From Pseudomonadota bacterium (GTDB lineage Bacteria > Pseudomonadota > Alphaproteobacteria > Acetobacterales > Acetobacteraceae), in NCBI GenBank assembly GCA_021801255.1, contig JAJYYH010000020.1, positions 1 through 64,000 on the forward strand: a DNA stretch of 64,000 nt, written 5' to 3'. Positions 1 through 64,000 of this stretch are shown one piece after another. Numbering within the stretch: position 1 is the stretch's first letter; each line of letters begins with the position of its first letter. Under the pieces are notes generated by a model that worked only from the letters and a program-made list of their open reading frames with translations, was not told the DNA's origin and searched no databases. The translations under genes were made by a program, and so were the position numbers.

Positions 1-47
1 TCCGCCTCGCTGAGCCCTTTCTGAAACTGCACCGAATTGCGCGCCAT
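1..47 (-). mobile_element. IS1595-family transposase, N-terminal fragment (cut by window edge)
   Basis: Read on the minus strand from the ATG at 45-47, the first 15 codons give MARNSVQFQKGLSEA, which matches the characteristic start of IS1595-family (DDE, ISNwi1/ISPna2-like) transposases. The rest of the gene lies to the left of the window, so whether it is intact cannot be seen. The 134 bases up to the next gene should hold the element end, but I could not identify a terminal inverted repeat there. The assignment rests on a short but distinctive N-terminus. Confidence 0.6.
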
Positions 48-135
48 TGGCCAACCCCTTGTTAATCCACCGCATCCGAGCAATTGAACCACAACAGAGT
101 CGGCTGAGCAAGGTGCGTAATCAGGAAAGTTTTTG

Positions 136-155
136 GTTCTTTTTTCAAAAAGAAC
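136..155. terminator. AT-rich perfect hairpin downstream of the enoyl-CoA hydratase gene
   Basis: The 9-bp arms 136-144 and 147-155 are perfectly complementary around a 2-base loop, with T- and A-rich flanks. It lies 27 bases beyond the stop codon of the minus-strand operon that ends at 182, and just before the IS1595 transposase start. It could end the operon transcript or be part of the IS end. The stem is AU-rich and therefore weak. Confidence 0.35.
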
Positions 156-181
156 AAAGAGAAAATTTATCTTTGTGGGAT

Positions 182-964
182 CTACTTTCCCTTGAATGCT
201 GGCTTGCGTTTGGCGACGAACGCCTCGCGGGCCTCGCGGTGGTCCTCGGTCATGCCGGTGCGTGCCTGGTGGAAGGCCTCCATGTCGAGGACGTCGGCGA
301 GGCTCGCGGTTTCGGCGGCGAACAGGTTGCGTTTCATATAGGCGTAGGCGAGGCGCGGTCCCTCGGCGAAGCGGCGGGCCAGGGTCTGTGCCTCGTCGAG
401 CAGCGCGCCATCGGGGACCACGCGGGTGACGAGATCGAGGCGATGCGCCTCGCGCGCGTCGATCGGCTCGCCGAGGAGATAGAGTTCACGCGCTTTCGCC
501 GGGCCGGCGAGCTGGGTGAGATGATAGGAGCCGCCGAAATCGCCGGAGAATCCGACGCCCGCGAAGGCGGTGCCGAAGCGCGCGCTCTCGCCGGCGATGC
601 GCAGATCGCAGGCAAGTGCGACGCCGAGACCCGCGCCAAAAGCCGGGCCGTTGATCGCGCCGATGATGATTTTCGGTGACTGGCGCATAAGAACTATCAA
701 ATGATGGCGCTGGCGCAATTCGGCGGCGCGGCGTTCGAGACTGTCATCGCTGCGCGCCGCCATCGCCTTGACATCGCCACCCGCGCAGAAGGCGCGTCCA
801 GCCCCGGTGAGGATGATCGCGGCGATCGCGGGATCGGTCACGGATTTTTGCATCGCGGCGATCAGCGCATCGAGCATTTCACCGGAAAAAGCGTTCAGCC
901 GGTCGGGGCGGTTGAGCGTGAAAATCGCGATGCCAGCATCAACGGTTTCGATCAGATCGGCCAT
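182..964 (-). CDS. Enoyl-CoA hydratase/isomerase family protein (crotonase fold)
   Basis: This 260-residue protein has normal length and fold signatures for a crotonase: the FCAGGD loop at 59-64 forming the CoA/oxyanion pocket and GPAFGAGLG at 106-114. The two catalytic glutamates of classical crotonase are not conserved: the Glu144 position is Gly114 and the Glu164 position is Phe134. An acidic residue appears instead at Asp142 in a GDFGG context, where isomerase-type members (PaaG/ECI-like) carry their acid. It is the last gene of a minus-strand run with two acyl-CoA dehydrogenases and a CoA transferase, so a role in acyl-CoA catabolism is likely. Isomerase or another crotonase chemistry is as likely as hydration. 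Confidence 0.85.
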   Translation of the reverse strand: MADLIETVDAGIAIFTLNRPDRLNAFSGEMLDALIAAMQKSVTDPAIAAIILTGAGRAFCAGGDVKAMAARSDDSLERRAAELRQRHHLIVLMRQSPKIIIGAINGPAFGAGLGVALACDLRIAGESARFGTAFAGVGFSGDFGGSYHLTQLAGPAKARELYLLGEPIDAREAHRLDLVTRVVPDGALLDEAQTLARRFAEGPRLAYAYMKRNLFAAETASLADVLDMEAFHQARTGMTEDHREAREAFVAKRKPAFKGK

Positions 965-1000
965 GGATGTTTTCCTCCTCGCATAATTGCCGCGTGTTGT

Positions 1001-1765
1001 TCAGGCGAGTAGCCGCGCGCGCAACCGCTCGCAAGCGGCCTGATCGAGACCCAGCATGGCGGCGAAATAATGCTCGGTCGAGCCATAGCGCCCGGCGATC
1101 TCGGCGAACGCCGCTTCCAGCAATTCCGCATGCACGCGCAACAGCGGAGCCGCGAGTTCGGGCGGCAGGCCGCGCGCGATCTCGCTTTCCGGCTGCCAGA
1201 GCCGATTGGTGGCGAGATAATCCGCCAGAATATCCTCCCAGTCGACACCAAGCGCGGTCAGGATGAGGGCGGCGCCAAATCCGGTGCGGTCCTTGCCAGC
1301 CGAGCAGTGGAACAGGAGTGGGGTGAAATCGGGCTGGAGCAAAAGCTGGAACACCGCCCGATAGCTCGCCGTGTGGTCGTTGACATAGGCGAGATAGGCG
1401 CGCCGCAGCAGCGCCAGAACGTCTTCGCCGCTGGCCTTGCCGGTGGCGACGATATCGGCGAGCGAGGCGCCCACGCGAGGCTCGATCGGCAACGAATGCA
1501 CCGCGACACCCGCGATGCCGCGCAGCAGGGAGGGCGCATGCGCGCGCTCGCGCCGGCCGCGGAAATCGCAGATCGTGCGCAGGCCGAGTGCCGCGAGGCG
1601 GCGCTGATCGGCGAGCGTGAGGCGGGCCAGGCTGGCGGCGCGAAACACCTGGCCGAAACGCACGACGCGGCCATCCGCGGCGCGATAGCCGCCGAGATCG
1701 CGGACATTGCTCGCCCCTTCGAGCGGCAGGACGCGCGGTAAATCGGCGCTCGGCACTTCGTTCAT
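1001..1765 (-). CDS. Tyrosine/serine protein phosphatase (IphP-like, Y_phosphatase3 family)
   Basis: This 254-residue cytoplasmic protein has the family N-terminus (GASNVRDLGGY at 17-27) and the P-loop signature HCSAGKDRTG at 153-162. Cys154 would be the nucleophile and Arg160 the phosphate-binding residue (CX5R). Family members hydrolyse phosphotyrosine and, in some cases, phosphoinositides. Its ATG overlaps the stop codon of the upstream FMN reductase gene by four bases, so it is translationally coupled to it and part of the catabolic operon. Why a phosphatase sits there is unclear; a regulatory or housekeeping role is possible. No signal peptide is seen. Confidence 0.85.
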   Translation of the reverse strand: MNEVPSADLPRVLPLEGASNVRDLGGYRAADGRVVRFGQVFRAASLARLTLADQRRLAALGLRTICDFRGRRERAHAPSLLRGIAGVAVHSLPIEPRVGASLADIVATGKASGEDVLALLRRAYLAYVNDHTASYRAVFQLLLQPDFTPLLFHCSAGKDRTGFGAALILTALGVDWEDILADYLATNRLWQPESEIARGLPPELAAPLLRVHAELLEAAFAEIAGRYGSTEHYFAAMLGLDQAACERLRARLLA

Positions 1766-2334
1766 GGCTTGAGACGCATGCGGGCAAACTCCACCACCTG
1801 GCGCCCGACGGTCTCCAACTGACGGCGCACGGCCTCATCCGTGCAGTTGCCATCAGCATCGAAGAACGGCTGGGCGGAATTGATCGCCGCGCCAAACGGC
1901 GTTGGCCAGCCACGCAGCGCATGTACCACCGAACGCAGCGCCACCAGCGTCGTCCCCGTCGCCTGCCAGCCCTGGGCGCAGACGATGCAGCCGACAGCGC
2001 GGCCTTCGAGATAGGGCCGGGGATCATCGCGCAACGCCTCGATATAGTCGATGGCGTTCTTGATCATTCCCGAGATCGTGCCGTGATAGCCGGGCGAGGC
2101 GATGACCAGACCATGACAGCGCCGCACCAGTTCGACGAAGCGCGCGGCCGCGGGGGCAAGCGTCGCCTCGGCCGGGTCGTACATCGGCAATTGCAAGGCG
2201 GCGCCGCCGATCATTGCGGTCTCGGCGCCTGCGGCGCGCGCCGCATCGAGTGCCACTTTCAGGATCCGCTCGGTCGACGACCCGGCGCGGGTGGTGCCGC
2301 CAATGCCGAGAATGAAAGGCGTTTTTGTCATCAT
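1762..2334 (-). CDS. NADPH-dependent FMN reductase family protein
   Basis: About 190 residues with a flavodoxin-like fold. The N-terminal FILGIGGTTRAGSST segment is the FMN phosphate-binding loop, ASPGYHGTISGMIKNAIDY is the conserved second flavin-contact region, and LPMYDP lies between them. Such enzymes (ArsH/SsuE/chromate reductase-like) pass electrons from NADPH to FMN or quinones. The start is set at one of two adjacent ATGs (2332-2334 or 2329-2331), preceded by GGGA; an in-frame GTG at 2356-2358 overlapping the upstream stop codon is an alternative that adds eight residues. In this operon it could supply reduced flavin, but no partner monooxygenase is visible. Confidence 0.85.
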   Translation of the reverse strand: MMTKTPFILGIGGTTRAGSSTERILKVALDAARAAGAETAMIGGAALQLPMYDPAEATLAPAAARFVELVRRCHGLVIASPGYHGTISGMIKNAIDYIEALRDDPRPYLEGRAVGCIVCAQGWQATGTTLVALRSVVHALRGWPTPFGAAINSAQPFFDADGNCTDEAVRRQLETVGRQVVEFARMRLKP

Positions 2335-2354
2335 CTGAGTCCCACGCGCGCTGC

Positions 2355-3593
2355 TCACGCTGCAGCCGTGGCGGGGGATGGGAGATCGGCGAGGATGGCA
2401 GCGATCACCGCCGCCTCAAGCCCGGCTTCCTCGAGAATTTCCGCGGTGTGCTCGCCAAGCCGCGGGGCGTGATGGCGGATGGTGAAGGGATCATCCTCGA
2501 AGGAAACCGGCCGACGCACGCTGCGATAGCGTCCCTCGCTCGGATGCTCGGCCTCGCCGAACAGACCAACCGCGGTGACATGCGGATCCGCGGGCAAATC
2601 ATCCAACCGCAGCACTGGCATGCAGGGTATCGAAACGCTATCGCAGAACGCCACCCACTCGGCGGTGCTGTGTCGGGGTGCTTCCTCCTCGATCACCGCG
2701 TAGAGCGCGTCGATATTCTGCACCCGCTCGGCGAGTTCGGCGAAGCGGGGATCGCTCTTGAATTCGACGCGCCCGGTGAAATCGTAGAAATCGCGCCAGT
2801 TGCGATCGGTATAGGGCAGGATGCAGGCATAGCCGTCGGCGGTGCGATAGGGCTTGCGCCTGGCGTTCAGCAATCGCCCGAAACCCGCCTTGCCAAGCGG
2901 GGGGATGAAGGCGGCCCCGGTAATATGCTCGATCAGATTGAACTCGATCGTGGTCTCGAACATCGGCACCTCGATCGTCTGCCCGCCACCGCCCCGGGCG
3001 CGGGCGAAAAGCGCGGCGAGGATGGAATAGGCGATCGCCTGGCCCGCGAGCTTGTCGCAGACCACCGTCGGCACATAGCGCGGCACGCCATCGATCTCGG
3101 CGAACAAGGCGCTGATGCCAGAGCCCGCCTGGATCAGATCGTCATAGGCGGCCTTTTCCCCATAGGGGCCTTGGGCGGAAAACCCGTAGGCGCCACAATA
3201 GATGATATCCGGCTTCAACGCGCGCACGCGGGCGGCAGCGAAGCCGAGCCGCGCGATCGCCTGGGGGCGGATATTGTGGAGAAAGACATCCGCGCCGGCG
3301 ATCAGCCGCTCGAGCGCCGCGCGATGGGGCGCGCGCTTGAGATCGAGCACGACACTGCGCTTGTTGCGATGCAGGTTGAGAAAAACCCCGCTCATGCCAG
3401 GCGAGCGGGCGGGGCGATAGCGGCGCAGCAGATCGCCCTCGGGGCTTTCGATCTTGATCACGTCGGCGCCGAGATCGGCAAGGATATGGCTCGCGAACGG
3501 CCCCATGATGACGGTGGTGAGATCGAGCACGCGCACGCCCGCGAGCGGCCCGCCCTTCTGCTCAGGCCCCCCCTTCTGCTCAGGCTCGGCCAT
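2355..3593 (-). CDS. CaiB/BaiF family (class III) CoA transferase
   Basis: The 412 residues match the family length. The N-terminal Rossmann segment LAGVRVLDLTTVIMGPFAS (17-35) and LADLGADVIKIE (38-49) are diagnostic, and the catalytic aspartate is Asp151 in the YDDLIQA motif. The enzyme moves CoA between acyl-CoAs and free carboxylic acids. An 18-bp direct duplication near the start encodes EQKGGP twice (residues 5-16) in front of the conserved domain. It sits between a heterodimeric acyl-CoA dehydrogenase and the FMN reductase in one minus-strand operon, consistent with activating the operon's carboxylic acid substrate. That substrate is unknown. Confidence 0.9.
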   Translation of the reverse strand: MAEPEQKGGPEQKGGPLAGVRVLDLTTVIMGPFASHILADLGADVIKIESPEGDLLRRYRPARSPGMSGVFLNLHRNKRSVVLDLKRAPHRAALERLIAGADVFLHNIRPQAIARLGFAAARVRALKPDIIYCGAYGFSAQGPYGEKAAYDDLIQAGSGISALFAEIDGVPRYVPTVVCDKLAGQAIAYSILAALFARARGGGGQTIEVPMFETTIEFNLIEHITGAAFIPPLGKAGFGRLLNARRKPYRTADGYACILPYTDRNWRDFYDFTGRVEFKSDPRFAELAERVQNIDALYAVIEEEAPRHSTAEWVAFCDSVSIPCMPVLRLDDLPADPHVTAVGLFGEAEHPSEGRYRSVRRPVSFEDDPFTIRHHAPRLGEHTAEILEEAGLEAAVIAAILADLPSPATAAA

Positions 3594-4646
3594 CTAGGCC
3601 CCCGCCAGCATCGGCCACAGCGCCTCGCCACCGGCTTGCATGACGCGGGCTCCGATGACGCGCTGCCACTCGGCCTCGTTGCCGCATTCATCGCGCCACG
3701 ACCACAACCGGCGCGTGAGGAAATGCAAAGGATGCTCCTGCGTAAAACCCATCGCGCCATGCACCTGATGGACGATTTCAGCGATTTTCCCTGCAGCCTC
3801 CCCGACGCGTGCCTTGGCCAGGGCCGCGGCGAATTCGACATCCGCCCCACCCCACGCCTCGAGGGCCTGATCAGCCGCGGCGGTGGCGGCGGCGAATTGC
3901 CCGGCGGCGCTGGCGAGCATGTGCTGCACCGCCTGGAACTTGCCGATCGGGCGGCCGAACTGCTGGCGCTCATTGGCATAAAGGAGAGCATAATCGAGCG
4001 CCCGCTCCATCGCGCCGACCATCTGCTGGGCGCGCAAAATCGCGCCCAGCGGGCGCAGGCCGGGCGCGGCGAGCCTGGGCGCCGGACGCAGCGCCACCGG
4101 CCGGACGCCCGCGAGATGGCGCTTCGGGCGCGGCTCGAAAGCGAGGTTGCGCCGCTGGGGCAAGGCAGCCTCGGGCGGCGCGACCAATGCCAGATGGCGC
4201 CCGCCCGCGGCATCCTCGGCGACCACCAGCAGCCACGCGACATCGCCCCAGGGGACCGCTCCGGCATCGCCGTCAAGAATGGCGTTATCGCCGGCACCCC
4301 GGAGGCCGGTCGGCGGCGTCGCGGAGAAGCTCACCGGCTGCGCCAGCGGCTTTTCCCCGGTGGCAACCCAGAGCGCATTGCCCAGCATGGTCTCGGCGAG
4401 CGGCAGCGGCAGGGCGTGGAAGCCGCTCCGGCGCACCAGACGCAGCGCATCGCCCGGCGCTAGCCCCGCGCCCCCCGCCGTCTCGGGCACCATCGCCAGC
4501 GGCAGACCCGCCGCCGCCACCGCCTGCCACAGATTTTCCGGCCACGCTCCGGTCTCGGCCGCCGCGCGTGCCTCGCGTGTCAGATGCTGGGCAAACAGGC
4601 GGTCCGCCTGATCGAGCAGGATGCGGGAAATTTCTTGTGTCTCCAT
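3594..4646 (-). CDS. Acyl-CoA dehydrogenase family protein, short (beta-like) subunit
   Basis: About 350 residues, shorter than a standalone acyl-CoA dehydrogenase. The C-terminal half keeps family features (ERQQFGRPIGKFQAVQHMLA and IHQVHGAMGFTQEHPL), while the N-terminal half is diverged. This is the pattern of the beta-like chain in alpha2beta2 dehydrogenases such as the steroid-degrading FadE pairs. The start ATG at 4644-4646 is preceded by GAGGAG at good spacing; a GTG 15 bases upstream is a weaker choice. It lies directly downstream of the long ACAD gene and one base from the CoA transferase gene, so the two dehydrogenase chains probably form one enzyme. Confidence 0.85.
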   Translation of the reverse strand: METQEISRILLDQADRLFAQHLTREARAAAETGAWPENLWQAVAAAGLPLAMVPETAGGAGLAPGDALRLVRRSGFHALPLPLAETMLGNALWVATGEKPLAQPVSFSATPPTGLRGAGDNAILDGDAGAVPWGDVAWLLVVAEDAAGGRHLALVAPPEAALPQRRNLAFEPRPKRHLAGVRPVALRPAPRLAAPGLRPLGAILRAQQMVGAMERALDYALLYANERQQFGRPIGKFQAVQHMLASAAGQFAAATAAADQALEAWGGADVEFAAALAKARVGEAAGKIAEIVHQVHGAMGFTQEHPLHFLTRRLWSWRDECGNEAEWQRVIGARVMQAGGEALWPMLAGA

Positions 4647-4657
4647 GGCAGCGCTCC

Positions 4658-5806
4658 TCACCGTAGCCCGAGGCCGCGGGCGATCATGCCGCGCAGGATC
4701 TCGCGCGTGCCGCCGCGCAGCGTGAACGAGGGCGCGTGCAGCGTGACATGGGCCAGCGTCTCGGCAAACCGGTCGTCCTCCTCGAGGCTCGGCTCGCAGG
4801 AGACCAGCAGGCGCGCGATTTCGGGAATTTCACGCTCGAACTGGGTGCCGACATCCTTGACCAGGGCGGCCTCGACGGCGGGATTTTCCCCCCGGTCGAG
4901 CAGCCCCGCAACCGCTGTGGACATCCTGAGCAGGGCGGCAAGATGGGCAACCAGCCGCCCCAGCGCTTCCGCGCTACGCGGATCGTCTTGCCCGCGCAGC
5001 CGCTCGATCAGTTCGACCAGAAGGCGATAGTCGGAGAGGAATCGGTCCGGCCCCGAGCGCTCGAAGGCAAGCTCCGAGGTCACCATGCGCCACCCCTCCC
5101 CAACCGCGCCCACCCGCATGTCATCGGGAACACGATAATCCTGGAACACCACTTCGTTGAACTCATGCCCGCCGGAGAGATTATGGATCGGCCGCACGCT
5201 GACGCCAGGGCGCGCGAGATCGATGATGAATTCCGTCAGTCCGCCATGCCGATCCGGCCCGGCCTCGCCGGTGCGGGTCAGCGCGATGAGGTAGTGCGCG
5301 CGGTGGGCGTTCGAGGTCCAGATCTTGGCGCCGTTGATCACCCATTCCGCGTCGTCGCGCACCGCGCGGGTGCGCACCGCGGCGAGGTCGGAGCCGGAAT
5401 CGGGCTCGCTCATGCCGATCGCGAAAAAGCACTCGCCCGCCGCGATCCGGGGCAGGATCTCGCGCTTTACCCGCTCACCGCCATGGCGCAGGATCTGCGG
5501 CCCGGACTGGCGATCGGCGATCCAATGGGCGCCACAGGGAGCGCCCGCGGCAAGCATCTCGGCGGTGACGACGAAGCGCACGAGGCTCGACTGCTCCGCC
5601 CCGCCATAGGCGCTTGGCCAGGTGATGCCGATGAACCCCGCCGCCCCGGCGCGGCGGCTGAACGCGGGATCGAAGGAATTCCACGAATTGCGGTGCGCGG
5701 CATAGTGCCCCGCCGCCCGCTCGGCCCGCAAAAACGCCCGCACCCGCGCCCGCGCCTCCGCCGCCGCTCGCGGCAGCTCGACCGCATCAAACCGCAATCC
5801 TTGCAT
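4658..5806 (-). CDS. Acyl-CoA dehydrogenase family protein, long (alpha-like) subunit
   Basis: About 382 residues from the ATG at 5804-5806, which has GGAGG just upstream. The reading frame stays open to 5923, but that extension is encoded by a REP-like repeat and is rejected. Family motifs include FFAIGMSEPDSGSDLA for FAD and substrate binding, WVINGAKIWTSNAH, and a C-terminal GGTREILRGMIARGLGLR. As in many FadE alpha chains, the residue before the final GT is glycine rather than the Glu376 of medium-chain dehydrogenase, so the base must lie elsewhere. It is the first gene of the 5806-182 operon and probably forms a heteromer with the next gene's product. Confidence 0.88.
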   Translation of the reverse strand: MQGLRFDAVELPRAAAEARARVRAFLRAERAAGHYAAHRNSWNSFDPAFSRRAGAAGFIGITWPSAYGGAEQSSLVRFVVTAEMLAAGAPCGAHWIADRQSGPQILRHGGERVKREILPRIAAGECFFAIGMSEPDSGSDLAAVRTRAVRDDAEWVINGAKIWTSNAHRAHYLIALTRTGEAGPDRHGGLTEFIIDLARPGVSVRPIHNLSGGHEFNEVVFQDYRVPDDMRVGAVGEGWRMVTSELAFERSGPDRFLSDYRLLVELIERLRGQDDPRSAEALGRLVAHLAALLRMSTAVAGLLDRGENPAVEAALVKDVGTQFEREIPEIARLLVSCEPSLEEDDRFAETLAHVTLHAPSFTLRGGTREILRGMIARGLGLR

Positions 5807-5861
5807 TCCCGCCTCCCCGCCGTCCTCGCCAACCATCCCGCCAAACGCCTCACCCCGCAAG

Positions 5862-5912
5862 GGAAGGCCAGGGCTCTGCCCTGGACCCGCTGGGGCCAGC
5901 GGCCCCATACCC
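5862..5912. repeat. REP-like double-hairpin repeat, copy A
   Basis: The first hairpin is built on CAGGGCTCTGCCCTG and the second on TGGGGCCAGCGGCCCCA, joined by the linker GACCCGC. The same bipartite core recurs at 6027-6070, 55441-55483 and 60808-60855, with fragments elsewhere. It lies in the leader between the acyl-CoA dehydrogenase start (5806) and the end of the RND pump gene (6084). Confidence 0.75.
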
Positions 5913-6026
5913 GGCTCCCCCATCTCACACAGCCGTGAGTGCTGCCAAACTGTCAGCCGATCCGACGGTCGCTATATCCCCGCCGTCCTTGGACCCCTTG
6001 TCGTAGACGCAAACCTCCACTCCATG

Positions 6027-6070
6027 ATGGGGGTCTGGGGCCTCAGGCCCCAGCGGGTCGAGGACAGCGC
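6027..6070. repeat. REP-like repeat, copy B (second hairpin only)
   Basis: This copy is in the opposite orientation to copy A. It consists of GGTCTGGGGCCTCAGGCCCCAG followed by CGGGTCGAGG and partial remains of the first arm. It ends 14 bases before the stop codon of the RND gene, so the REP pair 5862-6070 fills the gap between two minus-strand operons and may act as a terminator or mRNA stabiliser. Confidence 0.65.
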
Positions 6071-6083
6071 CCGCGCCTTGCGT

Positions 6084-9000
6084 TTACCGTCCCATGGGAT
6101 CGCGGAGCACGACGTAGATCGCTGGGATCACCAGCACGGTGAGCAGGGTCGAGGAGGCAAGGCCGAACAGCAGCGAGATGGCGAGCCCCTGGAAGATCGG
6201 GTCGGGCAGGATGGTGGCCGCGCCGATCATCGCCGAGAGCGCGGTGAGCAGGATCGGTTTGAAGCGGATGGCGCCGGCGTCGAGCAGCACCTCGCGCAGC
6301 GGCTTCTCGCCGCGGCCGTGGCGGATGAAATCGACGAGGAGGATCGAGTTGCGCACGATGATGCCGGCGAGCGCGATGAAACCGATCATCGAGGTCGCGG
6401 TGAAGGGCGCGTCGAGCAGCCAGTGGCCGGGCAGGATGCCGATCAGCGTGAGCGGGATCGGCGTCAGGATCATCAGCGGGATCTTGAAGCTCTGGAATTG
6501 CGCGACGACGAGGATGTAGATGCCGAGAATGGCGACGCCGAAGGCCGCCCCCATGTCGCGGAACGTCACATAGGTGATTTCCCATTCGCCGTCCCAGAGC
6601 AGGGTGGGGTGGGCCTCGTCGTCGGGCTGGCCGCGAAAGCGGATCTCCGGCCGGCCGAGCTTGCCCCAATCGTGCCTTGCGATCAGCTTATCGACCGCCA
6701 GCATGCCGTAGATCGGTGACTCGAAACTGCCGGCAAGCTCGCCGGTTACCATATCGGCGAAATGGCCGTCGCGGCGAAACAGCGTGCGCGAGCCGGTTTC
6801 TCGGGTAACCTTGACCACCTGGCCGAGTTCGACGACACCACGCGCGCCGGGCAGCGTGTTGGCCGGCACCGGGGTCGCCGCCAGCCGCTCGTTCCAGCTC
6901 AGGTCGCGCTTGGGCAGGCCGATCGCGATTTCGATCGGCAGCCGCTCCTCGCCACGATAGGAGTAGCCGACCGGCACGCCGCCGAACAGCGCCTGGATCG
7001 AGTCATAAACATCACTTTGCTCGACGCGGAAATAGTCGAGTTCCGGCTGGTCGATGGCGATATGCAGCTGCGGCTCGCGATGACCGTAGGAATCATCGAC
7101 ATCGACGATGAAGGGGACGGACTTGAAGATGGATTTCACCTCCTCGGCAACCGCGCGTCGGGTTTTCACGTCAGGGCCATAGATCTCGGCGAGCAATGTC
7201 GCCAGCACCGGCGGTCCGGGCGGCATTTCCACCACTTTCAGCACAGCCCCTTGCGGGAGTTGCAGCGCCGCGAGCTTGCGGCGGAGATCGAGGGCGATGG
7301 CGTGGCTGGCCCGCTGGCGTTCCGCTTTGGGCGCAAGCACAATATGCAGCCCGCCCAGCCAGGGTTCCTCGCGCGCGTAATAATGGCGCACCAGACCGTT
7401 GAAATCATAGGGCTCGGGGGTGCCGGCATAGGTCTGGATCGCCTTGACTTCGGGCAGCGTCTCGACGATGCGCGCCGCCGCCGCGAGGCGCTGCTCGGTC
7501 TCCTCGAGGCTGGCGCCGGCGGGCAGATCGAGCAGCACGCTCAGTTCCGATTTATTATCGACCGGCAGCAGCTTGACGGTGACGTTCTCGGTATAGAAAA
7601 GTCCGCAGACGGCGACGGTGGCGAAGCCCACCAGCAGCAGAAAACTCCAGGCGAGCGGGCGTGAGCGCAGCAACGGCCCGGCGATATGGCGATAGAGGCG
7701 CCCGAGGACGCCCTCGCCATGGCCATGGGCGCTGCCAGCGGGGAGCGACGCTGCCTTGCTCCGCGCCTTTTTCGCCCCCGGCGCGAGTTTGAGCATCAGC
7801 CACGGCGCCACCACCATGGCGACGAAGAAGGAAAACAGCATCGCGGCGGAGGCGTTCGCCGGGATCGGCGCCATGTAGGGCCCCATTAGCCCGGAGACGA
7901 ACAGCATCGGCAACAGCGCGGTCACTACCGTGAGGGTTGCGACCACGGTCGGGTTGCCGACCTCGGCCACCCCCTCGATCGCCGCCTGGATGCGCGGCCG
8001 ACCGTCGGCCATCGCCCAGTGCCGCGCGATATTCTCGACCACGACGATGGCGTCATCAACGAGAATGCCGATCGCGAAAATCAGCGCGAACAGTGACACC
8101 CGGTTGATGGTGTAGCCCATCATCTCGGCGGAAAAGAGCGTCAACAGGATCGTCGTCGGAATGACGACGAGCGTTACCAGCCCCTCGCGCCAGCCGACCG
8201 CGAAGGAGATCAAGACGACGATCGAGACGGTGGCGAGCGCGAGATGAAAGAGCAGCTCGTTGGCCTTTTCGTTCGCGGTGACGCCGTAATCGCGCGTCAC
8301 CTCGACCGCGATGTCGCTCGGAATGAGCTGGCCCTCAAGGCTTTTCACCCGCGCCACGATGGCGTTCGCCACCACCACCGCATTGGCCCCCGAGCGTTTG
8401 GCGAGGGCGAGGCTCACCGCCGGCGTCTCGCGCCAGCCGCCCTTCTTGTCGGGGAGCAGATTGAAAACGTGGTTTTCCTCGACCGAACCACCGACGACCA
8501 CCTGCGCGACATCATGGACATAGACCGGCCTACCGTCGCGCGTGGTAATCAGCAGCAAGCCGATATCGGGGATGCCCAGCATGGTCTGGCCCGCCGTCAC
8601 CGTGCGCATCGCCCCGAGATCGCGCACGGAGCCCGCAACGAAGGAGCGGTTGGCGTCGCGCACCTTGGCGATGAGCTGTTGCAAGGTAACGCCATAGAGC
8701 GAGAGTTTCTCGGGATCGGGCTCGACGCGGATCTGCTCGGGATCGGTGCCGGCGATATAGCTCAGGCCGATATTCTCGGTTTTAATCATCTCCGATTGCA
8801 GCTTGCTCGCGAGCTGATAGAGATCGGTCTGCCGCCAGCGCCCCTCGGCGCCGGGCTTGGGCGAGAGGGTCAAAACGACGGTCGCGACGTCGTTGATGCC
8901 GTGCCCGACGATCAAGGGCTGCGGAATACCGATCGGGATGCGATCAAGATTGGCGCGGACCTTGTCGTTGACCCGGAGCACGGCATCATCCTCGCCGGTG

Positions 9001-9308
9001 CCGACGACGAAGCGCGCGGTCACCGTGGCGCGGTCATCCTCTGTCTCGCTATAGACATGCTCGACGCCAGGGATTGCCTTGACGATGGTCTCAAGCGGCT
9101 TGGTGACGAGTTCCGCGACATCATCGGCGCGCAGCCCGTTGGCCGAGACCATGATATCGACCAGGGGAACGTGGATTTGCGGGTCTTCCTCGCGCGGGAT
9201 GGTGAGGAGTGCGATCAGCCCGGCGATGAGGGCGGCGAGAAGGAAAAGCGGCGTCAGCGGCGAGCGGATCGTGGCCCGCGTCAGGTGGCCGGAAATCCCG
9301 AGATTCAT
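6084..9308 (-). CDS. RND-family efflux pump, inner-membrane permease
   Basis: The 1074 residues match an HAE1/AcrB-type permease. A first membrane helix at about 19-36 is followed by the porter start (VDIMVSANGLRADDVAELV), and GILVDDAIVVVENIARHW marks TM4. The adjacent Asp418-Asp419 correspond to the proton-relay aspartates of AcrB. The second half repeats the helix/porter pattern. It pumps an unknown substrate out of the cytoplasmic membrane or periplasm with the HlyD-type adaptor encoded immediately upstream (ATGA overlap); no outer-membrane channel gene is nearby. It is third in an operon led by the BigR/SqrR-like regulator, which suggests induction by sulfide or related stress. Confidence 0.92.
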   Translation of the reverse strand: MNLGISGHLTRATIRSPLTPLFLLAALIAGLIALLTIPREEDPQIHVPLVDIMVSANGLRADDVAELVTKPLETIVKAIPGVEHVYSETEDDRATVTARFVVGTGEDDAVLRVNDKVRANLDRIPIGIPQPLIVGHGINDVATVVLTLSPKPGAEGRWRQTDLYQLASKLQSEMIKTENIGLSYIAGTDPEQIRVEPDPEKLSLYGVTLQQLIAKVRDANRSFVAGSVRDLGAMRTVTAGQTMLGIPDIGLLLITTRDGRPVYVHDVAQVVVGGSVEENHVFNLLPDKKGGWRETPAVSLALAKRSGANAVVVANAIVARVKSLEGQLIPSDIAVEVTRDYGVTANEKANELLFHLALATVSIVVLISFAVGWREGLVTLVVIPTTILLTLFSAEMMGYTINRVSLFALIFAIGILVDDAIVVVENIARHWAMADGRPRIQAAIEGVAEVGNPTVVATLTVVTALLPMLFVSGLMGPYMAPIPANASAAMLFSFFVAMVVAPWLMLKLAPGAKKARSKAASLPAGSAHGHGEGVLGRLYRHIAGPLLRSRPLAWSFLLLVGFATVAVCGLFYTENVTVKLLPVDNKSELSVLLDLPAGASLEETEQRLAAAARIVETLPEVKAIQTYAGTPEPYDFNGLVRHYYAREEPWLGGLHIVLAPKAERQRASHAIALDLRRKLAALQLPQGAVLKVVEMPPGPPVLATLLAEIYGPDVKTRRAVAEEVKSIFKSVPFIVDVDDSYGHREPQLHIAIDQPELDYFRVEQSDVYDSIQALFGGVPVGYSYRGEERLPIEIAIGLPKRDLSWNERLAATPVPANTLPGARGVVELGQVVKVTRETGSRTLFRRDGHFADMVTGELAGSFESPIYGMLAVDKLIARHDWGKLGRPEIRFRGQPDDEAHPTLLWDGEWEITYVTFRDMGAAFGVAILGIYILVVAQFQSFKIPLMILTPIPLTLIGILPGHWLLDAPFTATSMIGFIALAGIIVRNSILLVDFIRHGRGEKPLREVLLDAGAIRFKPILLTALSAMIGAATILPDPIFQGLAISLLFGLASSTLLTVLVIPAIYVVLRDPMGR

Positions 9309-10300
9309 GGCGCCACCAGAACGTCGCCAGGAGCGATACCGGAGAGCACCTCGATGCCGTCGGGCATCTCGGGCGTTGGAAAATCGCGGCCACGCTGGAT
9401 CGGTATCGCAACGACCCCTCCGGCCAGGTCACGGCGATGGACATAGTCGAGGCCGAAACGCGTCTCGATCAGATGGGCGGGTATGACGAAGGTGTGGCGA
9501 TCACCGGCGGGGATCCACACCTCGATGCGCTGGCCGACAAAATAGTCGCCGAGCCCTTTCACCTCCGCGTCGGCGACCACGTTGCCATCCGCGATGCGCG
9601 GATAGACCAGGGTGACAGTGCCGAATTGCGCCCCCTCGGCGCCAAGATCGCGCCCGTTCACCCGCACCGTCTGGCCGGCCTTGAGAAAGCCGGTGGCACG
9701 CTCGGGCACGCGCAGACGCAGCACGAATTTCCGTTCCGCAACCGTTGCGATCGAATCGCCCGGCATGACCACCGAGCCGATGGTGAGCGGCACGGTGAGG
9801 ACCCGCCCCGCCGTTGGGGCAAAGACCTGCCCCTCGACCATCTGCTGCGCGGCGAGCGCGCGCTCGGCTTCGCGCGCCTTGAGCGAGCTTGCCGCGACCT
9901 GCGCCGCGGTTCCCGCCTGGTCGAGTTGCTGGCGCGAAACGGCGCCCCCCTTGGCCAGCGCCTGGGCGCGGCCGAGATCGGTCTCGGCCTGGGCGAGTTG
10001 GGATTTGAGCCCGGTGATCTCGGCATCGAGCGCCTGGATGCGCAGCCCGAGCTTCTGGTCGGCAATGACGCCGATCACCTGCCCCGCCGTCACCTCATCG
10101 CCCTCGCGGACGTTGAGTTCGGTGATGGTGCCGCCGATGCGCGCCCGCGCCGGCACCACGTTGCGGCTCTCGACAGTCGCGAAAACCGCTTTTTCATCGA
10201 CGACATTGGCCGGCTGGACGACGAACTCGGCCGCAAGGAGGGCAGGCGTGGCGACCAGAAGCCAGGCCACCAGCCAGGCGGGAAGAAGAGAAACACGCAT
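9305..10300 (-). CDS. Periplasmic adaptor (HlyD/MFP) of the RND efflux system
   Basis: 331 residues. The start is placed at the ATG 10298-10300, which begins a clear signal peptide (MRVSLLPAWLVAWLL... ending near ALLAAEF). The open frame further upstream to 10726 overlaps the regulator gene and is rejected. A lipoyl half-motif (GTITELNVREGDEVTAGQVIGVI) is followed by a helical hairpin with heptad-like content (LDAEITGLKSQLAQAE) and then a second lipoyl half and beta-barrel. It would bridge the RND permease to an outer-membrane channel. Its stop codon overlaps the RND start, so the two are coupled, and it lies 62 bases after the ArsR-family regulator gene. Confidence 0.9.
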   Translation of the reverse strand: MRVSLLPAWLVAWLLVATPALLAAEFVVQPANVVDEKAVFATVESRNVVPARARIGGTITELNVREGDEVTAGQVIGVIADQKLGLRIQALDAEITGLKSQLAQAETDLGRAQALAKGGAVSRQQLDQAGTAAQVAASSLKAREAERALAAQQMVEGQVFAPTAGRVLTVPLTIGSVVMPGDSIATVAERKFVLRLRVPERATGFLKAGQTVRVNGRDLGAEGAQFGTVTLVYPRIADGNVVADAEVKGLGDYFVGQRIEVWIPAGDRHTFVIPAHLIETRFGLDYVHRRDLAGGVVAIPIQRGRDFPTPEMPDGIEVLSGIAPGDVLVAP

Positions 10301-10362
10301 GATTTTTCGCCTCTGACGGAGCCTCGGGCAAGCGATTGAGCAGGAAGCGGAAGGCGCGGCGG

Positions 10363-10689
10363 TCAGGCCATGACCCGCCGCGCCGCACTCGGTTGCGGAC
10401 AATAGATGGAAAATAGCGTGTCCAACACCTCCCGCGCCGGCCCACTTGCGAGCGCATACCAGATCGTCTGCCCTTCGCGTGTGGCACTCACCAAACCATC
10501 GCGGCGCAACAGCGCGAGGTGCTGGGAGACCGTCGAATCGCGCAGACCCAGTGCCGTGGCAAGCTCGCCCACCGAGCAGGGGGCCTCGGCGAGATGGCAG
10601 AGGATGAGCAGCCGGTGGCGGCTGGAAAGCGCCTTGAGCAGGGCGCTCGCCTGATCGGCGGCTTGGTGCATGGCATCGATGTTTTTCAT
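10363..10689 (-). CDS. ArsR-family repressor of the BigR/SqrR (persulfide-sensing) type
   Basis: A 108-residue winged-helix protein; VGELATALGLRDSTVSQHLALLRRDGLV (40-67) is the helix-turn-helix. It has Cys31 (in LLILC), Cys38 and Cys97 (in FSIYC). The Cys31-Cys97 spacing of 66 equals the spacing of the redox pair in BigR (42/108) and SqrR (41/107), which form a disulfide or polysulfide bridge and release DNA when (per)sulfide is present. No metal-binding ArsR motif (ELCVCDL) is present. It is divergent from sulfide:quinone oxidoreductase, with a dyad operator four bases before its own ATG, and it heads the adaptor-RND operon. Sulfide-responsive control of both sides is the natural inference. 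Confidence 0.9.
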   Translation of the reverse strand: MKNIDAMHQAADQASALLKALSSRHRLLILCHLAEAPCSVGELATALGLRDSTVSQHLALLRRDGLVSATREGQTIWYALASGPAREVLDTLFSIYCPQPSAARRVMA

Positions 10690-10726
10690 GCTTGCGTATA
10701 TACGATGATACGCATATATATGTCAA
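10690..10726. promoter_or_regulatory. Divergent overlapping promoters and dyad operator between the BigR-like gene and sqr
   Basis: A perfect inverted repeat, TGCGTAT (10693-10699) - 8 bases - ATACGCA (10708-10714), lies in the 60-base divergent region. On the plus strand TTGCGT (10692-10697), 17 bases, TATATA (10715-10720) forms a promoter for sqr, and the dyad exactly occupies its spacer. On the minus strand TTGACA (10726-10721), 18 bases, TATATA (10702-10697) forms a promoter for the regulator, starting transcription at about 10690, next to its ATG at 10689. A repressor on the dyad would block both promoters. The assignment is from pattern only. Confidence 0.7.
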
Positions 10727-10749
10727 ACCAAGTGTGGAGGAGAAACGTC

Positions 10750-12027
10750 ATGGCTGAAATCGTGGTTCTGGGAGCTGGGCTCGGCGGCACATTGATGGCC
10801 ATCGAGGCGCTGGCGCAAGTGCGCAAGGGTGATCGGGTGAGTCTGATTAGCCAGGGGTCGAAATATCATTTCGTGCCGTCGAACCCGTGGGTCGCCGTCG
10901 GCTGGCGCGCCCGGCCGGACATCGAGATCGACCTCACGCCGATCATGCGGCGCAAGGGGATCGGGTTTTACGACCAGGGCGCCAAGCGGGTCGATCCCGG
11001 CGCCAACCAGGTCGAACTCAACGACGGCGAAATCATCCCCTATGATTATCTGGTGATCGCGACCGGCCCCGATCTCGCCTTCGACGAAATCCCCGGCCTC
11101 GGCCCGGAGGGGCATACCCAATCGATCTGCCATGTCGATCACGCCGAGCGGGCCCGCGTCGCCTTCGAGACTTTCTGCCGCAACCCCGGCCCCATCGTGG
11201 TCGGCGCCGTACAGGGCGCCTCGTGCTATGGCCCGGCCTACGAATTCGCTTTCATTCTCGACACCGAACTGCGCAAGCGCAAGATCCGCGACCGCGTGCC
11301 GATGACCTATGTCACCGCCGAGCCCTATATCGGCCATCTCGGCCTCGATGGCGTGGGGGATACCAAGGGCTTGCTGGAGAGCGAATTCCGCGATCACCAC
11401 ATCAAATGGATTACCAACGCGCGGGTCAAGACGATCGAGGCGGAAAAGATGACCGTCGAGGAAGTCAACCCTGACGGCACCATCAAGCAAACGCACGAGC
11501 TGCCTTTCCGCTATTCCATGATGCTGCCCGGCTTCCGCGGTGTCGCGGCGATTCGCGGATTGGAAAAACTGGTGAACCCGCGCGGCTTCGTGCTGATCGA
11601 CGAATTTCAGCGCAACCCGACCTACCGCAACGTGTTCGGTATCGGCGTCGCGGTCGCCATTCCGCCCACCGGGCCGACGCCGGTGCCAGTCGGCGTGCCA
11701 AAAACCGGTTTCATGATCGAATCCATGGTGACCGCGACGGCGATGAATATCGGCGCGCTGCTCCATGGTCGCGAACCCACCACGCGGGCCACCTGGAACG
11801 CGATCTGCCTCGCCGATTTCGGCGATACCGGGGTCGCTTTCATCGCCAAGCCACAAATTCCGCCGCGCAACACCAATTGGGCGGCGAAAGGGGCCTGGGT
11901 GCATCTTGCAAAAGTCGGCTTCGAGAAATACTTCATGCGCAAGATGCGCGGCGGCAACAGCGAGCCTTTCTATGAGCGGTTTCTCATGAAGCAGCTCGAC
12001 CTGAAGAAACTCAAGGAACCCGTGTAA
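10750..12027 (+). CDS. sqr: Sulfide:quinone oxidoreductase
   Basis: 425 residues from the ATG at 10750, with GGAGG at 10736-10740. It is a FAD protein of the disulfide oxidoreductase fold: VVLGAGLGGT (5-14) is the dinucleotide loop and YLVIATGPDLAFD (100-112) the second. Cys127, Cys159 (in VQGASCYGP) and Cys353 match the three redox cysteines of the Acidithiobacillus ferrooxidans enzyme (128/160/356). The C-terminal amphipathic region (LAKVGFEKYFMRKMRGG) fits peripheral attachment to the inner membrane. It oxidises sulfide to polysulfide and reduces ubiquinone, for detoxification or energy. It is followed by a DUF2892 protein and is divergent from the BigR-like repressor. Confidence 0.95.
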   Translation: MAEIVVLGAGLGGTLMAIEALAQVRKGDRVSLISQGSKYHFVPSNPWVAVGWRARPDIEIDLTPIMRRKGIGFYDQGAKRVDPGANQVELNDGEIIPYDYLVIATGPDLAFDEIPGLGPEGHTQSICHVDHAERARVAFETFCRNPGPIVVGAVQGASCYGPAYEFAFILDTELRKRKIRDRVPMTYVTAEPYIGHLGLDGVGDTKGLLESEFRDHHIKWITNARVKTIEAEKMTVEEVNPDGTIKQTHELPFRYSMMLPGFRGVAAIRGLEKLVNPRGFVLIDEFQRNPTYRNVFGIGVAVAIPPTGPTPVPVGVPKTGFMIESMVTATAMNIGALLHGREPTTRATWNAICLADFGDTGVAFIAKPQIPPRNTNWAAKGAWVHLAKVGFEKYFMRKMRGGNSEPFYERFLMKQLDLKKLKEPV

Positions 12028-12058
12028 TCCCCACCTCCTGACAGGAAAGACACCAGTT

Positions 12059-12262
12059 ATGACCCTCGATCGCGCTGTTCTACGTTTCGCCGGCCTCATG
12101 GTACTGCTGAGCGCTCTGCTGACCTGGCTGGTCAGCCCCTATTTCCTGCTGTTCACTGCCTTCATCGGGCTGAACCTCCTGCAATCGAGTTTTACCGGCT
12201 TCTGCCCGGCGGCCGCGGTCTTCCGCCTGCTCGGCGTGCGGACGGGCTGCGCCTTCGAGTAA
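12059..12262 (+). CDS. DUF2892 (YgaP-type) small membrane protein
   Basis: 67 residues, with two hydrophobic helices at about 8-27 and 28-46, followed by GFCP (47-50) and a second cysteine at 64 (RTGC). This is the YgaP transmembrane-domain family (DUF2892), often fused to or encoded beside rhodanese or sulfur-oxidation enzymes. It starts 31 bases after the sqr stop codon with an AGGAAAG Shine-Dalgarno, so it should be cotranscribed with sqr. The role may be sulfane-sulfur handling at the membrane; no enzymatic residue beyond the two cysteines can be named. Confidence 0.85.
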   Translation: MTLDRAVLRFAGLMVLLSALLTWLVSPYFLLFTAFIGLNLLQSSFTGFCPAAAVFRLLGVRTGCAFE

Positions 12263-12289
12263 CGGTTTTACGTTTTCCTCCCCAGACTC

Positions 12290-12319
12290 CGGCCGGGGCG
12301 CGTCCCCGGCCGTTTTTTC
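12290..12319 (+). terminator. Rho-independent terminator after sqr-DUF2892
   Basis: A 9-bp GC-rich perfect stem (12290-12298 with 12304-12312), a 5-base loop and a run of six T follow the DUF2892 stop codon by 27 bases. It separates the sulfide operon from the pentapeptide-repeat gene. Confidence 0.9.
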
Positions 12320-12357
12320 ATTGCGCGCAAAGCCATGGGTTACATAGGGACACAACG

Positions 12358-13128
12358 ATGGTTGACTGGCCAAGAAACACCTTGCCCATGCTCTCGGTCC
12401 TCGCCATGCTCTCCCCCTTCGCGGCGCGGACGCAATCGGCGCATCTTTCAACGGCCGAGGTGAAAGCGCGCGCAGCAGCGGGCCAGAAAACCATGCTCGC
12501 GGGACAGGATATGAGCGGCGATGATCTCACCGGCCTCGATCTCAGCGGCGCCGATCTGCACGGCGCGGATTTGCGAAAAGCCAATCTGCACGGCGTCAGG
12601 CTGGTGCACGCCGATCTCTCGGGCGCCAATCTCGAAGGCGCCGATCTCACCTTCGCCTGGATCATGAATGCCAATTTTTCCCACGCCAATCTGCGCGGTG
12701 CCGTGTTGCAGACCATGGTAACATCGCAAGCGATGGAAAACGCCCCGGCCGAGGCAGCAAATTTTTCCGGCGCCGATTTTTCTGGGGCCACCATGACGGT
12801 GCATTTCAGTTTCGATGACCTGCACGGGGCGAATTTCTCCCATGCCCACATGGCCCCCGATATGCGCAATCAGTCGATGGGCCTGCTCCGCACCGAATTC
12901 TCCAGCGCCAATCTCGACAGCGCCAATTTCGAATATGCCGAACTCGGCCATGTCCTGTTCCGTTTTGCTCGGCTCAACGGCGCCAGTTTCCGCAACGCCC
13001 AGCTCGAAGGCGCCGATTTCACCGGCGCCTATCTGAATGGCGCCGATTTTTCCGGCGCCGATACGCGCGGCGCCGATTTCGAGGCCGCGACGCTGACGAA
13101 CGCGCGCGGCCTCGCGCCTACTCGCTGA
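12358..13128 (+). CDS. Pentapeptide-repeat protein, probably exported
   Basis: 256 residues. The N-terminus (about 1-29) has a moderately hydrophobic stretch ending near ARTQSA, consistent with a weak signal peptide. From about residue 49 nearly the whole chain is A(D/N)LxG-type pentapeptide units (for example DLSGADLHGADLRKANLHG), interrupted around 115-160 by a non-repeat loop containing MAPDMRNQSMG. Such repeats fold as a right-handed quadrilateral beta-helix. Some cytoplasmic members (Qnr, MfpA) mimic DNA and shield gyrase, but most have no known function. It stands alone between the sqr terminator and a secreted phosphoesterase gene. Confidence 0.85.
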   Translation: MVDWPRNTLPMLSVLAMLSPFAARTQSAHLSTAEVKARAAAGQKTMLAGQDMSGDDLTGLDLSGADLHGADLRKANLHGVRLVHADLSGANLEGADLTFAWIMNANFSHANLRGAVLQTMVTSQAMENAPAEAANFSGADFSGATMTVHFSFDDLHGANFSHAHMAPDMRNQSMGLLRTEFSSANLDSANFEYAELGHVLFRFARLNGASFRNAQLEGADFTGAYLNGADFSGADTRGADFEAATLTNARGLAPTR

Positions 13129-13230
13129 GCGGCGCCGCGTGACACGATAGTTTCATGTGTGCTCGCCGCCCCCAGCGGCTAGCATGGCCCCCCGGTTCTG
13201 GCCCATGCGGAGCTGGCCCATGCAGCGAGG

Positions 13231-15180
13231 ATGCCCGTGCGTGACGCGATTTTTTCCCTCTCCCTGGCGTTTGCCGCGCTCGTCTCTGGCCATGCCGCCT
13301 CGGCCGCGGCCGAGGCGCCGGCGCTGCTCGTGCCACAGCCCGACCCGGCGCCGGCCATCCGCCCCTATCTCACGAGCCCGACGAGCGCAACGGTTGCGGC
13401 CGAGGCGCTGCGGGCGCGGATAAAATACGTTTTTATCCTGTATCAGGAAAACCGCTCCTTCGACGCCTATTTCGGCGGTTTTCCCGGCGCGCGCGGGCTC
13501 TATTCGGCGCCCGCTGCGATGACGCCGGGTTTTTTCCAGCCGATCGTCAAGCCGGACGGCGGCATGGCGACGATCCACCCCTTCCGCCTCGGCCCGGCTG
13601 ACTTCGCCGCCGATCTCGACGACATGGACCACAGCCACCCGATATTGGTGGAGAAAATGCACATCTCGGAAGGAAGCGCCGCGATGGACCGCTTCGCGCT
13701 CGCCGAGGAGATGAAATACGTCAAGCCGGGGGAAAAACCCTCGCGCCAGGCCTTCCAGCATGGCGCGCTGCCAATGGCCCATATCGACTGCGACACCATC
13801 CCGCTCCTCTGGAATTACGCCAGCCGCTTCGTGCTGTTCGATGCGTTTTTCCAACACACCATCGCCCCCTCGGCGCCCAACGCCATCGCGCTCATCGCCG
13901 GCCAGAGCGGCGAGACGCAATGGCTGAAACATCCCGACCAGGCCACGCTCGCCGCCTCCTCGGCGGGGGGCTCCTATGCCAGCCGGGGCGAGCCGATGGT
14001 GGCCAACCCGCCGCCCTTCTGGGGCTCAGGCGCCGATCGGACGAGCGGCACGCCGGGCAATCCGCGCTATAAGACGGCCTCCCAGATCAACCAGACCTAT
14101 GCCAGCCTGCCGCTGACATTCGCGGGGAAAAACCTGGCCGCGCTGGTCAAGTCCGACCGCGACCCCGGCGGCGATCTCGCCGATATCACCGGCGATATCC
14201 CGGTGATCGCCGCTTCCGGGCGGGCGCCGCTTGCCTGGGGGTGGTATCAGGAAGGCTACGATCACGAGCCCTCCGACCCGGCCGATGCGCCGGCGGGGGG
14301 CTCGCATCTCTCCTATGTCTGGCACCATAACGCGGCGCAATATTTCGGCTATGTCGCCAACAACCCGGAAATGGCGGCGCACCTGCACGGACTCGGCGAT
14401 TTTTTCGCCGATCTCGAGGCAAAGCGCCTGCCCCAAGCGGGCGGCGTCTTCTACATTCGTGGCGGCTTTCGCAACATCGCCGGCCTGCTCCCCGCCGACC
14501 CCGATCCGGCCGTGCGAAAAAAATTCCAGGGCGATGACGACCACCCCGGCTATTCCGATTCCGAAATTAGCGAGGCCTTGCTCGGACGCGAGGTCAATGC
14601 CATCGCCGAGAGCCCCTATTGGGCGGAAAGCGCGATCATTATCACCTTCGATGAGGGTGGCGGCGCCTATGACCATGTGCCACCGCGCCGGCTCGAAACC
14701 GGCCCCGACGGCAAGGCGCTGGCGCGCGGGCCGCGCATTCCGCTGATCGTGATCTCGCCCTATGCCCGCGCCCATGTCGTCTCGCACGAAGAGGGTGATC
14801 ACAACGAGGTGATCAAATTCCTCGACCATCTCTACCGCCTGCCCCCGCTCGCGACGCTTCCCGAGGAAGCGGCGGCGCGCGCGGCGGGGCGGGCACGGCT
14901 CGGCCAGGACTGGCTCGGCCCCAAGGATGCGGTGGTACCCAATGAGGGCGATTTGTTGAGCGCCTTCGACCCCGGCCGGCTTGCCGGCACGACGCCGCCG
15001 CTGCCACCCGAGTACGCCCTGACGCCGCCCGAGATCCTCGCTAGGCTGCCACTTTACGGCGGGCACGGGTGTCAGGCGATCGGTGTTGTCCCGGTCGATC
15101 TCGCGCGTGGCATCGACAATTCCCCGCCCGTGGGTTTCAATCCGCGTCCGGCAACCAACCCCACGGGAGAAGAGCCATGA
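13231..15180 (+). CDS. Secreted phosphoesterase family protein (AcpA / phospholipase C-like)
   Basis: 649 residues. A signal peptide (about 1-26, ending ASAAAEA) is followed by the phosphoesterase-family domain (PF04185 type). The ENRSFDAYFGGFPG motif near residue 71 carries the metal-ligand Glu-Asn pair, and later IITFDEGGGAYDHVPPR supplies Asp/Glu ligands, with a downstream HEEGDHNEVIKF segment. Members are periplasmic or secreted acid phosphatases or phospholipases C acting on phosphate mono- or diesters such as phosphatidylcholine. The stop codon overlaps the ATG of the following SDR gene (ATGA). Substrate preference cannot be told from sequence alone. Confidence 0.88.
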   Translation: MPVRDAIFSLSLAFAALVSGHAASAAAEAPALLVPQPDPAPAIRPYLTSPTSATVAAEALRARIKYVFILYQENRSFDAYFGGFPGARGLYSAPAAMTPGFFQPIVKPDGGMATIHPFRLGPADFAADLDDMDHSHPILVEKMHISEGSAAMDRFALAEEMKYVKPGEKPSRQAFQHGALPMAHIDCDTIPLLWNYASRFVLFDAFFQHTIAPSAPNAIALIAGQSGETQWLKHPDQATLAASSAGGSYASRGEPMVANPPPFWGSGADRTSGTPGNPRYKTASQINQTYASLPLTFAGKNLAALVKSDRDPGGDLADITGDIPVIAASGRAPLAWGWYQEGYDHEPSDPADAPAGGSHLSYVWHHNAAQYFGYVANNPEMAAHLHGLGDFFADLEAKRLPQAGGVFYIRGGFRNIAGLLPADPDPAVRKKFQGDDDHPGYSDSEISEALLGREVNAIAESPYWAESAIIITFDEGGGAYDHVPPRRLETGPDGKALARGPRIPLIVISPYARAHVVSHEEGDHNEVIKFLDHLYRLPPLATLPEEAAARAAGRARLGQDWLGPKDAVVPNEGDLLSAFDPGRLAGTTPPLPPEYALTPPEILARLPLYGGHGCQAIGVVPVDLARGIDNSPPVGFNPRPATNPTGEEP

Positions 15181-15851
15181 AAGCCCTCATTATCGGCGCT
15201 TCGCGCGGCCTCGGCCTCGGCCTCACCCGCCAGTTGCTGGCCGGGGGCTGGGAGGTGGTCGCGACCAAACGGGCCGAAGCGCCGGAACTCGCCGAATTGC
15301 AGCAGAAAAACCCGGGCCTCGCGGTGGAAACCGTCGATATCGACCACCCGGCGGAGGTCAAGGCGCTGGCGGCGCGGCTGGGCGGGAAGAAATTCGATCT
15401 TTTGTTCCTCAATGCCGGGGTTTCGACCGATCCGGCAAAGCCGCTCGCGGCGGTGGCGGACGCCGAGATCACGCGGCTCTTGTTCACCAACGCGATCAAC
15501 CCGGTACGCGCCGCCGAGGCGCTGGCGCCACTGGTGCAACCCAGCGGGACGATCGGCTTCATGACCTCGATCCTCGGCAGCATCGCGCGCTGCGAGGGCG
15601 GCTCCGAGCTGTACCGCGTGAGCAAGACGGCGCTCAACATGGCGGCCCGATGCTTCGCCACCCACCCCGAGAACAAGGCCCGCACCATCCTGCTGCTCCA
15701 CCCCGGCTGGGTGCGGACCGATATGGGAGGCCCGCGGGCGCCGCTCGATGTCGAGACCAGCACCAAGGGCCTCGCCGCGACCATCACCCGCCATCACGGC
15801 AAGGGCGGTGTTGCCTATCTCGATTATCAGGGAGACGTGCTTCCCTGGTAG
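15177..15851 (+). CDS. Short-chain dehydrogenase/reductase family protein
   Basis: 224 residues from the ATG at 15177, which overlaps the phosphoesterase stop codon. GASRGLGLGL (8-17) is the NAD(P)-binding TGxxxGxG-type loop, LNAGVS is the conserved NNAG equivalent, and YRVSK holds the catalytic Tyr and Lys. HPGWVRTDMGG is the usual C-terminal signature. The open frame upstream to 15069 overlaps the phosphoesterase and is not used. Proteins of this subgroup resemble C-factor/CsgA-like and carbonyl reductase SDRs. The coupling to a secreted phosphatase is unexplained. Confidence 0.88.
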   Translation: MKALIIGASRGLGLGLTRQLLAGGWEVVATKRAEAPELAELQQKNPGLAVETVDIDHPAEVKALAARLGGKKFDLLFLNAGVSTDPAKPLAAVADAEITRLLFTNAINPVRAAEALAPLVQPSGTIGFMTSILGSIARCEGGSELYRVSKTALNMAARCFATHPENKARTILLLHPGWVRTDMGGPRAPLDVETSTKGLAATITRHHGKGGVAYLDYQGDVLPW

Positions 15852-15889
15852 ACGCCAACGCTGCGCGCCACCCAGCGGGCTGGTGAGAC

Positions 15890-17437
15890 ATGGGCGGGGT
15901 GGCACAACGCCTGATGGGCGGGGTGCGTTCGCTGCGGGCGCGGCTGGTGTTGCTGTGGCTGCTGTCGCTGGCAGCGGCGGTGGTGGTCGCGGCGCTGATC
16001 CTCGCCCTCGACCGCGCCTCCACCGCCGCCCGCACCGCCGAGGCCGAGGTCACGCTGGCGCGCGCCGCCGAACGCCTCGCCGGAGCCTATGATTTCTATA
16101 CCGCGGGACTAGCCCGGGCGCCCGAGGACGCGCACTTCATGCACGGGCTCGGCACGGTGGTGCGCGCCGCGCTCGCCGGGGTCGAGGGGGTCGAGGGTGG
16201 GATCTGGCAGGAACAGCGCGGCTCGCTCGCTTATGCTTTCCCGACCTATGAGGGAAGCGGCGTCAAGAGCGATCTCCCGGCGGCGGAAAGCGCCACCATC
16301 GCGGCGATCAACGCCGAGGCGCGGCAAGAGCGGGCGCCGGTTGCCCGGCGAGAGCGCGGCAAGCGGCAGACCCTTTTGCTCTATGCCCGCCCGCTGACCG
16401 CCGCCGCGGCGATCCCGGGGGCGAGCGTCTGGGTGATGACCCGGGTGGAGGCGAACCCGGCGGTCAGCCGGCTGCAGGCCGCGCTCGCCGCGCTGCTGGT
16501 GCTGGTTCTGCTGCTCTCGCTCTGGCTCTGGCGGCTGGCGCGCGGCTGGGGGCGGCATATCGGCGCCATCGAGGCCGCCCTGCGTGCCCATGACCTCGCC
16601 GATCTGCCAGCGCTGCCGGCCACCGGCGAGCGCGATCTCGACCGCATTCTCGCCGCCCTCAACGAGGCTAGCGACCGCCTCGCGCAGGCCCGACGAGAGG
16701 CGGAGACGCTCACCCGCAAGGCCGCCGAAGCCGAACGTCTGGCGGCCTTGGGGCGGGTCGCGGCCGGTATCGCCCATGAAATCCGCAATCCACTGGCGGC
16801 GATGCGTCTCAAGGCGGAAAACGCGCTCGCCGCCGCGCCGGCGCCAGAGACCGCGCGGGCACGGCAGGCGCTGGCCGCGATCCTCGTCCAAATTGCCCGG
16901 CTCGATCATCTCGTCGGCGAAATCCTCAGCCTCACGCAGCGGCCAACGCCGCGCCCCGAGCCGGTCGATGTCTCTCGTCTGCTGGCCGCCCTGGTCGCCG
17001 AGCATGGCGACCTTGCCGCGCGCGCAGGCGTGCGTCTTTCGCATCAAGGGCCGGCGCTGACGGCGGTGTTCGATCCGGCGCTGACCCGGCGGGCCTTGGC
17101 GGCGCTCATCGACAATGCCCTCCGCCACACGCCGCCGGGTGGGAAGGTCAGCTTGCGGGCCGATCGGGAGGGGGGAACCCTCGTCATCCGCATTGCCGAT
17201 ACCGGGCCCGGCATTGCCGAGGATCTCCGCGCCCGGCTTTTCGAGCCCTTCGTCACCGGCCGCCCCGACGGCACCGGCCTCGGCCTCGCCATCGCCCGTG
17301 AGATGGCGGCGGCGCAAGCCGGATCGCTCCACCTCCTCGACCCTGGAGGGTATATAGATGTCGGGGAAACCCGCAGCGGGGCGGTCTTCGCGCTCGTCCT
17401 CGCCTGGCAGGATCCTGGATCATGGCCCTCATCCTGA
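15890..17437 (+). CDS. Membrane sensor histidine kinase
   Basis: 515 residues. A first membrane helix at about 16-42 is followed by a periplasmic sensor stretch (about 43-180), a second helix (about 197-215), a HAMP-like linker, then HisKA with the phospho-acceptor His296 in AAGIAHEIRNPLA. The HATPase domain has the N box IDNALRHTPPGGK and G boxes DTGPGIAEDL and GTGLGLAIA. It overlaps the start of the sigma-54-type response regulator by 16 bases, so the two form a cognate pair. The sensed signal is unknown; the periplasmic region matches no domain I can name. Confidence 0.93.
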   Translation: MGGVAQRLMGGVRSLRARLVLLWLLSLAAAVVVAALILALDRASTAARTAEAEVTLARAAERLAGAYDFYTAGLARAPEDAHFMHGLGTVVRAALAGVEGVEGGIWQEQRGSLAYAFPTYEGSGVKSDLPAAESATIAAINAEARQERAPVARRERGKRQTLLLYARPLTAAAAIPGASVWVMTRVEANPAVSRLQAALAALLVLVLLLSLWLWRLARGWGRHIGAIEAALRAHDLADLPALPATGERDLDRILAALNEASDRLAQARREAETLTRKAAEAERLAALGRVAAGIAHEIRNPLAAMRLKAENALAAAPAPETARARQALAAILVQIARLDHLVGEILSLTQRPTPRPEPVDVSRLLAALVAEHGDLAARAGVRLSHQGPALTAVFDPALTRRALAALIDNALRHTPPGGKVSLRADREGGTLVIRIADTGPGIAEDLRARLFEPFVTGRPDGTGLGLAIAREMAAAQAGSLHLLDPGGYIDVGETRSGAVFALVLAWQDPGSWPSS

Positions 17438-18825
17438 TCGTCGATGACGATGCCGGCTTGCGCGAGAGCCTCGCCGAGACGATGCGCGATCTTGGCCATG
17501 AGCCGCGGCTGGCCGCAACCGGCGAGGAGGCGCTGGCGATTTTGGCGGCCGAACACTGCGCGGCGGTGCTGCTCGATCTCCGCATGCCGGGGATGGACGG
17601 GATCGAGGTGCTGCGCCGCATCCGCGCGCGGCCGGCGCCGCCGCCGGTTGCCGTGCTCACCGCCGTCCCGACCAGCGCCAATACCATCGAGGCGATGCGG
17701 CTTGGCGCCGTCGATCATCTCGCCAAACCGATCGGCCGCGCCGATCTCGCTGCCTTGCTTGCCCGCATGCTCGCGATCACGGTGCCAGCCCCGGCGCCGG
17801 CGCCGGCGGTGGAAGAGTTCATCGGCGCCAGCGCGGCGATGCGCGAGGTGCAGAAGACCATCGGCCGGCTCGCCGATCAGGAGACGACGGTGCTGATCAC
17901 CGGCGAGACCGGAACCGGCAAGGAGGTCGTCGCGCGCGCGATCCACCGCCATGGCCGGCGCAGCCGATTTCCGTTCATCGCCATCAACTGCGCCGCGATC
18001 CCCGCCGAATTGCTCGAAAGCGAGTTGTTCGGCCATGTCCGCGGCGCCTTCACCGGCGCCCACGCCGACCGCGAGGGCGCGTTTCGCGCCGCTCAAGGCG
18101 GCACCATTCTGCTCGATGAAATCGGCGACATGGCGCCGCTATTGCAAGCCAAGCTGTTGCGGGTGCTGGAAACCCGCGAAGCAACACCGCTCGGCGGACG
18201 TGCGACGCCGCTCGACGTTCGTATCCTCGCTGCGACCCACCGCGATCTCCGCGCCGAGATCACGCAAGGGCGGTTTCGCGAGGATCTCTATTACCGCATC
18301 GGCGTCGTGCCGATCGCCTTGCCGCCGCTCCGCGAGCGGCTCGCCGATATCGTGCCGCTGGCCGAGCATTTTCTCGCCCGTAGCGGCGGCGGCAAGCAGC
18401 TGGAGCCGGCGGCGGCGGCGCGTTTGCTCGCCCATCCCTGGCCCGGCAATGTGCGTGAATTGCGCAACGCCCTGGAGCGGGCGGCGGTGTTGACCCCGGG
18501 GCCGGTGATCCCGGCCGCCACCCTCGATTTTCTTGACACGCCCCACGAAGCCGGCGGCAAGGACCAGCTCTCCGAAAGCATCGCCGCGGGCACCGACCTC
18601 CCCGGCGCCATCGCCCGGCTGGAGGCGGCAATGATCCAGAACGCGCTGGCTGCGACGAACCACAACCGCGTCGAGGCGGCGCGCCGTCTCGGCATTCATC
18701 GCCAGCTGCTTTACGTCAAACTGCGCCGCTATGGCCTCGGCGAGACTGTGGCACGGGGCGCCGAAATGTCCGATAAACGGACAAAGGATGACCGATCAGC
18801 GGATGATTCTTCGCCCTGCCCTTAA
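17422..18825 (+). CDS. NtrC-family sigma-54-dependent response regulator
   Basis: 467 residues with the full three-domain layout. The receiver (about 1-120) has the acidic pair Asp8-Asp9 and phospho-acceptor Asp52. The AAA+ domain has Walker A GETGTGKE (161-168), the sigma-54 contact loop GAFTGA (208-213) and Walker B ILLDEIGD. A Fis-type helix-turn-helix lies at the C-terminus (NHNRVEAARRLGIHRQLLYVKLRRYGL region). It should activate sigma-54 promoters when phosphorylated by the overlapping kinase. Targets are unknown; the secreted protein gene just downstream is a possible one. Confidence 0.95.
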   Translation: MALILIVDDDAGLRESLAETMRDLGHEPRLAATGEEALAILAAEHCAAVLLDLRMPGMDGIEVLRRIRARPAPPPVAVLTAVPTSANTIEAMRLGAVDHLAKPIGRADLAALLARMLAITVPAPAPAPAVEEFIGASAAMREVQKTIGRLADQETTVLITGETGTGKEVVARAIHRHGRRSRFPFIAINCAAIPAELLESELFGHVRGAFTGAHADREGAFRAAQGGTILLDEIGDMAPLLQAKLLRVLETREATPLGGRATPLDVRILAATHRDLRAEITQGRFREDLYYRIGVVPIALPPLRERLADIVPLAEHFLARSGGGKQLEPAAAARLLAHPWPGNVRELRNALERAAVLTPGPVIPAATLDFLDTPHEAGGKDQLSESIAAGTDLPGAIARLEAAMIQNALAATNHNRVEAARRLGIHRQLLYVKLRRYGLGETVARGAEMSDKRTKDDRSADDSSPCP

Positions 18826-18927
18826 AAATATCTCATTTTTATCAATAGCATGAATTTGGCCCGCCGGTTGCAAATCAGCTCACCGTCGGGCTTGGCGCCG
18901 CCAAGTCCCAGTCAGAGGAGAGATGAG

Positions 18928-19590
18928 ATGCCTCGATCACGCCTCGGCGTTTTGCTTGCAACCGGCCTGCTGCTCGGCCTCGGCGCCGCTGACGCCCAAC
19001 CACCCTCCCCCGACTTGGCGCCATTGCCACCTCCCGGGCTTGCGCCGGGGACGGATCCGGGACAATGGCCGCAAACCTCCGGCCAGGTAATGGCCTTCAG
19101 CCTCACCCCGCGCGGCGATGTCGATGGTGTCATCCTCGCCGATGGCACCGAAGTGCATACGCCGCCCCATCTCGGCCCGGCGCTGCTCCGCAGCGTCAGG
19201 ATCGGCGATCAGGTCTCGATCCGCGGCCTGCGCGCTTATGCCGTGCCGGTGGTGCAAGCGGTTGCGATCAGCGATGCCGCGACCGGCCAGACCGTGGTCG
19301 ATACCGGCCCGCCCGGCCCTGGCCTCGCGCCCTTTCCGCCGTTTCCCGGGCCAGCGCAGCCGATGACGGCAGAGGGGCGAGTGCGCATGGCGCTTTATGG
19401 GCCGCGCGGCGATCTCAATGGTGCGATGCTGGAGGACGGCACGCAGATCCATCTGCCGCCGCCCGAGGCCGCCAGCATGGCCGGCGCCCTGACGCCGGGT
19501 GCGACACTGTCAGCGAGCGGGATCGGGCTGGTCACCCCCTATGGCCGGGTGATGGACGCGCAGCAAATCCTCCCGGCGCCGCGACCGTGA
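18928..19590 (+). CDS. Secreted protein of unknown function with two repeated beta-rich domains
   Basis: 220 residues from the ATG at 18928 (GGAGAG upstream; an ATG at 18850 would add 26 residues). A signal peptide (MPRSRLGVLLATGLLLGLGAADAQ) is followed by a proline-rich linker and two related units. Both carry the pattern F/MxLxPRGDxxGxxLxDGTxxHxPP (about residues 57-80 and 156-180), so the mature protein is an internal duplication, probably OB-fold-like. I do not recognise a named family. It lies about 100 bases after the two-component pair and may belong to its regulon. Confidence 0.75.
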   Translation: MPRSRLGVLLATGLLLGLGAADAQPPSPDLAPLPPPGLAPGTDPGQWPQTSGQVMAFSLTPRGDVDGVILADGTEVHTPPHLGPALLRSVRIGDQVSIRGLRAYAVPVVQAVAISDAATGQTVVDTGPPGPGLAPFPPFPGPAQPMTAEGRVRMALYGPRGDLNGAMLEDGTQIHLPPPEAASMAGALTPGATLSASGIGLVTPYGRVMDAQQILPAPRP

Positions 19591-20102
19591 TCCCGGCCGG
19601 GTTTTTGGTCGATGCGTCGCGCCGCAAGCGCCTGTTGCTGGCGGGTGCCGGCCTGGTGGTCGGGTTCGGGACGTCGCTGATCGTCCTGGCCCCGCGCCCG
19701 GCGACGGTCTTGCCGGTGGAAGCGCTTTTAGGGGGCGCCGCCGCGTTTCTCGGGCCGGGGATAGTCTGGTTGAGGCTCGGCCTGGCCGGGCTGCGGCGCC
19801 TTCCGGCGCGGATCAGTCGGCCGGTTCCAGTACATGGATCACGCGGCTGGCAATCCATTCCTTGGTCTTCGCGCCATAGCTTGCCATATGCGGGGAAGCG
19901 GCGTGCGCGGCCAGAGCCTCTTTGCTCGCCCATTTCTCGATCACCACGAAGACGTCGGGACCGAATTTGGTCTGAAACCCGCCCATCCCTGGGGCGTCAA
20001 TCGCCGGACCATATTCGATGCAGCCTTGCTCCGCCCGCACCGCCGCCATGTTGGCGCGGAAGGCTTCGAGAATATGATCCCGCTGCCCGGGCTTCGCGGT
20101 GA
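19587..20102 (+). CDS. Possible small membrane protein (doubtful)
   Basis: A GTG at 19587 overlaps the preceding stop codon (GTGA) and opens a frame whose first 75 residues contain two hydrophobic helices (RLLLAGAGLVVGFGTSLIVL and ALLGGAAAFLGPGIVWLRLG). The frame then runs on antisense through the whole monooxygenase gene, which looks like a GC-driven shadow. Either a short membrane protein has lost its stop codon, or the hydrophobic stretch is fortuitous. Apart from this, 19591-19812 has no other candidate gene. Confidence 0.25.
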   Translation: MIPAGFLVDASRRKRLLLAGAGLVVGFGTSLIVLAPRPATVLPVEALLGGAAAFLGPGIVWLRLGLAGLRRLPARISRPVPVHGSRGWQSIPWSSRHSLPYAGKRRARPEPLCSPISRSPRRRRDRIWSETRPSLGRQSPDHIRCSLAPPAPPPCWRGRLREYDPAARASR

Positions 20103-20124
20103 TAATGGCGATTACATGGATCAT
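19813..20124 (-). CDS. Antibiotic biosynthesis monooxygenase (ABM/YgiN-like) family protein
   Basis: 103 residues from the ATG at 20122-20124, with GAGGAACG upstream. The chain matches the ferredoxin-like ABM domain: MIHVIAIITAKPGQRDHIL at the start, a CIEYGP segment, and FVVIEKWASKEALAAHAASPHM. Members are small dimeric cofactor-independent oxygenases or quinol monooxygenases such as YgiN, but many are uncharacterised. It stands alone, downstream of a gene remnant, and is not obviously part of the ars locus behind it. The longer frame to 20367 is not the real N-terminus. Confidence 0.85.
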   Translation of the reverse strand: MIHVIAIITAKPGQRDHILEAFRANMAAVRAEQGCIEYGPAIDAPGMGGFQTKFGPDVFVVIEKWASKEALAAHAASPHMASYGAKTKEWIASRVIHVLEPAD

Positions 20125-20249
20125 GGTCGTTCCTCCTCGATTGTTTTGTCTGGGGTCAATCTCCGGGGTGAGCGTAGCGGCAAACCGCATGAGCGCCAAA
20201 AGCAGCGTTGGCGTGGCGATGGCAAAATGAGCAGCCGGCTTCGCTCGCG

Positions 20250-20340
20250 GTGTTGACGCCATGTCCGCGGTCAGCGCCTTGACGACGTCACCCGCCTTCC
20301 CATCCGCGCTGTTGATCATGTGCGTAGCGCCAAGGGCGCT
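20250..20340 (-). pseudogene. Remnant of a zinc-type alcohol dehydrogenase
   Basis: The minus-strand translation reads ALGATHMINSADGKAGDVVK, which resembles the NAD-binding domain of medium-chain zinc alcohol dehydrogenases (A-LGATH-IN-...DVV-AI). Nothing recognisable from that family lies before or after it, and the frame runs into unrelated sequence. The stretch 20125-20421 between the ABM gene and arsM thus looks like decayed coding DNA. Confidence 0.45.
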
Positions 20341-20421
20341 TGAATTTCCGGTTTCTGGATAGGTCAAGCGGCAGGCGTTCAGGCGTTGCTGAAGCGGGCG
20401 GGCCTGGTGGGGCCGCCGCGC

Positions 20422-21258
20422 TCACGCGCAGCACCCTGCCGCGCGGGGCGTTTCCCCGGCTCCAGCCAGCGGCTTGCGCGCCTCGATGATCGCCGAGGCG
20501 ACGCATTTCTCGATGCCGCGTCCCGGTGCCCAGGAGGCGATCATCTCGCGGCTGTCCGGTTTCACGGTAATTGTCACATCGGTAAATCCGGCCGCGCGCA
20601 GCAAGCTCTCGACACGCTCGGCAGAAATGGCGCCGCTCACACAGCCGCAGAGCAGTGCCGGGTCTGTCCGCAGATCGTCCGGCAGCGGCGCGATATTGAC
20701 CACATCCGAGATCGCCATGCGCCCACCCGGCTTCAGCACCCGGAAGGCCTCGCGGAACACTTGCGCCTTGTCGGGCGCCAGGTTGACCACGCAGTTGGAG
20801 ATGATCACGTCGGCCGTGTGGTCGGCGACCGGCAGATGTTCGATCTCGCCAAGCCGAAACTCGACATTGGCCGCTTCAACCTTGGCGGCATTGGCGCGCG
20901 CCTTGGCGAGCATCTCGTGCGTCATATCAACGCCGATAACGCGTCCGGTCGGCCCGACCTGTGGCCCAGCAAGCAGGCAATCAAAGCCGGCGCCGCTGCC
21001 GAGATCAACCACGACCTCGCCGGGCTTCATTGCGGCGAAGACCTGGGGATTGCCGCAGCCGAGGCCGAGATTGGCGCCTTCCGGTACGGCCGTCAGTTCC
21101 GCGGCCGTGTAACCCATCTCCTGTGCCTTGCTTCGCACAGTCGCCGTCGCGGGAGCGCAGCAGGATGACGCTGCCGGGGCGCACCCGTCAGCGACGCTGC
21201 CGGCGGCAATGCTGGCGTAGCGGGTGCGAACCAGCTCCTTGATCTCGGTGGTCTCCAT
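20422..21258 (-). CDS. arsM: Arsenite S-adenosylmethionine methyltransferase
   Basis: 278 residues. The SAM-binding motif is VVDLGSGAGFDCLLA, followed by GVDMTHEMLAKA and the ArsM-typical SNCVVNLAPDK, whose Cys is one of the arsenite-binding residues. Further cysteines occur in LLCGCVSG, and an N-terminal SSCCAP and a C-terminal GCCA add more thiols. The enzyme methylates As(III) to mono-, di- and trimethylarsenicals. The Shine-Dalgarno AAGGAGAG precedes its ATG, and it is two bases from the end of the ArsR-family gene, forming an arsR-arsM operon. No ars efflux (arsB/acr3) or reductase (arsC) gene is in the window. Confidence 0.95.
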   Translation of the reverse strand: METTEIKELVRTRYASIAAGSVADGCAPAASSCCAPATATVRSKAQEMGYTAAELTAVPEGANLGLGCGNPQVFAAMKPGEVVVDLGSGAGFDCLLAGPQVGPTGRVIGVDMTHEMLAKARANAAKVEAANVEFRLGEIEHLPVADHTADVIISNCVVNLAPDKAQVFREAFRVLKPGGRMAISDVVNIAPLPDDLRTDPALLCGCVSGAISAERVESLLRAAGFTDVTITVKPDSREMIASWAPGRGIEKCVASAIIEARKPLAGAGETPRAAGCCA

Positions 21259-21260
21259 AA

Positions 21261-21635
21261 TCAGGCTCTCCTTTTCTCTGGTTCGACCTTCTCTGCTACG
21301 ACCGCCTTGCTGTCTGCCTTTGGCGAACCGGCTGGCAGGTGTGCGGTGGCAGCGCCACGGCAGCAGTTTTCGGTGAGGTAGGATAGCAGCGCGTCCATGG
21401 TGGCATATTTGGCCGCGTAGATCAGCGACCGGCTTTCCCTGCGGCAGGTGACCAAGCCCGCATGCTTGAGCTGATTGAGGTGAAACGATAGCGTCGCCGA
21501 GGCCAGGTCCAACGCCTCGCCGATGCGGCCAGCGGCTAACCCCCCCGGTCCGGTCTGGACCAGCAAGCGGAACACATCGAGCCGCGTGTCCTGGGCGAGC
21601 GCCGACAATGCGGCGATGGCATCTGATTTCTCCAT
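21261..21635 (-). CDS. arsR: ArsR-family arsenic-responsive repressor
   Basis: 124 residues with a winged helix (LDLASATLSFHLNQLKHAGLV, about 43-63). It lacks the CxC motif of plasmid R773 ArsR but has a vicinal cysteine pair followed by arginine (ENCCRG, about 93-98), as in the proteobacterial ArsR type that uses C-terminal cysteines to bind As(III). A basic and acidic tail (about 100-124) is variable. It is the first gene of the arsR-arsM operon, and a promoter lies immediately before its ATG. The location with arsM makes arsenite the likely inducer. Confidence 0.9.
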   Translation of the reverse strand: MEKSDAIAALSALAQDTRLDVFRLLVQTGPGGLAAGRIGEALDLASATLSFHLNQLKHAGLVTCRRESRSLIYAAKYATMDALLSYLTENCCRGAATAHLPAGSPKADSKAVVAEKVEPEKRRA

Positions 21636-21670
21636 ATTTGCAATAATATAGATATGTTAGGCTCGGTCAA
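21636..21670 (-). promoter_or_regulatory. arsR-arsM promoter with AT-rich operator
   Basis: Reading the minus strand, TTGACC (21670-21665), 16 bases, TATTAT (21648-21643) predicts a transcription start near 21636, directly at the arsR ATG (21635). There is no Shine-Dalgarno before the ATG. An imperfect dyad, with CATAT (21656-21652) facing ATATG (21637-21633), covers the -10 region and the start codon and is a candidate ArsR site. Confidence 0.55.
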
Positions 21671-21775
21671 TAGCTGCCATGGCGCCATGTTGATGGATAG
21701 ATCATGCAGGTCGTATGAAAAGGCGCATCGCGTCACTCTGGGACACAAACCGAAGCCCGGACATCAAGATGCGCA

Positions 21776-21830
21776 ATCACCGGCCCCAGCGGGTTCCAAC
21801 GGAGGAGCGGAGCCCTGGCCTTATTCGGGG
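21776..21830. repeat. Degenerate REP-like repeat fragment
   Basis: GGCCCCAGCGGGTTCC followed by GGAGCGGAGCCCTGGCCTT matches parts of the double-hairpin family in the opposite order. It lies in the 298-base gap between arsR and the polysaccharide deacetylase gene, which otherwise shows only the ars promoter and no gene. Confidence 0.5.
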
Positions 21831-21933
21831 AGATAAATATCCTATACGCCCTTAACGCTTTCTTCCATCTTCCTCTGCGATCCCATCTTCCTTTGCCATC
21901 GCGGCATTGTCGCCTCCCTCGTTTTCTCCGATC

Positions 21934-23007
21934 ATGAGTTTTCCGGACCCAGGCATGACCGCGACCGCCCCGCCCCGCCCCCCACCGCCCCGCACCGCCC
22001 CACTCCGCACGGACCGGCCGGCGACCACCCGGATCGACCGCCCGGTCTGCACCGTGGTGATCGACGCCGAGGAGGATTTCGACTGGCAGACCCCGATCGA
22101 GGGCACCGCCTTCACCACCAGTTGCATGCGCAATATCCGCGACCTGCACGAGATCGTCGCGGCCTATGGCGCGGTGCCGGCCTATCTGCTGACCTATCCC
22201 ATCCTCGAGGATCGCAGCGTGGTGCGGCTGATCCGCCGTCAGATCGAGAGCGGACAATGCGTGGTTGGCGTGCAGCTCCATACCTGGGTCACGCCGCCGC
22301 TCGGCGGGGCGGCGGGGCGGCGATTTTCCTTCTCGGGCAATCTCGATGCCGGGCTTGAGGAAAAGAAACTGCTCGCGCTCAAGGATAAATTCATCGCCTG
22401 CTTCGGTTTTGCCCCCACCGTCCACCGCGCCGGGCGCTATGGCATTGGTGCGCAAACCGCCTCGCTATTGGAAAAACATGGCTTTCTTATCGATACCAGC
22501 CTCGCGCCGCGTACCAGCTTCGCCGCCGAGGGCGGGCCAGACCATACCGCCTATGATTTTCATCCTTTCTGGTTCGGCGAGAACCGCCCTCTGCTCGAAC
22601 TGCCGCTCTGCCGAAGCGTCGTCGGCTGGGGCGGGGCCATCGGCCAGCGGCTCTATGACGCCCTCATCGGACCCCGTTTCACGCGCTGGCGCGCGCCGGC
22701 TGTGCTGACGCGCACGCGCTTCGCCGAACGCATCACGCTCTCGCCGGAAGGCAATGACATCGCCGCTCTGCGCCGGCTGGTGCGGCATCTGCAGCGGCGC
22801 GGCGAAATGATTTTCCCCTTGAGCTTCCACAGTTCCTCCCTGGCCATCGGCCAAAACCCCTATGTCCAGAGCCGCGCCGATTTGCATTATTTCTATGATC
22901 GCTTCTCCGCCCTGCTTGACCATTTCGCGCGCGATCTCGGCGGGCGCTTTGCCGCGCTCACCGACATTCCCGCCCTGCTCGATCCCCCCCCGGAGCAGGC
23001 TGGGTGA
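21934..23007 (+). CDS. Polysaccharide deacetylase family protein (WalW-like, CE4 fold)
   Basis: About 357 residues from the ATG at 21934; a downstream ATG at 21955 is also possible. The core starts CTVVIDAEEDFDW, where the Asp and Glu sit at the CE4 metal/catalytic entry. It continues with VVGVQLHTWVTPPL (His ligand region), THRAGRYGIG-type PTVHRAGRYG (Arg motif) and FPLSFHSSSL near the end (His). This is the WalW-type NodB-homology family seen in polysaccharide gene clusters. No signal peptide is present. It leads a five-gene plus-strand cluster and overlaps a possible GTG start of the next gene. Confidence 0.85.
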   Translation: MSFPDPGMTATAPPRPPPPRTAPLRTDRPATTRIDRPVCTVVIDAEEDFDWQTPIEGTAFTTSCMRNIRDLHEIVAAYGAVPAYLLTYPILEDRSVVRLIRRQIESGQCVVGVQLHTWVTPPLGGAAGRRFSFSGNLDAGLEEKKLLALKDKFIACFGFAPTVHRAGRYGIGAQTASLLEKHGFLIDTSLAPRTSFAAEGGPDHTAYDFHPFWFGENRPLLELPLCRSVVGWGGAIGQRLYDALIGPRFTRWRAPAVLTRTRFAERITLSPEGNDIAALRRLVRHLQRRGEMIFPLSFHSSSLAIGQNPYVQSRADLHYFYDRFSALLDHFARDLGGRFAALTDIPALLDPPPEQAG

Positions 23008-23012
23008 GCGCC

Positions 23013-24251
23013 ATGGCGAACCAGACGAAACCCGGCAAGGTTCTGCTCCTTGCCAATAATTTTGCCCCCGTGCGCGGCGGCTCGGCGGTGGTGTACGAAA
23101 ATCTCGCGCGCTACGGCGGCGAGCGTATCTGCGTGCTCGCCCCGCGCATCTCCTATACCGACGGGCTGCCGCTGATTGGCTGGCGCGAGCATGACCGGCG
23201 CGCGCCCTATCGCGTGCTGCGCCTGCCGCTGCTGCGCACCGTGATCGACCCGCCACGCGGGGGGGCTTTCGCGCGGCTCCGCTTTCGTCTCTCCGATGTC
23301 GCGATCCGTGCCCGTCTCGCGGCGATCCTCACCTGGCTCATTGTCGCGGAGCGGGTGCGGGCGGTGTGCATTGGCGAATTGCTGGCCAGCGGCTGGGTGA
23401 TCGGCTTTCTGCGGCGGTTTCCCGGCCTGCGCACGCTTGTGTATGTGCATGGCGAGGAGATCACCACCGATGATCCGTATGACCCCGGCCATCGCCGCCG
23501 CCGCCGCGCTCTGCTTGGCGTTGATGAGATCATCGTCGTGAGCCGCTTCACGCAGCAGACCGTGCGCCATTTGCTCGGGCCCGCGACCCCTGCCCATATC
23601 AGCCTGATCGAGAACGGCGTCGATACCGCGCGTTTTCGCCCGGCGCCGAAGCGGGTGGATCTGCTGGCGCTCTACCAGCTGGAGGATGCCTTCATCTTCG
23701 TCTCGGTCTGCCGGCTGCTGGAGAAAAAGGGCATCGACAACGCCCTCCGCGCCTTCGCCGGCATTGCCCGCGAGCGTCCTTCCTGCCGCTTTCTCATCGT
23801 TGGCCAGGGGCCCTACCGCGCGACACTCGAGAAAATCGCCGCCGACCTGGGCATCGCCGATCGCGTGGTGTTCAGCGGCCTGGTGCCGGAGGAGGAGCTG
23901 GTCGATCACTATTGCCTCGGCGACGTCTTCGTCATGCCCAACCGGGCGCTGCCGGATGGTGATACCGAGGGGTTCGGCCTGGTGTTCCTCGAAGCCAATA
24001 GCTGTGGTTTGCCGGTGATCGCCGGCAGCGACGGCGGCAGCACGGACGCCGTGCATGATGGCGTCAACGGCCTCCTCGTCGATGGCCGCTCGGTGGACGC
24101 CATCGCCGCGGCGATGGCGCGGCTCCATGATGACGCGGACCTGCGCGACAAACTCCGCCGCCAAGGGCTCATGGTCGCCGCCGCCGCCGCCTGGGAGGGA
24201 AAAAGCGCCGCCTTCCTCAGGCTCTGCGATGGCTTGGCGGTGGGCGACTGA
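23013..24251 (+). CDS. Glycosyltransferase family 4 protein
   Basis: About 412 residues from the ATG at 23013; a GTG at 23004 overlapping the previous stop codon is an alternative. The N-terminal acceptor domain starts VLLLANNFAPVRGGSAVVYENLA. The C-terminal donor domain has ENGVDTARFRP, VCRLLEKKGIDNALRAF and the EX7E motif region EGFGLVFLEANSCGLPVIAG. It should transfer a sugar from a nucleotide donor onto a lipid-linked or growing glycan at the inner membrane. It is the second gene of the exopolysaccharide-type cluster. Confidence 0.9.
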   Translation: MANQTKPGKVLLLANNFAPVRGGSAVVYENLARYGGERICVLAPRISYTDGLPLIGWREHDRRAPYRVLRLPLLRTVIDPPRGGAFARLRFRLSDVAIRARLAAILTWLIVAERVRAVCIGELLASGWVIGFLRRFPGLRTLVYVHGEEITTDDPYDPGHRRRRRALLGVDEIIVVSRFTQQTVRHLLGPATPAHISLIENGVDTARFRPAPKRVDLLALYQLEDAFIFVSVCRLLEKKGIDNALRAFAGIARERPSCRFLIVGQGPYRATLEKIAADLGIADRVVFSGLVPEEELVDHYCLGDVFVMPNRALPDGDTEGFGLVFLEANSCGLPVIAGSDGGSTDAVHDGVNGLLVDGRSVDAIAAAMARLHDDADLRDKLRRQGLMVAAAAAWEGKSAAFLRLCDGLAVGD

Positions 24252-24257
24252 GGCGGC

Positions 24258-25013
24258 ATGTCGCTCGGCCCTTTCGCGGTTGCCCTGGTGGTGCCACCGC
24301 TCAACCTGCTGCCGCTCGGGCTGGCCGGCATCGCCCTCGCCTGGGGACGCTATCGCCGGCTCGGCCTGACACTCGCGAGCCTCTCGCTGGTCGGGCTTCT
24401 GGTGCTCGCCCTGCCGTTCACCGGGGGGATGCTGATTGTTTCGCTGGAGCGCAACCTGCCGCTGACCCCGCCCCCGGACGACCCGCCGCGCGCCATCGTC
24501 GTGCTGGCCGCCGAAGTGGAGCACGGCTCACCGGGCATGGTCGCTGGGGAGAATATCGATCTTGGTCCGCTGACGCTGCTTCGCGTGCGCGCCGGCGCCG
24601 AGCTGGCTCACCGCAGCGGCCTGCCGCTTCTGGTGAGCGGCGGACGGCCGCCGCGTGGCGAGGCCGCCATCGGCGCGCTGATGGCGCAGAGCCTCAGTCA
24701 GGATTTCGCCGAACCGGCGCGCTGGGTCGAGATGAATTCCGAGGATACCTGGGAGAACGCGCGCGACACGGCGGCGATCCTCAAGGCGCAGGGGATCACG
24801 TCGATCTATCTCGTCACCAATGCCTGGCATATGCGCCGCGCGTTGATTGCCTTTCGCCATTTCGGGCTGCGCGTCACCGCCGCGCCTACCCTGATCGATC
24901 AGGTGCCGACCGGCATTCTGAGCGATCTCGCGCCACGGGTTTCGGGCTGGATGATGAGTTTCTACGCACTTCATGAATGGATCGGCTGTCTTGACTACGA
25001 CCTCCGCCGCTAG
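24258..25013 (+). CDS. YdcF/DUF218 family (SanA/ElyC-like) membrane protein
   Basis: 251 residues. Two or three membrane helices in the first 65 residues (VALVVPPLNLLPLGLAGIAL and LGLTLASLSLVGLLVLALPF) are followed by a DUF218 domain: AIVVLAAEVEHG at the start, LLVSGGRPPRGEA, the acidic NSEDTWENARDTA motif, and LVTNAWHMRRALIAFRHFG. Relatives ElyC and SanA affect envelope and peptidoglycan precursor metabolism. It begins six bases after the glycosyltransferase, so it is in the same transcript, and an envelope or glycan role fits. Confidence 0.9.
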   Translation: MSLGPFAVALVVPPLNLLPLGLAGIALAWGRYRRLGLTLASLSLVGLLVLALPFTGGMLIVSLERNLPLTPPPDDPPRAIVVLAAEVEHGSPGMVAGENIDLGPLTLLRVRAGAELAHRSGLPLLVSGGRPPRGEAAIGALMAQSLSQDFAEPARWVEMNSEDTWENARDTAAILKAQGITSIYLVTNAWHMRRALIAFRHFGLRVTAAPTLIDQVPTGILSDLAPRVSGWMMSFYALHEWIGCLDYDLRR

Positions 25014-25020
25014 AGGGACG

Positions 25021-26076
25021 ATGGAAGTTGGTGCTCATGCCCGGCTCGATGATCTGCCGCGCGCGCTGTTCCCGGCACCGGCGATGGATTTCTTCTCCAG
25101 CCTGCCGTGGTATCAAACCGTGCTCGCTCACGCCTTGCCCGGAGGTGCCGCGCCGTGCTTCGCCGTCGCGGCGTGGGGAGGGCTGCCGCGCGCCGCCTTG
25201 CCGCTGCTGATGGCGCCCGGCGCGCCGCCCGCGAGCCTCACCACGCCTTATACCTGCCGCTTTGCCCCGCTTTATGCTCCCGACATCACGGCGCCCGAAC
25301 AAACCGCGGCGGCGGCGGCCTTCGCCCGCTTCGGCCGGGCTTTCCCGCTCATCCGGCTCGACGCCCTTGACGATGCCGCCACGGGCCTCGCCCCTTTCAT
25401 CGCCGGCATGCGCCAGGCGGGCCTCGCAGTCGAACGCTTCGACCATTTCGGCAACTGGCATGAGCCGGTCCGCGGGCAGGACTGGGACACCTATCTCGCC
25501 GCCCGCCCCGGCGCGCTCCGCACCACGCTCCGCCGCAAACTCAAGCGCGCCGCGGGGGAAACCCGCTTCGAACTGATTTCGGGGCTAGCCGGCCTCGAAG
25601 CCGGCATCGCCGCCTACGAGGCCGTCTATGCCGAGAGCTGGAAGCACGCCGAGCCGTTCCCGCGCTTCAACGCCGCCTTGATGCGCGCCATCGCGCCTCT
25701 CGGCCTGTTGCGCCTCGCCCTCCTGCACAGCGCAAACGGGCCGATCGCCGCGCAATTCTGGATCAGGACGGAACACACGGCGACCGTGCTGAAACTCGCC
25801 CACCTCGAAACCGCTCGCGCGCTCTCGCCCGGCACCGTGCTGACCGCCCTCGCCCTCCGCGCCCTGCTCGCCGAAGGCGGCATCACCAGCCTCGATTTCG
25901 GCCGCGGCGATGACCCGTATAAAGCCCTCTGGACCAGCCTGCGCCGCCAGCGCGTCGGCCTGCTCCTGATCAACCCCCGCCACCCGAGCGGCATGATGGC
26001 GCTGCTCCGCCATCGCCTCGGCCGTCTGCGACGCCGATGGCGCCGACAAGGAACCCAGCATGCGCATTCTCTATAG
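25021..26076 (+). CDS. GNAT/FemAB-like acetyltransferase (Acetyltransf_6 type)
   Basis: 351 residues from the ATG at 25021 with GAGGGA just upstream; an ATG at 24973 inside the previous gene is rejected. The pattern matches the FemAB/BcsL-type double-GNAT fold: DFFSSLPWYQTVL near the start, LRTTLRRKLKRA in the middle, then YAESWKHAEPFPRFNAALMRA, GPIAAQFWI and LDFGRGDDPYKALW at the end. Members acylate sugars or polysaccharides, or join aminoacyl groups. It lies between YdcF and the second glycosyltransferase, with a 17-base overlap to the latter, so it probably decorates the product of this cluster. Confidence 0.82.
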   Translation: MEVGAHARLDDLPRALFPAPAMDFFSSLPWYQTVLAHALPGGAAPCFAVAAWGGLPRAALPLLMAPGAPPASLTTPYTCRFAPLYAPDITAPEQTAAAAAFARFGRAFPLIRLDALDDAATGLAPFIAGMRQAGLAVERFDHFGNWHEPVRGQDWDTYLAARPGALRTTLRRKLKRAAGETRFELISGLAGLEAGIAAYEAVYAESWKHAEPFPRFNAALMRAIAPLGLLRLALLHSANGPIAAQFWIRTEHTATVLKLAHLETARALSPGTVLTALALRALLAEGGITSLDFGRGDDPYKALWTSLRRQRVGLLLINPRHPSGMMALLRHRLGRLRRRWRRQGTQHAHSL

Positions 26077-27193
26077 CCATCGCATCCAGTCGCGTGACGG
26101 GCAGAGCGTCCATGTCGAGGAGATGATCGCGGCCCTGCGCGCCGCCGGCGCCGAGGTGCGCGTCGTGGGCCCCGGATTTTACGCGCAGGCGGGGTTCGGC
26201 GGCGAGAGCCGGATGGTTGCGCGGCTGCGCCGGGTACTGCCCGGCGCGCTCGCCGAACTGGCCGAGCTGGCCTACAACATTCCCGCCTATCTCCGCCTCC
26301 GCCGGGCCTGCCGCGATTTTCACCCCGATCTGATCTATGAGCGCTATAATCTTTTCTATCTCGCCGGCGCCCTGCTCGCCCGCCGGCGCGGCGTGCCATT
26401 CTTTCTCGAGGTCAACGCCCCGCTGGCCGAGGAACGCACCCGCTTCGGCGGCTTGCGGCTCGCCCGCCTCGCCCATGTCCTCGAAGCCTGGGTATGGCGC
26501 GCCGCCGACCGGGTTTTTACCGTTACCGGCGTGCTCGGCGAGATGATCGCGCGCAAGAACGTTTCCCCCACCCGGATCGTCATTACGCCGAATGGCATTG
26601 ATCCCGCCGCTTTTCCGCCGATGCCGGAAGATCTCGCCGCCGATCGCCCGCTTATACTTGGCTTCGTTGGCTTCGTGCGCGATTGGCACGGGCTCGATGG
26701 CGTCATCGCCGAAATGGCCCGGGCGCCGGAAAACCCGCTCTTGCTCCGGGTGGTGGGCGATGGGCCGGCGCGCGCCGCGCTCGAAGCCCAGGCGAAAACG
26801 CTTGGCATCGCCGAGCGCGTGCGGTTCACCGGGCTGATCGACCGCGCTGGCGTGCCGGGGGAAATCAGCCGCTTCGATATCGCCTTGCAACCGCGCGTCG
26901 TGGCCTACGCCTCGCCGCTCAAAATTTTCGAATACATGGCCGCCGGACGGGCGATCATTGCCCCTGATCAGCCCAATATCCGCGAAATCCTCGAGCACGA
27001 ACGCACTGCCCTGCTGTTCGACCCGCAACAACAAGGCGCCATGTGGCAGGCCATCCTCCGCCTCGCCGCCGATCCGCTGCGTCGCCAGCAACTCGGCGCC
27101 GCGGCGCAAGCCGAGATCACGCGGCGCAACTACACCTGGGCCGGCAACGCCGCCCGCGTCCTTACCCTCGCCGCCACGACCCGGATGCTCTGA
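26060..27193 (+). CDS. Glycosyltransferase family 4 protein
   Basis: 377 residues. The N-terminus is ILYSHRIQSRDGQSVHVEEMIAALRAAGAEV, and the donor domain has TPNGIDPAAFP, GFVGFVRDWHGLDGVI and LKIFEYMAAGRAIIAP. This is a GT-B enzyme of family 4, probably acting on exopolysaccharide or a cell-surface glycolipid. It overlaps the acetyltransferase gene by 17 bases and ends the five-gene cluster; a structured repeat region follows. Polymerase, flippase and export genes (Wzx/Wzy, ABC) are absent, so the cluster is either a satellite or modifies another glycan. Confidence 0.9.
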   Translation: MRILYSHRIQSRDGQSVHVEEMIAALRAAGAEVRVVGPGFYAQAGFGGESRMVARLRRVLPGALAELAELAYNIPAYLRLRRACRDFHPDLIYERYNLFYLAGALLARRRGVPFFLEVNAPLAEERTRFGGLRLARLAHVLEAWVWRAADRVFTVTGVLGEMIARKNVSPTRIVITPNGIDPAAFPPMPEDLAADRPLILGFVGFVRDWHGLDGVIAEMARAPENPLLLRVVGDGPARAALEAQAKTLGIAERVRFTGLIDRAGVPGEISRFDIALQPRVVAYASPLKIFEYMAAGRAIIAPDQPNIREILEHERTALLFDPQQQGAMWQAILRLAADPLRRQQLGAAAQAEITRRNYTWAGNAARVLTLAATTRML

Positions 27194-27275
27194 AAGTTTG
27201 AAAAAGCACGCCCTCGCGCCACTCCATCCTTCCATTGGGACCCCCGCAAGGGCGGAGCCCTGGCTCTCCCAAGAC

Positions 27276-27416
27276 ACGCTTCACCCGATTGCCCTGGGGA
27301 GCAGGACCCTTTTCGCGTCCAACCTGCGAGGACGGATGGCCTCACTCCATGCCCCGCATGGATGCCGACTCCCTGATCGCATAGGGATTTTTCCCCAGGG
27401 TAACGGCGTGAAGCGT
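27276..27416. repeat. MITE-like 141-bp element with imperfect terminal inverted repeats
   Basis: The outer 24 bases on each side (27276-27299 and 27393-27416) are inverted copies matching at 20 of 24 positions, both ending in the CCCTGGGG block. Inside are nested short dyads, including CCATGCCCCGCATGG. A 20-base match to the left end (one mismatch) occurs at 55591-55610. It fills most of the 268-base gap between the glycosyltransferase and the DUF2189 gene. No coding potential is seen. Confidence 0.55.
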
Positions 27417-27461
27417 AACCGCGTGAAGCCGATTCGGCTCGCGGAAAAGCCGCGGCGAGGG

Positions 27462-28328
27462 CTAGGGCGCGGCCACCAGGGCGCGGTAGAGATGCCAGGT
27501 CGCGTGCCCAAGGATTGGCAAAACGACGATCAGCCCGACCAGCAGGGGCAGCGCGCCAAGCACCAGTGCGCCCGCGACGATCGCCCCCCAGACGGCCATC
27601 ATCAGGCGGTTTTCCGCAACCACCCGGAGCGAGGTCGCCATCGCCAGATTAAGCGGCACATTGCGATCCAGCAGCAGCGGAAAGGACGCGACGCCGAGGG
27701 TGAGCGCCAACGCTGCGAGCGCCCCCCCGACGAGTACGCCGAGGACGATCATCGCCCAGCCGGCGCGGGTGAAGAATACCGCGCGCAGAAAGAGCAGCAG
27801 CGAGGCGGGATCGGCCGGCCCGAGCGTGTGTTCGAAAATCAGTTGCGCCAGCGCGAGCCAGATGAGATCGATGAAGATCAACCCCGCGCCCAGCAGCACG
27901 ATCTTGCCGATGGCGGGCGAGCGGAGCACGCCGAACCCCGAGACCCAACGGCTCTCCTCGCCGCGCTCCCGCCGCCGGCTGATTTCATAGAGGCCGATCG
28001 CGAGGAACGGGCCGAGAATGGCGAAGCCCGAGGCCAGCGGGAACAGCATGTGCAGCGCGCCATAGCCCAGCGCCGCGCGCTCGATAACCAACCCGATGAT
28101 CGGATAGATCAGGCAGAGGAAAACCACGTCCGTCCGATTGGCGGCAAAATCCGCGGCGCCCTTGACCAGGGCCTCGCGGATATCGGCAAGTCCGATCCGG
28201 CGCACCACGAGCGCGCCGAGCGGCTCGGCCGGAGCCTGCCAGTATTCCTCAGCTGGGGCCGAGCCAACGCTATGCGTCGCGTCACGGACCTGTTCCCAGC
28301 CCCATACAATCGGGTTTTGAATAGCCAT
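27462..28328 (-). CDS. DUF2189 family integral membrane protein
   Basis: 288 residues from the ATG at 28326-28328; the frame further upstream is not conserved-looking. The DUF2189 signature begins with VVRRIGLADIREALVKGAADF and is followed by six hydrophobic segments (for example VFLCLIYPIIGLVIE, FPLASGFAILGPFLAIGLY, IGKIVLLGAGLIFIDLIWLAL). An FPLLLDRNVPLNLAMATSLRVVAENR loop sits before the last helices. The function of this family is unknown; it is common near respiratory or PHA genes in alphaproteobacteria. It has its own 3' gap and does not obviously share a transcript with neighbours. Confidence 0.85.
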   Translation of the reverse strand: MAIQNPIVWGWEQVRDATHSVGSAPAEEYWQAPAEPLGALVVRRIGLADIREALVKGAADFAANRTDVVFLCLIYPIIGLVIERAALGYGALHMLFPLASGFAILGPFLAIGLYEISRRRERGEESRWVSGFGVLRSPAIGKIVLLGAGLIFIDLIWLALAQLIFEHTLGPADPASLLLFLRAVFFTRAGWAMIVLGVLVGGALAALALTLGVASFPLLLDRNVPLNLAMATSLRVVAENRLMMAVWGAIVAGALVLGALPLLVGLIVVLPILGHATWHLYRALVAAP

Positions 28329-28457
28329 CGGCGTTTCTCCCAAGCCATTGCGGCATTGCTCGGGTCGCACCGCTCTCGTGCCGGGAGCGGATCGCGCATC
28401 CCAAAAGCATAATACACCCAACGCCGGTCGGAGCGGTGATTTATTCGCGCCCTGGCG

Positions 28458-29693
28458 CTAGCCGCTCGCGATAGTGGTGACTTTCCTGGAAGCGTGCGCG
28501 GTCGCGGGTTTGCAGGCGGGTTTCGCATGCCCGCCGCAGGCATGCGCATGGATCACCCCCGCACGCGTGAGCGGCTTGTTAGCCGCGCCCGCATGGGGCG
28601 GCGGAAGCGCGGCATGGGTGGTGTGGAGGCTGCCGTGTCCACCCGTGGCGTGGATCGCCGCCTGGCGCACCAGCCGGCCATGGCGCTGGCGCCAATGCAG
28701 CGCCGCCAGCCGCGTTTGCGTCGGGTTATGCGCGCGCAGCCCCGCCGGCAGGGTTGCGGCATGCGCGGTGCCGACGAAGCCGCCGAGCCTGGCCACGGCA
28801 AATCCGGCGGGCGGCGCGCCGAGTTCGGCGAAGCCCTGATCCAGAAGGGCTGCCATGTGGATATCGCGCTCACTGTTCGAGGCAGCGCCGAGCACCACGC
28901 CGATCAGCCGGATATTGCCGCGCACCGCGCTGGTCACGAGATTATGGCCGGCCGCCTCGGTATAGCCGGTCTTGATGCCGTCCGCGCCCCCGTAGGTGGT
29001 CAACATATGGTCATGGTTGGGGATCATCCGGCCATGGAAAACGAAACCCGGCACGCTGAAATAGCGATATTGATCGGGGAAATCCTGGATCAGGTGGCGG
29101 GCGAGGATGGCGAGATCGCGCGCGGTGGTGACTTGTTCGGCATCGGGCAGACCGGAGGCGTTGCGGAAGGTGGTGTGGGTCATGCCCAGCGCGCGGGCGC
29201 GGAGCGTCATCATCTGCGCGAACCCTTCCTCCGAACCGCCAAGGGTTTCGCCGAGGGCAGCGGCGGCATCGTTGGCGGATTTGGTGACGAGCGCGAGAAT
29301 TGCCTGCTCGACCGAGAGGCGCATGCCGGGCACGAGCCCGAGCTTGGAGGGCGCCTGCGCCGCCGCGTGGGCGGAAACCGGCACGAGTTGCGCGGCGGTG
29401 ACGCGCCGGTCGCGCAGCGCTTCGAAGGCGAGATAGAGCGTCATCATCTTGGTAAGGCTCGCGGGGTAGCGCTCCGCATCGGGATTGGCAGCCGACAGCA
29501 CCCGGCCCGTTTCGGCGTCGATCACGAGCGAGCTGTAGCGCTCCGAGCCGACCTGCGCGTGCGCGGCATATGGCGCCATCGCCACCACCAGCGTCACCAC
29601 CACCAGCGTGGCCAGCGTGCGCATGAACAGAAACCGCAAGCCCGGATGCCGCAAGACCCGTTGCGGCCGAATGCCATGTGTCTCGACCGCCAT
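28458..29693 (-). CDS. D-alanyl-D-alanine carboxypeptidase (peptidase S11, PBP5/DacC-like)
   Basis: About 411 residues from the ATG at 29691-29693, with AGGGGG upstream. A membrane-targeting segment (MRTLATLVVVTLVVAMAPYAAHAQ) starts about 24 residues in and is cleaved or anchors. The three active-site motifs are present: SLTK (nucleophile Ser and Lys), SAN and KTG (in GGADGIKTGYTEAAGHN). The C-terminal 100 residues are Ala/His-rich and lack a typical amphipathic PBP5 anchor. It trims the terminal D-Ala of peptidoglycan pentapeptides in the periplasm. It is a single gene divergent from the phasin. Confidence 0.92.
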   Translation of the reverse strand: MAVETHGIRPQRVLRHPGLRFLFMRTLATLVVVTLVVAMAPYAAHAQVGSERYSSLVIDAETGRVLSAANPDAERYPASLTKMMTLYLAFEALRDRRVTAAQLVPVSAHAAAQAPSKLGLVPGMRLSVEQAILALVTKSANDAAAALGETLGGSEEGFAQMMTLRARALGMTHTTFRNASGLPDAEQVTTARDLAILARHLIQDFPDQYRYFSVPGFVFHGRMIPNHDHMLTTYGGADGIKTGYTEAAGHNLVTSAVRGNIRLIGVVLGAASNSERDIHMAALLDQGFAELGAPPAGFAVARLGGFVGTAHAATLPAGLRAHNPTQTRLAALHWRQRHGRLVRQAAIHATGGHGSLHTTHAALPPPHAGAANKPLTRAGVIHAHACGGHAKPACKPATAHASRKVTTIASG

Positions 29694-30177
29694 GGCCAAC
29701 CACCCCCTTCCCTCGCGCCGGCGAACTCTAGCGGCGGGCGCCGCGTCCTGTCCAGGCGAAAATTCCGAAACAGTGTGGATTTGAATGGGTTAAGGAATGA
29801 TTTTCGTCCCGGCTTTCGGCGTCGTCGAGGAACCGACGAGAAAATTCCACCAGGCGTCGGGGCCGGGAAAGCCAGCGAACTTGCAATGGGCTGGCCTCCG
29901 AAGATATTGATCTTTTGATCGATTCCGCGGCGCGAGAGCCTTCTTTTGCAAACTTTCAGGCGAGGGCGTCGCATGATCCTGCTCGCCAGGTTGTGATGAA
30001 TGTGCCCAAGAATATTTTATTGCGCCGCACAATTTCACTTGACTCGACGCGATCCGCCGCCTAAATCCGTCATGTTGCAGTGCAACAAACGGATCGACCG
30101 AGAAAATTCCCAAGGGCCGTCGTAATCACGCTGCCCGCCTCGACAGCCGGTCCGCCGAAAAGTCAAGGAGATGCCAA
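29694..30177. other. Intergenic gap with promoter elements and a repeat motif
   Basis: 484 bases between the carboxypeptidase start and the phasin start. I see no gene. The features in it are a copy of the TTTTNCAAACTYTCAG motif (29944-29959), the phasin promoter (30039-30067) and a dyad at 30074-30086. The remainder is lower in GC than the flanking genes, as expected of regulatory DNA. Confidence 0.6.
30039..30086 (+). promoter_or_regulatory. Phasin promoter with PhaR-like dyad at the start site
   Basis: TTGACT (30039-30044), 17 bases, TAAATC (30062-30067) forms a plausible sigma-70 promoter. The predicted start, about 30074, coincides with the palindrome GTTGC-AGT-GCAAC (30074-30086). PhaR repressors that control phasin genes bind short TGC-rich palindromes, so this is a candidate operator. 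It is about 90 bases upstream of the phasin start codon. The assignment is by pattern only. Confidence 0.5.
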
Positions 30178-30744
30178 GTGGCGGTGAAGCCAAAAATTGC
30201 GGCGGCCGAAACGGCCGCCAAGGATCTGGTGATCGAGGCGCAGGCCGAACGGATCGCCGGATCCACAGCAGCGGACCCGGCTGTTACGACGGATCAGGGC
30301 CATAAGCCAGCGGCGCAGGTCGCTTTCGTCAATCCCGCGGCGCGTGCCGCTTTCGCAAAGATGGAGTTTCCGATGAAGGATCAGATGGACAAGGCAGTCA
30401 ACGTGGCCCAGGATTTCGTGTCCTTCGGCCAGGGTAACGTCGAGGCGCTGGTGAAGTCGAGCCAGATCTGGGCCGCCGGGCTGCAGGATCTCTCGAAGCA
30501 GTTCGCCGCCACCGCGCAGGCGCAGATGGACGAGACGATGGGCGTGTTCAAGGCGCTCGCCGGCGTCAAGTCGGTCAAGGACGCGGTCGATCTGCACACC
30601 AATCTGGCGCGGAGCGCGATGGAGAAGACGGTCGCCGAAGCCGGCCGCCTGACCGACGCTTCTTTCAAGCTCGCCGAGCAGGCCGCCGCGCCGCTCATGG
30701 CGCGCCTCACGCTCGCGGTCGATCAGTTCGCCAAGACCGCCTGA
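30178..30744 (+). CDS. Phasin family protein (PHA granule-associated)
   Basis: 188 residues from the GTG at 30178, chosen because AAGGAG lies 7 bases before it; an ATG at 30171 is out of frame. After an Ala-rich N-terminal 60 residues comes an amphipathic helical phasin domain: MKDQMDKAVNVAQDFVSFG, QIWAAGLQDLSKQFAATAQAQMDETM, and KSVKDAVDLHTNLARSAMEKT. Phasins coat polyhydroxyalkanoate granules and affect granule size. The gene suggests the organism stores PHA. It is monocistronic, with the promoter described above and a hairpin 20 bases after the stop codon. Confidence 0.92.
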   Translation: MAVKPKIAAAETAAKDLVIEAQAERIAGSTAADPAVTTDQGHKPAAQVAFVNPAARAAFAKMEFPMKDQMDKAVNVAQDFVSFGQGNVEALVKSSQIWAAGLQDLSKQFAATAQAQMDETMGVFKALAGVKSVKDAVDLHTNLARSAMEKTVAEAGRLTDASFKLAEQAAAPLMARLTLAVDQFAKTA

Positions 30745-30764
30745 TCACGCGTATCCCCCTGTGG

Positions 30765-30782
30765 CGCGGGCGCAAGCCCGCG
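30765..30782 (+). terminator. Hairpin after the phasin gene
   Basis: A 7-bp GC stem (30765-30771 with 30776-30782) closes a GCAA tetraloop, 20 bases beyond the phasin stop codon. No T-run follows, so it may stabilise the mRNA end or pause RNA polymerase rather than be a full intrinsic terminator. Confidence 0.35.
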
Positions 30783-30845
30783 TCATGCGGGACCTTCCCG
30801 GCCCCCGCACTTGACGCGCCACCGACGCGCTTGCTTCCTGCCGCG

Positions 30846-31064
30846 ATGAGCAGAGTGCCCCCATCCTCTCCCCGGACCACATCCGAAACCCGCGCCGCCC
30901 GCCAGGCCCGCATCGAGCGTGAGTCCGCATCCTTGCGCGCCAATTTGCTCAAACGCAAAGCCCAACGCCGCGCCCGCGAGGCTGATTCAGCGGCCGTAGA
31001 GCCCGGTCAGCGTGGCGGTGGCGATGGTGTGGTAATGCAGGTTGAATCCGACCACGGCGGCTGA
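30846..31064 (+). CDS. Small basic protein of unknown function
   Basis: 72 residues from the ATG at 30846. The core TRAARQARIERESASLRANLLKRKAQRRAREA (about 13-44) is a charged helix that resembles short uncharacterised alphaproteobacterial proteins of the form RRQARL...LRENLRRRKEQARAR. Its 3' end overlaps the convergent YbhB-like gene by 78 bases, so the last 25 residues may not be conserved. Evidence is similarity in style and position only. Confidence 0.45.
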   Translation: MSRVPPSSPRTTSETRAARQARIERESASLRANLLKRKAQRRAREADSAAVEPGQRGGGDGVVMQVESDHGG

Positions 31065-31547
31065 GGTGTTCTTATCGAGCGGCAATTTTTCGACATCGAC
31101 CGCGTGCAGCGTGATGATGTAGCGGTGCGGCTTGTCGCCCGGTGGCGGGCAGGGGCCGCCATAGCCGGCGATGCCGTAATCGGTGCGGCTCTGGATCGCC
31201 CCCTTGGGCAGCCTGCGCTGCCGCGCATCACCGGCGTTCTTGGCAAGCGCGTTGACATTGGCGGGGATGTTGAACACCACCCAGTGCCAGAAGCCGCTGC
31301 CCGTCGGCGCGTCGGGGTCGTAGATGGTGAGCGCGAAGCTCTTGGTGTTGGCCGGCGCACCCGACCAGGCAAGGCGTGGCGAAATATTCTGCCCGGTGCA
31401 GCCAAAGGCGTTGAACACCTGCTCGTTCTGGATGGTGCCGCCCTCGCTGATATCGGGACTGGTGAGCGTAAAACCGTCCGCCCGCGCTGCCCCGGCGAGC
31501 GCCATCCCGCCCCCCAAGGCCGCCGCCAGGATCGTTCTCTTGTGCAT
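30987..31547 (-). CDS. YbhB/YbcL family (Raf kinase inhibitor-like) secreted protein
   Basis: 186 residues from the ATG at 31545-31547. A signal peptide (about 1-23, ending ALAGAARAD) is followed by the phosphatidylethanolamine-binding fold: FTLTSPDISEGG, NISPRLAWSGAP, FALTIYDPDAPTGSGFWHWVVFNIPA (the DPDxP and GxxxHW ligand-site motifs) and the GYGGPCPPPGDKPHRYIITLHAVD signature. Bacterial members are of unknown function but keep the ligand pocket. Four cysteines could form disulfides. It is a single gene whose 3' end converges on the small basic gene. Confidence 0.9.
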   Translation of the reverse strand: MHKRTILAAALGGGMALAGAARADGFTLTSPDISEGGTIQNEQVFNAFGCTGQNISPRLAWSGAPANTKSFALTIYDPDAPTGSGFWHWVVFNIPANVNALAKNAGDARQRRLPKGAIQSRTDYGIAGYGGPCPPPGDKPHRYIITLHAVDVEKLPLDKNTSAAVVGFNLHYHTIATATLTGLYGR

Positions 31548-31584
31548 GTTTCTGTTCCCCCCTTGAAACGACGGAAAAGCAATG

Positions 31585-33150
31585 TTAGCCGCGCGACGGC
31601 GCGGCGACAATGCGACTGCGCAATTCACGCTTTTGCACCTTGCCGTTGGCGTTGCGGGGCAGTGGCTCCGCGATAAAGGTGAAAAAATCCGGCACCTTGT
31701 AATCGGCGAGCAGGCCGGCGCAATGCGCCCTGAGGGTTTCGGCGCCGAGGCCCGCCGCGCGCGGCTGGATGACGGCGTGCACGCGCTCGCCGAGCACCGG
31801 GCAGGGCACCCCGATCACCGCCGCCTCCAACACCCCCTCATGGGCGCTGAGCGCGTTCTCGACCTCGACCGAGAATACCTTGTAGCCGCCGCGATTGATC
31901 ATGTCCTTGCTGCGGTCGAGAACGCGCACATAGCCCTCGGCATCGACCGCGCCGATATCGCCGGAGCGCCAGAACCCGGCGGTGAAGCCGGCGCGTGTCG
32001 CCGCTTCATCGTTCCAATAGCCTGGCACCACCATCGGCCCGCGGATCCAAAGCTCGCCCACCTCGCCGGGCGCGACCTCGCGCGCGGCCTCGTCCATGAC
32101 GACGATCTCGCCGCAGGTCACCGCCCGCCCGACGCTTTCGGGGTGCGCCGCGATCGCACCGAGCGGCAGGAAGGTCGCGGGTGAGGTCGTCTCGGTCGCG
32201 CCATAGGCGTTGACCAGGCTGAGCGCCGGCAGCGTCTCGGCGAGCCGGGCGATGGTGGCCTCGGGCATCGGCGCGCCGCCGAAGGCGCCGATGCGCCAGG
32301 AAGCAAGGTCATGGGCAGCGAAATCCGGCTCGCGCAGGCACAGCGCATACATCGCCGGCACCAGCACGGTATAGGTCAGCCGCTCGCGCACCGCGAGGTC
32401 GAGAAAAACCCGCGCCTTGAAATTTTCCAGCACGATCAGCGTGCCCGCGACATGGACCATCGCCGCGATCAGCGGCACGATGCCGGTGACATGGCTCATC
32501 GGCACCGCGACGATGGCGCGATCGGCGCTGGTCAGGTCGAGCGCCGCCGCGCTGTGCAGCACCGAATGGACGAGGCCGAGATGGGTGAGCATCGCCCCTT
32601 TCGGCCGCCCGGTGGTGCCGGAGGTGTAGAGCAGCAGCGCCACGTCTTCTTCCGCCACCGCGACCGCGGGAGCGGGGCCATCGCCGCGCAGGCGGGCGAA
32701 ATCACCCATCGCGACGCGCCGGCGAAGATCCGGCACGTCTGCCGCGGCGGGCAAGCGCGCCGCGAGATCGTCCTCGAAAACAATCAGCGCCGCCCCGCAA
32801 TGGCCGAGCAGATAGGTGATCCCCGGAAGCTGCTCGCGGATCGAGATCGGCACCGCGATGGCGCCGAGCCGGGTGATGGCAAAAAGCAAAATCACGAATT
32901 CGGCGCGGTTGCCGAGCAGCATCGCCACTCGGTCGCCACGCCCGATGCCCAGCGCCGCAAGCCCCGCCGCGACCCGCTCCACATCCCGCCCCAGCCCGGC
33001 ATAGTCGAGCCGGAGCGCGCCCGCGACCAGCGCCTCGCCGGCCGGATGGCGCGCCACAGCCGCGTCGAGCAGGGCGTTGAGGCTCGGCGGGCGCGGGGTG
33101 AAGCAGCGCAACACCCGATCGCCGAAATGTTGTTCGAGGCGTGTTGGCAT
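31585..33150 (-). CDS. Acyl-CoA synthetase (class I adenylate-forming)
   Basis: 521 residues. Adenylation motifs in order are LLLYTSGTTGRPKGAML (about 172-188), NAYGATETTSPA, WRSGDIGAVDAEGYVRVLDRSKDMINRGGYKVFSVEVE and the catalytic lysine region PRNANGKVQKREL near the end. It activates a carboxylic acid to acyl-AMP and then acyl-CoA in the cytoplasm. It lies 27 bases after the ferredoxin-NADP reductase gene on the same strand and may be cotranscribed, although no metabolic link is obvious. The substrate cannot be read off by eye; medium- or long-chain fatty acids are typical. Confidence 0.9.
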   Translation of the reverse strand: MPTRLEQHFGDRVLRCFTPRPPSLNALLDAAVARHPAGEALVAGALRLDYAGLGRDVERVAAGLAALGIGRGDRVAMLLGNRAEFVILLFAITRLGAIAVPISIREQLPGITYLLGHCGAALIVFEDDLAARLPAAADVPDLRRRVAMGDFARLRGDGPAPAVAVAEEDVALLLYTSGTTGRPKGAMLTHLGLVHSVLHSAAALDLTSADRAIVAVPMSHVTGIVPLIAAMVHVAGTLIVLENFKARVFLDLAVRERLTYTVLVPAMYALCLREPDFAAHDLASWRIGAFGGAPMPEATIARLAETLPALSLVNAYGATETTSPATFLPLGAIAAHPESVGRAVTCGEIVVMDEAAREVAPGEVGELWIRGPMVVPGYWNDEAATRAGFTAGFWRSGDIGAVDAEGYVRVLDRSKDMINRGGYKVFSVEVENALSAHEGVLEAAVIGVPCPVLGERVHAVIQPRAAGLGAETLRAHCAGLLADYKVPDFFTFIAEPLPRNANGKVQKRELRSRIVAAPSRG

Positions 33151-33177
33151 TTATTCCTCCCCGCTCTGGTCCGGCGA

Positions 33178-34197
33178 TTACGGCGCGGTCGGTACGCCGG
33201 TCGTCGTCGAATACTCGAAATGCAGCGCCTCATTGGGGTGGACGATCGGGTGAATGGCATGCGCCGCCATCGCCGCCTCGCTGAAGCCCTGCAAGATGAG
33301 CTTCAGTTTCCCCCGATAGTGGGCAACATCGCCGATCGCGAACAGGCCCGGAATGCTGGTTTCGCACGAAGCCGGATCGACCGCGATGCGGCGCTCGGCG
33401 AAGGCCATGCCCCAGGCGGCGATCGGGCCGAGATCGGTCGAGAGGCCGAAAAAAGCCAGCAGGGTGTCGGCGGGGAGCCGCCGTCGCTCGCCCTCGAGCC
33501 CGGCCACCTCGACCGCCTCCAACTGGCCTGCTGCGCCGTGGAGGGCGTGGAGCTGATAGGGCGCGACGAGCGCGATCTCGCCGCGCTCGGCGGCTTGCGC
33601 GAGCTGGGCGGCACTTTCCGGGGCGGCGCGGAAGCGGGCGCGGCGATGGACGAGGCTGATTTCCGCCGCCACCCCGCGCAGCGCCAGCGCCCAGTCGAGC
33701 GCCGAATCGCCCCCGCCCGCGATCACCACCCGCTGGCCGCGCAGGCTCTCGCGGGCGCGCACGTAATATTGCACCGATCCGCTCGCCTCGAACGCCTCGA
33801 TGCCCTCAAGCGGTGGCCGGTTGGGGCCGAAGGCACCGGCGCCGGCGGCGATCAGCACCGCTTTCGCCGCGATCGTTTCGCCACGATCGGTGCCGAGACG
33901 GAACGCGCCGCGCTCGCCTTCCAGCCGCACCACCCGCCGCCCCAGGAGGCGCGGAGCGTGAAAAGGCGCGATCTGGCGCTCCAGTTGCGCGATCAGCGCG
34001 CCGGCCTCGATCACCGGCAGGCCGGGGATGTCATAGATCGGCTTTTCCGGATAGAGCGCGGTGCATTGTCCGCCCGGCGCGTCGAGCGCGTCGATCAGCA
34101 CCGCGCGCAGCCTGAGCATGCCGCATTCGAAGACGGCGAACAGCCCAACCGGGCCCGCGCCGATGATGGCGACATCGGTGGTCAGCGTTTCTGTCAT
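33178..34197 (-). CDS. Ferredoxin/flavodoxin-NADP+ reductase (thioredoxin-reductase-like, type 2)
   Basis: 339 residues. An FAD loop AIIGAGPVGLFAVFECGMLRLRAVLIDAL is followed by APGGQCTALYPEKPIYDIPG, which is the FNR signature in place of the CxxC of thioredoxin reductase. The NADPH loop is VVIAGGGDSALDWALAL, and the C-terminal FAIGDVAHYRGKLKLILQGFSEAAMAAH completes the pattern. It shuttles electrons between NADPH and ferredoxin or flavodoxin. It is divergent from tsaE with a 99-base gap and is upstream of the acyl-CoA synthetase. Confidence 0.93.
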   Translation of the reverse strand: MTETLTTDVAIIGAGPVGLFAVFECGMLRLRAVLIDALDAPGGQCTALYPEKPIYDIPGLPVIEAGALIAQLERQIAPFHAPRLLGRRVVRLEGERGAFRLGTDRGETIAAKAVLIAAGAGAFGPNRPPLEGIEAFEASGSVQYYVRARESLRGQRVVIAGGGDSALDWALALRGVAAEISLVHRRARFRAAPESAAQLAQAAERGEIALVAPYQLHALHGAAGQLEAVEVAGLEGERRRLPADTLLAFFGLSTDLGPIAAWGMAFAERRIAVDPASCETSIPGLFAIGDVAHYRGKLKLILQGFSEAAMAAHAIHPIVHPNEALHFEYSTTTGVPTAP

Positions 34198-34296
34198 GCG
34201 CCCGCCAGATTAGAGCGATCCCCCCGGCGATCAAGCGCGGCGCGCCGGGTTCCCGGGCCCTTGTCCGCGCCGCGCGCGGCGGGCACATTCGCGGCT

Positions 34297-34737
34297 ATGG
34301 AGAGCCCCCCCGCGTCGCGCGCGCTGCCCGATCTCGCGGCCACCGAGACGCTGGCCACCGAGCTTGCCGCCTGGCTCGCGCCGGGCCGCGCGGTCTTGCT
34401 CGAAGGCCCGCTCGGCGCCGGCAAGACGACGCTGGCGCGCGCCATGCTGCGCCGGCTCGCGGAGGATCCCGCGCTCATGGTGCCGAGTCCGAGCTATACC
34501 CTGGTGCAAAGCTACGAGACGCCGCGCGGTATCATCCATCACCTCGATCTCTGGCGGATTGGCGGGCCGGCCGAGATGCTGGAACTCGGATTTGCCGAAC
34601 TGCGCGAGGATGCGCTGATCATCGAATGGCCTGAGCGGCTCGGTGATCTCACCCCTCCCGACGCGCTCCGGGTGCGGCTTGCGATCACCGGGGAGACCGC
34701 GCGCCGCGCCGAAATCTCATCGCCGGGGGATTTATGA
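34297..34737 (+). CDS. tsaE: tRNA t6A biosynthesis ATPase TsaE
   Basis: 146 residues. Walker A is GPLGAGKTTLARAML (about 38-53), then PSPSYTLVQSYE and the Walker B-like IHHLDLWRI, with the family's C-terminal IIEWPERLGDL. TsaE is the ATPase of the TsaBDE complex that makes N6-threonylcarbamoyladenosine at position 37 of ANN-decoding tRNAs. The start is the ATG at 34297. It begins a plus-strand run with amgK, murU, addB and addA, an order often seen in alphaproteobacteria. Confidence 0.95.
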   Translation: MESPPASRALPDLAATETLATELAAWLAPGRAVLLEGPLGAGKTTLARAMLRRLAEDPALMVPSPSYTLVQSYETPRGIIHHLDLWRIGGPAEMLELGFAELREDALIIEWPERLGDLTPPDALRVRLAITGETARRAEISSPGDL

Positions 34738-34750
34738 AGACGGGGAGTTT

Positions 34751-35740
34751 ATGAACGAGACGGCGCGGGCCTTCCTCGCCGCGCACGGCCGCGACCCCGG
34801 GCGCGCAACTCCGCTTTCCGGAGATGCCGGGGCGCGCCGCTATTGGCGCCTGGAGGGCGGCCCAATCCCTGCCCTCCTGGTCGCGGTGCCGGCGGCCGAG
34901 ACGCTCGGCCCGTTCCTCCGCCTCGCTTCCCTCCTCGCCGCTCGCGGCCTCTCGGTGCCCCAGGTGATCGCCGCGGATGCGGCGCAGCGCCTCGCCCTGA
35001 TCGAGGATTTTGGCGATGCGCTCTATACCGTGATGCTCGACGAAACCAACGGCGTGGCGCTCTACGAAGCGGCGATCGACGCGCTGGCAATCCTCCACGC
35101 CATCCCCCCGCCCGCCGCTCTGCCGGCGTGGGACGCCCAGGCGATGACCCGGGCGGCGGCGGCGACGTTTCTCGAATGGTGGTGGCCGGCGGCCTTCGGC
35201 GCCCCGCCCGAAGCGGCGATCGTCGCGGAATTCGAAGCCGCCCTGGCCGCTATGCTCGCCCCGCTCGCCGCCGGCCCGCGCGTTCTTCTCCATCGCGATT
35301 ACATCGCCGCCAATCTCTTCTGGCTGCCCGAACGCCACGGACCGCGCCGCGTCGGCATGATCGATTTCCAGGACGCGAGCCTCGGCCATCCCGCCTATGA
35401 CCTCGTCTCGCTGCTCGAGGATGCGCGGCGCGATCTTTCGCCTGAACTGGTGGCGCACGGCATCCGCCACTATCTCGACCATAACCGCGTGCTCGATGGC
35501 GAAGCGTTCGAGGCGGCCTGCGCCATAACAGCGGCGCAGCGGCAATTGCGTGTCGCTGCCCTCTGGGTGCGGCTCGATCGGCGCGACGGCAAGCCCCGGT
35601 ATCTCGCCCATGGCCCGCGTACCTGGCGGCTGCTGGAGCGCGCGCTCGCGCATCCCGCGACCGCCCCGCTCGGCGCCTTTCTGGCGCGCCACGTGCCTCC
35701 TGAAAAGCGCTGCAATCCCGCGCCGAGGTCCGTTCCATGA
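34751..35740 (+). CDS. amgK: Anomeric N-acetylmuramate/N-acetylglucosamine kinase (aminoglycoside phosphotransferase fold)
   Basis: 329 residues. GDAGARRYWRLE near residue 24 is the glycine-rich loop, HRDYIAANLFWL (about 180-191) is the Brenner-type catalytic loop with Asp and Asn, and MIDFQDASLGHPAYDL carries the metal-binding Asp. Together with the adjacent nucleotidyltransferase this is the AmgK-MurU pair that recycles muropeptide sugars directly to UDP-MurNAc, bypassing de novo MurA and so able to give fosfomycin tolerance. AmgK phosphorylates the anomeric hydroxyl. The stop codon overlaps the murU start (ATGA). The family is broad, so the pairing is the main support. Confidence 0.85.
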   Translation: MNETARAFLAAHGRDPGRATPLSGDAGARRYWRLEGGPIPALLVAVPAAETLGPFLRLASLLAARGLSVPQVIAADAAQRLALIEDFGDALYTVMLDETNGVALYEAAIDALAILHAIPPPAALPAWDAQAMTRAAAATFLEWWWPAAFGAPPEAAIVAEFEAALAAMLAPLAAGPRVLLHRDYIAANLFWLPERHGPRRVGMIDFQDASLGHPAYDLVSLLEDARRDLSPELVAHGIRHYLDHNRVLDGEAFEAACAITAAQRQLRVAALWVRLDRRDGKPRYLAHGPRTWRLLERALAHPATAPLGAFLARHVPPEKRCNPAPRSVP

Positions 35741-36471
35741 GGCCCCGCACCGCCATGGTACTCGCCGCCGGCTTGGGCACCCGCATGCGTCCGCTCACCC
35801 GCGAGACCGCGAAGCCGCTGCTGTCGCTTGGCGGTCGGACCCTGCTCGATCACGCGCTCGATCACCTCGCACGTGCCGGGGTCGAGCGTGTCGTGGTCAA
35901 TGGCCATTGGCACGGCGAGCGCGTCGCGGCGCATTTGGCGGCACGGCGCGGTGGACCGGAGACGGTTTTTCGCCATGAGGAAACCCTGCTCGATACCGGG
36001 GGGGCGGTGCGCGCGGCGCTCGCCGAAGAGTTGCTCGGGCCGGAGCCGTTCTTCGTCGTCAACGGCGATGCGTTCTGGCTCGACGGGCCGGGGCCGGCCT
36101 TGCGGCGCCTGGCCGAAGCGCTCGATCCAGCGCGGTTCGACGCGGTGCTGCTCTGCCATCGCACCTGCCAAGTGCCGGCCGAGCTGGGCGCGGGAGATTT
36201 TGCCCTCGACCCCTGGGGCACCCCGCGCCGACGCCGCGAGCGCGAGATCGTGCCTTACATCTTTGCCGGCGTGCAGGTGTTGCGGCCAGCTTTGTTCGAG
36301 GGTGCTCCCGAGGGGCCGTTTTCGATGAACCTGCTCTGGGATCGCGGGTTGGCGGCGGGGCGCCTTCGCGCGCTGGTGCATGACGGCTTGTGGTTCCACC
36401 TTTCGGCGCCACCCGACCTCACCGCCGCCGAGACCACGCTCGCGCTGCGCACCACCGGGGAGACGCGGTGA
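35737..36471 (+). CDS. murU: N-acetylmuramate alpha-1-phosphate uridylyltransferase
   Basis: 244 residues of the nucleotidyltransferase fold. The N-terminal MVLAAGLGTRMRPLTRETAKPLL (about 6-28) holds the G-X-G-T-R-M-x-P-L-T and K residues for UTP, followed by FFVVNGDAFWLDGPG (metal-binding Asp). It couples to amgK by a 4-base overlap and to addB by a GTGA overlap. MurU joins UTP and MurNAc-1-P to give UDP-MurNAc in cytoplasmic cell-wall recycling. A GlmU or mannose-1-phosphate guanylyltransferase role is conceivable, but the partner gene favours MurU. Confidence 0.85.
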   Translation: MRPRTAMVLAAGLGTRMRPLTRETAKPLLSLGGRTLLDHALDHLARAGVERVVVNGHWHGERVAAHLAARRGGPETVFRHEETLLDTGGAVRAALAEELLGPEPFFVVNGDAFWLDGPGPALRRLAEALDPARFDAVLLCHRTCQVPAELGAGDFALDPWGTPRRRREREIVPYIFAGVQVLRPALFEGAPEGPFSMNLLWDRGLAAGRLRALVHDGLWFHLSAPPDLTAAETTLALRTTGETR

Positions 36472-39413
36472 ATCTCTACACCATCCCCGCCGAGGTGCCG
36501 TTTCTCGACGCGCTCGCCGCTGCCTGGCTCGACGGGGCGAAAAATGATCCGGCGCGGATCGCCGACGGCTTGATCCTGCTGCCGACGCGGCGGGCGGCGC
36601 GGGCGCTGGCCACGGCGTTCCTGCGCCTGACCGGGGGACGGCCGCTTTTGCTGCCGCGCATCACCGCCTTTGGGGCGCTCGATGAAACCCCGCTGGCGCT
36701 CGCCGGCGCGCTCGATCTCGCGCCCGCCGTCGATCCCGCGCTGCGGCTGGCCCATCTCACCCGGCTGATCCTCGCGCTCAATGGGGCTGCGGGCGCACCG
36801 CGCACCGCCGAGCGCGCCTGGAAACTGGCGGCCGAACTCGCCGCCCTGATGGACGAGGCGGAGCGCGAGGGCGTCGATCTCGCCGCCAGCCTGCCGCGCG
36901 CCACGGGGGGCGAATTCGCCGCGCACTGGCAACAGACGCTCGATTTTCTCGCCATCGTCACCCGTGCCTGGCCGGACTGGCTCGCCGATTGCGGCCTGAT
37001 GAACCCGGCGGCCCGCCAGGTGGCCCTGCTCACCGCCCAGGCGCGCGCCTGGGAAGCAAAGCCGCCGGATTTTCCGCTCTGGGCGGCGGGCAGCACGGGG
37101 GGCATCCCAGCGGTGGCGCGACTGCTCGGGGTGGTGGCGCGGCTGCCGCGCGGGCGGGTGGTGCTGCCCGGTTTCGATGCCGACCTGCCCGCTGATCTGG
37201 CGCTGCCCGAGAGCCATCCGCAATTCGGCCTGGCCCGGCTGCTGGCGGCGATCGGCGCGACGGCGGGCGATGTCCGGTCCTGGCCGGCAGCCGGGGTGGC
37301 GGCGATCGCGCCGGCCCACCGCGTCGCACTCCTCAACCGCGCGCTGCTGCCAGCTCCGGCGCTCCATCTCTGGCGCCACGCCGCGCCGATCGCCGAATCC
37401 CACGGCCTCATGCGCCTCGAGCCTGCCGATGAGCACCAGGAAGCCCTGGCGATCGCGCTCGTTCTGCGTGACGCGCTGGAACGGCCGGGCGCCCGCGCCG
37501 CCCTGGTGACGCCGGATCGCGCGCTGGCCGGGCGGGTCGCCGCGGAACTCTCGCGTTTCGGGGTGATCGCCGATGACAGCGCCGGCGAGCCACTCGCCGA
37601 AACCCCGCCCGCCGTCTTCCTCCGCCTGCTCGCCACGGCTGCGACCTCCGGACTCGCGCCGGTGCCGCTGCTCGCCCTCCTCAAGCACCCCTTCGCCGCC
37701 GCCGGGTTTTCGCCCCCCGAGGCGCGCTTCATGGCCCGTGCCCTGGAGCGCGCGGGCTTGCGCGGCCCGCGCCCGGCGCCGGGAATTGTCGGCCTGCGCC
37801 GCGCCATCGCCAGTGCCGCGGAGCGCGCGACGCTGGACCCCTTCCTCACGGCCATCGAGACCGCCCTCGCCCCCCTGCTTCGTCTTGCGGCGAGCGTCGG
37901 GCCGGTCGCGGTCGATGACATGCTGGCCGCCCTCATCGAAGCTGGCGAGGCCCTGGCGCGCGACGCCGAGGCGCCGGGGGCGGCGCGTCTCTGGGCCTTC
38001 GAGGAAGGCGCGGCGCTCGCCGAGACGCTGGCCACGGCGCTGCCGGCGCTGGCCGTGCTGCCGCCGCAGCGCCTGGCGATCCTACCCGAACTGTTCGAAA
38101 CGCTGATTGCCGGCGCGGTCGTGCGCAGCCGGCGGAGTCTCCGCGGACGGGAAGGCTCCGAGCACCCCCGCGTGATGATCTGGGGCCTTTTGGAAGCGCG
38201 GCTACAGACCGCCGACCTCATCGTGCTCGGCGGCCTCGCCGAGGGGATCTGGCCACCCGCGACCGACCCCGGCCCCTGGCTCAGCCGGCCGATGCGCGCG
38301 GCGATCGGGCTGGCCAGCCCCGAGATCGCGATCGGCCAGAGCGCCCATGATTTCATCATGACCGCCTGTGGCGCCCCGGAAGTGGTGCTCTCCTGCCCGC
38401 GCCGGCGCGAGCGCGCCCCGGTGGTGCCGGCACGCTGGCTGATCCGGCTCGATGCCTTGCGCAAGACGACGCTGCCCGCCCATCCCGCCACTGCCTGGGC
38501 GCGCCTTCTCGACCAGCCCGATGGCCCGCCCCGGCCGGTCGCTCCACCCACCCCGCGCCCGCCGCGCGATCTCCGCCCGCGCCGCCTTTCGGTGACCGAG
38601 ATCGAGACCTGGCTTTGCGATCCCTACGCCATCTACGCCCGCCATATCCTTCGCCTGGGGGCGCTGCCACCACTCGATCAACCGGTCGAGCGCTCGGATT
38701 TCGGAGAGATCGTCCATCAAGCCCTGGCGCGCTTTTATGCCGATCTCGTCCCCGCCATCCCCGCCCCGGCGCTGGCGGCGCGGCTCCGCACCATCATCGA
38801 TGTCCTGCTCACCGAAGCGCGCATCCGCCCCGCCCTGATCGCCTGGTGGCGGCCGCGGCTCGATCGCATCGCCGATTGGGTCGCGGCGAGGGAGGCGGCG
38901 CGCGGCGCCGATTTTCCCGCCCATATCGCCAGCGAGCGCAGCGGGCGCTGGGATGTGGCGGGCGCGCGGGAGTTTCTGCTGACGGCGCGGGCGGACCGCA
39001 TCGAGCGCACGCGCCAGGGCGGCATTGTCCTCATCGACTACAAGACCGGCATGGTGCCAGCGCAAAGCGCGGTTGCGCGCGGCCGCGCGCCGCAACTGAC
39101 GCTGGAAGCGGCGATGGCGGCGGCCGGCGGCTTCGGCCCCGATTACACCGGCCCCGCTGCGGCGCTCTCCTATTGGCGGCTGACCGGCGGCGTCGAACCG
39201 GGTCAGGAGATCGCGCTTTTCGCCGATGATCCGGCGGCCCTCGGGGCGGCCATCGCGGCGGCCGAAGCCGGACTCATTGCCTTGATCCGGCGGTTCGACG
39301 ACCCCGCGACCCCCTATCTCTCCGAGCCGCACCCCGATTGGAAACCGCGCTGGTCGGACTATGCCCAGCTTGCCCGGGTCGCCGAATGGTCGGCGGGCGA
39401 GACCGCGGCATGA
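36468..39413 (+). CDS. addB: Double-strand break repair protein AddB
   Basis: 981 residues from the GTG at 36468, which overlaps the murU stop codon. The long N-terminal part is a degenerate UvrD-like fold (LLPTRRAARALATAFL, MIWGLLEARLQTADLIVLGGLAEGIWP). The C-terminus is a PD-(D/E)XK nuclease with IVLIDYKTGMVP as the D-Y-K-T motif. A CDPYAIYARHIL motif near residue 720 resembles the conserved start of the nuclease/Fe-S region. AddB partners AddA to resect DNA ends and recognise Chi-like sites before RecA loading. Its stop codon overlaps the addA start. Confidence 0.95.
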   Translation: MNLYTIPAEVPFLDALAAAWLDGAKNDPARIADGLILLPTRRAARALATAFLRLTGGRPLLLPRITAFGALDETPLALAGALDLAPAVDPALRLAHLTRLILALNGAAGAPRTAERAWKLAAELAALMDEAEREGVDLAASLPRATGGEFAAHWQQTLDFLAIVTRAWPDWLADCGLMNPAARQVALLTAQARAWEAKPPDFPLWAAGSTGGIPAVARLLGVVARLPRGRVVLPGFDADLPADLALPESHPQFGLARLLAAIGATAGDVRSWPAAGVAAIAPAHRVALLNRALLPAPALHLWRHAAPIAESHGLMRLEPADEHQEALAIALVLRDALERPGARAALVTPDRALAGRVAAELSRFGVIADDSAGEPLAETPPAVFLRLLATAATSGLAPVPLLALLKHPFAAAGFSPPEARFMARALERAGLRGPRPAPGIVGLRRAIASAAERATLDPFLTAIETALAPLLRLAASVGPVAVDDMLAALIEAGEALARDAEAPGAARLWAFEEGAALAETLATALPALAVLPPQRLAILPELFETLIAGAVVRSRRSLRGREGSEHPRVMIWGLLEARLQTADLIVLGGLAEGIWPPATDPGPWLSRPMRAAIGLASPEIAIGQSAHDFIMTACGAPEVVLSCPRRRERAPVVPARWLIRLDALRKTTLPAHPATAWARLLDQPDGPPRPVAPPTPRPPRDLRPRRLSVTEIETWLCDPYAIYARHILRLGALPPLDQPVERSDFGEIVHQALARFYADLVPAIPAPALAARLRTIIDVLLTEARIRPALIAWWRPRLDRIADWVAAREAARGADFPAHIASERSGRWDVAGAREFLLTARADRIERTRQGGIVLIDYKTGMVPAQSAVARGRAPQLTLEAAMAAAGGFGPDYTGPAAALSYWRLTGGVEPGQEIALFADDPAALGAAIAAAEAGLIALIRRFDDPATPYLSEPHPDWKPRWSDYAQLARVAEWSAGETAA

Positions 39414-42400
39414 GCCCGCCGCAGGCCTCAGGGGAGGCGATCGCCGGTGGGGCGGCCGGTGGGGCGGCCGGTGGGGCGAACACCAGCGATCCGGTCGCCC
39501 GCGCCAACAGAAATCAGCGCGCCGCCTCCGACCCCGCGGCCTCCGCCTTTGTCGCCGCCTCGGCAGGCTCGGGCAAGACCAAGCTGCTGATCGACCGGCT
39601 GCTGCGCCTCATGCTGGCGGGCAGCGATCCGGCGCGGCTGCTCTGCCTCACCTATACCCGCGCCGCCGCCGCCGAAATGGCGATGCGGCTCAATCGTGTC
39701 TTGGCGAGCTGGGTCGGGATCGAGGATGGCGCGCTGGACCGCGAACTCGCCGCCCTCGGCGTCGCCGCCAATGCCGACCAGCGGGCGGCGGCGCGCGAGC
39801 TATTCGCCCGCGTGCTCGATCTGCCGGGCGGCATGCGGATCAGCACGATCCACGCCTTCTGCCAATCCGTGCTACGCCGTTTTCCGCTGGAGGCGGCCCT
39901 CTCGCCGCATTTTCGCCTGATCGAGGAAGCGGACGCCGCCCTCGCCCGCCAGGAAGCCCGCGAGGCGGTGCTGGCGGCGGCGCTCGGCCAGAAGCGGCAG
40001 GAGGCGGCGCTGACCTTTCTCGCCGCGACCACCGATGCCGATACTTTCGCCGCGCTGGTCGAAATGGTCAGCGCCGATGGCCCGCGCTGGGAACGCTTTC
40101 TCCGGCTCGGCGTCGAGCAGCAAGGCAGCGCATTGCGCCGGGCGCTCGGCATCACGGCGACGAGCCTACCCAACCTGCTCACCGCCGCCGCGCGCGGTAT
40201 CCCCGATGAGGCGACGCTGCGGACGGCCCTCGGAACCACGGCCGCGCAGGGCTCGCCTGCCGTGGCCACGCGCGCCACGGCCCTCCTCGCCTGGCTGGAA
40301 AAAGACATCCCCGAGCGCACCGCCCGCTGGGCGGAATGGCATCGTCTGTTCGTCACCGCCGAGGGCGAGCCGCTGGCGCTCTCCAGCATCATCAACAAGA
40401 AACTCCTCCGCGAGGCTCCCGCGCTTGCTGCCCCGATCGAGGCGGCGCAGCGCCACGCCCTCGAGATCGCTGATCAATGCGCCGCATTGGCCCTCGCCGA
40501 GGCCACCCTCGCCTTGCTTACCCTCGCCGGGCCAATGCGCGCCGACTATGCCGCGCGCAAGGAAGCGGGCGGTTATCTTGACTATCACGATCTCATCAGC
40601 CGCACCCTCGCCCTGTTGGACGCCGAGCGGGTCGGCTGGGTGCTCTACAAACTTGATGGCGGGATCGATCATCTGCTGATCGACGAGGCGCAGGATACGG
40701 CGCCCGCGCAATGGCGGATCGCGCGCGCGCTGAGCGCCGAGTTTTTCGCCGGCGTGGGCGCGCGCGCGGCGCGGCGCACGGTGTTCGCGGTGGGTGATGT
40801 CAAGCAGTCGATATATTCCTTCCAGGGCGCGGCGCCGGCCGAGCTGCGACCGGCGCGGGACGCCTGGCGGCGGGCGGTCGAGGCGGCCGGCGCCACTTGG
40901 CGCGACGTGCCGCTCGACGTTTCTTTCCGCGCCGCCGCCCCGATCCTCGACCTGGTCGATGCCGTGTTCGCCGATCCCCAGGCGGCGCGCGGCGTCGTGG
41001 AACCGGGCGAGCGGCTCAGCCATCAGGCGGCGCGGCGGGGCGCGGCCGGCCGGGTCGAGCTGTGGCCGCTGCTACGCGCTCCGGAGGCCCCCGCGGAATC
41101 TCCTTCCTGGTCCTTGCCCGAGGGCAACCGCGGCCAATCGACCGCGCGCCAGCGCCTCGCCGAACGCCTCGCCGGCTGGATCGCGGCGACAGTGCGGGGG
41201 GGCGAAGTGCTGGCAAGCCGCGGGCGGGCGGTGCAGGCGGGCGATGTCCTGGTGCTGGTGCGCCGGCGCGACGCTTTTTCCGCGGCCCTGGTGCGTGCGC
41301 TCAAGGCGGCGGATGTGCGGGTCGCCGGGCTCGATCGTCTGTCGCTCACCGCGCCGCCGGCAGTCGCCGATCTGCTGACGCTCTGCGACGTGCTGCTGCT
41401 GCCCGAGGACGAGTTGTCGCTCGCCGCCCTGCTCACCAGCCCGTTGGGCGGGCTTTCCGATGACAGTCTGATGGCGCTGGCGCTCGAACGCCGCGAAGGA
41501 TTGTGGGAGACGCTCCGCGCCCGCGCCACGGAACGCACGGACTGGCAGCGCGCCGCCGATTTCCTGCAACGCTTGCGCGCCCGTGTCGATTTCACCACGC
41601 CCTTTGCCCTGCTCACCGAGGCGCTGGGACGGCTCGGCGGCCGAGCGCGGCTCTATGCCCGGCTCGGCCCGGAAGCCGCCGAGCCGGTCGATGAACTGCT
41701 CGCCGCGGCGCGCAGCTATGGCGAGACCCATCCCCCCTCGCTCCAGGGCTTCGTCCAATGGGTCCGATCCTCGGGCGCCGAGATCAAGCGCGAGGCGGAG
41801 GCGGCGGGCAACGCGGTGCGGGTGATGACGGTGCATGGCGCCAAGGGGTTGCAGGCGCCGCTGATCATTCTTCCCGACACCACCGGCCTGCCGCCGCCGG
41901 AACGGGCGCCGCTGCTCTGGGCGGAGGACCCGGCGGGCGGCGAAGTGCCGCTCTGGGCGCCGCGCAAGGACATGCAGAGCGCCGCCTTTTCCCGCCTGCT
42001 CGCGGCGCGCGGCGAGCGTCAGCGCGAGGAACATAACCGCCTTCTGTATGTCGCGCTGACCCGCGCCGAGGACTGGCTGGTGGTGTGCGGCGCCGAGGGT
42101 AGCAAGGCGCCGCCCGACACGTGCTGGTATCGGCTGGTCGAACGCGGCATGGCGCGCTGTGATGCGGCGCAGGACGCGGCTTGCCCGGCGATCGACCCGA
42201 GCGGGGAACGTCTGGGTCGCGTTTTGAGCAGCCCGCAAAGTGCCCCCCTGGAAGCCACACCCTCGCGCGAGGTGGTGTCGGACGCACCACTCCCGCTCTG
42301 GGCCGGGCGTGCCCCGGATTGGCAGCCCGCCCCCTTGCCGGCCGAACCCGCCCTGCCCACGCCGCTCGCGCCCAGCCGCCCCGAAGGCGCGGAGGACGGT

Positions 42401-42958
42401 CCGGTGCCGCCAGCCGCCTCGCCGCTCTGGGCGCGCGAGCGGGCGGGTGCGGCGGCGCGGCAACGCGGCCAAATCCTGCACGCCCTGCTCCAGCACCTCC
42501 CGGATATCCCCCCCGCCCGCCAGACGTCGGCCGCGACGGCGTTTCTTGCCCGCTCCGGCCTGACCGCGGCGCGCGCCGCCGAACTCGCCCAGGAAGCCCT
42601 GGCGCTCTTGCAAGACCCCGAACTCGCGCCGCTGTTCGGGCCGCAGGGGCGCGCCGAGGTGCCGATCACCGGGGTGATCGGCGGGCGCGTGGTGGGCGGG
42701 ATGATCGATCGCCTGGCGGTGCTTCCCGATCGCGTGCTCATCGCCGATTACAAAACCAGCGCCGCGGTGCCGCGCCACGCCGCGGCAACCCCGGTTCTCT
42801 ATCTCCGCCAGATGGCGGCCTATCGGGCCGTGCTGCGGACGATCCATGGCGATCGGCCGGTCCTCTGCGCGCTGGTGTGGACGGCATCCTGCCGCGTCGA
42901 TTTCCTGCCCGCCTCGCTGCTCGATGCCGCCGCGCGCGCGTGGGAGAGTCCCGGCTGA
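39410..42958 (+). CDS. addA: Double-strand break repair helicase AddA
   Basis: 1182 residues. Walker A SAGSGKTKLLIDR at about 50-62, helicase motif Ia LTYTRAAAAEMAMRL, LIDEAQDTAPAQW (Walker B) and VMTVHGAKGLQAPLIILPDT (motif V/VI region) define a UvrD-family helicase. The C-terminus has the nuclease motif LIADYKTS. It works with AddB. An unusual N-terminal low-complexity stretch, two and a half copies of a 12-bp GC unit at 39449-39482, encodes GGAAGGAAGGAN and precedes the conserved core. It is the last gene of the tsaE-addA run. Confidence 0.96.
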   Translation: MSPPQASGEAIAGGAAGGAAGGANTSDPVARANRNQRAASDPAASAFVAASAGSGKTKLLIDRLLRLMLAGSDPARLLCLTYTRAAAAEMAMRLNRVLASWVGIEDGALDRELAALGVAANADQRAAARELFARVLDLPGGMRISTIHAFCQSVLRRFPLEAALSPHFRLIEEADAALARQEAREAVLAAALGQKRQEAALTFLAATTDADTFAALVEMVSADGPRWERFLRLGVEQQGSALRRALGITATSLPNLLTAAARGIPDEATLRTALGTTAAQGSPAVATRATALLAWLEKDIPERTARWAEWHRLFVTAEGEPLALSSIINKKLLREAPALAAPIEAAQRHALEIADQCAALALAEATLALLTLAGPMRADYAARKEAGGYLDYHDLISRTLALLDAERVGWVLYKLDGGIDHLLIDEAQDTAPAQWRIARALSAEFFAGVGARAARRTVFAVGDVKQSIYSFQGAAPAELRPARDAWRRAVEAAGATWRDVPLDVSFRAAAPILDLVDAVFADPQAARGVVEPGERLSHQAARRGAAGRVELWPLLRAPEAPAESPSWSLPEGNRGQSTARQRLAERLAGWIAATVRGGEVLASRGRAVQAGDVLVLVRRRDAFSAALVRALKAADVRVAGLDRLSLTAPPAVADLLTLCDVLLLPEDELSLAALLTSPLGGLSDDSLMALALERREGLWETLRARATERTDWQRAADFLQRLRARVDFTTPFALLTEALGRLGGRARLYARLGPEAAEPVDELLAAARSYGETHPPSLQGFVQWVRSSGAEIKREAEAAGNAVRVMTVHGAKGLQAPLIILPDTTGLPPPERAPLLWAEDPAGGEVPLWAPRKDMQSAAFSRLLAARGERQREEHNRLLYVALTRAEDWLVVCGAEGSKAPPDTCWYRLVERGMARCDAAQDAACPAIDPSGERLGRVLSSPQSAPLEATPSREVVSDAPLPLWAGRAPDWQPAPLPAEPALPTPLAPSRPEGAEDGPVPPAASPLWARERAGAAARQRGQILHALLQHLPDIPPARQTSAATAFLARSGLTAARAAELAQEALALLQDPELAPLFGPQGRAEVPITGVIGGRVVGGMIDRLAVLPDRVLIADYKTSAAVPRHAAATPVLYLRQMAAYRAVLRTIHGDRPVLCALVWTASCRVDFLPASLLDAAARAWESPG

Positions 42959-43269
42959 TACCAAGACAAAATACCAACCCGCCGAACGCCGTCATCACCA
43001 AGCACGGATCGGGCTTGCGGGACTGCGTTCAATTTTATCCCGCAACAGAACGGCAGAACATCACCGCCCCAATCATCCCCCTCACCCGATGGCCCTGAGA
43101 GTGCCCTCGCACCCCGGGACCGATCGGCAAGAATTTTGATTTTCAGAGGGCCATCTTTTTCAAGGCCGATGGATTTCCAGGCTCTGAGGCGTGTCACTGG
43201 GCTGGCTTCATTCCGGCCGCTAAACCCGCTATGGTCGGGATGAAAAGCGATTAGCCAGGGGAGGGCGAA
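42959..43269. other. Intergenic gap containing one arm of a repeat pair
   Basis: 311 bases between addA and the acyl-CoA synthetase. No gene is visible. It contains a sequence at 43078-43098 resembling one end of the 27276-27416 element (TCACCCGATGGCCCTGAG) and the repeat arm at 43121-43187 that recurs inverted at 46673-46740. GC content is lower than in the genes around it. Confidence 0.6.
43121..43187 (-). repeat. Arm 1 of an inverted repeat pair flanking the KirBac block
   Basis: Read on the minus strand from 43187, the sequence starts TCAGAGCCTG and matches the plus strand from 46673 at 39 of the first 48 positions, ungapped. The pair is in inverted orientation on the two sides of the block 43270-46502. 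Confidence 0.6.
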
Positions 43270-45042
43270 ATGCAAGGCAATCAGCCGGGCGGGATGCCGC
43301 GGCAGAGGAGCGAGACGCTGGAGATGGCGGAGCCGAGCTATGTGCATGGGGCGAGCACCACGGCGCTGCTCGGCGAGACCATCGGCGCGGCGCTGGCGCG
43401 GGCTGCGCGGCTCTGGGGCGCGCGCCCGGCACTGATCAGCCGCCAGCAGGCGATCCGCCTCACCTATGCCGAGTTGCACGCCCGCACCGACGCCATCGCT
43501 GCCGGCATGCTCGCGCTCGGGCTCGATCGCGGCGACCGTCTCGGCATCTGGTCGCCGAACAACGCCGAATGGCTGCTCACCCAATACGCCGCCGCCAAGG
43601 CCGGGATCATCCTGGTCACCATCAATCCCGCCTATCGCGTGAGCGAGCTTGAATACGCGCTCAATCTCTCGGGCTGCAAGGCCGTGGTGCTGACGCGCGC
43701 GTTCAAATCAAGCGATTACGCCGGGATGCTGCGCGCGCTGGTGCCCGAGCTTGCCCATCCCGAAGGCATCGTGCGGAGCGAACGCCTGCCGCAGCTCGAA
43801 CGCGCGATCGTCATCGGCGAGACGCCCGAGCGTGGTTTTCTACCCTTCGCCGCCATCGCCGAAGCCGCCGACAGGGCGAGCGTGGCGCGCCTTGCCGATC
43901 TCGCGCCTGCCCTTCAGTTCGACGATCCGATCAACATCCAGTTCACTTCCGGCACCACCGGTTTTCCCAAAGGCGCCACACTCACCCACCACAACATTCT
44001 CAACAACGGCTTCTTTGTCGGCGAGGCGATCCGGCTCTCGCCCGAGGATCGGATCTGCGCTCCGGTGCCGCTCTATCATTGTTTCGGTATGGTGATGGCC
44101 AATCTCGCCGCCCTCAGCCATGGCAGCGCGGTGATCTATCCGAGCGAGGGCTTCGATCCGCTCGCGGTACTGCAAACCGTGGCCGAGGAACGCGCGACCG
44201 CGCTCTATGGCGTGCCTACCATGTTCATCGCCGAACTCGATCATCCCGATTTCGCCGCCTTCGATCTTTCCTCGCTCCGCACTGGCATCATGGCGGGCTC
44301 GCCCTGCCCGATCGCGGTGATGCGCCGGGTGATGGAGCGCATGCACATGCGCGACATCACCATTGCCTATGGCATGACAGAGACCAGCCCCGTGAGTTTC
44401 CAGAGCGCGATCGACGACCCGATCGAGAAACGGGTCGCGACCGTTGGGCGCATCCAGCCACATCTCGAAGTAAAAATCATCAACGCCGAGGGCCATATCG
44501 TCCCGCGCGGGGTGCCGGGCGAGCTTTGCACGCGGGGCTATTCGGTGATGCTCGGCTACTGGAACGATGCCGAGAAGACGCGCGAGGCGATCGATGCGGC
44601 GGGCTGGATGCATACCGGCGATCTCGCGACCATCGACGCGGAAGGCTATTGCGCGATTGTCGGGCGGATCAAGGATCTCGTGATCCGCGGCGGGGAAAAT
44701 GTCTATCCGCGCGAGATCGAGGAATTCCTCTACCGCCATCCGAAAGTGCAGGCCGCCCAGGTGGTCGGCGTGCCGGATGCCAAGTATGGCGAGGAACTCT
44801 GCGCGTGGATTCGGCTGAACGAGGGCGAAAGCGCGACCGAGGAAGAAATCCGCGCCTTCTGCCGCGGCCAGATCGCGCATCAGAAAATCCCCCGCTATAT
44901 CCGCTTCGTCGAGGATTTTCCCATGACGATCACAGGAAAAATCCAGAAATTCATCATCCGCGAGCGGATGGTTGCCGAACTTGGCCTCGATCCCGGCGAG
45001 GCGGGCTCGCGCGCGGTGGAGCGCGATGCCACCAAGACGTAA
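43270..45042 (+). CDS. Acyl-CoA synthetase (fatty-acyl-CoA ligase, class I adenylate-forming)
   Basis: 590 residues. [22 protein letters not shown] (about 222-243) is the P-loop, [15 protein letters not shown] is the second motif, and [37 protein letters not shown] is the hinge/acyl pocket. [18 protein letters not shown] lysine motif lies at the C-terminus. Length and the [25 protein letters not shown] region match medium- to long-chain fatty-acyl-CoA synthases of proteobacteria. Its 3' end overlaps the KirBac start by 17 bases. Confidence 0.92.
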
Positions 45043-45892
45043 GCCACGCGATACGCTCCGCGTCGAGCGCGTCGGCGTGCCGCGCGAGTCCTGGCGCGAC
45101 GCCTATCACTTTCTTCTCGTGCAGCCATGGAGCGTGTTCTTCGCGTTGGTGATCGCGCTCTATCTCGGCCTCAATCTCGTGTTTGCTTTTCTCTACACGC
45201 TCCAGCCCGGCAGCGTCGCTGCGACCCGCCCCGGCGTGCTTTCGGATGCGTTCTTCTTCTCGGTCGAGACCATGGCGACGATCGGCTATGGCGTCATGCA
45301 CCCCGAGACCCTCTATGCCCATATTCTCGTCACCACCGAGGCCCTGTTCGGCATTCTCTTCGTGCCGTTGGCGACGGGCCTGATTATCGCCAAGTTCACC
45401 CGCCCGAGCGCGCGCGTTTTGTTCAGCCGCAATCTCGTGCTGAGCCGGTTCGAGGGCGTCCCCACCTTGATGTTTCGCGCCGCCAACATCCGCGCCAACC
45501 AGATCGTCGAGGCGCGCATGAATTTTACCCTGGCGCGCACCATCGAGAGCGCGGAGGGACACCGGATCCGCCGCATCTTCGACCTCGCGCTCCTGCGCCA
45601 CACCAACCCGCAATTCGCCCTGAGCTGGACGGTGATGCATCCGGTGGACGCCAACTCTCCGCTATTCGGTTTCAGCGAGGCGCAGTGGCGCGAGCCCGGC
45701 CTGATGATCCTCGCGGTGATTACCGGGATCGACGCCACCACCTCGGCAACCGTGCATGCCCGCCACGTCTATCGGGGCGAGGATGTTCTCATCGCCCATG
45801 AGTTCGAGGATATTCTCACCTGGCGCGGCGAGGATGTGGTGCATATCGACTATCGGCGCTTCCACGCGACCAGGCCGAGCCCCGCCGCCTGA
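45026..45892 (+). CDS. Inward-rectifier potassium channel (KirBac family)
   Basis: 288 residues from the ATG at 45026, which overlaps the preceding CDS by 17 bases. An outer helix (about 36-59), a pore helix and the selectivity filter TIGYG (85-89), and an inner helix (about 101-122) form a two-helix pore. Beyond it is a cytoplasmic immunoglobulin-like Kir domain ([33 protein letters not shown], later HSPL-like [11 protein letters not shown]). KirBac channels pass K+ and are lipid- and pH-sensitive. Coupling to an acyl-CoA synthetase is unusual. Confidence 0.93.
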
Positions 45893-45911
45893 TCCCCCGC
45901 CCGCCGGATGT

Positions 45912-46502
45912 TCAGCTTGCCGCGATGATCTCGGGTGTCAGCATCGCCCGTTCGCCCCGCGCCGTTGCGTTGTGGGCGGGAGCGTTGCCGATGGGCGAGG
46001 GGAATTGCTTCAGGAGACCGAGCAAGGCTGGGCGCAGACGCTGCAATTCCTGGAGATGGGTCGCGGCGAGCCGGGCGAGTTCCGCGTCGGCCTTTTCGGT
46101 CAGCCGCAACAGCACCCGCCGGCGATCGGCGCGGTCGGCGAGCCGCTCGACCAGACCGGCCTCCTCAAGCCGATCGACGAGTTCGACGGCGCTGTGATGA
46201 CGGATCAGCAAGCGCGCCGCCAGCTCGCCAATGCTCACCGTCTCCCGCCCCGGCCAGCCCTTGATCTGGAGCAGCGCCTGATGCTGGCGCGGCGTGAGGC
46301 CGCTGCCGCGCGCCTCATGCTCGCTGAATTCGAGGAAGCTCCGCAGCAGGAAACGGAATTCCGCGAGCACGACGTAATCGTCCTTGGCGAGCGTGACCGC
46401 CGCCGGCCCGGCCGGGCGCCGCGCAACACTCGGGCGCCTGCTGATCGCACCGCGCGATTGCAAGAAAACCGTCTTCGCCCCGCCTAAAATTTCTTGTCCC
46501 AC
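45912..46502 (-). CDS. MarR-family transcriptional regulator
   Basis: The winged-helix core is clear: LTPRQHQALLQIKGWPG, SIGELAARLLIRHHSAVELVDRLEEAGLVER and DRRRVLLRLTEKADAEL. The N-terminus is uncertain; the frame is open to 46601 and no ATG is close to the domain. A GTG at 46502 is used here because AAGGCGG precedes it; a TTG at 46463 is also possible, and the true start may lie closer to the conserved DDYVVLAEF. It converges on KirBac and faces away from mccA. It may control the neighbouring block, but no operator was recognised. Confidence 0.8.
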   Translation of the reverse strand: MGQEILGGAKTVFLQSRGAISRRPSVARRPAGPAAVTLAKDDYVVLAEFRFLLRSFLEFSEHEARGSGLTPRQHQALLQIKGWPGRETVSIGELAARLLIRHHSAVELVDRLEEAGLVERLADRADRRRVLLRLTEKADAELARLAATHLQELQRLRPALLGLLKQFPSPIGNAPAHNATARGERAMLTPEIIAAS

Positions 46503-46672
46503 GATTTGACTGCCGCCTTCACGATTGCCGCGCCACACGTTCCCTCGCTCGCCTCCAAGGCGGCGTGGTACCAGGCGTTCCCGCCGGTTTAACTTTGTCA
46601 CGGGCCCGTGATATCAGGTTTTCGTGAGAGTTTCAACCACCCTCGAAACGACCGCTTCGGCCGTAATTCCGG

Positions 46673-46740
46673 TCAGAGCCTGAAAATCAATCGAACTTGG
46701 GAAAGAACGCCCTCTGGAAACATTGGCGTTTTTCCGTCGA
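46673..46740 (+). repeat. Arm 2 of an inverted repeat pair flanking the KirBac block
   Basis: This plus-strand copy pairs with the minus-strand sequence at 43121-43187 (39 of 48 positions). It is followed by a TTTTTCAAACTCTCAG motif (46762-46777). It lies in the 286-base gap between the MarR gene and the 3' end of mccA, which holds no gene. Confidence 0.6.
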
Positions 46741-46788
46741 TTTCCGAGCAAGAAGGCATTCTTTTTCAAACTCTCAGGGGCGCGGGTT

Positions 46789-48801
46789 TCAGGCGAGCGG
46801 ACGGACCACCGCCAGCTCGCGTCCTTCCTCGACCATCGCGCCGCTTTCGGCCGAGACCGAGACCACCACGCCCGCGAACGGCGCGGTGAGCGTGATCTCC
46901 ATCTTCATCGCCTCCAGCACGATCAGCCGCTGACCGCGCGCGACCTCTTCCCCGGGCGCCACGAGAACGCTGCCGACATAGCCCGGGATCGGCGCCAGCA
47001 CTCGCCCGCCGCTGGCGCTCTCGGCCCCGACCGTGGCGCCGGGGTCGAAGAGGCGAAAATGATACGTCGCCCCGGCGGCGAGCACGGTCAGCGTTTCGCC
47101 ATCCGCGACGACGCTGAGCGCGCGCTCATGCCCGGCGAGCCGCAGACGGAGCCGATTCCCCCGCCATGATCCCGAGACCGGAAAAATCCCCCCCGGCAGG
47201 GTGATCCGCCAATCGGCCGGGGTGGCGCCGGGCTCGTCGGGCGCGTGAAGCGTGATGGCATGGAGGGTTTCCCCCTCGCGCAGCAAAACCTCCTGCGCCG
47301 CCCGGCCGAACAGCCGCCAGCCATCCACGGCCGCCCAGGGCGAGGCGGGATCGGCGCTGGCCTCGGCCGCCGCCCGCGCGACCGCCTCGCGCTGGCGTAG
47401 CACCGCGAGGGCGCAAGCGGCGAGTGCCTCGGGCGGCGCGGCGTCGGTCGGGCTGGCGAGCAGCTCGGGATGGCGGGCGATGAACCCGGTATCGGGCGCC
47501 GTGGCGGCGAAGTCGGGATGGCCGGCGATGGCCCGCAGCAGCGCCAGATTGGTCCGCACCCCGGCCAGCTCATAGGCCGCCAGCGCGCCAACCAACCGGC
47601 GGCGCGCCGCCTCCCGGTCGTGATCCCAGACGATCAGCTTGGCGATCATCGGGTCGTATTCGATACCGATCCGGTCGCCTTCCCGCACCCCGGTATCGAT
47701 CCGCACATGCGGGCCGGGATCGGGGGTGCGAAGATGCAGGATGCGCCCGGTCGCGGGGAGGAAATCGCGCGCCGGATCCTCGGCATAGATACGCGCCTCG
47801 ATGGCGTGGCCGGTCAGTGTGATGTCCTCTTGGCCGAGCGGCAGCCGCTTGCCGGCGGCGATGCGGAGTTGCCATTCCACGAGATCAAGCCCGGTGATCA
47901 TTTCCGTCACCGGGTGTTCGACCTGCAGGCGCGTGTTCATTTCCATGAAGTGAAACGCGCCATTGGCGACGATGAACTCCACCGTGCCGGCGCCGAGATA
48001 GCCGACGGCGCGCGCGGCGCGGATCGCCGCCTCCCCGATCGCCGCGCGCAAACCAGGATCGAGCCCCGGCGCCGGCGCCTCCTCGATGATTTTTTGGTGG
48101 CGGCGCTGGATCGAGCAGTCCCGCTCGAAAAGATGGATGCAGTTGCCGTGCGTATCGGCGAACACCTGCACCTCGACATGGCGCGGGCGTTCGAGATATT
48201 TCTCGATCAAAACATGATCATCGCCGAACGTGGCGCGCGCCTCGCGCTTCGCCCCCTGGATCGCCACCGCCAGATCCTCGGGTCGCGCGACGATGCGCAT
48301 GCCTTTGCCGCCGCCCCCCGCCGAGGCCTTGATCAGCACCGGATAGCCGACGCGGGCGGCGGCTTGCGCCAGCGTCGCCTCGTCCTGCAGGGCGCCATGA
48401 TAGCCCGGCACCAGCGCCACGCCGGATTCCGCCATCAGCGTCTTGGCCGCCGATTTCGACCCCATGGCGCGGATCGCGGTGGCCGGCGGGCCGATGAAAA
48501 CCAGGCCGGAAGCGGCGACGCTTTCGGCGAATTCGGCGTTTTCCGAGAGAAAGCCATAGCCGGGATGGATCGCCTCGGCCCCGCTCGCCCGCGCCGCGGC
48601 GATGATCGCGGCCGGATCGAGATAGCTTTTACGCGCCGGCGCTGGGCCGATCTCGATGGCCTCATCGGCGCTTTCGACATGCAGCGCGGCGCGATCGGCC
48701 TCGGAAAAAACCGCGACTGTGGCAATGCCGAGACGGCGCGCCGTGCGTATCACCCGGCATGCGATTTCGCCACGGTTGGCAATCAGGATTTTGCTGAACA
48801 T
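46789..48801 (-). CDS. mccA: Methylcrotonyl-CoA carboxylase alpha subunit (biotin carboxylase and biotin carrier)
   Basis: About 670 residues from the ATG at 48799-48801; a GTG nine bases upstream overlaps the mccB stop codon and is an alternative. The biotin-carboxylase N-terminus FSKILIANRGEIACRVIRTARRLGI, the ATP loop KASAGGGGKGMRIV, VEVQVFADTHGNCIHLFERDCSIQRRHQK and the EMNTRLQVEHPVTEMITG active site are all present. The C-terminal biotin domain has EAMKMEIT with biotinyl Lys633. With the adjacent carboxyltransferase and isovaleryl-CoA dehydrogenase it catalyses the ATP-dependent carboxylation step of leucine degradation. A propionyl- or geranyl-CoA carboxylase role is less likely in this context. 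Confidence 0.93.
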   Translation of the reverse strand: MFSKILIANRGEIACRVIRTARRLGIATVAVFSEADRAALHVESADEAIEIGPAPARKSYLDPAAIIAAARASGAEAIHPGYGFLSENAEFAESVAASGLVFIGPPATAIRAMGSKSAAKTLMAESGVALVPGYHGALQDEATLAQAAARVGYPVLIKASAGGGGKGMRIVARPEDLAVAIQGAKREARATFGDDHVLIEKYLERPRHVEVQVFADTHGNCIHLFERDCSIQRRHQKIIEEAPAPGLDPGLRAAIGEAAIRAARAVGYLGAGTVEFIVANGAFHFMEMNTRLQVEHPVTEMITGLDLVEWQLRIAAGKRLPLGQEDITLTGHAIEARIYAEDPARDFLPATGRILHLRTPDPGPHVRIDTGVREGDRIGIEYDPMIAKLIVWDHDREAARRRLVGALAAYELAGVRTNLALLRAIAGHPDFAATAPDTGFIARHPELLASPTDAAPPEALAACALAVLRQREAVARAAAEASADPASPWAAVDGWRLFGRAAQEVLLREGETLHAITLHAPDEPGATPADWRITLPGGIFPVSGSWRGNRLRLRLAGHERALSVVADGETLTVLAAGATYHFRLFDPGATVGAESASGGRVLAPIPGYVGSVLVAPGEEVARGQRLIVLEAMKMEITLTAPFAGVVVSVSAESGAMVEEGRELAVVRPLA

Positions 48802-48806
48802 GCGCG

Positions 48807-50411
48807 TCACATCCGGAACAGGCCGAAGCGGGTCGGCGCGATCGGCGCATTGAGCGCCGCCGAGAGGGAAAGCGCCAGGACCTGCCGGGTTTGTGCCGGA
48901 TCGATCACGCCATCGTCCCAGAGCCGCGCCGAGGCGTAATAGGGATGGCCCTGGGTCTCATATTGCGCACGGATCGGTGCCTTGAAGGCCTCTTCTTCCG
49001 CTTTCGTCCAAACGGCACCGCGAGCCTCGATGTTATCGCGCCGCACCTGCGCGAGCACGCTCGCCGCTTGCTCGCCGCCCATGACGCTGATCCGCGCGTT
49101 CGGCCACATATAGAGAAAACGCGGGCCATAGGCGCGGCCGCACATGCCATAGTTGCCGGCCCCGAAACTACCGCCAATGATCACGGTGAATTTCGGCACA
49201 TTGGCCGTCGCAACCGCTGTCACCAGCTTCGCGCCATCCTTGGCGATGCCGCCCGCCTCGTATTTCCGCCCGACCATGAACCCGGTGATATTCTGCAAAA
49301 ACACCAGCGGAATGCCGCGTTGCGCGCACAACTCGATGAAATGCGCGCCCTTGAGCGCGGATTCCGAGAACAGGATGCCGTTATTGGCGACGATACCGAT
49401 CGGATAGCCGGCAAGATGGGCAAACCCGGTCACCAAGGTCGCGCCATAGAGACGCTTGAATTCGTGGAATTCGCTGCGATCGACGAGGCGGGCGATGACC
49501 TCGCGCACGTCGTAGCTCTGGCGTGGCTCTTTCGGGATCACACCATATAGCTCGGCGGGATCGTAAGCCGGCGGCGATGGCTCGCGTATTGCCAGTTCCG
49601 GCGTTTTGCGGATGTTGAGATGGGCCACGACCTCGCGCGCGATGGCCAGCGCGTGCGCATCGTTCTCCGCGAGATGATCGGCGACACCCGAGACACGGCT
49701 ATGGAGATCGCCACCGCCAAGATCCTCGGCGCTCACCACTTCGCCGGTCGCGGCCTTCACCAAAGGCGGGCCGCCAAGAAAAATCGTGCCTTGATCGCGC
49801 ACGATGATGGTTTCATCCGACATCGCCGGCACATAGGCGCCGCCCGCCGTGCAGGATCCCATCACCAGGGCGATCTGCGCGATGCCGGCGGCCGACATGT
49901 TGGCCTGGTTGTAGAAAATCCGCCCGAAATGGTCGCGATCAGGAAACACCTCATCCTGATTCGGCAGATTGGCGCCACCAGAATCGACGAGATAAAGACA
50001 AGGTAGACGGTTGGTCGCGGCGATTTCCTGCGCGCGCAGGTGCTTCTTGACGGTAATCGGATAATAAGAGCCGCCCTTCACCGTCGCGTCGTTGGCGATC
50101 ACCATGCATTGGCACCCATTAATACGGCCGATGCCGGTAACGATGCCGCCCGCCGGCACTTCGCCTTCATACATCCCGTATGCGGCAAGCGGCGAGAGTT
50201 CAAGAAATGGCGAGCCAGGATCAAGAAGATTGCGTATCCGATCACGCGCCACCATCTTGCCGCGCGCGAGATGCTTCTCGCGCGCGGCACTGCCGCCGCC
50301 CTCGGCGATGCGGTCAAGCGTGCCCCGGAGATCGGCGAGCAAGGCTGCCATCGCCGCCTGATTTTCACGAAATTCAGCGCCACGCAGGTCTATCTCGGAC
50401 GTAAGTTGCAT
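48807..50411 (-). CDS. mccB: Methylcrotonyl-CoA carboxylase beta subunit (carboxyltransferase)
   Basis: 534 residues. The carboxyltransferase N- and C-halves are present: [86 protein letters not shown], and [53 protein letters not shown]. The length and the [18 protein letters not shown] stretch are typical of MccB rather than propionyl-CoA carboxylase. The enzyme makes 3-methylglutaconyl-CoA. It lies four bases from the ivd gene and overlaps or abuts the mccA start. Confidence 0.95.
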
Positions 50412-50414
50412 CGC

Positions 50415-51590
50415 TCAAGCAGTCTCGTTGAAGATTTCACGCCCGATCAGCATGCGCCGGATTTCCGAGGTGCCAGCGCCGATCTCATAGAGTTTGGCAT
50501 CGCGTAGCAGCCGCCCGGTCGGATAGTCGTTGATATAGCCGTTGCCACCAAGACACTGGATCGCTTCCAGCGCCATCCAGGTGGCCTTTTCGGCGGCGAA
50601 CAAAATTGCCCCGGCGGCGTCCTTGCGCGCCGTCTCGCCGCGATCGCAGGCATTGGCAACCGCATAGACATAGGCCCGTGTCGCATTCATCGTCGTGTAC
50701 ATATCCGCGATCTTGCCTTGCATAAGCTGAAACTCGCCGATCGGCTGGCCAAATTGCCGGCGTTCGTGGATATAAGGCATGACAACATCCATGCAGGCCT
50801 GCATGATCCCCAAAGGCCCGGCCGCCAGCACCGTGCGTTCATAGTCGAGCCCGCTCATCAGCACGCGCACGCCCTCGTTCACTCCCCCGAGCACGTTTTC
50901 CGCTGGCACCGCGCACTCGTTGAACACTAGCTCGCCGGTATTCGAGCCGCGCATGCCGAGCTTGTCGAGTTTCTGCGCGCAGGAAAAACCTTTCGTTCCG
51001 CGCTCGACGATAAAGGCGGTGATGCCGCGCGGCCCGGCCTCTGGATCGGTCTTGGCATAGACCACGACGATATCGGCGTCAGGCCCGTTGGTGATCCACA
51101 TTTTGGTGCCGTTCAGAATATAGCGATCGTCGTGGTGTTCGGCGCGAAGCCGCATCGAGACAACATCAGATCCCGCTCCGGGCTCGCTCATCGCGAGCGC
51201 CCCGACATGCGCCCCCGAGATCAGGCGCGGCAGAAAGCGGCGGCGCTGTTCGGGCGTGCCGTTGCGGCGGATTTGGTTGACGCAAAGATTCGAGTGCGCA
51301 CCATAGGAAAGCCCGACGGAAGCGGAGGCGCGGCTGATTTCCTCCATCACCACGCAATGCGCGAGATAGCCCTGTCCCGACCCGCCTTCCGCTTCCTCGA
51401 CGGTGATACCAAGCAGACCGAGGGCGCCGAATTTTTGCCAGAGATCGGCGGGAAAGTCGTTTTCCCGATCGATCGCCGCGGCGCGCGGGGCGATCTCATT
51501 GGCGGAAAACCGCGCGACTTCGTCGCGCAGCATCTCGATCGTCTCGCCGAGGCCGAAATTCAGTCCGCGATACGCATTGCCGCTCACCAT
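50415..51590 (-). CDS. ivd: Isovaleryl-CoA dehydrogenase
   Basis: 391 residues. [16 protein letters not shown] and [19 protein letters not shown] are family signatures. [16 protein letters not shown] places a glutamate in the helix where isovaleryl-CoA dehydrogenases, unlike other acyl-CoA dehydrogenases, keep their base (the Glu254 region of the human enzyme). [40 protein letters not shown] completes the C-terminus with Ala in place of the usual Glu376. It oxidises isovaleryl-CoA to 3-methylcrotonyl-CoA, feeding the mccAB product downstream in the same operon. Confidence 0.93.
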
Positions 51591-51604
51591 CGTCTTGCCC
51601 TCAT

Positions 51605-53290
51605 CTATTCCCCTGAGCGCAGCTCAGGAAAATCTTCCTCACGATATTCTTGTTCCAGCCGCGTGGCCCCGCGCGCGGCTTCGGCGCGGCGCAGTTCGAC
51701 GCGGCGGATTTTGCCGGAAATCGTCTTTGGCAGCTCGGCGAATTCAAGTCGTCGGACGCGCTTGTAGGGCGCGAGCCGGGCGCGGATGTGGCGGAAAATG
51801 TCCAGCGCCGTCGCGCGATCCGGGGAAAACCCCGGGGCCAGCGCGAGATAGGCCTTCGGCACCGCCAGCCGGAGCGGATCGGGCGCGGGCACGACGGCCG
51901 CTTCCATCACCGCCGCGTGCTCGATCAGTGCGCTTTCCAGCTCGAACGGGCTGATGCGGTAATCGGACGCCTTAAAAATATCGTCGGCGCGGCCGACATA
52001 GGTGAGATATCCCTCGGCGTCGCGGGAGGCGACATCGCCGGTGCGATAATAATGCCCGGTCACGGGGACAATCTCGCCGCCCTCGTCCTGATAACCGCGC
52101 ATCAGGCCGGCGGGCGGCGGGTCGAGGGCGATGCACACCGCGCCCTCGTCGGCCTCGTTGTCCTCCGCGTCGAGCAGTACGATGCGATAGCCCGGCAGCG
52201 GCCGACCCATCGAGCCGGGCTTCACCTTCTGCCCCGGCGGATTGCCGATCTGCGCGGTGGTTTCAGTTTGACCGTAGCCGTCGCGGATGCTGAGCCCCCA
52301 GGCGCGCTCGACCTGCTCGATCACCTCCGGGTTGAGCGGCTCGCCGGCGCCGGTGACCTCGCGAAGATGCGTCTTCCAGGAGCCGAGATCTTCCTGGATC
52401 AGCATGCGCCAGACGGTGGGCGGGGCGCAGAGCGTCGTCACCTGATGCGCGACGATGGCATCGAGCAGGCGGCGCGCATCGAAGCGCGGCTGGTTGAAGA
52501 TGAAGACCGCGGCACCCGCGTTCCACGGCGCGAAGAAGCAGCTCCAGGCGTGCTTGGCCCAGCCCGGCGAGGAGACATTGAGATGCAGATCGCCGGGTTG
52601 CAGCCCAAGCCAATACATCGTCGAGAGATGGCCCACGGGGTAGGAGCGGTGGCTGTGCAGCACCAGTTTGGGCCGCGCCGTGGTGCCCGAGGTGAAATAG
52701 AGCAGCAGCGGATCATCCGCCTTGGTCACGCCGTCAGGCGTGAACGCCGCTGACTGAGCCAGGAGAGTTTCATAGACGATCCAGCCGGCGGGCGCCTGGC
52801 CAACGCCGATGCGCCGGACGGCCGGATCAAGCCCTTCGAACTTCGCCGCCTCGCCGGCATCGGTGACGAGAAACCGCACCCGCCCGCGCGCGAAACGATC
52901 GGCGAGATCGGCCGGCGTCAAAAGCGTCGTCGCGGGGACAACGACGGCGCCGAGTTTCATCGCCGCGAGCATCACCTCCCAGAGCGGTGCGACATTGCCG
53001 AGCATCACCAGGATACGATCACCACGGCGCACGCCCTGCGCGCGGAGACCATTGGCGACCTGGTTCGAGCGCGCGGCAAGCTCGGCGAAGGTAAAACGCA
53101 CCGCACCCTCGCCGACGATCACCAGCGCCGGCTGATCGGCCAGCGGGCCGGCGGCGAGTGGGTCGAACCAGTCCAGCGCCCAATTGAAATGATCCAGCTT
53201 GGGCCAGCGGAATTCCCGCGCGGCGCGATCATGGTCGGTGCGGTGTGCGAGCAGGAAATCGCGGGCGGCGCGAAACGCCTGGGTGCTCAT
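51605..53290 (-). CDS. Acyl-CoA synthetase (short/medium-chain, AMP-forming)
   Basis: 561 residues. [20 protein letters not shown] is a P-loop variant with ARPK, the acetyl-CoA-synthetase-like [12 protein letters not shown] follows, then [42 protein letters not shown] and the [15 protein letters not shown] lysine region. The NYWALDWFD-like N-terminus and [15 protein letters not shown] place it with acetyl-/medium-chain acyl-CoA synthetases. Sitting between ivd and mmsB, it probably activates branched or short fatty acids such as isovalerate or isobutyrate. It overlaps mmsB by four bases. Confidence 0.9.
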
Positions 53291-54207
53291 AGCGGCTCAT
53301 CCCCCGGCGCCGCGGCGCTCCGATCGCTCAGCCAGCGGAAGGCCACGGAAAAATCCTTGAGCGCGAGGCCGGCTTCGCTGATCTCGCCATAAAGCACGGC
53401 GGCCTCGGCACCGAGCGGGGTTTTGGCGCCCGCGTCCACCGCGGCCATCTGTGCGAGCCGGAGATCCTTGAGCATCAGCGCGGTGGCAAAACCCGGAGCG
53501 TAGTCACGGTTCGAGGGCGCGCCCGGCACCGGGCCAGGGACTGGGCAATAGGAGGTGAGAGACCAGCACTGGCCCGAGGCGGTCGAACTCACCTCGAATA
53601 GCTTCTCGCGCGAAAGCCCCAGACGATCGGCGAGCACGAAGGCCTCGCAGACCGCGAGCATCGAGACGCCGAGGATCATGTTGTTGCAGATTTTCGCCGC
53701 CTGCCCGGCGCCGGCCGCGCCGGCATGGACGATGTTGCGGCCCATCGCGGCGAGGATCGGTCGGGCACGAGCGAACGCCGCATCATCGCCGCCCACCATG
53801 AAGGTGAGCGTACCGGCGACCGCGCCGCCGACACCGCCGGAAACCGGGGCATCGAGCATCGCGAGCCCGGCCTCCCGCGCCGCCGCCGCGACATCGCGCG
53901 CGGTTGCGACATCGATCGTCGAGCCATCGATGAGCAGCACGTCGCGCCCGCGCGTCGCGGCGATCACCCCACCCGCGCCGAGATAGAGATCGCGCACATG
54001 GCTGCCCGCGGGCAGCATGCTGAAGACGATTTCCGCACCGGCCACGGCGCGCGCGGCGCTTTCGGCAAGGCTGCCGCCTCCCGCGCGATGGCGCGCGAGC
54101 GCCGCCGGATCGACATCAAAGCCCGCCACGCGATGCCCCGCCTTGAGCAGATTTTTCGCCATCGGCCCGCCCATATTGCCGAGCCCGATAAAGGCGATCT
54201 CAGTCAT
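53287..54207 (-). CDS. mmsB: 3-Hydroxyisobutyrate dehydrogenase
   Basis: 306 residues. IAFIGLGNMGGPMAKNLLKAGHRVAGFDVD (NAD loop and beta-hydroxyacid dehydrogenase signature) opens the chain; DAPVSGGVGGAVAGTLTFMVGGDD and GAGQAAKICNNMILGVSMLAVCEAF (the catalytic Lys of the family in AAKICNN) follow. It oxidises 3-hydroxyisobutyrate to methylmalonate semialdehyde in valine degradation. ATGA-type overlaps join it to the acyl-CoA dehydrogenase upstream and to the synthetase downstream. No mmsA (methylmalonate-semialdehyde dehydrogenase) is in the window. Confidence 0.93.
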   Translation of the reverse strand: MTEIAFIGLGNMGGPMAKNLLKAGHRVAGFDVDPAALARHRAGGGSLAESAARAVAGAEIVFSMLPAGSHVRDLYLGAGGVIAATRGRDVLLIDGSTIDVATARDVAAAAREAGLAMLDAPVSGGVGGAVAGTLTFMVGGDDAAFARARPILAAMGRNIVHAGAAGAGQAAKICNNMILGVSMLAVCEAFVLADRLGLSREKLFEVSSTASGQCWSLTSYCPVPGPVPGAPSNRDYAPGFATALMLKDLRLAQMAAVDAGAKTPLGAEAAVLYGEISEAGLALKDFSVAFRWLSDRSAAAPGDEPL

Positions 54208-55364
54208 TGCCGCATCTCCCCTCCGCCATGCCCCAGCAGCGCCCGCGCGATGATCACCCGCATGATCTCGTTGGTACCCTCGAGAATGCGGTGTACGCGG
54301 AGATCGCGCAGGTAGCGCTCGATCGCATAGTCCTTGATATAGCCATAGCCGCCATGAAGCTGCAGCGCCTCATCGACGATGCGGAAACAGGCATCGGTGG
54401 CGAAGCGCTTGGCCATGGCGGCGCGCGGGGTCGCGTCACTGGCCCCCCGGTCGAGCGCCACCGCCGCGCGATGCACCAGCAGCCGCGACGCCTCCAGCTC
54501 GGTCGCCATGTCGGCGAGACGGAATTGCAGCGCCTGGAAATCAGCGAGCCGCTTGCCGAACTGGCGGCGCTCCTGGACATAGGCCAGCGCCGCCTCGAGG
54601 CAGGCGCGAGCGCCGCCGAGCGAGCAGGCGGCGATATTCACCCGCCCGCCATCGAGCCCGGCCATGGCGAAGCGAAAACCCTCCCCCTCGGCGCCGAGCC
54701 GCTGGGCCACTGGCACAAGGCAGTTCTCGAACCGCACCAGCGTCGTCGGCTGGCTGTTCCAGCCGAGTTTTTTCTCAGGTCTGCCAAAGGAAAGCCCCGG
54801 CGTGCCCTTTTCCACCAGGAGGCAGGAGATGCCACGCGGCCCGGCTGCGCCCGTGCGCGCCATCACCGCATAGAGATCGCTCGCGCCGCCGCCGGAAATG
54901 AACGCCTTGGTGCCGTCAAGGACATAGTGATCACCCTCGCGCCGGGCGCGCGTGGCGAGACTCGCGGCATCCGATCCCGAGCCCGGCTCGGTGAGACAAT
55001 AGCTCGCGATGGTATCCCCGCGCATCAAGGCGGGCAGGAAGCGCGCTTGCTGGGGGCCATCGCCGAAGCGATCGATCATCCAGGCGACCATGTTGTGGAT
55101 TGAGAGGAACGCGGCGGTCGAGGGATCGGCATGCGCCAGCTCCTCGAAAATCAGCGCGGCGTCGAGCCGGCCGAGCCCGCTGCCGCCCATCGCCTCGCGC
55201 GTGTAGATGCCGGCGAAGCCGAGTTCGGCCGCCTCGCGCAATACCTCGCGGGGGAAAATCCGCTCCTCGTCCCAGCGCGCCGCGTGAGGGGCCAGTTGCG
55301 CGCTCGCGAACTGCCGCGCGGTTTCCTGGAACGCCCGTTGGTCTTCCGAGAGATCGAAATCCAT
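54204..55364 (-). CDS. Acyl-CoA dehydrogenase, probable isobutyryl-CoA dehydrogenase
   Basis: 386 residues from the ATG at 55362-55364 with GGGAGGAG upstream; a longer frame to 55385 is not needed. MDFDLSEDQRAFQETARQFA starts the chain, then SYCLTEPGSGSDAASL and FISGGGASDLYAVMARTG (the ISGGG pattern of ACAD8). It continues with LHGGYGYIKDYAIERYLRDLRVHRILEGTNEIMRVIIARALL, in which EGT supplies the catalytic Glu. As the first gene of an operon with mmsB it fits isobutyryl-CoA dehydrogenase of valine degradation; 2-methyl branched acyl-CoAs generally are the alternative. Confidence 0.9.
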   Translation of the reverse strand: MDFDLSEDQRAFQETARQFASAQLAPHAARWDEERIFPREVLREAAELGFAGIYTREAMGGSGLGRLDAALIFEELAHADPSTAAFLSIHNMVAWMIDRFGDGPQQARFLPALMRGDTIASYCLTEPGSGSDAASLATRARREGDHYVLDGTKAFISGGGASDLYAVMARTGAAGPRGISCLLVEKGTPGLSFGRPEKKLGWNSQPTTLVRFENCLVPVAQRLGAEGEGFRFAMAGLDGGRVNIAACSLGGARACLEAALAYVQERRQFGKRLADFQALQFRLADMATELEASRLLVHRAAVALDRGASDATPRAAMAKRFATDACFRIVDEALQLHGGYGYIKDYAIERYLRDLRVHRILEGTNEIMRVIIARALLGHGGGEMRQ

Positions 55365-55440
55365 CACCACTCCTCCCATCCCCAAGCTAGCGCGGTTTTG
55401 CTGGCCCGTAACCCCCTCGCCCGCTTGCTCGCTTGAAGAA

Positions 55441-55564
55441 CCAGGGCTCCGCCCTGGACCCGCTGGGGCCAGCGGCCCCAGACCCGCATCCCGTAACGGC
55501 CCGCATCATGGAAAGGATTGCAAAGGCTCCGCCTTTGCTGGGGTCCAGGGGCAAAGCCCCTGGC
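55441..55564. repeat. REP-like double-hairpin repeat, copy E (two units)
   Basis: 55441-55483 repeats the core (CAGGGCTCCGCCCTG, GACCCGC, then TGGGGCCAGCGGCCCCA), and a second set of hairpins, CAAAGGCTCCGCCTTTG and CCAGGGGCAAAGCCCCTGG, follows at 55520-55563. The match to one end of the 27276 element begins at 55591. The stretch 55365-55633 between the isobutyryl-CoA dehydrogenase and diguanylate cyclase genes has no other content. Confidence 0.75.
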
Positions 55565-55633
55565 CTTCAAGCGCTTCTGGCATTGAAAAACACCCTTCAC
55601 CCGATTGCCCCGCCGCCCGCCGAGCGGGCCGGT

Positions 55634-57583
55634 CTATCGGGTGTTCGCCGTGCTCTGATCGAGGACCATGTCCGGCAGTGCGGCCGCCACCGCGACCATT
55701 CCCGGCCCGGAGACGATGAAGGTGCAGTTGCGCCCCCGCCGCTTGGCGGCATAAAGCGCCGAGTCGGCGCCGGCGAGCAAGGTCGCGATATCGCCGTAGC
55801 GGCGCTGCGCCTGGATGGCGACGCCGATGCTGAGCGTCACCTGCCCGGCCGCCACCAGTTCATGCGGAATTCCGAGATCGCGCACCGTGTCGTGGATGCG
55901 CTCCGCCACCTCCAGGGCGCCGGCGGCCGAGGTCGCGGGCAGCAGCACGGTGAACTCCTCGCCGCCGAAGCGGGCGGCGGAATCGCCGCCGCGATGCATC
56001 GCCGCGCGGATGGTCTCGGCGAGCCGCTTGAGGCACTCGTCGCCCTGGAGATGGCCGTAGAAATCGTTGAAGATCTTGAAATGATCGACATCGATCATGA
56101 GCAAAGCGAGCGGTGTTCCCTCGCGCTGGGCGCGCCGCCACTCGGTCTCGATTGTGGCATCGAAGGCGCGGCGATTGGGAATGCCGGTCAGGCCATCGGT
56201 CGCGGCGAGGGCGGCAAGCTCGGCATTGGCGGCGTTGAGTTTTTCCTCCGCCTCTTTCTGGACCGAGACGTCGCGGGTAGTCGCGACAAACTCCACCGCC
56301 CGCCCGCCGGCGCGCTCGCGCACCGCCCGCACCCGGGTCTCGACCCAGAGATAGCTGCCATCCTTGCGCCGGCGGCGATAGGTGAAGACGGTATGGTCAT
56401 TGCCGGCCTGGAGCAGTTTCAGGGCGACGCGGACCGCGGGCCAGTCTGCGGGGTGGACGTCGCGGCGCCAATCCTGGCCGAGCTGTTCGCCGACCGACCA
56501 ACCGAGCATCTCGGTCACCGCCGGCGAGACATAGAGCCGCCGCCCGTCAGGGCTGACGCGAAAGATGATGTCGCGCGAATTTTCGGCGAGCGCCCGATAG
56601 CGCCGCTCGCTGTCGCGGAAACGCCGCACCCGCTCGGCCAGCAGCCCCCGCAGCCGGACCATCTGCGCCTGATTGGCGGCGCGGAAATAGACGGTCACGG
56701 CAAGCGCCAGAAGAAAGAGTTGCAGCAGATGGAATTCGACATGACGCGAGAGCAGGCCCGCCGCCACCTGGTGTTCGAGCGGGCCATGCCCGGAAAAACT
56801 CACCCCGCAAATCACGGTGATGGTGAGAATGAGCGAGAGCGCCGTGGCGTTGAAATCCAGCAGGTTGGCGATCAGCAGCAGGGGCGGGAAAATCAGGAAC
56901 AGCAATCCGCTCATCGTCGGGTTGGCAAGCAGCAGGAACAGGGTGAAAGCCGGCGGCAGGAACACCAGCAGATTGCGGGCGGCAAGAAGCTTCCGCTCCC
57001 CTGATTCCGAGCGGCAGAAGGCCAGCACCGCGGGAGTGACGACCACGAAGCCCATCATGCCGGAGGCAAACCAGTCAAGGAGCAGCGCGCGGAACGACAC
57101 ATCCTTGAGAAAATAGAGAAATTCGGCGGCGAAGAGGGCGCTGAAACCGGCCGCGATCAGGCTCACGGCGAGCACAAGGGCCAGGGCGCCGGGCCGCGTC
57201 GGGTCGGGTCGGATGCGCAGGCGCAGCCGCAGCAGGACGGCGGCGAGGCCGATTTCGGCTGCGGCGAGCCCGGAAATGACGAAAGCCCCGAGCCAATCCA
57301 GCCCATAGGCTCGATGGAGACCCCATTTCACCAGGCCCGCTGCGATCAGGGTGAGCACCGCCTCGCGCCGCTGCACGTTGAGCAGGCGCGCCAGCAAAAA
57401 CCCCCCGGCCGGCCAGATCATGGCGAGAGGCGAGCCGTCATGCGACGCAAACCCCGCCCGTCCCGAGGACCCCACCTGCTCCGCGGACAGTGCCAGAACC
57501 GCCCAGACGATCAAGCCATAAATGACAACGCTGCTGCCTGATCGCCGGAGGGCAAGCCAGTCCATGCGCATTCCACTCGTCAT
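55634..57583 (-). CDS. Diguanylate cyclase with MASE1 membrane sensor and PAS domain
   Basis: 649 residues. An N-terminal MASE1-type region with about eight hydrophobic segments (about 15-300, with MIWPAGGFLLARLLNVQR as its signature) leads to a PAS/PAC domain (about 330-450: RYRALAENSRDIIFRVSPDGRRLY and YRRRRKDGSYLWVETRVRAV). The GGDEF domain follows: active-site GGEEF at 540-544 and an inhibitory I-site RxxD at 531-534 (RGGD). It makes cyclic di-GMP from two GTP and should be product-inhibited. The signal is unknown. It is a single gene; c-di-GMP often governs exopolysaccharide, and an exopolysaccharide-type cluster lies in the same window, but no physical link is shown. Confidence 0.93.
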   Translation of the reverse strand: MTSGMRMDWLALRRSGSSVVIYGLIVWAVLALSAEQVGSSGRAGFASHDGSPLAMIWPAGGFLLARLLNVQRREAVLTLIAAGLVKWGLHRAYGLDWLGAFVISGLAAAEIGLAAVLLRLRLRIRPDPTRPGALALVLAVSLIAAGFSALFAAEFLYFLKDVSFRALLLDWFASGMMGFVVVTPAVLAFCRSESGERKLLAARNLLVFLPPAFTLFLLLANPTMSGLLFLIFPPLLLIANLLDFNATALSLILTITVICGVSFSGHGPLEHQVAAGLLSRHVEFHLLQLFLLALAVTVYFRAANQAQMVRLRGLLAERVRRFRDSERRYRALAENSRDIIFRVSPDGRRLYVSPAVTEMLGWSVGEQLGQDWRRDVHPADWPAVRVALKLLQAGNDHTVFTYRRRRKDGSYLWVETRVRAVRERAGGRAVEFVATTRDVSVQKEAEEKLNAANAELAALAATDGLTGIPNRRAFDATIETEWRRAQREGTPLALLMIDVDHFKIFNDFYGHLQGDECLKRLAETIRAAMHRGGDSAARFGGEEFTVLLPATSAAGALEVAERIHDTVRDLGIPHELVAAGQVTLSIGVAIQAQRRYGDIATLLAGADSALYAAKRRGRNCTFIVSGPGMVAVAAALPDMVLDQSTANTR

Positions 57584-57673
57584 CGCATCACTTGTCCCCG
57601 CGGCACGATCGCCTGAAACCGGGGTAAAATTGAACTATCGGAAAATACCTAAGGATTGTTTACGGGCGCCCGG

Positions 57674-60310
57674 CTAGCTCGCCGCCGTGAACATTTTCCT
57701 TACCATCTCCCCGGTATTCGCGCTGAGACCGGGGTGACGCGCGAGCGTGGCGAGGGTTTCCCGCATCATCCCCCGCCGCGCCTCGGGAAAACGCCGCCAC
57801 AGCCCGAACGCGGTGACGAGACGGGAGGCGAGCTGCGGATTGGCGGCGTCCAGCGCGATCACGGTCCTGGCCAAAAGCTCGTAACCCGCCCCTGATGGGT
57901 CGTGGAAGGCCAGCGGATTGGCCTGCGAAAAAGTGCCGATGAGCGCGCGCACCCGGTTGGGATTGCGGAGCGTGAAATCGGCATGACGGGCGAGCGCCTG
58001 GACGCGCCCCAGCGTGGTGGCGGCGGCAACCCCGGCCTGGATCGCGAACCATTTGTCGAGCACCAGATCATCGCCACGCCACGTCTCGTAAAACCGCGCC
58101 AGCGCCGCCTCCCGCGCGGCGGTCTCGGTCGCCGCCAGCAAGGTGAGGGCGGCGAGGCGGTCGGTCATGGTGGAGGCGGTGCCAAACTGCGTCATGGCGC
58201 GCCCGATCGCGCGGTCGCCCTCGGCGGCCATGAGATAGGAGAGACAGACATTCTTGAGCGCCCGCTGGCCCATTGCACGGCCATCGAGCGCCGCCGTCGC
58301 CGCCGCCCGCAAGCGCTCATAGGTCGCCGCCAGCGGCACCGCGAGCGCCCGGCCGATCGCGACGCGCGCCGCCTCGCGCGCGGCGTGCAACGCCTCGACA
58401 TCGATCTCCGCCATTTCCTCGCCGAGCTGCGTCTCGGAGGGCAAGGTCAAAGCTTCGGCGGCGAAGGCGGGATCGGCCTCGGCCTGTTCGAGCTGCGCCG
58501 CGAAGGCCGCGATCAGCCCCGCATCGAGGCCGAGATTGCTGCCCGAGCGCCAGGCGGCGGCGGTTTCCAGCAGGGTTTCGGTCGCGTCACGCTGCAGGCA
58601 GTCCCAGCGCAGGAAGGGGTCGGGATCGTGGGTCGCGAGGAAGCGCAGCCGCGCGCGATCCTGCCCGCGCAGCTTCACCGGCGCCGAAAACCCGCGCAGC
58701 AGCGCCGGCACCGGCCGGCGCGCCAGGCCGGTGAAGCGCCATTCCTGCTCGGCCTCGTCGAGCAGCAGAACGCGCTCCATGCTCGCCGCCGCGCCGGCAA
58801 GGCAGAGCGCCAAAGGCTGCCCGGTTTCGGCATCGAGCAAGCCACAGCGGATCGGGATCGGCAGCGGCGCCTTTTCGGCCTGCCCCGGCGTCGGCGGAAT
58901 GTACTGGCGGAGCCGCAGCGTGAAGCTCCGCGACGCCGCGTCATAGCTTTCCTCGGCGGTGATCTCGGGCGTGCCGGCCTCTTCGTACCATTTCAGGAAC
59001 GGCGTGAGATCGACCCCCGCGCCTTCGCCGATTGCTTCGAGAAAATCCTCGATCGTCACCGCCTGGTTGTCGCATTGCACGAAATAGCGGTCCATCCCGG
59101 CGCGGAAGCCGGCGGCGCCGAGCCGGGTGTGGATCATCCGCACCAGTTCGGCGCCCTTCTGATAGATCGTCGCGGTGTAGAAATTATCGATTTTTTGATA
59201 GGAGTCGGGGCGCACGGGATGGGCGAGCGGGCCGGCATCCTCGGAAAATTGCGCCGCGCGCAGGCGGCGGACATCGGCAATCCGCTGCACAGCGCGCGAG
59301 CCCTGATCGGCGGAGAATTCCTGGTCGCGGAAGACCGTCAGGCCCTCCTTGAGCGAAAGCTGGAACCAGTCGCGGCAGGTGATGCGGTTGCCGGTCCAGT
59401 TATGGAAATATTCGTGCGAAATCACCGTCTCGATGCCGCGATAGTCGGTATCGCTTGCGGTATCGGGCCGCGCCAGCACATAGCGCGTGTTGAAAATATT
59501 GAGCCCCTTGTTCTCCATTGCCCCCATGTTGAAATCCGACACCGCGGCGATGTTGAACACGTCGAGATCATATTCGCGCCCGAAGACGCGCTCATCCCAG
59601 GCCATCGCGGTCTTGAGGCAGTGCATGGCATGGCCGCATTTGTCTTCATCGCCGCGCCGCACCCAGATCGCGAGCGCCACCCGGCGGCCGGAACACGTGA
59701 CGAAATGATCACGCACCGCAACCAGGTCGCCAGCCACCACGGCGAAGAGATAGCAGGGTTTGGGATGCGGGTCGTGCCACTTGACCCAGTGCCGCCCGCC
59801 CTCGGCCGCGCCTTGATCGACGCGGTTGCCGTTCGAGAGCAGCACCGGAAAGCGGGCGCGATCGGCGAGCAGGGTGGTGGTGTAGCGCGCCATGACATCG
59901 GGGCGGTCGGGGAAGAAGGTGATGCGGCGAAACCCCTCGGCTTCGCACTGCGTATAGAAATTGCCGCCCGAGACATAAAGGCCCGAAAGCGCGGTATTGG
60001 CCGCCGGGTCGAGCCGGGTGACGATTTCGAGGGCGAACGCCGGCGGCGGATCGAACAGGGTAAGGCCAGTGGCGTCCACCCGATAGCGCGCCGGATCGAG
60101 CGCCGCGCCGTCAAGCCGCAAGGCCACGAGTTCGATCGCCTCGCCATCGAGGCGGAGCGGCAGAGCGGCCTCGCCCGCCGGATTGCGCCGCAATCTCAGC
60201 TGCGCCGTCACCAGGGTGGCGTCGGGCTCCAGCCGGAAGAGCAGATCAACCTCATCGACCAGGAAAGCCGGCGGGCGGTAGTCCCCGCGATGAACCGCAG
60301 CGTCGCTCAT
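57674..60310 (-). CDS. pepN: Aminopeptidase N (M1 family metallopeptidase)
   Basis: 878 residues from the ATG at 60308-60310 with AGGAG upstream; the frame to 60355 is not used. The substrate-binding motif GAMENKG lies near residue 262, and the zinc site HEYFHNW is at 299-305 with the third ligand Glu322 (HExxH-X18-E). The C-terminal alpha-helical domain is full length, as in E. coli PepN. It cleaves N-terminal amino acids from peptides in the cytoplasm. It is divergent from rpmB and single. Confidence 0.95.
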   Translation of the reverse strand: MSDAAVHRGDYRPPAFLVDEVDLLFRLEPDATLVTAQLRLRRNPAGEAALPLRLDGEAIELVALRLDGAALDPARYRVDATGLTLFDPPPAFALEIVTRLDPAANTALSGLYVSGGNFYTQCEAEGFRRITFFPDRPDVMARYTTTLLADRARFPVLLSNGNRVDQGAAEGGRHWVKWHDPHPKPCYLFAVVAGDLVAVRDHFVTCSGRRVALAIWVRRGDEDKCGHAMHCLKTAMAWDERVFGREYDLDVFNIAAVSDFNMGAMENKGLNIFNTRYVLARPDTASDTDYRGIETVISHEYFHNWTGNRITCRDWFQLSLKEGLTVFRDQEFSADQGSRAVQRIADVRRLRAAQFSEDAGPLAHPVRPDSYQKIDNFYTATIYQKGAELVRMIHTRLGAAGFRAGMDRYFVQCDNQAVTIEDFLEAIGEGAGVDLTPFLKWYEEAGTPEITAEESYDAASRSFTLRLRQYIPPTPGQAEKAPLPIPIRCGLLDAETGQPLALCLAGAAASMERVLLLDEAEQEWRFTGLARRPVPALLRGFSAPVKLRGQDRARLRFLATHDPDPFLRWDCLQRDATETLLETAAAWRSGSNLGLDAGLIAAFAAQLEQAEADPAFAAEALTLPSETQLGEEMAEIDVEALHAAREAARVAIGRALAVPLAATYERLRAAATAALDGRAMGQRALKNVCLSYLMAAEGDRAIGRAMTQFGTASTMTDRLAALTLLAATETAAREAALARFYETWRGDDLVLDKWFAIQAGVAAATTLGRVQALARHADFTLRNPNRVRALIGTFSQANPLAFHDPSGAGYELLARTVIALDAANPQLASRLVTAFGLWRRFPEARRGMMRETLATLARHPGLSANTGEMVRKMFTAAS

Positions 60311-60398
60311 ACCCGCTCCTCGGATGGCGCGCCGCAGGGCGCGCGTGCCAGGCAATCATGAGGGATTTGCCACCGGCAAGGCAATTTTCCATGGCCCA

Positions 60399-60427
60399 TT
60401 GACGCTGCGCCACGCTTTGGCCATAAG
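60399..60427 (+). promoter_or_regulatory. rpmB promoter
   Basis: TTGACG (60399-60404), 17 bases, CATAAG (60422-60427) forms a good sigma-70 promoter, giving a leader of about 55 bases before the rpmB ATG. The Shine-Dalgarno is AAGGAAG just before 60490. Confidence 0.6.
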
Positions 60428-60489
60428 CCCCCCGCGCCCATTTTCCGGAGACGCCGCTTCGGCGCCCGACAAGCTTAAGGAAGAGATCG

Positions 60490-60804
60490 ATGTCCCGCCG
60501 CTGCCAGATCACCGGCAAGACCATCATGACGGGCAATAACGTCAGCCACGCCAATAACAAAACCCGCCGCCGCTTCCTGCCCAACCTACAGGAGGCCTCG
60601 CTGCTTTCCGACATCCTCGGCATGCCCACGGCGCTCCGGGTGACGACGCGGGCGCTGCGCAGCATCGAGCATAATGGCGGCCTCGATGCCTTCCTGCTCA
60701 CCGCCCCGACGCGCAAGCTGTCGCCCGAGGCGCGCACCCTGAAACGCCGTATCCTCCGCGCCCGCACCCGCCGCGAGACCGCCGCCGCGCCGCAGTCGCG
60801 GTAA
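60490..60804 (+). CDS. rpmB: 50S ribosomal protein L28
   Basis: 104 residues. The N-terminus [28 protein letters not shown] is the L28 signature, and later [21 protein letters not shown] matches the alphaproteobacterial long form, which carries a basic C-terminal tail. L28 is a late-assembling component of the large subunit. It stands alone between divergent pepN and the convergent protease gene, with a predicted promoter and a REP array after the stop codon. Confidence 0.97.
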
Positions 60805-60807
60805 GGC

Positions 60808-60924
60808 GAGGGCTCTGCCCTCGACCCGCTGGGGCCTGAAGCCCCAGACCCCCAACCCTCTACGTGAAAGGGTCCAGGGACTTCTGTCCCTGGCGGGGTC
60901 CAGGGGCAGCGCCCCTGGCCTTAT
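60808..60924. repeat. REP-like array after rpmB (copy F, two or three units)
   Basis: Three hairpins occur in succession: one on GAGGGCTCTGCCCTC, one on CTGGGGCCTGAAGCCCCAG (60828-60846) and one on CCAGGGGCAGCGCCCCTGG (60900-60918). The first two are joined by the family linker GACCCG. It separates the convergent rpmB and S41 protease genes and probably serves as a bidirectional 3' end. Confidence 0.75.
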
Positions 60925-60930
60925 CTTGCC

Positions 60931-62457
60931 TCACGGCGCGGCGGGGAGAAACTGCGGCGGCAGGAGGGCGTTGGCGTAGCTGTCCGGGTGGTCGATCAGG
61001 AAGCGTGCTCCTTGTAGGTCGAGATCGGTGCCGATCGCGGCCGGGCAGGCGTCGCGGATTTCGAGCACCATGGCCGCGGGCAGCGGTGGCCGCGCCGTGC
61101 GGTGCCGCGCCAGCGCCGCGGCCAGCGGCCGGTCGCCTTTTGCCAGCGTCTCCAATTCCTGCTGCAAGGTGTCGGCGCCGAGGCTGGTGCAGATCTGCGG
61201 CAGCACGCCGAGGTCCTGGATCGGCCAGCCGAGCGGGGCGAGCACACGGCTCCAGGTGACAAACAGCTCGCCGCCATCGGGCAGCGGCGTCACCGTCTGG
61301 ATCAGCCCCTTGCCGAGGGTCGCGCTGCCGATTACCACGGCGCGGCGGTTATCGGCGAGGGCGGCGGCGGTGATTTCGGCAGCGCTCGCCGAGCGGCCAT
61401 CGACCAGCACCACCACAGGGAGGTCGTCGGCGCGCGCCTCGGCGTCGGCCTGGAGCACCCGGTTGGCCGAGGGGTCGCGCCCGGCCGTGATGGCGACGAG
61501 ACCGCTGCCGAGCAGGCCGCCCACCACCGCGACCGCCTGTTGTAGCAAACCGCCGCGATTGCCGCGCAGATCGAGCACCAGCCCGCGCGGCGGGACGTGG
61601 CGGGCGAAGGCTGCCTTGAGCGCGGCGTCGAATTGCTGGCCGGTGCCACGCTGGAACCCGGTGAGACGCAGGACCAGGAGACCGTCGAGGGGGCTTGCGA
61701 ACACGCTCTGTGGCGGCACCAGCCCGCGTAGCAGATCGACCCGCAGCCGCCGCCCGTCATGGCCGCGCAGTTCGAGCCGGACATGGGTCGCGGGTGGCCC
61801 CGCAAGCAACGCCGCGGTGCTCACCGCATCGGCCATCCCGAGCGGGGTGCGATCGATGGCGAGGAGCGTCTCGCCCGGACGCAGCCCGGCGGCGGCGGCG
61901 GGGCTGTCGGGTTGCACCGCATCAATGACCACCCGCGCCCCGCGCTGGCCGAGGATCAACCCGACGCCGCCATCGGCGCGGCGTCCCTGGCGGTCGATCT
62001 CGGTCTCGCCCGGTGCGGCATAGCGGGAATAGGGATCGAGGTGGTTGAACAATTCATCGAACAGGCCACGAATGACGCCTTGCGGCCCGGCCCGCCGCAC
62101 CGTGGCCGAGGCCCCCCAGCCCGCCGCCGCGAACTCCGCCGTGACCATGCCCCAGCCGTCGGCGTCATCCGGCCCCGGGGCGGGACGGCGCAGCAGCTCG
62201 CGATCGGCGCCACGCAGCACCACCTGGTCGGCCTGGCGTTCGGGCATCAGCGCCGGGTCCATCACCGCCAGACCGCGCAGCGCCCAGAGTGCCAGGCGCG
62301 GGATCGGGATCGCCTCCAGCGTGCGCGGCGCCATGAAGCCATAGGCGGTGGCAAACACCTGAGCCACCAGGGGCGTGGGAAAATCGAGAGTTTCGGCCGC
62401 CCCCGCGAAGGGGGCCGTGAGCAGCAGCGCGAACAGGAAAAAACCGGCGTGTCTCAC
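60931..62457 (-). CDS. S41 family C-terminal processing peptidase
   Basis: 508 residues. A signal peptide (MRHAGFFLFALLLTAPFAGAAE) is followed by a helical region and a PDZ domain (about 170-250, GGVGLILGQRGARVVIDAVQPDSPAAAAGLRPGETLLAI). The S41 core has LVLDLRGNRGGLLQQAVAVVGGLL, VVVLVDGRSASAAEITAAALADNRRAVVIGSATLGKG with the catalytic Ser (in SASAAE) and Lys (GKG). It is a periplasmic or exported CtpA-type protease. Its start overlaps the end of rnr by four bases, so it may be cotranscribed with the ribonuclease. Confidence 0.9.
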   Translation of the reverse strand: MRHAGFFLFALLLTAPFAGAAETLDFPTPLVAQVFATAYGFMAPRTLEAIPIPRLALWALRGLAVMDPALMPERQADQVVLRGADRELLRRPAPGPDDADGWGMVTAEFAAAGWGASATVRRAGPQGVIRGLFDELFNHLDPYSRYAAPGETEIDRQGRRADGGVGLILGQRGARVVIDAVQPDSPAAAAGLRPGETLLAIDRTPLGMADAVSTAALLAGPPATHVRLELRGHDGRRLRVDLLRGLVPPQSVFASPLDGLLVLRLTGFQRGTGQQFDAALKAAFARHVPPRGLVLDLRGNRGGLLQQAVAVVGGLLGSGLVAITAGRDPSANRVLQADAEARADDLPVVVLVDGRSASAAEITAAALADNRRAVVIGSATLGKGLIQTVTPLPDGGELFVTWSRVLAPLGWPIQDLGVLPQICTSLGADTLQQELETLAKGDRPLAAALARHRTARPPLPAAMVLEIRDACPAAIGTDLDLQGARFLIDHPDSYANALLPPQFLPAAP

Positions 62458-64000
62458 GGGCGGTGGAGCTTGGTGCTCCGCCGGCCACGCGCCGGGCCAG
62501 GCCGCGGTGGCGCAGGTTGGAAAAGGTGAAAGACCAGCCCGCCGGTGAGCGGATTAGCCTCCATCAGGCGCACCTCGACGGTCTGCGCCAGGCGATAGCT
62601 CACACGGCTCCGCCGCCCGGAAAGCATTTGCTGATCCTGATCGAATATCCACTCATCATCGGGCAAGGAAGAGAGCGGCACGATTCCACTCGCGCCAATT
62701 GCCGGTAGTGTGACGAAAATCACCGCCCGCGTCACGCCGGAAATGCGCGCGGCGAAATTTTCTCCCACCCGCTCGGCAAGGAAAGCCGCGAGATAGCGCT
62801 CGATCGCGGCGCGCTCGGCGCTCGCCGCGCGGCGCTCGGTCAGGGTAATGTGCGCCGCGGTCTCTTCCAGCCCGTCCGCGCCCCCGAGCCCACCGGGGCC
62901 GAGCCGGCAGGCCGCAATCAGCGCGCGATGGATCAGGAGGTCGGCATAGCGGCGGATCGGGCTGGTGAAATGCGCGTAGCGCGCGAGACCTAAGCCAAAA
63001 TGGCCGATATTGTCGGGGCTATAGGCCGCCTGGGACTGGCTGCGCAGGATCATTTCATTGACCAGCGGCGCCTCGGTGCGGCCGGCAACACGGCGCAGCA
63101 CGGCGTCGAGATCGCGCGGATGCAGCCGATCCCCCGGTGGCAGCGAAATATCGAAGCTCGCCAGCAGCTCGCGGAGAGTGGCGAGTTTTTCCGGCGATGG
63201 CGGGGCATGGACGCGATAGACGCAAGGGGCATGGCGGGTCTCCAGCTCCTCGGCGGCGGCGACATTGGCGAGCACCATGAACTCCTCGATCAGCCGGTGG
63301 CTGTCGAGGCGCGGGCGCGGGCGGATGGCGCGGATTTTGCCTGTGGCGTCGAGTTCCACCTGCTGCTCGGGGAGATCGAGATCGAGCGTGCCGCGCGCCC
63401 GCCGCGCCGCCAGCAGGGCGTGAAAGGCGCCATGGAGCGGGTCGAGCAGCGCTGCCATCGCCCCGGCTTCGTGCGCCGCCTGCACCTCCTCATAGGTGAG
63501 GCGGGCGGCACTTTTCATCAGACCACGGCCGAAGCGATGGGTGTGTTTGCGCCCCGCGCCATCGATGCGCATCTCGACGAACAGGCAGCCGCGCTCCTCG
63601 CCGGGGCGAAGGCTGCACCAACCATTGGAAAGCGCCTCGGGCAGCATCGGCACCACGCGGTCGGGGAAATAGACGCTGTTGCCGCGCAGCCGTGCGTCAC
63701 GATCCAGCGCCGCGCCGGGGCGGACATAGTGCGCGACATCGGCGATGGCGACGATCAGCCGAAACCCATCAGCCGTCGCTTCGGCATGGACGGCATCGTC
63801 GAAATCCCGCGCGTCCGCCCCGTCGATGGTGACCAGCGGCAGGGCGCGCAGATCCTCCCGCCCAGAAAGCCCCGTGGCGCGAGCGCCGGCCGCCTCGGCC
63901 AGCGCGTCGGCGGAGAAATCGAGCGGAATGTCGTGCAGCGCGAGGACAAGCCGGCTCACCGAACGCGCCTCGCCCTCCCGCCCGAGGCGGGCGATGACGC
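62454..64000 (-). CDS. rnr: Ribonuclease R, C-terminal part (cut by window edge)
   Basis: The frame continues past 64000; the GTG at 63959 is internal (VIARLGREGEARSVSRLVLA reads through it). The visible part is the RNB catalytic domain: TIDGADARDFDDAVHAE has the metal-binding aspartates, then IADVAHYVRPGAALDRDARLRGNSVYFPDRVVPMLPEAL, DLPEQQVEL and YSPDNIGHFGLGLARYAHFTSPIRRYADLLIHR. A C-terminal S1 domain (about the last 100 residues) ends GGLVFHLFQPAP. The cold-shock domains lie to the right of the window. It degrades structured RNA 3' to 5'. Confidence 0.93.
   Translation of the reverse strand, partial: VIARLGREGEARSVSRLVLALHDIPLDFSADALAEAAGARATGLSGREDLRALPLVTIDGADARDFDDAVHAEATADGFRLIVAIADVAHYVRPGAALDRDARLRGNSVYFPDRVVPMLPEALSNGWCSLRPGEERGCLFVEMRIDGAGRKHTHRFGRGLMKSAARLTYEEVQAAHEAGAMAALLDPLHGAFHALLAARRARGTLDLDLPEQQVELDATGKIRAIRPRPRLDSHRLIEEFMVLANVAAAEELETRHAPCVYRVHAPPSPEKLATLRELLASFDISLPPGDRLHPRDLDAVLRRVAGRTEAPLVNEMILRSQSQAAYSPDNIGHFGLGLARYAHFTSPIRRYADLLIHRALIAACRLGPGGLGGADGLEETAAHITLTERRAASAERAAIERYLAAFLAERVGENFAARISGVTRAVIFVTLPAIGASGIVPLSSLPDDEWIFDQDQQMLSGRRSRVSYRLAQTVEVRLMEANPLTGGLVFHLFQPAPPRPGPARGRRSTKLHRP

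Follow-up and report, generated by a model that had tools for sequence, protein, structure and literature searches.

Genes at the locus

The window, a 64,000-nucleotide stretch of an Acetobacteraceae contig (JAJYYH010000020.1), carries a divergent pair of gene sets. On the forward strand, the gene at 10750–12027 was assigned by homology to a sulfide:quinone oxidoreductase (SQR) of the A. ferrooxidans type (425 aa), with a Shine-Dalgarno-like GGAGGAG read from the sequence upstream of it (10736–10742, +). Against the solved A. ferrooxidans SQR the product scored 491 bits over 422 residues, i.e. along its whole length, and the three cysteines named in an earlier interpretation (the sequence-only reading), Cys127, Cys159 and Cys353, aligned with Cys128, Cys160 and Cys356 of that enzyme. 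Among homologous SQR rows with the residue present, Cys127 and Cys159 were cysteine in 35/35 and Cys353 in 36/36. The following gene (12059–12262, +) encodes a DUF2892/YgaP-like transmembrane protein (67 aa; Cys49 lies within an FCP motif), as first read; the Pfam YgaP-like model PF11127 was passed at 44.1 against 25.3 bits. An intrinsic-terminator-like hairpin of 9 G-C pairs with a T tail lies 3' of it (12290–12312, +; terminator scan) and is a candidate end of the sqr-DUF2892 unit; two such sites were found in 3.5 kb, compared with a shuffle mean of 2.4.

On the reverse strand, an ArsR-family regulator (108 aa, 10363–10689) is followed by an RND periplasmic adaptor (MFP, 331 aa, 9305–10300; TIGR01730, 116.5 bits, cut-off 94.9) and an RND efflux permease (1074 aa, 6084–9308; PF00873, 458 against 28 bits). 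The MFP gene, for which the ATG at 10300 was chosen by hand, begins 62 bp past the regulator end, and its stop is overlapped by the RND start (9305–9308). The TM4 Asp-Asp pair was found in the permease (motif LVDDAIVVVEN), and the scores fell below the cut-offs of the named subfamilies TIGR00914 (CusA/CzcA; 223 bits, cut-off 701), TIGR00915 (259, cut-off 940) and NF033617 (395, cut-off 1250).

Family placement and partner genes of the regulator

The translated regulator has cysteines at positions 31, 38 and 97, which confirmed the 66-residue spacing first reported for Cys31 and Cys97, the candidate persulfide-sensing pair. Their equation with the SqrR redox pair also held, as regulator residues 6–98 aligned without a gap to residues 17–109 of the SqrR chain; BigR (3pqj) matched regulator residues 6–101 over a stretch of equal length. 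We take the published redox-pair numbers to be 41/107 in SqrR and 42/108 in BigR. Across 71 aligned homologues, Cys31 was conserved in 71/71 and Cys97 in 70/71, the single exception (L043) having T, and both were cysteine in 50/50 members of the regulator's clade (identity ≥55%, L041 left out). Cys38, an extra cysteine absent from the sequence-only reading, was C in only 7/71 (one in the window, three in loci of the same genus, one in Acidicaldus and two elsewhere).

In the predicted structure (mean pLDDT 90.2), Cys31 lies within helix 24–35 and Cys97 one residue past helix 83–96, which places the pair in alpha2 and alpha5, as in the reactive-sulfur-sensing ArsR group (SqrR/BigR/YgaV/HlyU). 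The modelled winged-helix ArsR fold was nearest to members of the same group: Foldseek ranks 1–16 were all HlyU, SqrR, BigR and YgaV chains, the best being HlyU and SqrR, with BigR first at rank 9 and YgaV at rank 15. A tree of the regulators (71 rows, 117 columns, midpoint root, L033 and L040 left out) contained many unresolved forks, and a branch with support 100/99 separated the window regulator from SqrR. L117 and L119, which belong to the 16 distant comparison rows, fell within the clade on long branches, and the RND-linked label required 8 changes on the tree. The NCBI BigR model NF040642 gave 76.8 bits, below its cut-off of 155. By sequence, then, the regulator is a member of the reactive-sulfur-sensing group in a separate clade of its own, and it is apparently not orthologous to SqrR or BigR. 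The label 'BigR/SqrR-type' was accordingly kept for the group and dropped as a statement of orthology, which neither the 100/99 split nor the NF040642 score supported.

Linkage was counted over 49 clade loci, with L040 and L041 excluded. MFP adjoined the regulator in 44/45 loci with room for it, lying downstream on the regulator strand in 43/44, and RND was seen behind MFP in 41/43, the other two (L102 and L144) ending at contig edges. DUF2892 was found within 6.5 kb of the regulator in 45/47 loci and SQR in 30/46; both ran divergently from the regulator where present (44/45 and 30/30, respectively). At one locus (L038) the module was arranged differently. With SQR missing from 16/46 loci, pump and sqr are separable; MFP and RND are the steadier partners of the regulator, and SQR is optional. 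One locus (L149) had lost the regulator and retained rhodanese, MFP, RND and DUF2892, and at another (L111) none of MFP, DUF2892 and SQR was linked to the clade regulator.

Rhodanese occurred in 31/49 clade loci and thioredoxin in 21/49, a recurrence consistent with sulfane-sulfur handling; the window has no rhodanese, which in relatives is a separate gene. In a census of open reading frames (≥80 aa) at the clade loci, none of the 22 largest groups listed added a further family present in more than 5 loci. One 30-loci group in this census was antisense to sqr by position. Among 200 genomes of the family, clade regulator and RND occurred together in 39, one only in 3 and 13, and neither in 145 (Fisher 1e-26, relatedness ignored); the 13 had RND without a clade regulator match, and 8 of them belonged to a sister group at 61–65% identity. 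The module is present in many genomes of Acetobacteraceae and in a few beyond. A sulfide detoxification gene set here thus appears to include an exporter. The module had been drawn at 10363–12262, and its core, a repressor beside sqr, stands; its extent was too narrow, as the MFP-RND genes (6084–10300) belong to it.

The predicted operator and its proposed action

A conserved palindrome, TATATNCG-N6-CGNATATA (10697–10718, read on the reverse strand, 14/14 positions), occupies the divergent promoter region and is the predicted operator. Sites of at least 11/14 were found in 44/48 clade upstreams (identity ≥55%, ≥60 nt upstream) compared with 1/16 for homologues below 50% identity, and sites of at least 12/14 in 34/48, the motif being derived from the same sequences that were scored (consensus from the 44 rows scoring ≥11). 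Seven of the 71 regulators (L033, L039, L040, L041, L043, L113 and L136) were in neither set, and a script chose the regulator start codons of relatives (closest in position to that of the window regulator, ATG preferred). The L034 site reached only 8/14. No site of at least 12/14 occurred elsewhere in the clade loci, 49 in number and 630,391 bases long in total. Beyond the clade loci, 12/14 sites were found at L088, L157 and L160, and an 11/14 site lies upstream of a paralogous regulator in the window's own genome, so chance matches and cross-talk exist.

In the window's own genome, an extended form of the operator occurred without mismatch only at 10697–10718. With up to 2 mismatches it gave three rows (the site, a shifted overlap and one 2-mismatch site on contig 22) compared with one for the reversed control, and on this pattern a wider regulon was rejected. 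At one end the extended pattern tolerates less than the 14-position motif does, and so it missed the 12/14 and 11/14 sites around L088.

Two promoters were deduced by eye. The predicted regulator promoter (10697–10726, −) consists of TTGACA (10726–10721), an 18-nt spacer and TATATA (10702–10697); the start codon lies 7 nt beyond TATATA, so the regulator mRNA may be leaderless. The predicted sqr promoter (10692–10720, +), with TTGCGT (10692–10697), 17 nt and TATATA (10715–10720), overlaps both the regulator promoter and the operator. A strict sigma-70 scan reported no promoter in the regulator-sqr region, where TATATA does not have the final T that the scan requires. One shared operator appears to govern both the sqr and the pump sides.

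We consider it probable that both units, sqr-DUF2892 and regulator-MFP-RND, are controlled from this one operator by a repressor that persulfide releases. For a reactive-sulfur-responsive repressor next to sqr there is good support from homology, cysteine conservation, the predicted fold and the conserved operator; the direct evidence is of these kinds, together with gene content and linkage. We infer the following course for the redox chemistry of the regulator, its binding to DNA, derepression and transport. The reduced regulator would sit on the palindrome, in the spacers of the two overlapping promoters, and shut both units. As sulfide is oxidised and persulfides accumulate, a polysulfide would bridge Cys31 and Cys97 and the bridged regulator would quit the DNA, as inferred from characterised family members, so that both units would be expressed. 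SQR would then oxidise sulfide, DUF2892 would have a putative membrane step, and the MFP-RND pump would expel a sulfur-related product or an accompanying toxicant. Sulfide oxidation and an RND exporter would thereby be linked through an apparently single operator. A further implication is that there may be sulfur-stress genes among the RND pumps that carry a drug-efflux annotation.

We give a little less than even weight to the reading in which the pump exports drugs or toxicants in general, controlled with sqr by the same regulator and with sulfane sulfur only its induction signal. Most of the closest solved RND relatives bear the names of multidrug efflux pumps, RND persists where SQR is absent, and sulfane sulfur reportedly de-represses MexAB-OprM via MexR (PMC12918742, excerpt). 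Against it, the pump is repeatedly accompanied by rhodanese, thioredoxin and DUF2892, and the adaptor goes with the regulator clade in 44/45 loci, though neither observation identifies the substrate. Zero-valent sulfur or persulfide as the substrate is a guess, and a dedicated zero-valent-sulfur export system formed by regulator, DUF2892 and MFP-RND is rather unlikely. In such a system SQR would make polysulfide at the membrane, the RND protein, of a distinct subfamily, would carry hydrophobic sulfur chains or persulfides from periplasm to outside, and the pump would be induced by the persulfide that it removes. If true, this would explain in molecular terms how elemental sulfur comes to lie outside the cells of sulfur oxidisers; the 30-bp switch and one pump are direct targets for the question of reactive or elemental sulfur export.

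It is improbable that the regulator autoregulates the pump operon only, with sqr-DUF2892 driven independently. Clade loci without SQR do still have the operator upstream of the regulator; however, the operator in the window overlaps both deduced promoters, and in Acidicaldus, where the sqr-DUF2892 and regulator-MFP-RND halves lie on separate contigs, each half has its own 13/14 promoter site. We regard as very doubtful that the true controller of sqr is the second regulator of the genome (L088), which has both cysteines, clusters with SqrR in the tree, adjoins DsrE-, HdrC-, HdrB- and LipS1-like genes of an sHdr-like cluster and is flanked by 11/14 and 12/14 operator sites, but is located on a different contig, and strong operators track the window regulator clade. 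A classical ArsR/SmtB metal or metalloid sensor, binding metal through Cys38 with Cys31 or Cys97, has hardly any likelihood: the regulator passes the broad ArsR/SmtB model (84.6 against 55 bits) and Cys38 is present in its own genus, but a C-x-C motif is lacking, and the reading was rejected on the scarcity of Cys38 and the lower scores of solved metal sensors (NmtR 48.3, Rv1994c, which we take to be one, 46.1 and CzrA 32.5 bits, compared with SqrR 71.7 and HlyU 77). The preferred reading remains joint control of sqr and pump from one operator.

Comparison with known systems

SqrR of Rhodobacter capsulatus, which is linked to sqr in that organism, resembles the window regulator in its cysteine pair and fold (Foldseek E 5e-9). 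Its site, ATTC-N8-GAAT, is alike in geometry to the ATTC- or ATGC-N8-GTAT of the window clade and differs in its half-sites (SqrR site from an excerpt of PMC9774250). Unlike SqrR, from which the tree separates it, the window regulator adjoins MFP-RND and DUF2892. E. coli YgaV belongs to the same regulator group (71 bits), and the membrane domain of YgaP is a weak match to the window DUF2892 (E 0.005). The ygaVP genes encode the YgaV repressor and YgaP, in which a rhodanese is joined to a transmembrane domain; in contrast, the window DUF2892 is free-standing, accompanied by SQR and the RND pump and without rhodanese. YgaV binds near −35/−10 of its own promoter (PMC9774250, excerpt). The cysteine pair and fold are also common to BigR of Xylella and Acinetobacter, and in A. 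baumannii a yeeE-yedE-pdo2 operon is under BigR control (PMC7315123, excerpt).

A tetrasulfide bridge is reported for characterised family members (PMC12423496, section 2.1; PMC10509353, excerpt) and a disulfide for X. fastidiosa BigR (PMC9774250, excerpt), so that the earlier wording, 'disulfide or polysulfide', was fair. The A. ferrooxidans SQR has all three cysteines in common with the window enzyme. The parts consulted of two Acidiphilium papers (PMC7677001, PMC8147356) name sqr and ars genes and not RND, and those of PMC4725956 and PMC2621215 mention the gene kinds of a sulfide module, RND included, in separate contexts only. MexR/MexAB-OprM of Pseudomonas aeruginosa is likewise an RND pump de-repressed by sulfane sulfur; unlike the window, the account in the excerpt of PMC12918742 is without sqr, and MexR is a MarR-family sensor (PMC9495516, excerpt). 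In the main text of section 2.1, PMC12423496 presents its RND cases without gene order or operator. Sulfane-sulfur-responsive ArsR regulators seem to target RND efflux pumps in addition to sqr and rhodanese genes (PMC12423496), and RND pumps near such regulators are already noted in general by that 2025 paper.

Extent of the module and its proteins

The sequence-only reading had delimited a module of regulator, sqr and DUF2892 gene. All three open frames were recovered, but the extent was too small, as a periplasmic adaptor (MFP) and an RND permease after the regulator had been missed. The regulator gene (10363-10689, minus strand) is followed after 62 bases by the MFP gene (9305-10300, minus strand) and, with overlapping ends, by the permease gene (6084-9308, minus strand); sqr (10750-12027) and the DUF2892 gene (12059-12262) lie on the plus strand.

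The regulator frame carries Cys31 and Cys97, which correspond, as had been claimed, to the SqrR redox pair (gap-free alignment), and homologues have cysteine at these positions in 71/71 and 70/71 cases, respectively. In a structure model that drew on 10 sequences (mean pLDDT 90.2), the predicted second helix holds Cys31 and Cys97 stands directly behind the last long helix; a Foldseek search with this model placed chains of HlyU, SqrR, BigR and YgaV at ranks 1-16. The cysteines named for SQR were found in the sqr frame; their counterparts in the A. ferrooxidans enzyme are residues 128, 160 and 356. One relative's SQR gene is in two pieces, with ~55 residues absent between them (L105:8225-9321). 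The DUF2892 protein resembles the membrane domain of YgaP, for which thiocyanate export has been proposed (PMC4730233). Its Cys49 may be functional, since it is cysteine in 48/49 rows (Cys64, 28/49).

The permease passes the Pfam RND model, falls below every named NCBI subfamily cut-off listed, and carries the TM4 Asp-Asp pair. In its TM10 motif GIIVRNSILLVDF, near residue 985, 55 of the 56 rows that cover the position have Arg; the sole Lys row is a distant RND (L144, 24% identity). We take this position to be that of AcrB Lys940, and AcrB-type pumps have Lys there.

Directly after the sqr-DUF2892 unit lies a pentapeptide-repeat protein gene (12358-13128); the ORF census of clade loci grouped such ORFs from 3 loci. 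A phosphoesterase-family protein (acid phosphatase/phospholipase C like, 13231-15180) and a sensor kinase with response regulator (15890-18825), by reading like an NtrB/NtrC-type pair, follow.

Conservation of the module in the family

Regulator matches at E 1e-15 or better, distant homologues included, were obtained in 92 of 200 family genomes. Surroundings were examined for 56 regulator matches by region, the paralogue of the window's own genome (a draft of 3.2 Mb and 67 contigs) and 20 places picked for RND or SQR matches; for loci from named genomes, 11/55 were used. Loci with regulators at least 55% identical to the window's (n = 49) were treated as the clade.

The MFP gene adjoined the regulator in 44 of 45 clade loci with room, on the same strand and downstream in 43/44, with RND behind it in 41/43 (the other two are contig ends). 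The only clade locus with room and no MFP, L111, has RND on another contig of its genome; in L038 the MFP-RND pair faces away from the regulator, which has DUF2892 behind it. Within 6.5 kb of the regulator, DUF2892 was found in 45/47 and SQR in 30/46 clade loci, divergently oriented in 44/45 and 30/30, respectively.

By tblastn, rhodanese was found in 31/49 and thioredoxin in 21/49 clade loci (one example of each was also checked against Pfam), and neither in the window or three same-genus loci. ORFs of these kinds occupied the regulator-MFP gap in 28 loci and in 19 separated DUF2892 from SQR or from the regulator; therefore, the fullest module is DUF2892-thioredoxin-SQR facing regulator-rhodanese-MFP-RND, of which the window holds a shorter form. 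A metallo-beta-lactamase-fold protein, persulfide dioxygenase-like by eye, is close to the module in two relatives (L125:4195-5112).

Co-occurrence was counted across the 200 genomes using whole clade-regulator matches of 56% identity or more (42 genomes), RND matches at E 1e-300 or better (52) and SQR matches (33). Regulator and RND were both present in 39 genomes, regulator only in 3, RND only in 13 and neither in 145 (Fisher P = 1e-26, shared ancestry ignored); for SQR the counts were 28, 14, 5 and 153 (P = 7e-19, shared ancestry ignored). The contig stops close to the regulator or cuts RND in each of the three genomes with regulator only. Eight of the 13 RND-only genomes have an RND 61-65% identical, and two of these eight (L153, L159) keep the gene order around a diverged regulator (~41%). 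In Acidicaldus (G093) the regulator is present, interrupted by a run of N; in G004 (L149) it is absent, with rhodanese, MFP, RND and DUF2892 still there. A 9,010-base contig of G093 equals, base for base, the reverse complement of a contig of Acidicaldus organivorans (L033), an organism assigned by NCBI to Acetobacteraceae, which is most likely the family of the window as well.

Predicted operator and promoters

Upstream regions of 44 clade loci gave the operator consensus nGnTTGACnATATATTCGnAnnTnCGTATATACGCAAGT. The palindrome TATATNCG-N6-CGNATATA matched at 11/14 positions or more in 44/48 clade upstreams, versus 1/16 rows under 50% identity, and at 12/14 or more in 34/48. The window's predicted operator (10697-10718) matches at 14/14, and the next-best matches within the 64 kb are two sites of 11/14. 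Across 630,391 bases from the 49 clade loci, no further site of 12/14 or better was found. Because the motif was read from the same sequences, the in-clade score has some circularity; more independent evidence comes from the lack of such further sites and from Acidicaldus. There, sqr-DUF2892 (L165) and regulator-MFP-RND (L152) lie on separate contigs, with a 13/14 site at each promoter. In L149 and L161 the pump unit and DUF2892 or SQR face each other with no intervening regulator, and neither locus has a site of at least 11/14. In three loci with SQR and no clade regulator (L160, L162, L163) the sqr promoter had no site; L160 and L162 have an operator-like site far from it. Together with Acidicaldus, these loci are more independent support, from a small sample, for the operator as predicted. 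A scan of 16 other loci for sites of at least 11/14 gave 12/14 matches in L088, L157 and L160; the L157 site (L157:4503-4524) precedes the MFP gene by ~140 bases in a locus of the 61% sister RND group that has no recognised regulator match.

With start codons picked by script, the operator ended exactly 7 nt before the regulator start in 31/48 clade loci, and no Shine-Dalgarno-like four-mer was present in the last 18 nt of any of these 31. A conserved leaderless regulator mRNA is suggested by this spacing and the lack of such a sequence. The palindrome is flanked by TTGAC in 33/44 rows and GCAA in 37/44 (both, 29/44), which in our reading would fit two divergent promoters that overlap, with TTGACA as the -35 box for the regulator and TTGCGT as that for sqr; a strict promoter scan listed neither. 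PMC9774250 gives SqrR sites as ATTC-N8-GAAT and places YgaV binding close to the -35/-10 region of its own promoter.

A second regulator and comparison with known systems

Another ArsR regulator with both cysteines, 48% identical, occurs in the window's own genome. It adjoins DsrE-, HdrC-, HdrB-, LipS1- and geranylgeranyl-reductase-like genes, read here as an sHdr-like cluster (region L088:4899-11030, contig 4, ~54.9-61.0 kb). Operator-like sites flank this regulator, one of 11/14 before it and one of 12/14 on the side of the DsrE gene, in the gap between the two genes. In a maximum-likelihood tree of 71 rows, a 100/99 branch parts 52 rows, including the window's, from SqrR and HlyU; 44 of the 52 are RND-linked, yet L117, L119 and L039, without that link, also fall on this side, and many forks inside are open. 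SqrR groups with the second regulator, whereas the window's lies across the 100/99 branch; the organism therefore seems to carry two such sensors.

In the literature search, within the main-text passages covered, no description of the module's gene order or operator was found. The link in kind between such regulators and RND pumps is already in print, because PMC12423496 states that RND pumps appear to be among the targets of sulfane-sulfur-responsive ArsR regulators, along with sqr, pdo, rhodaneses and transporters.
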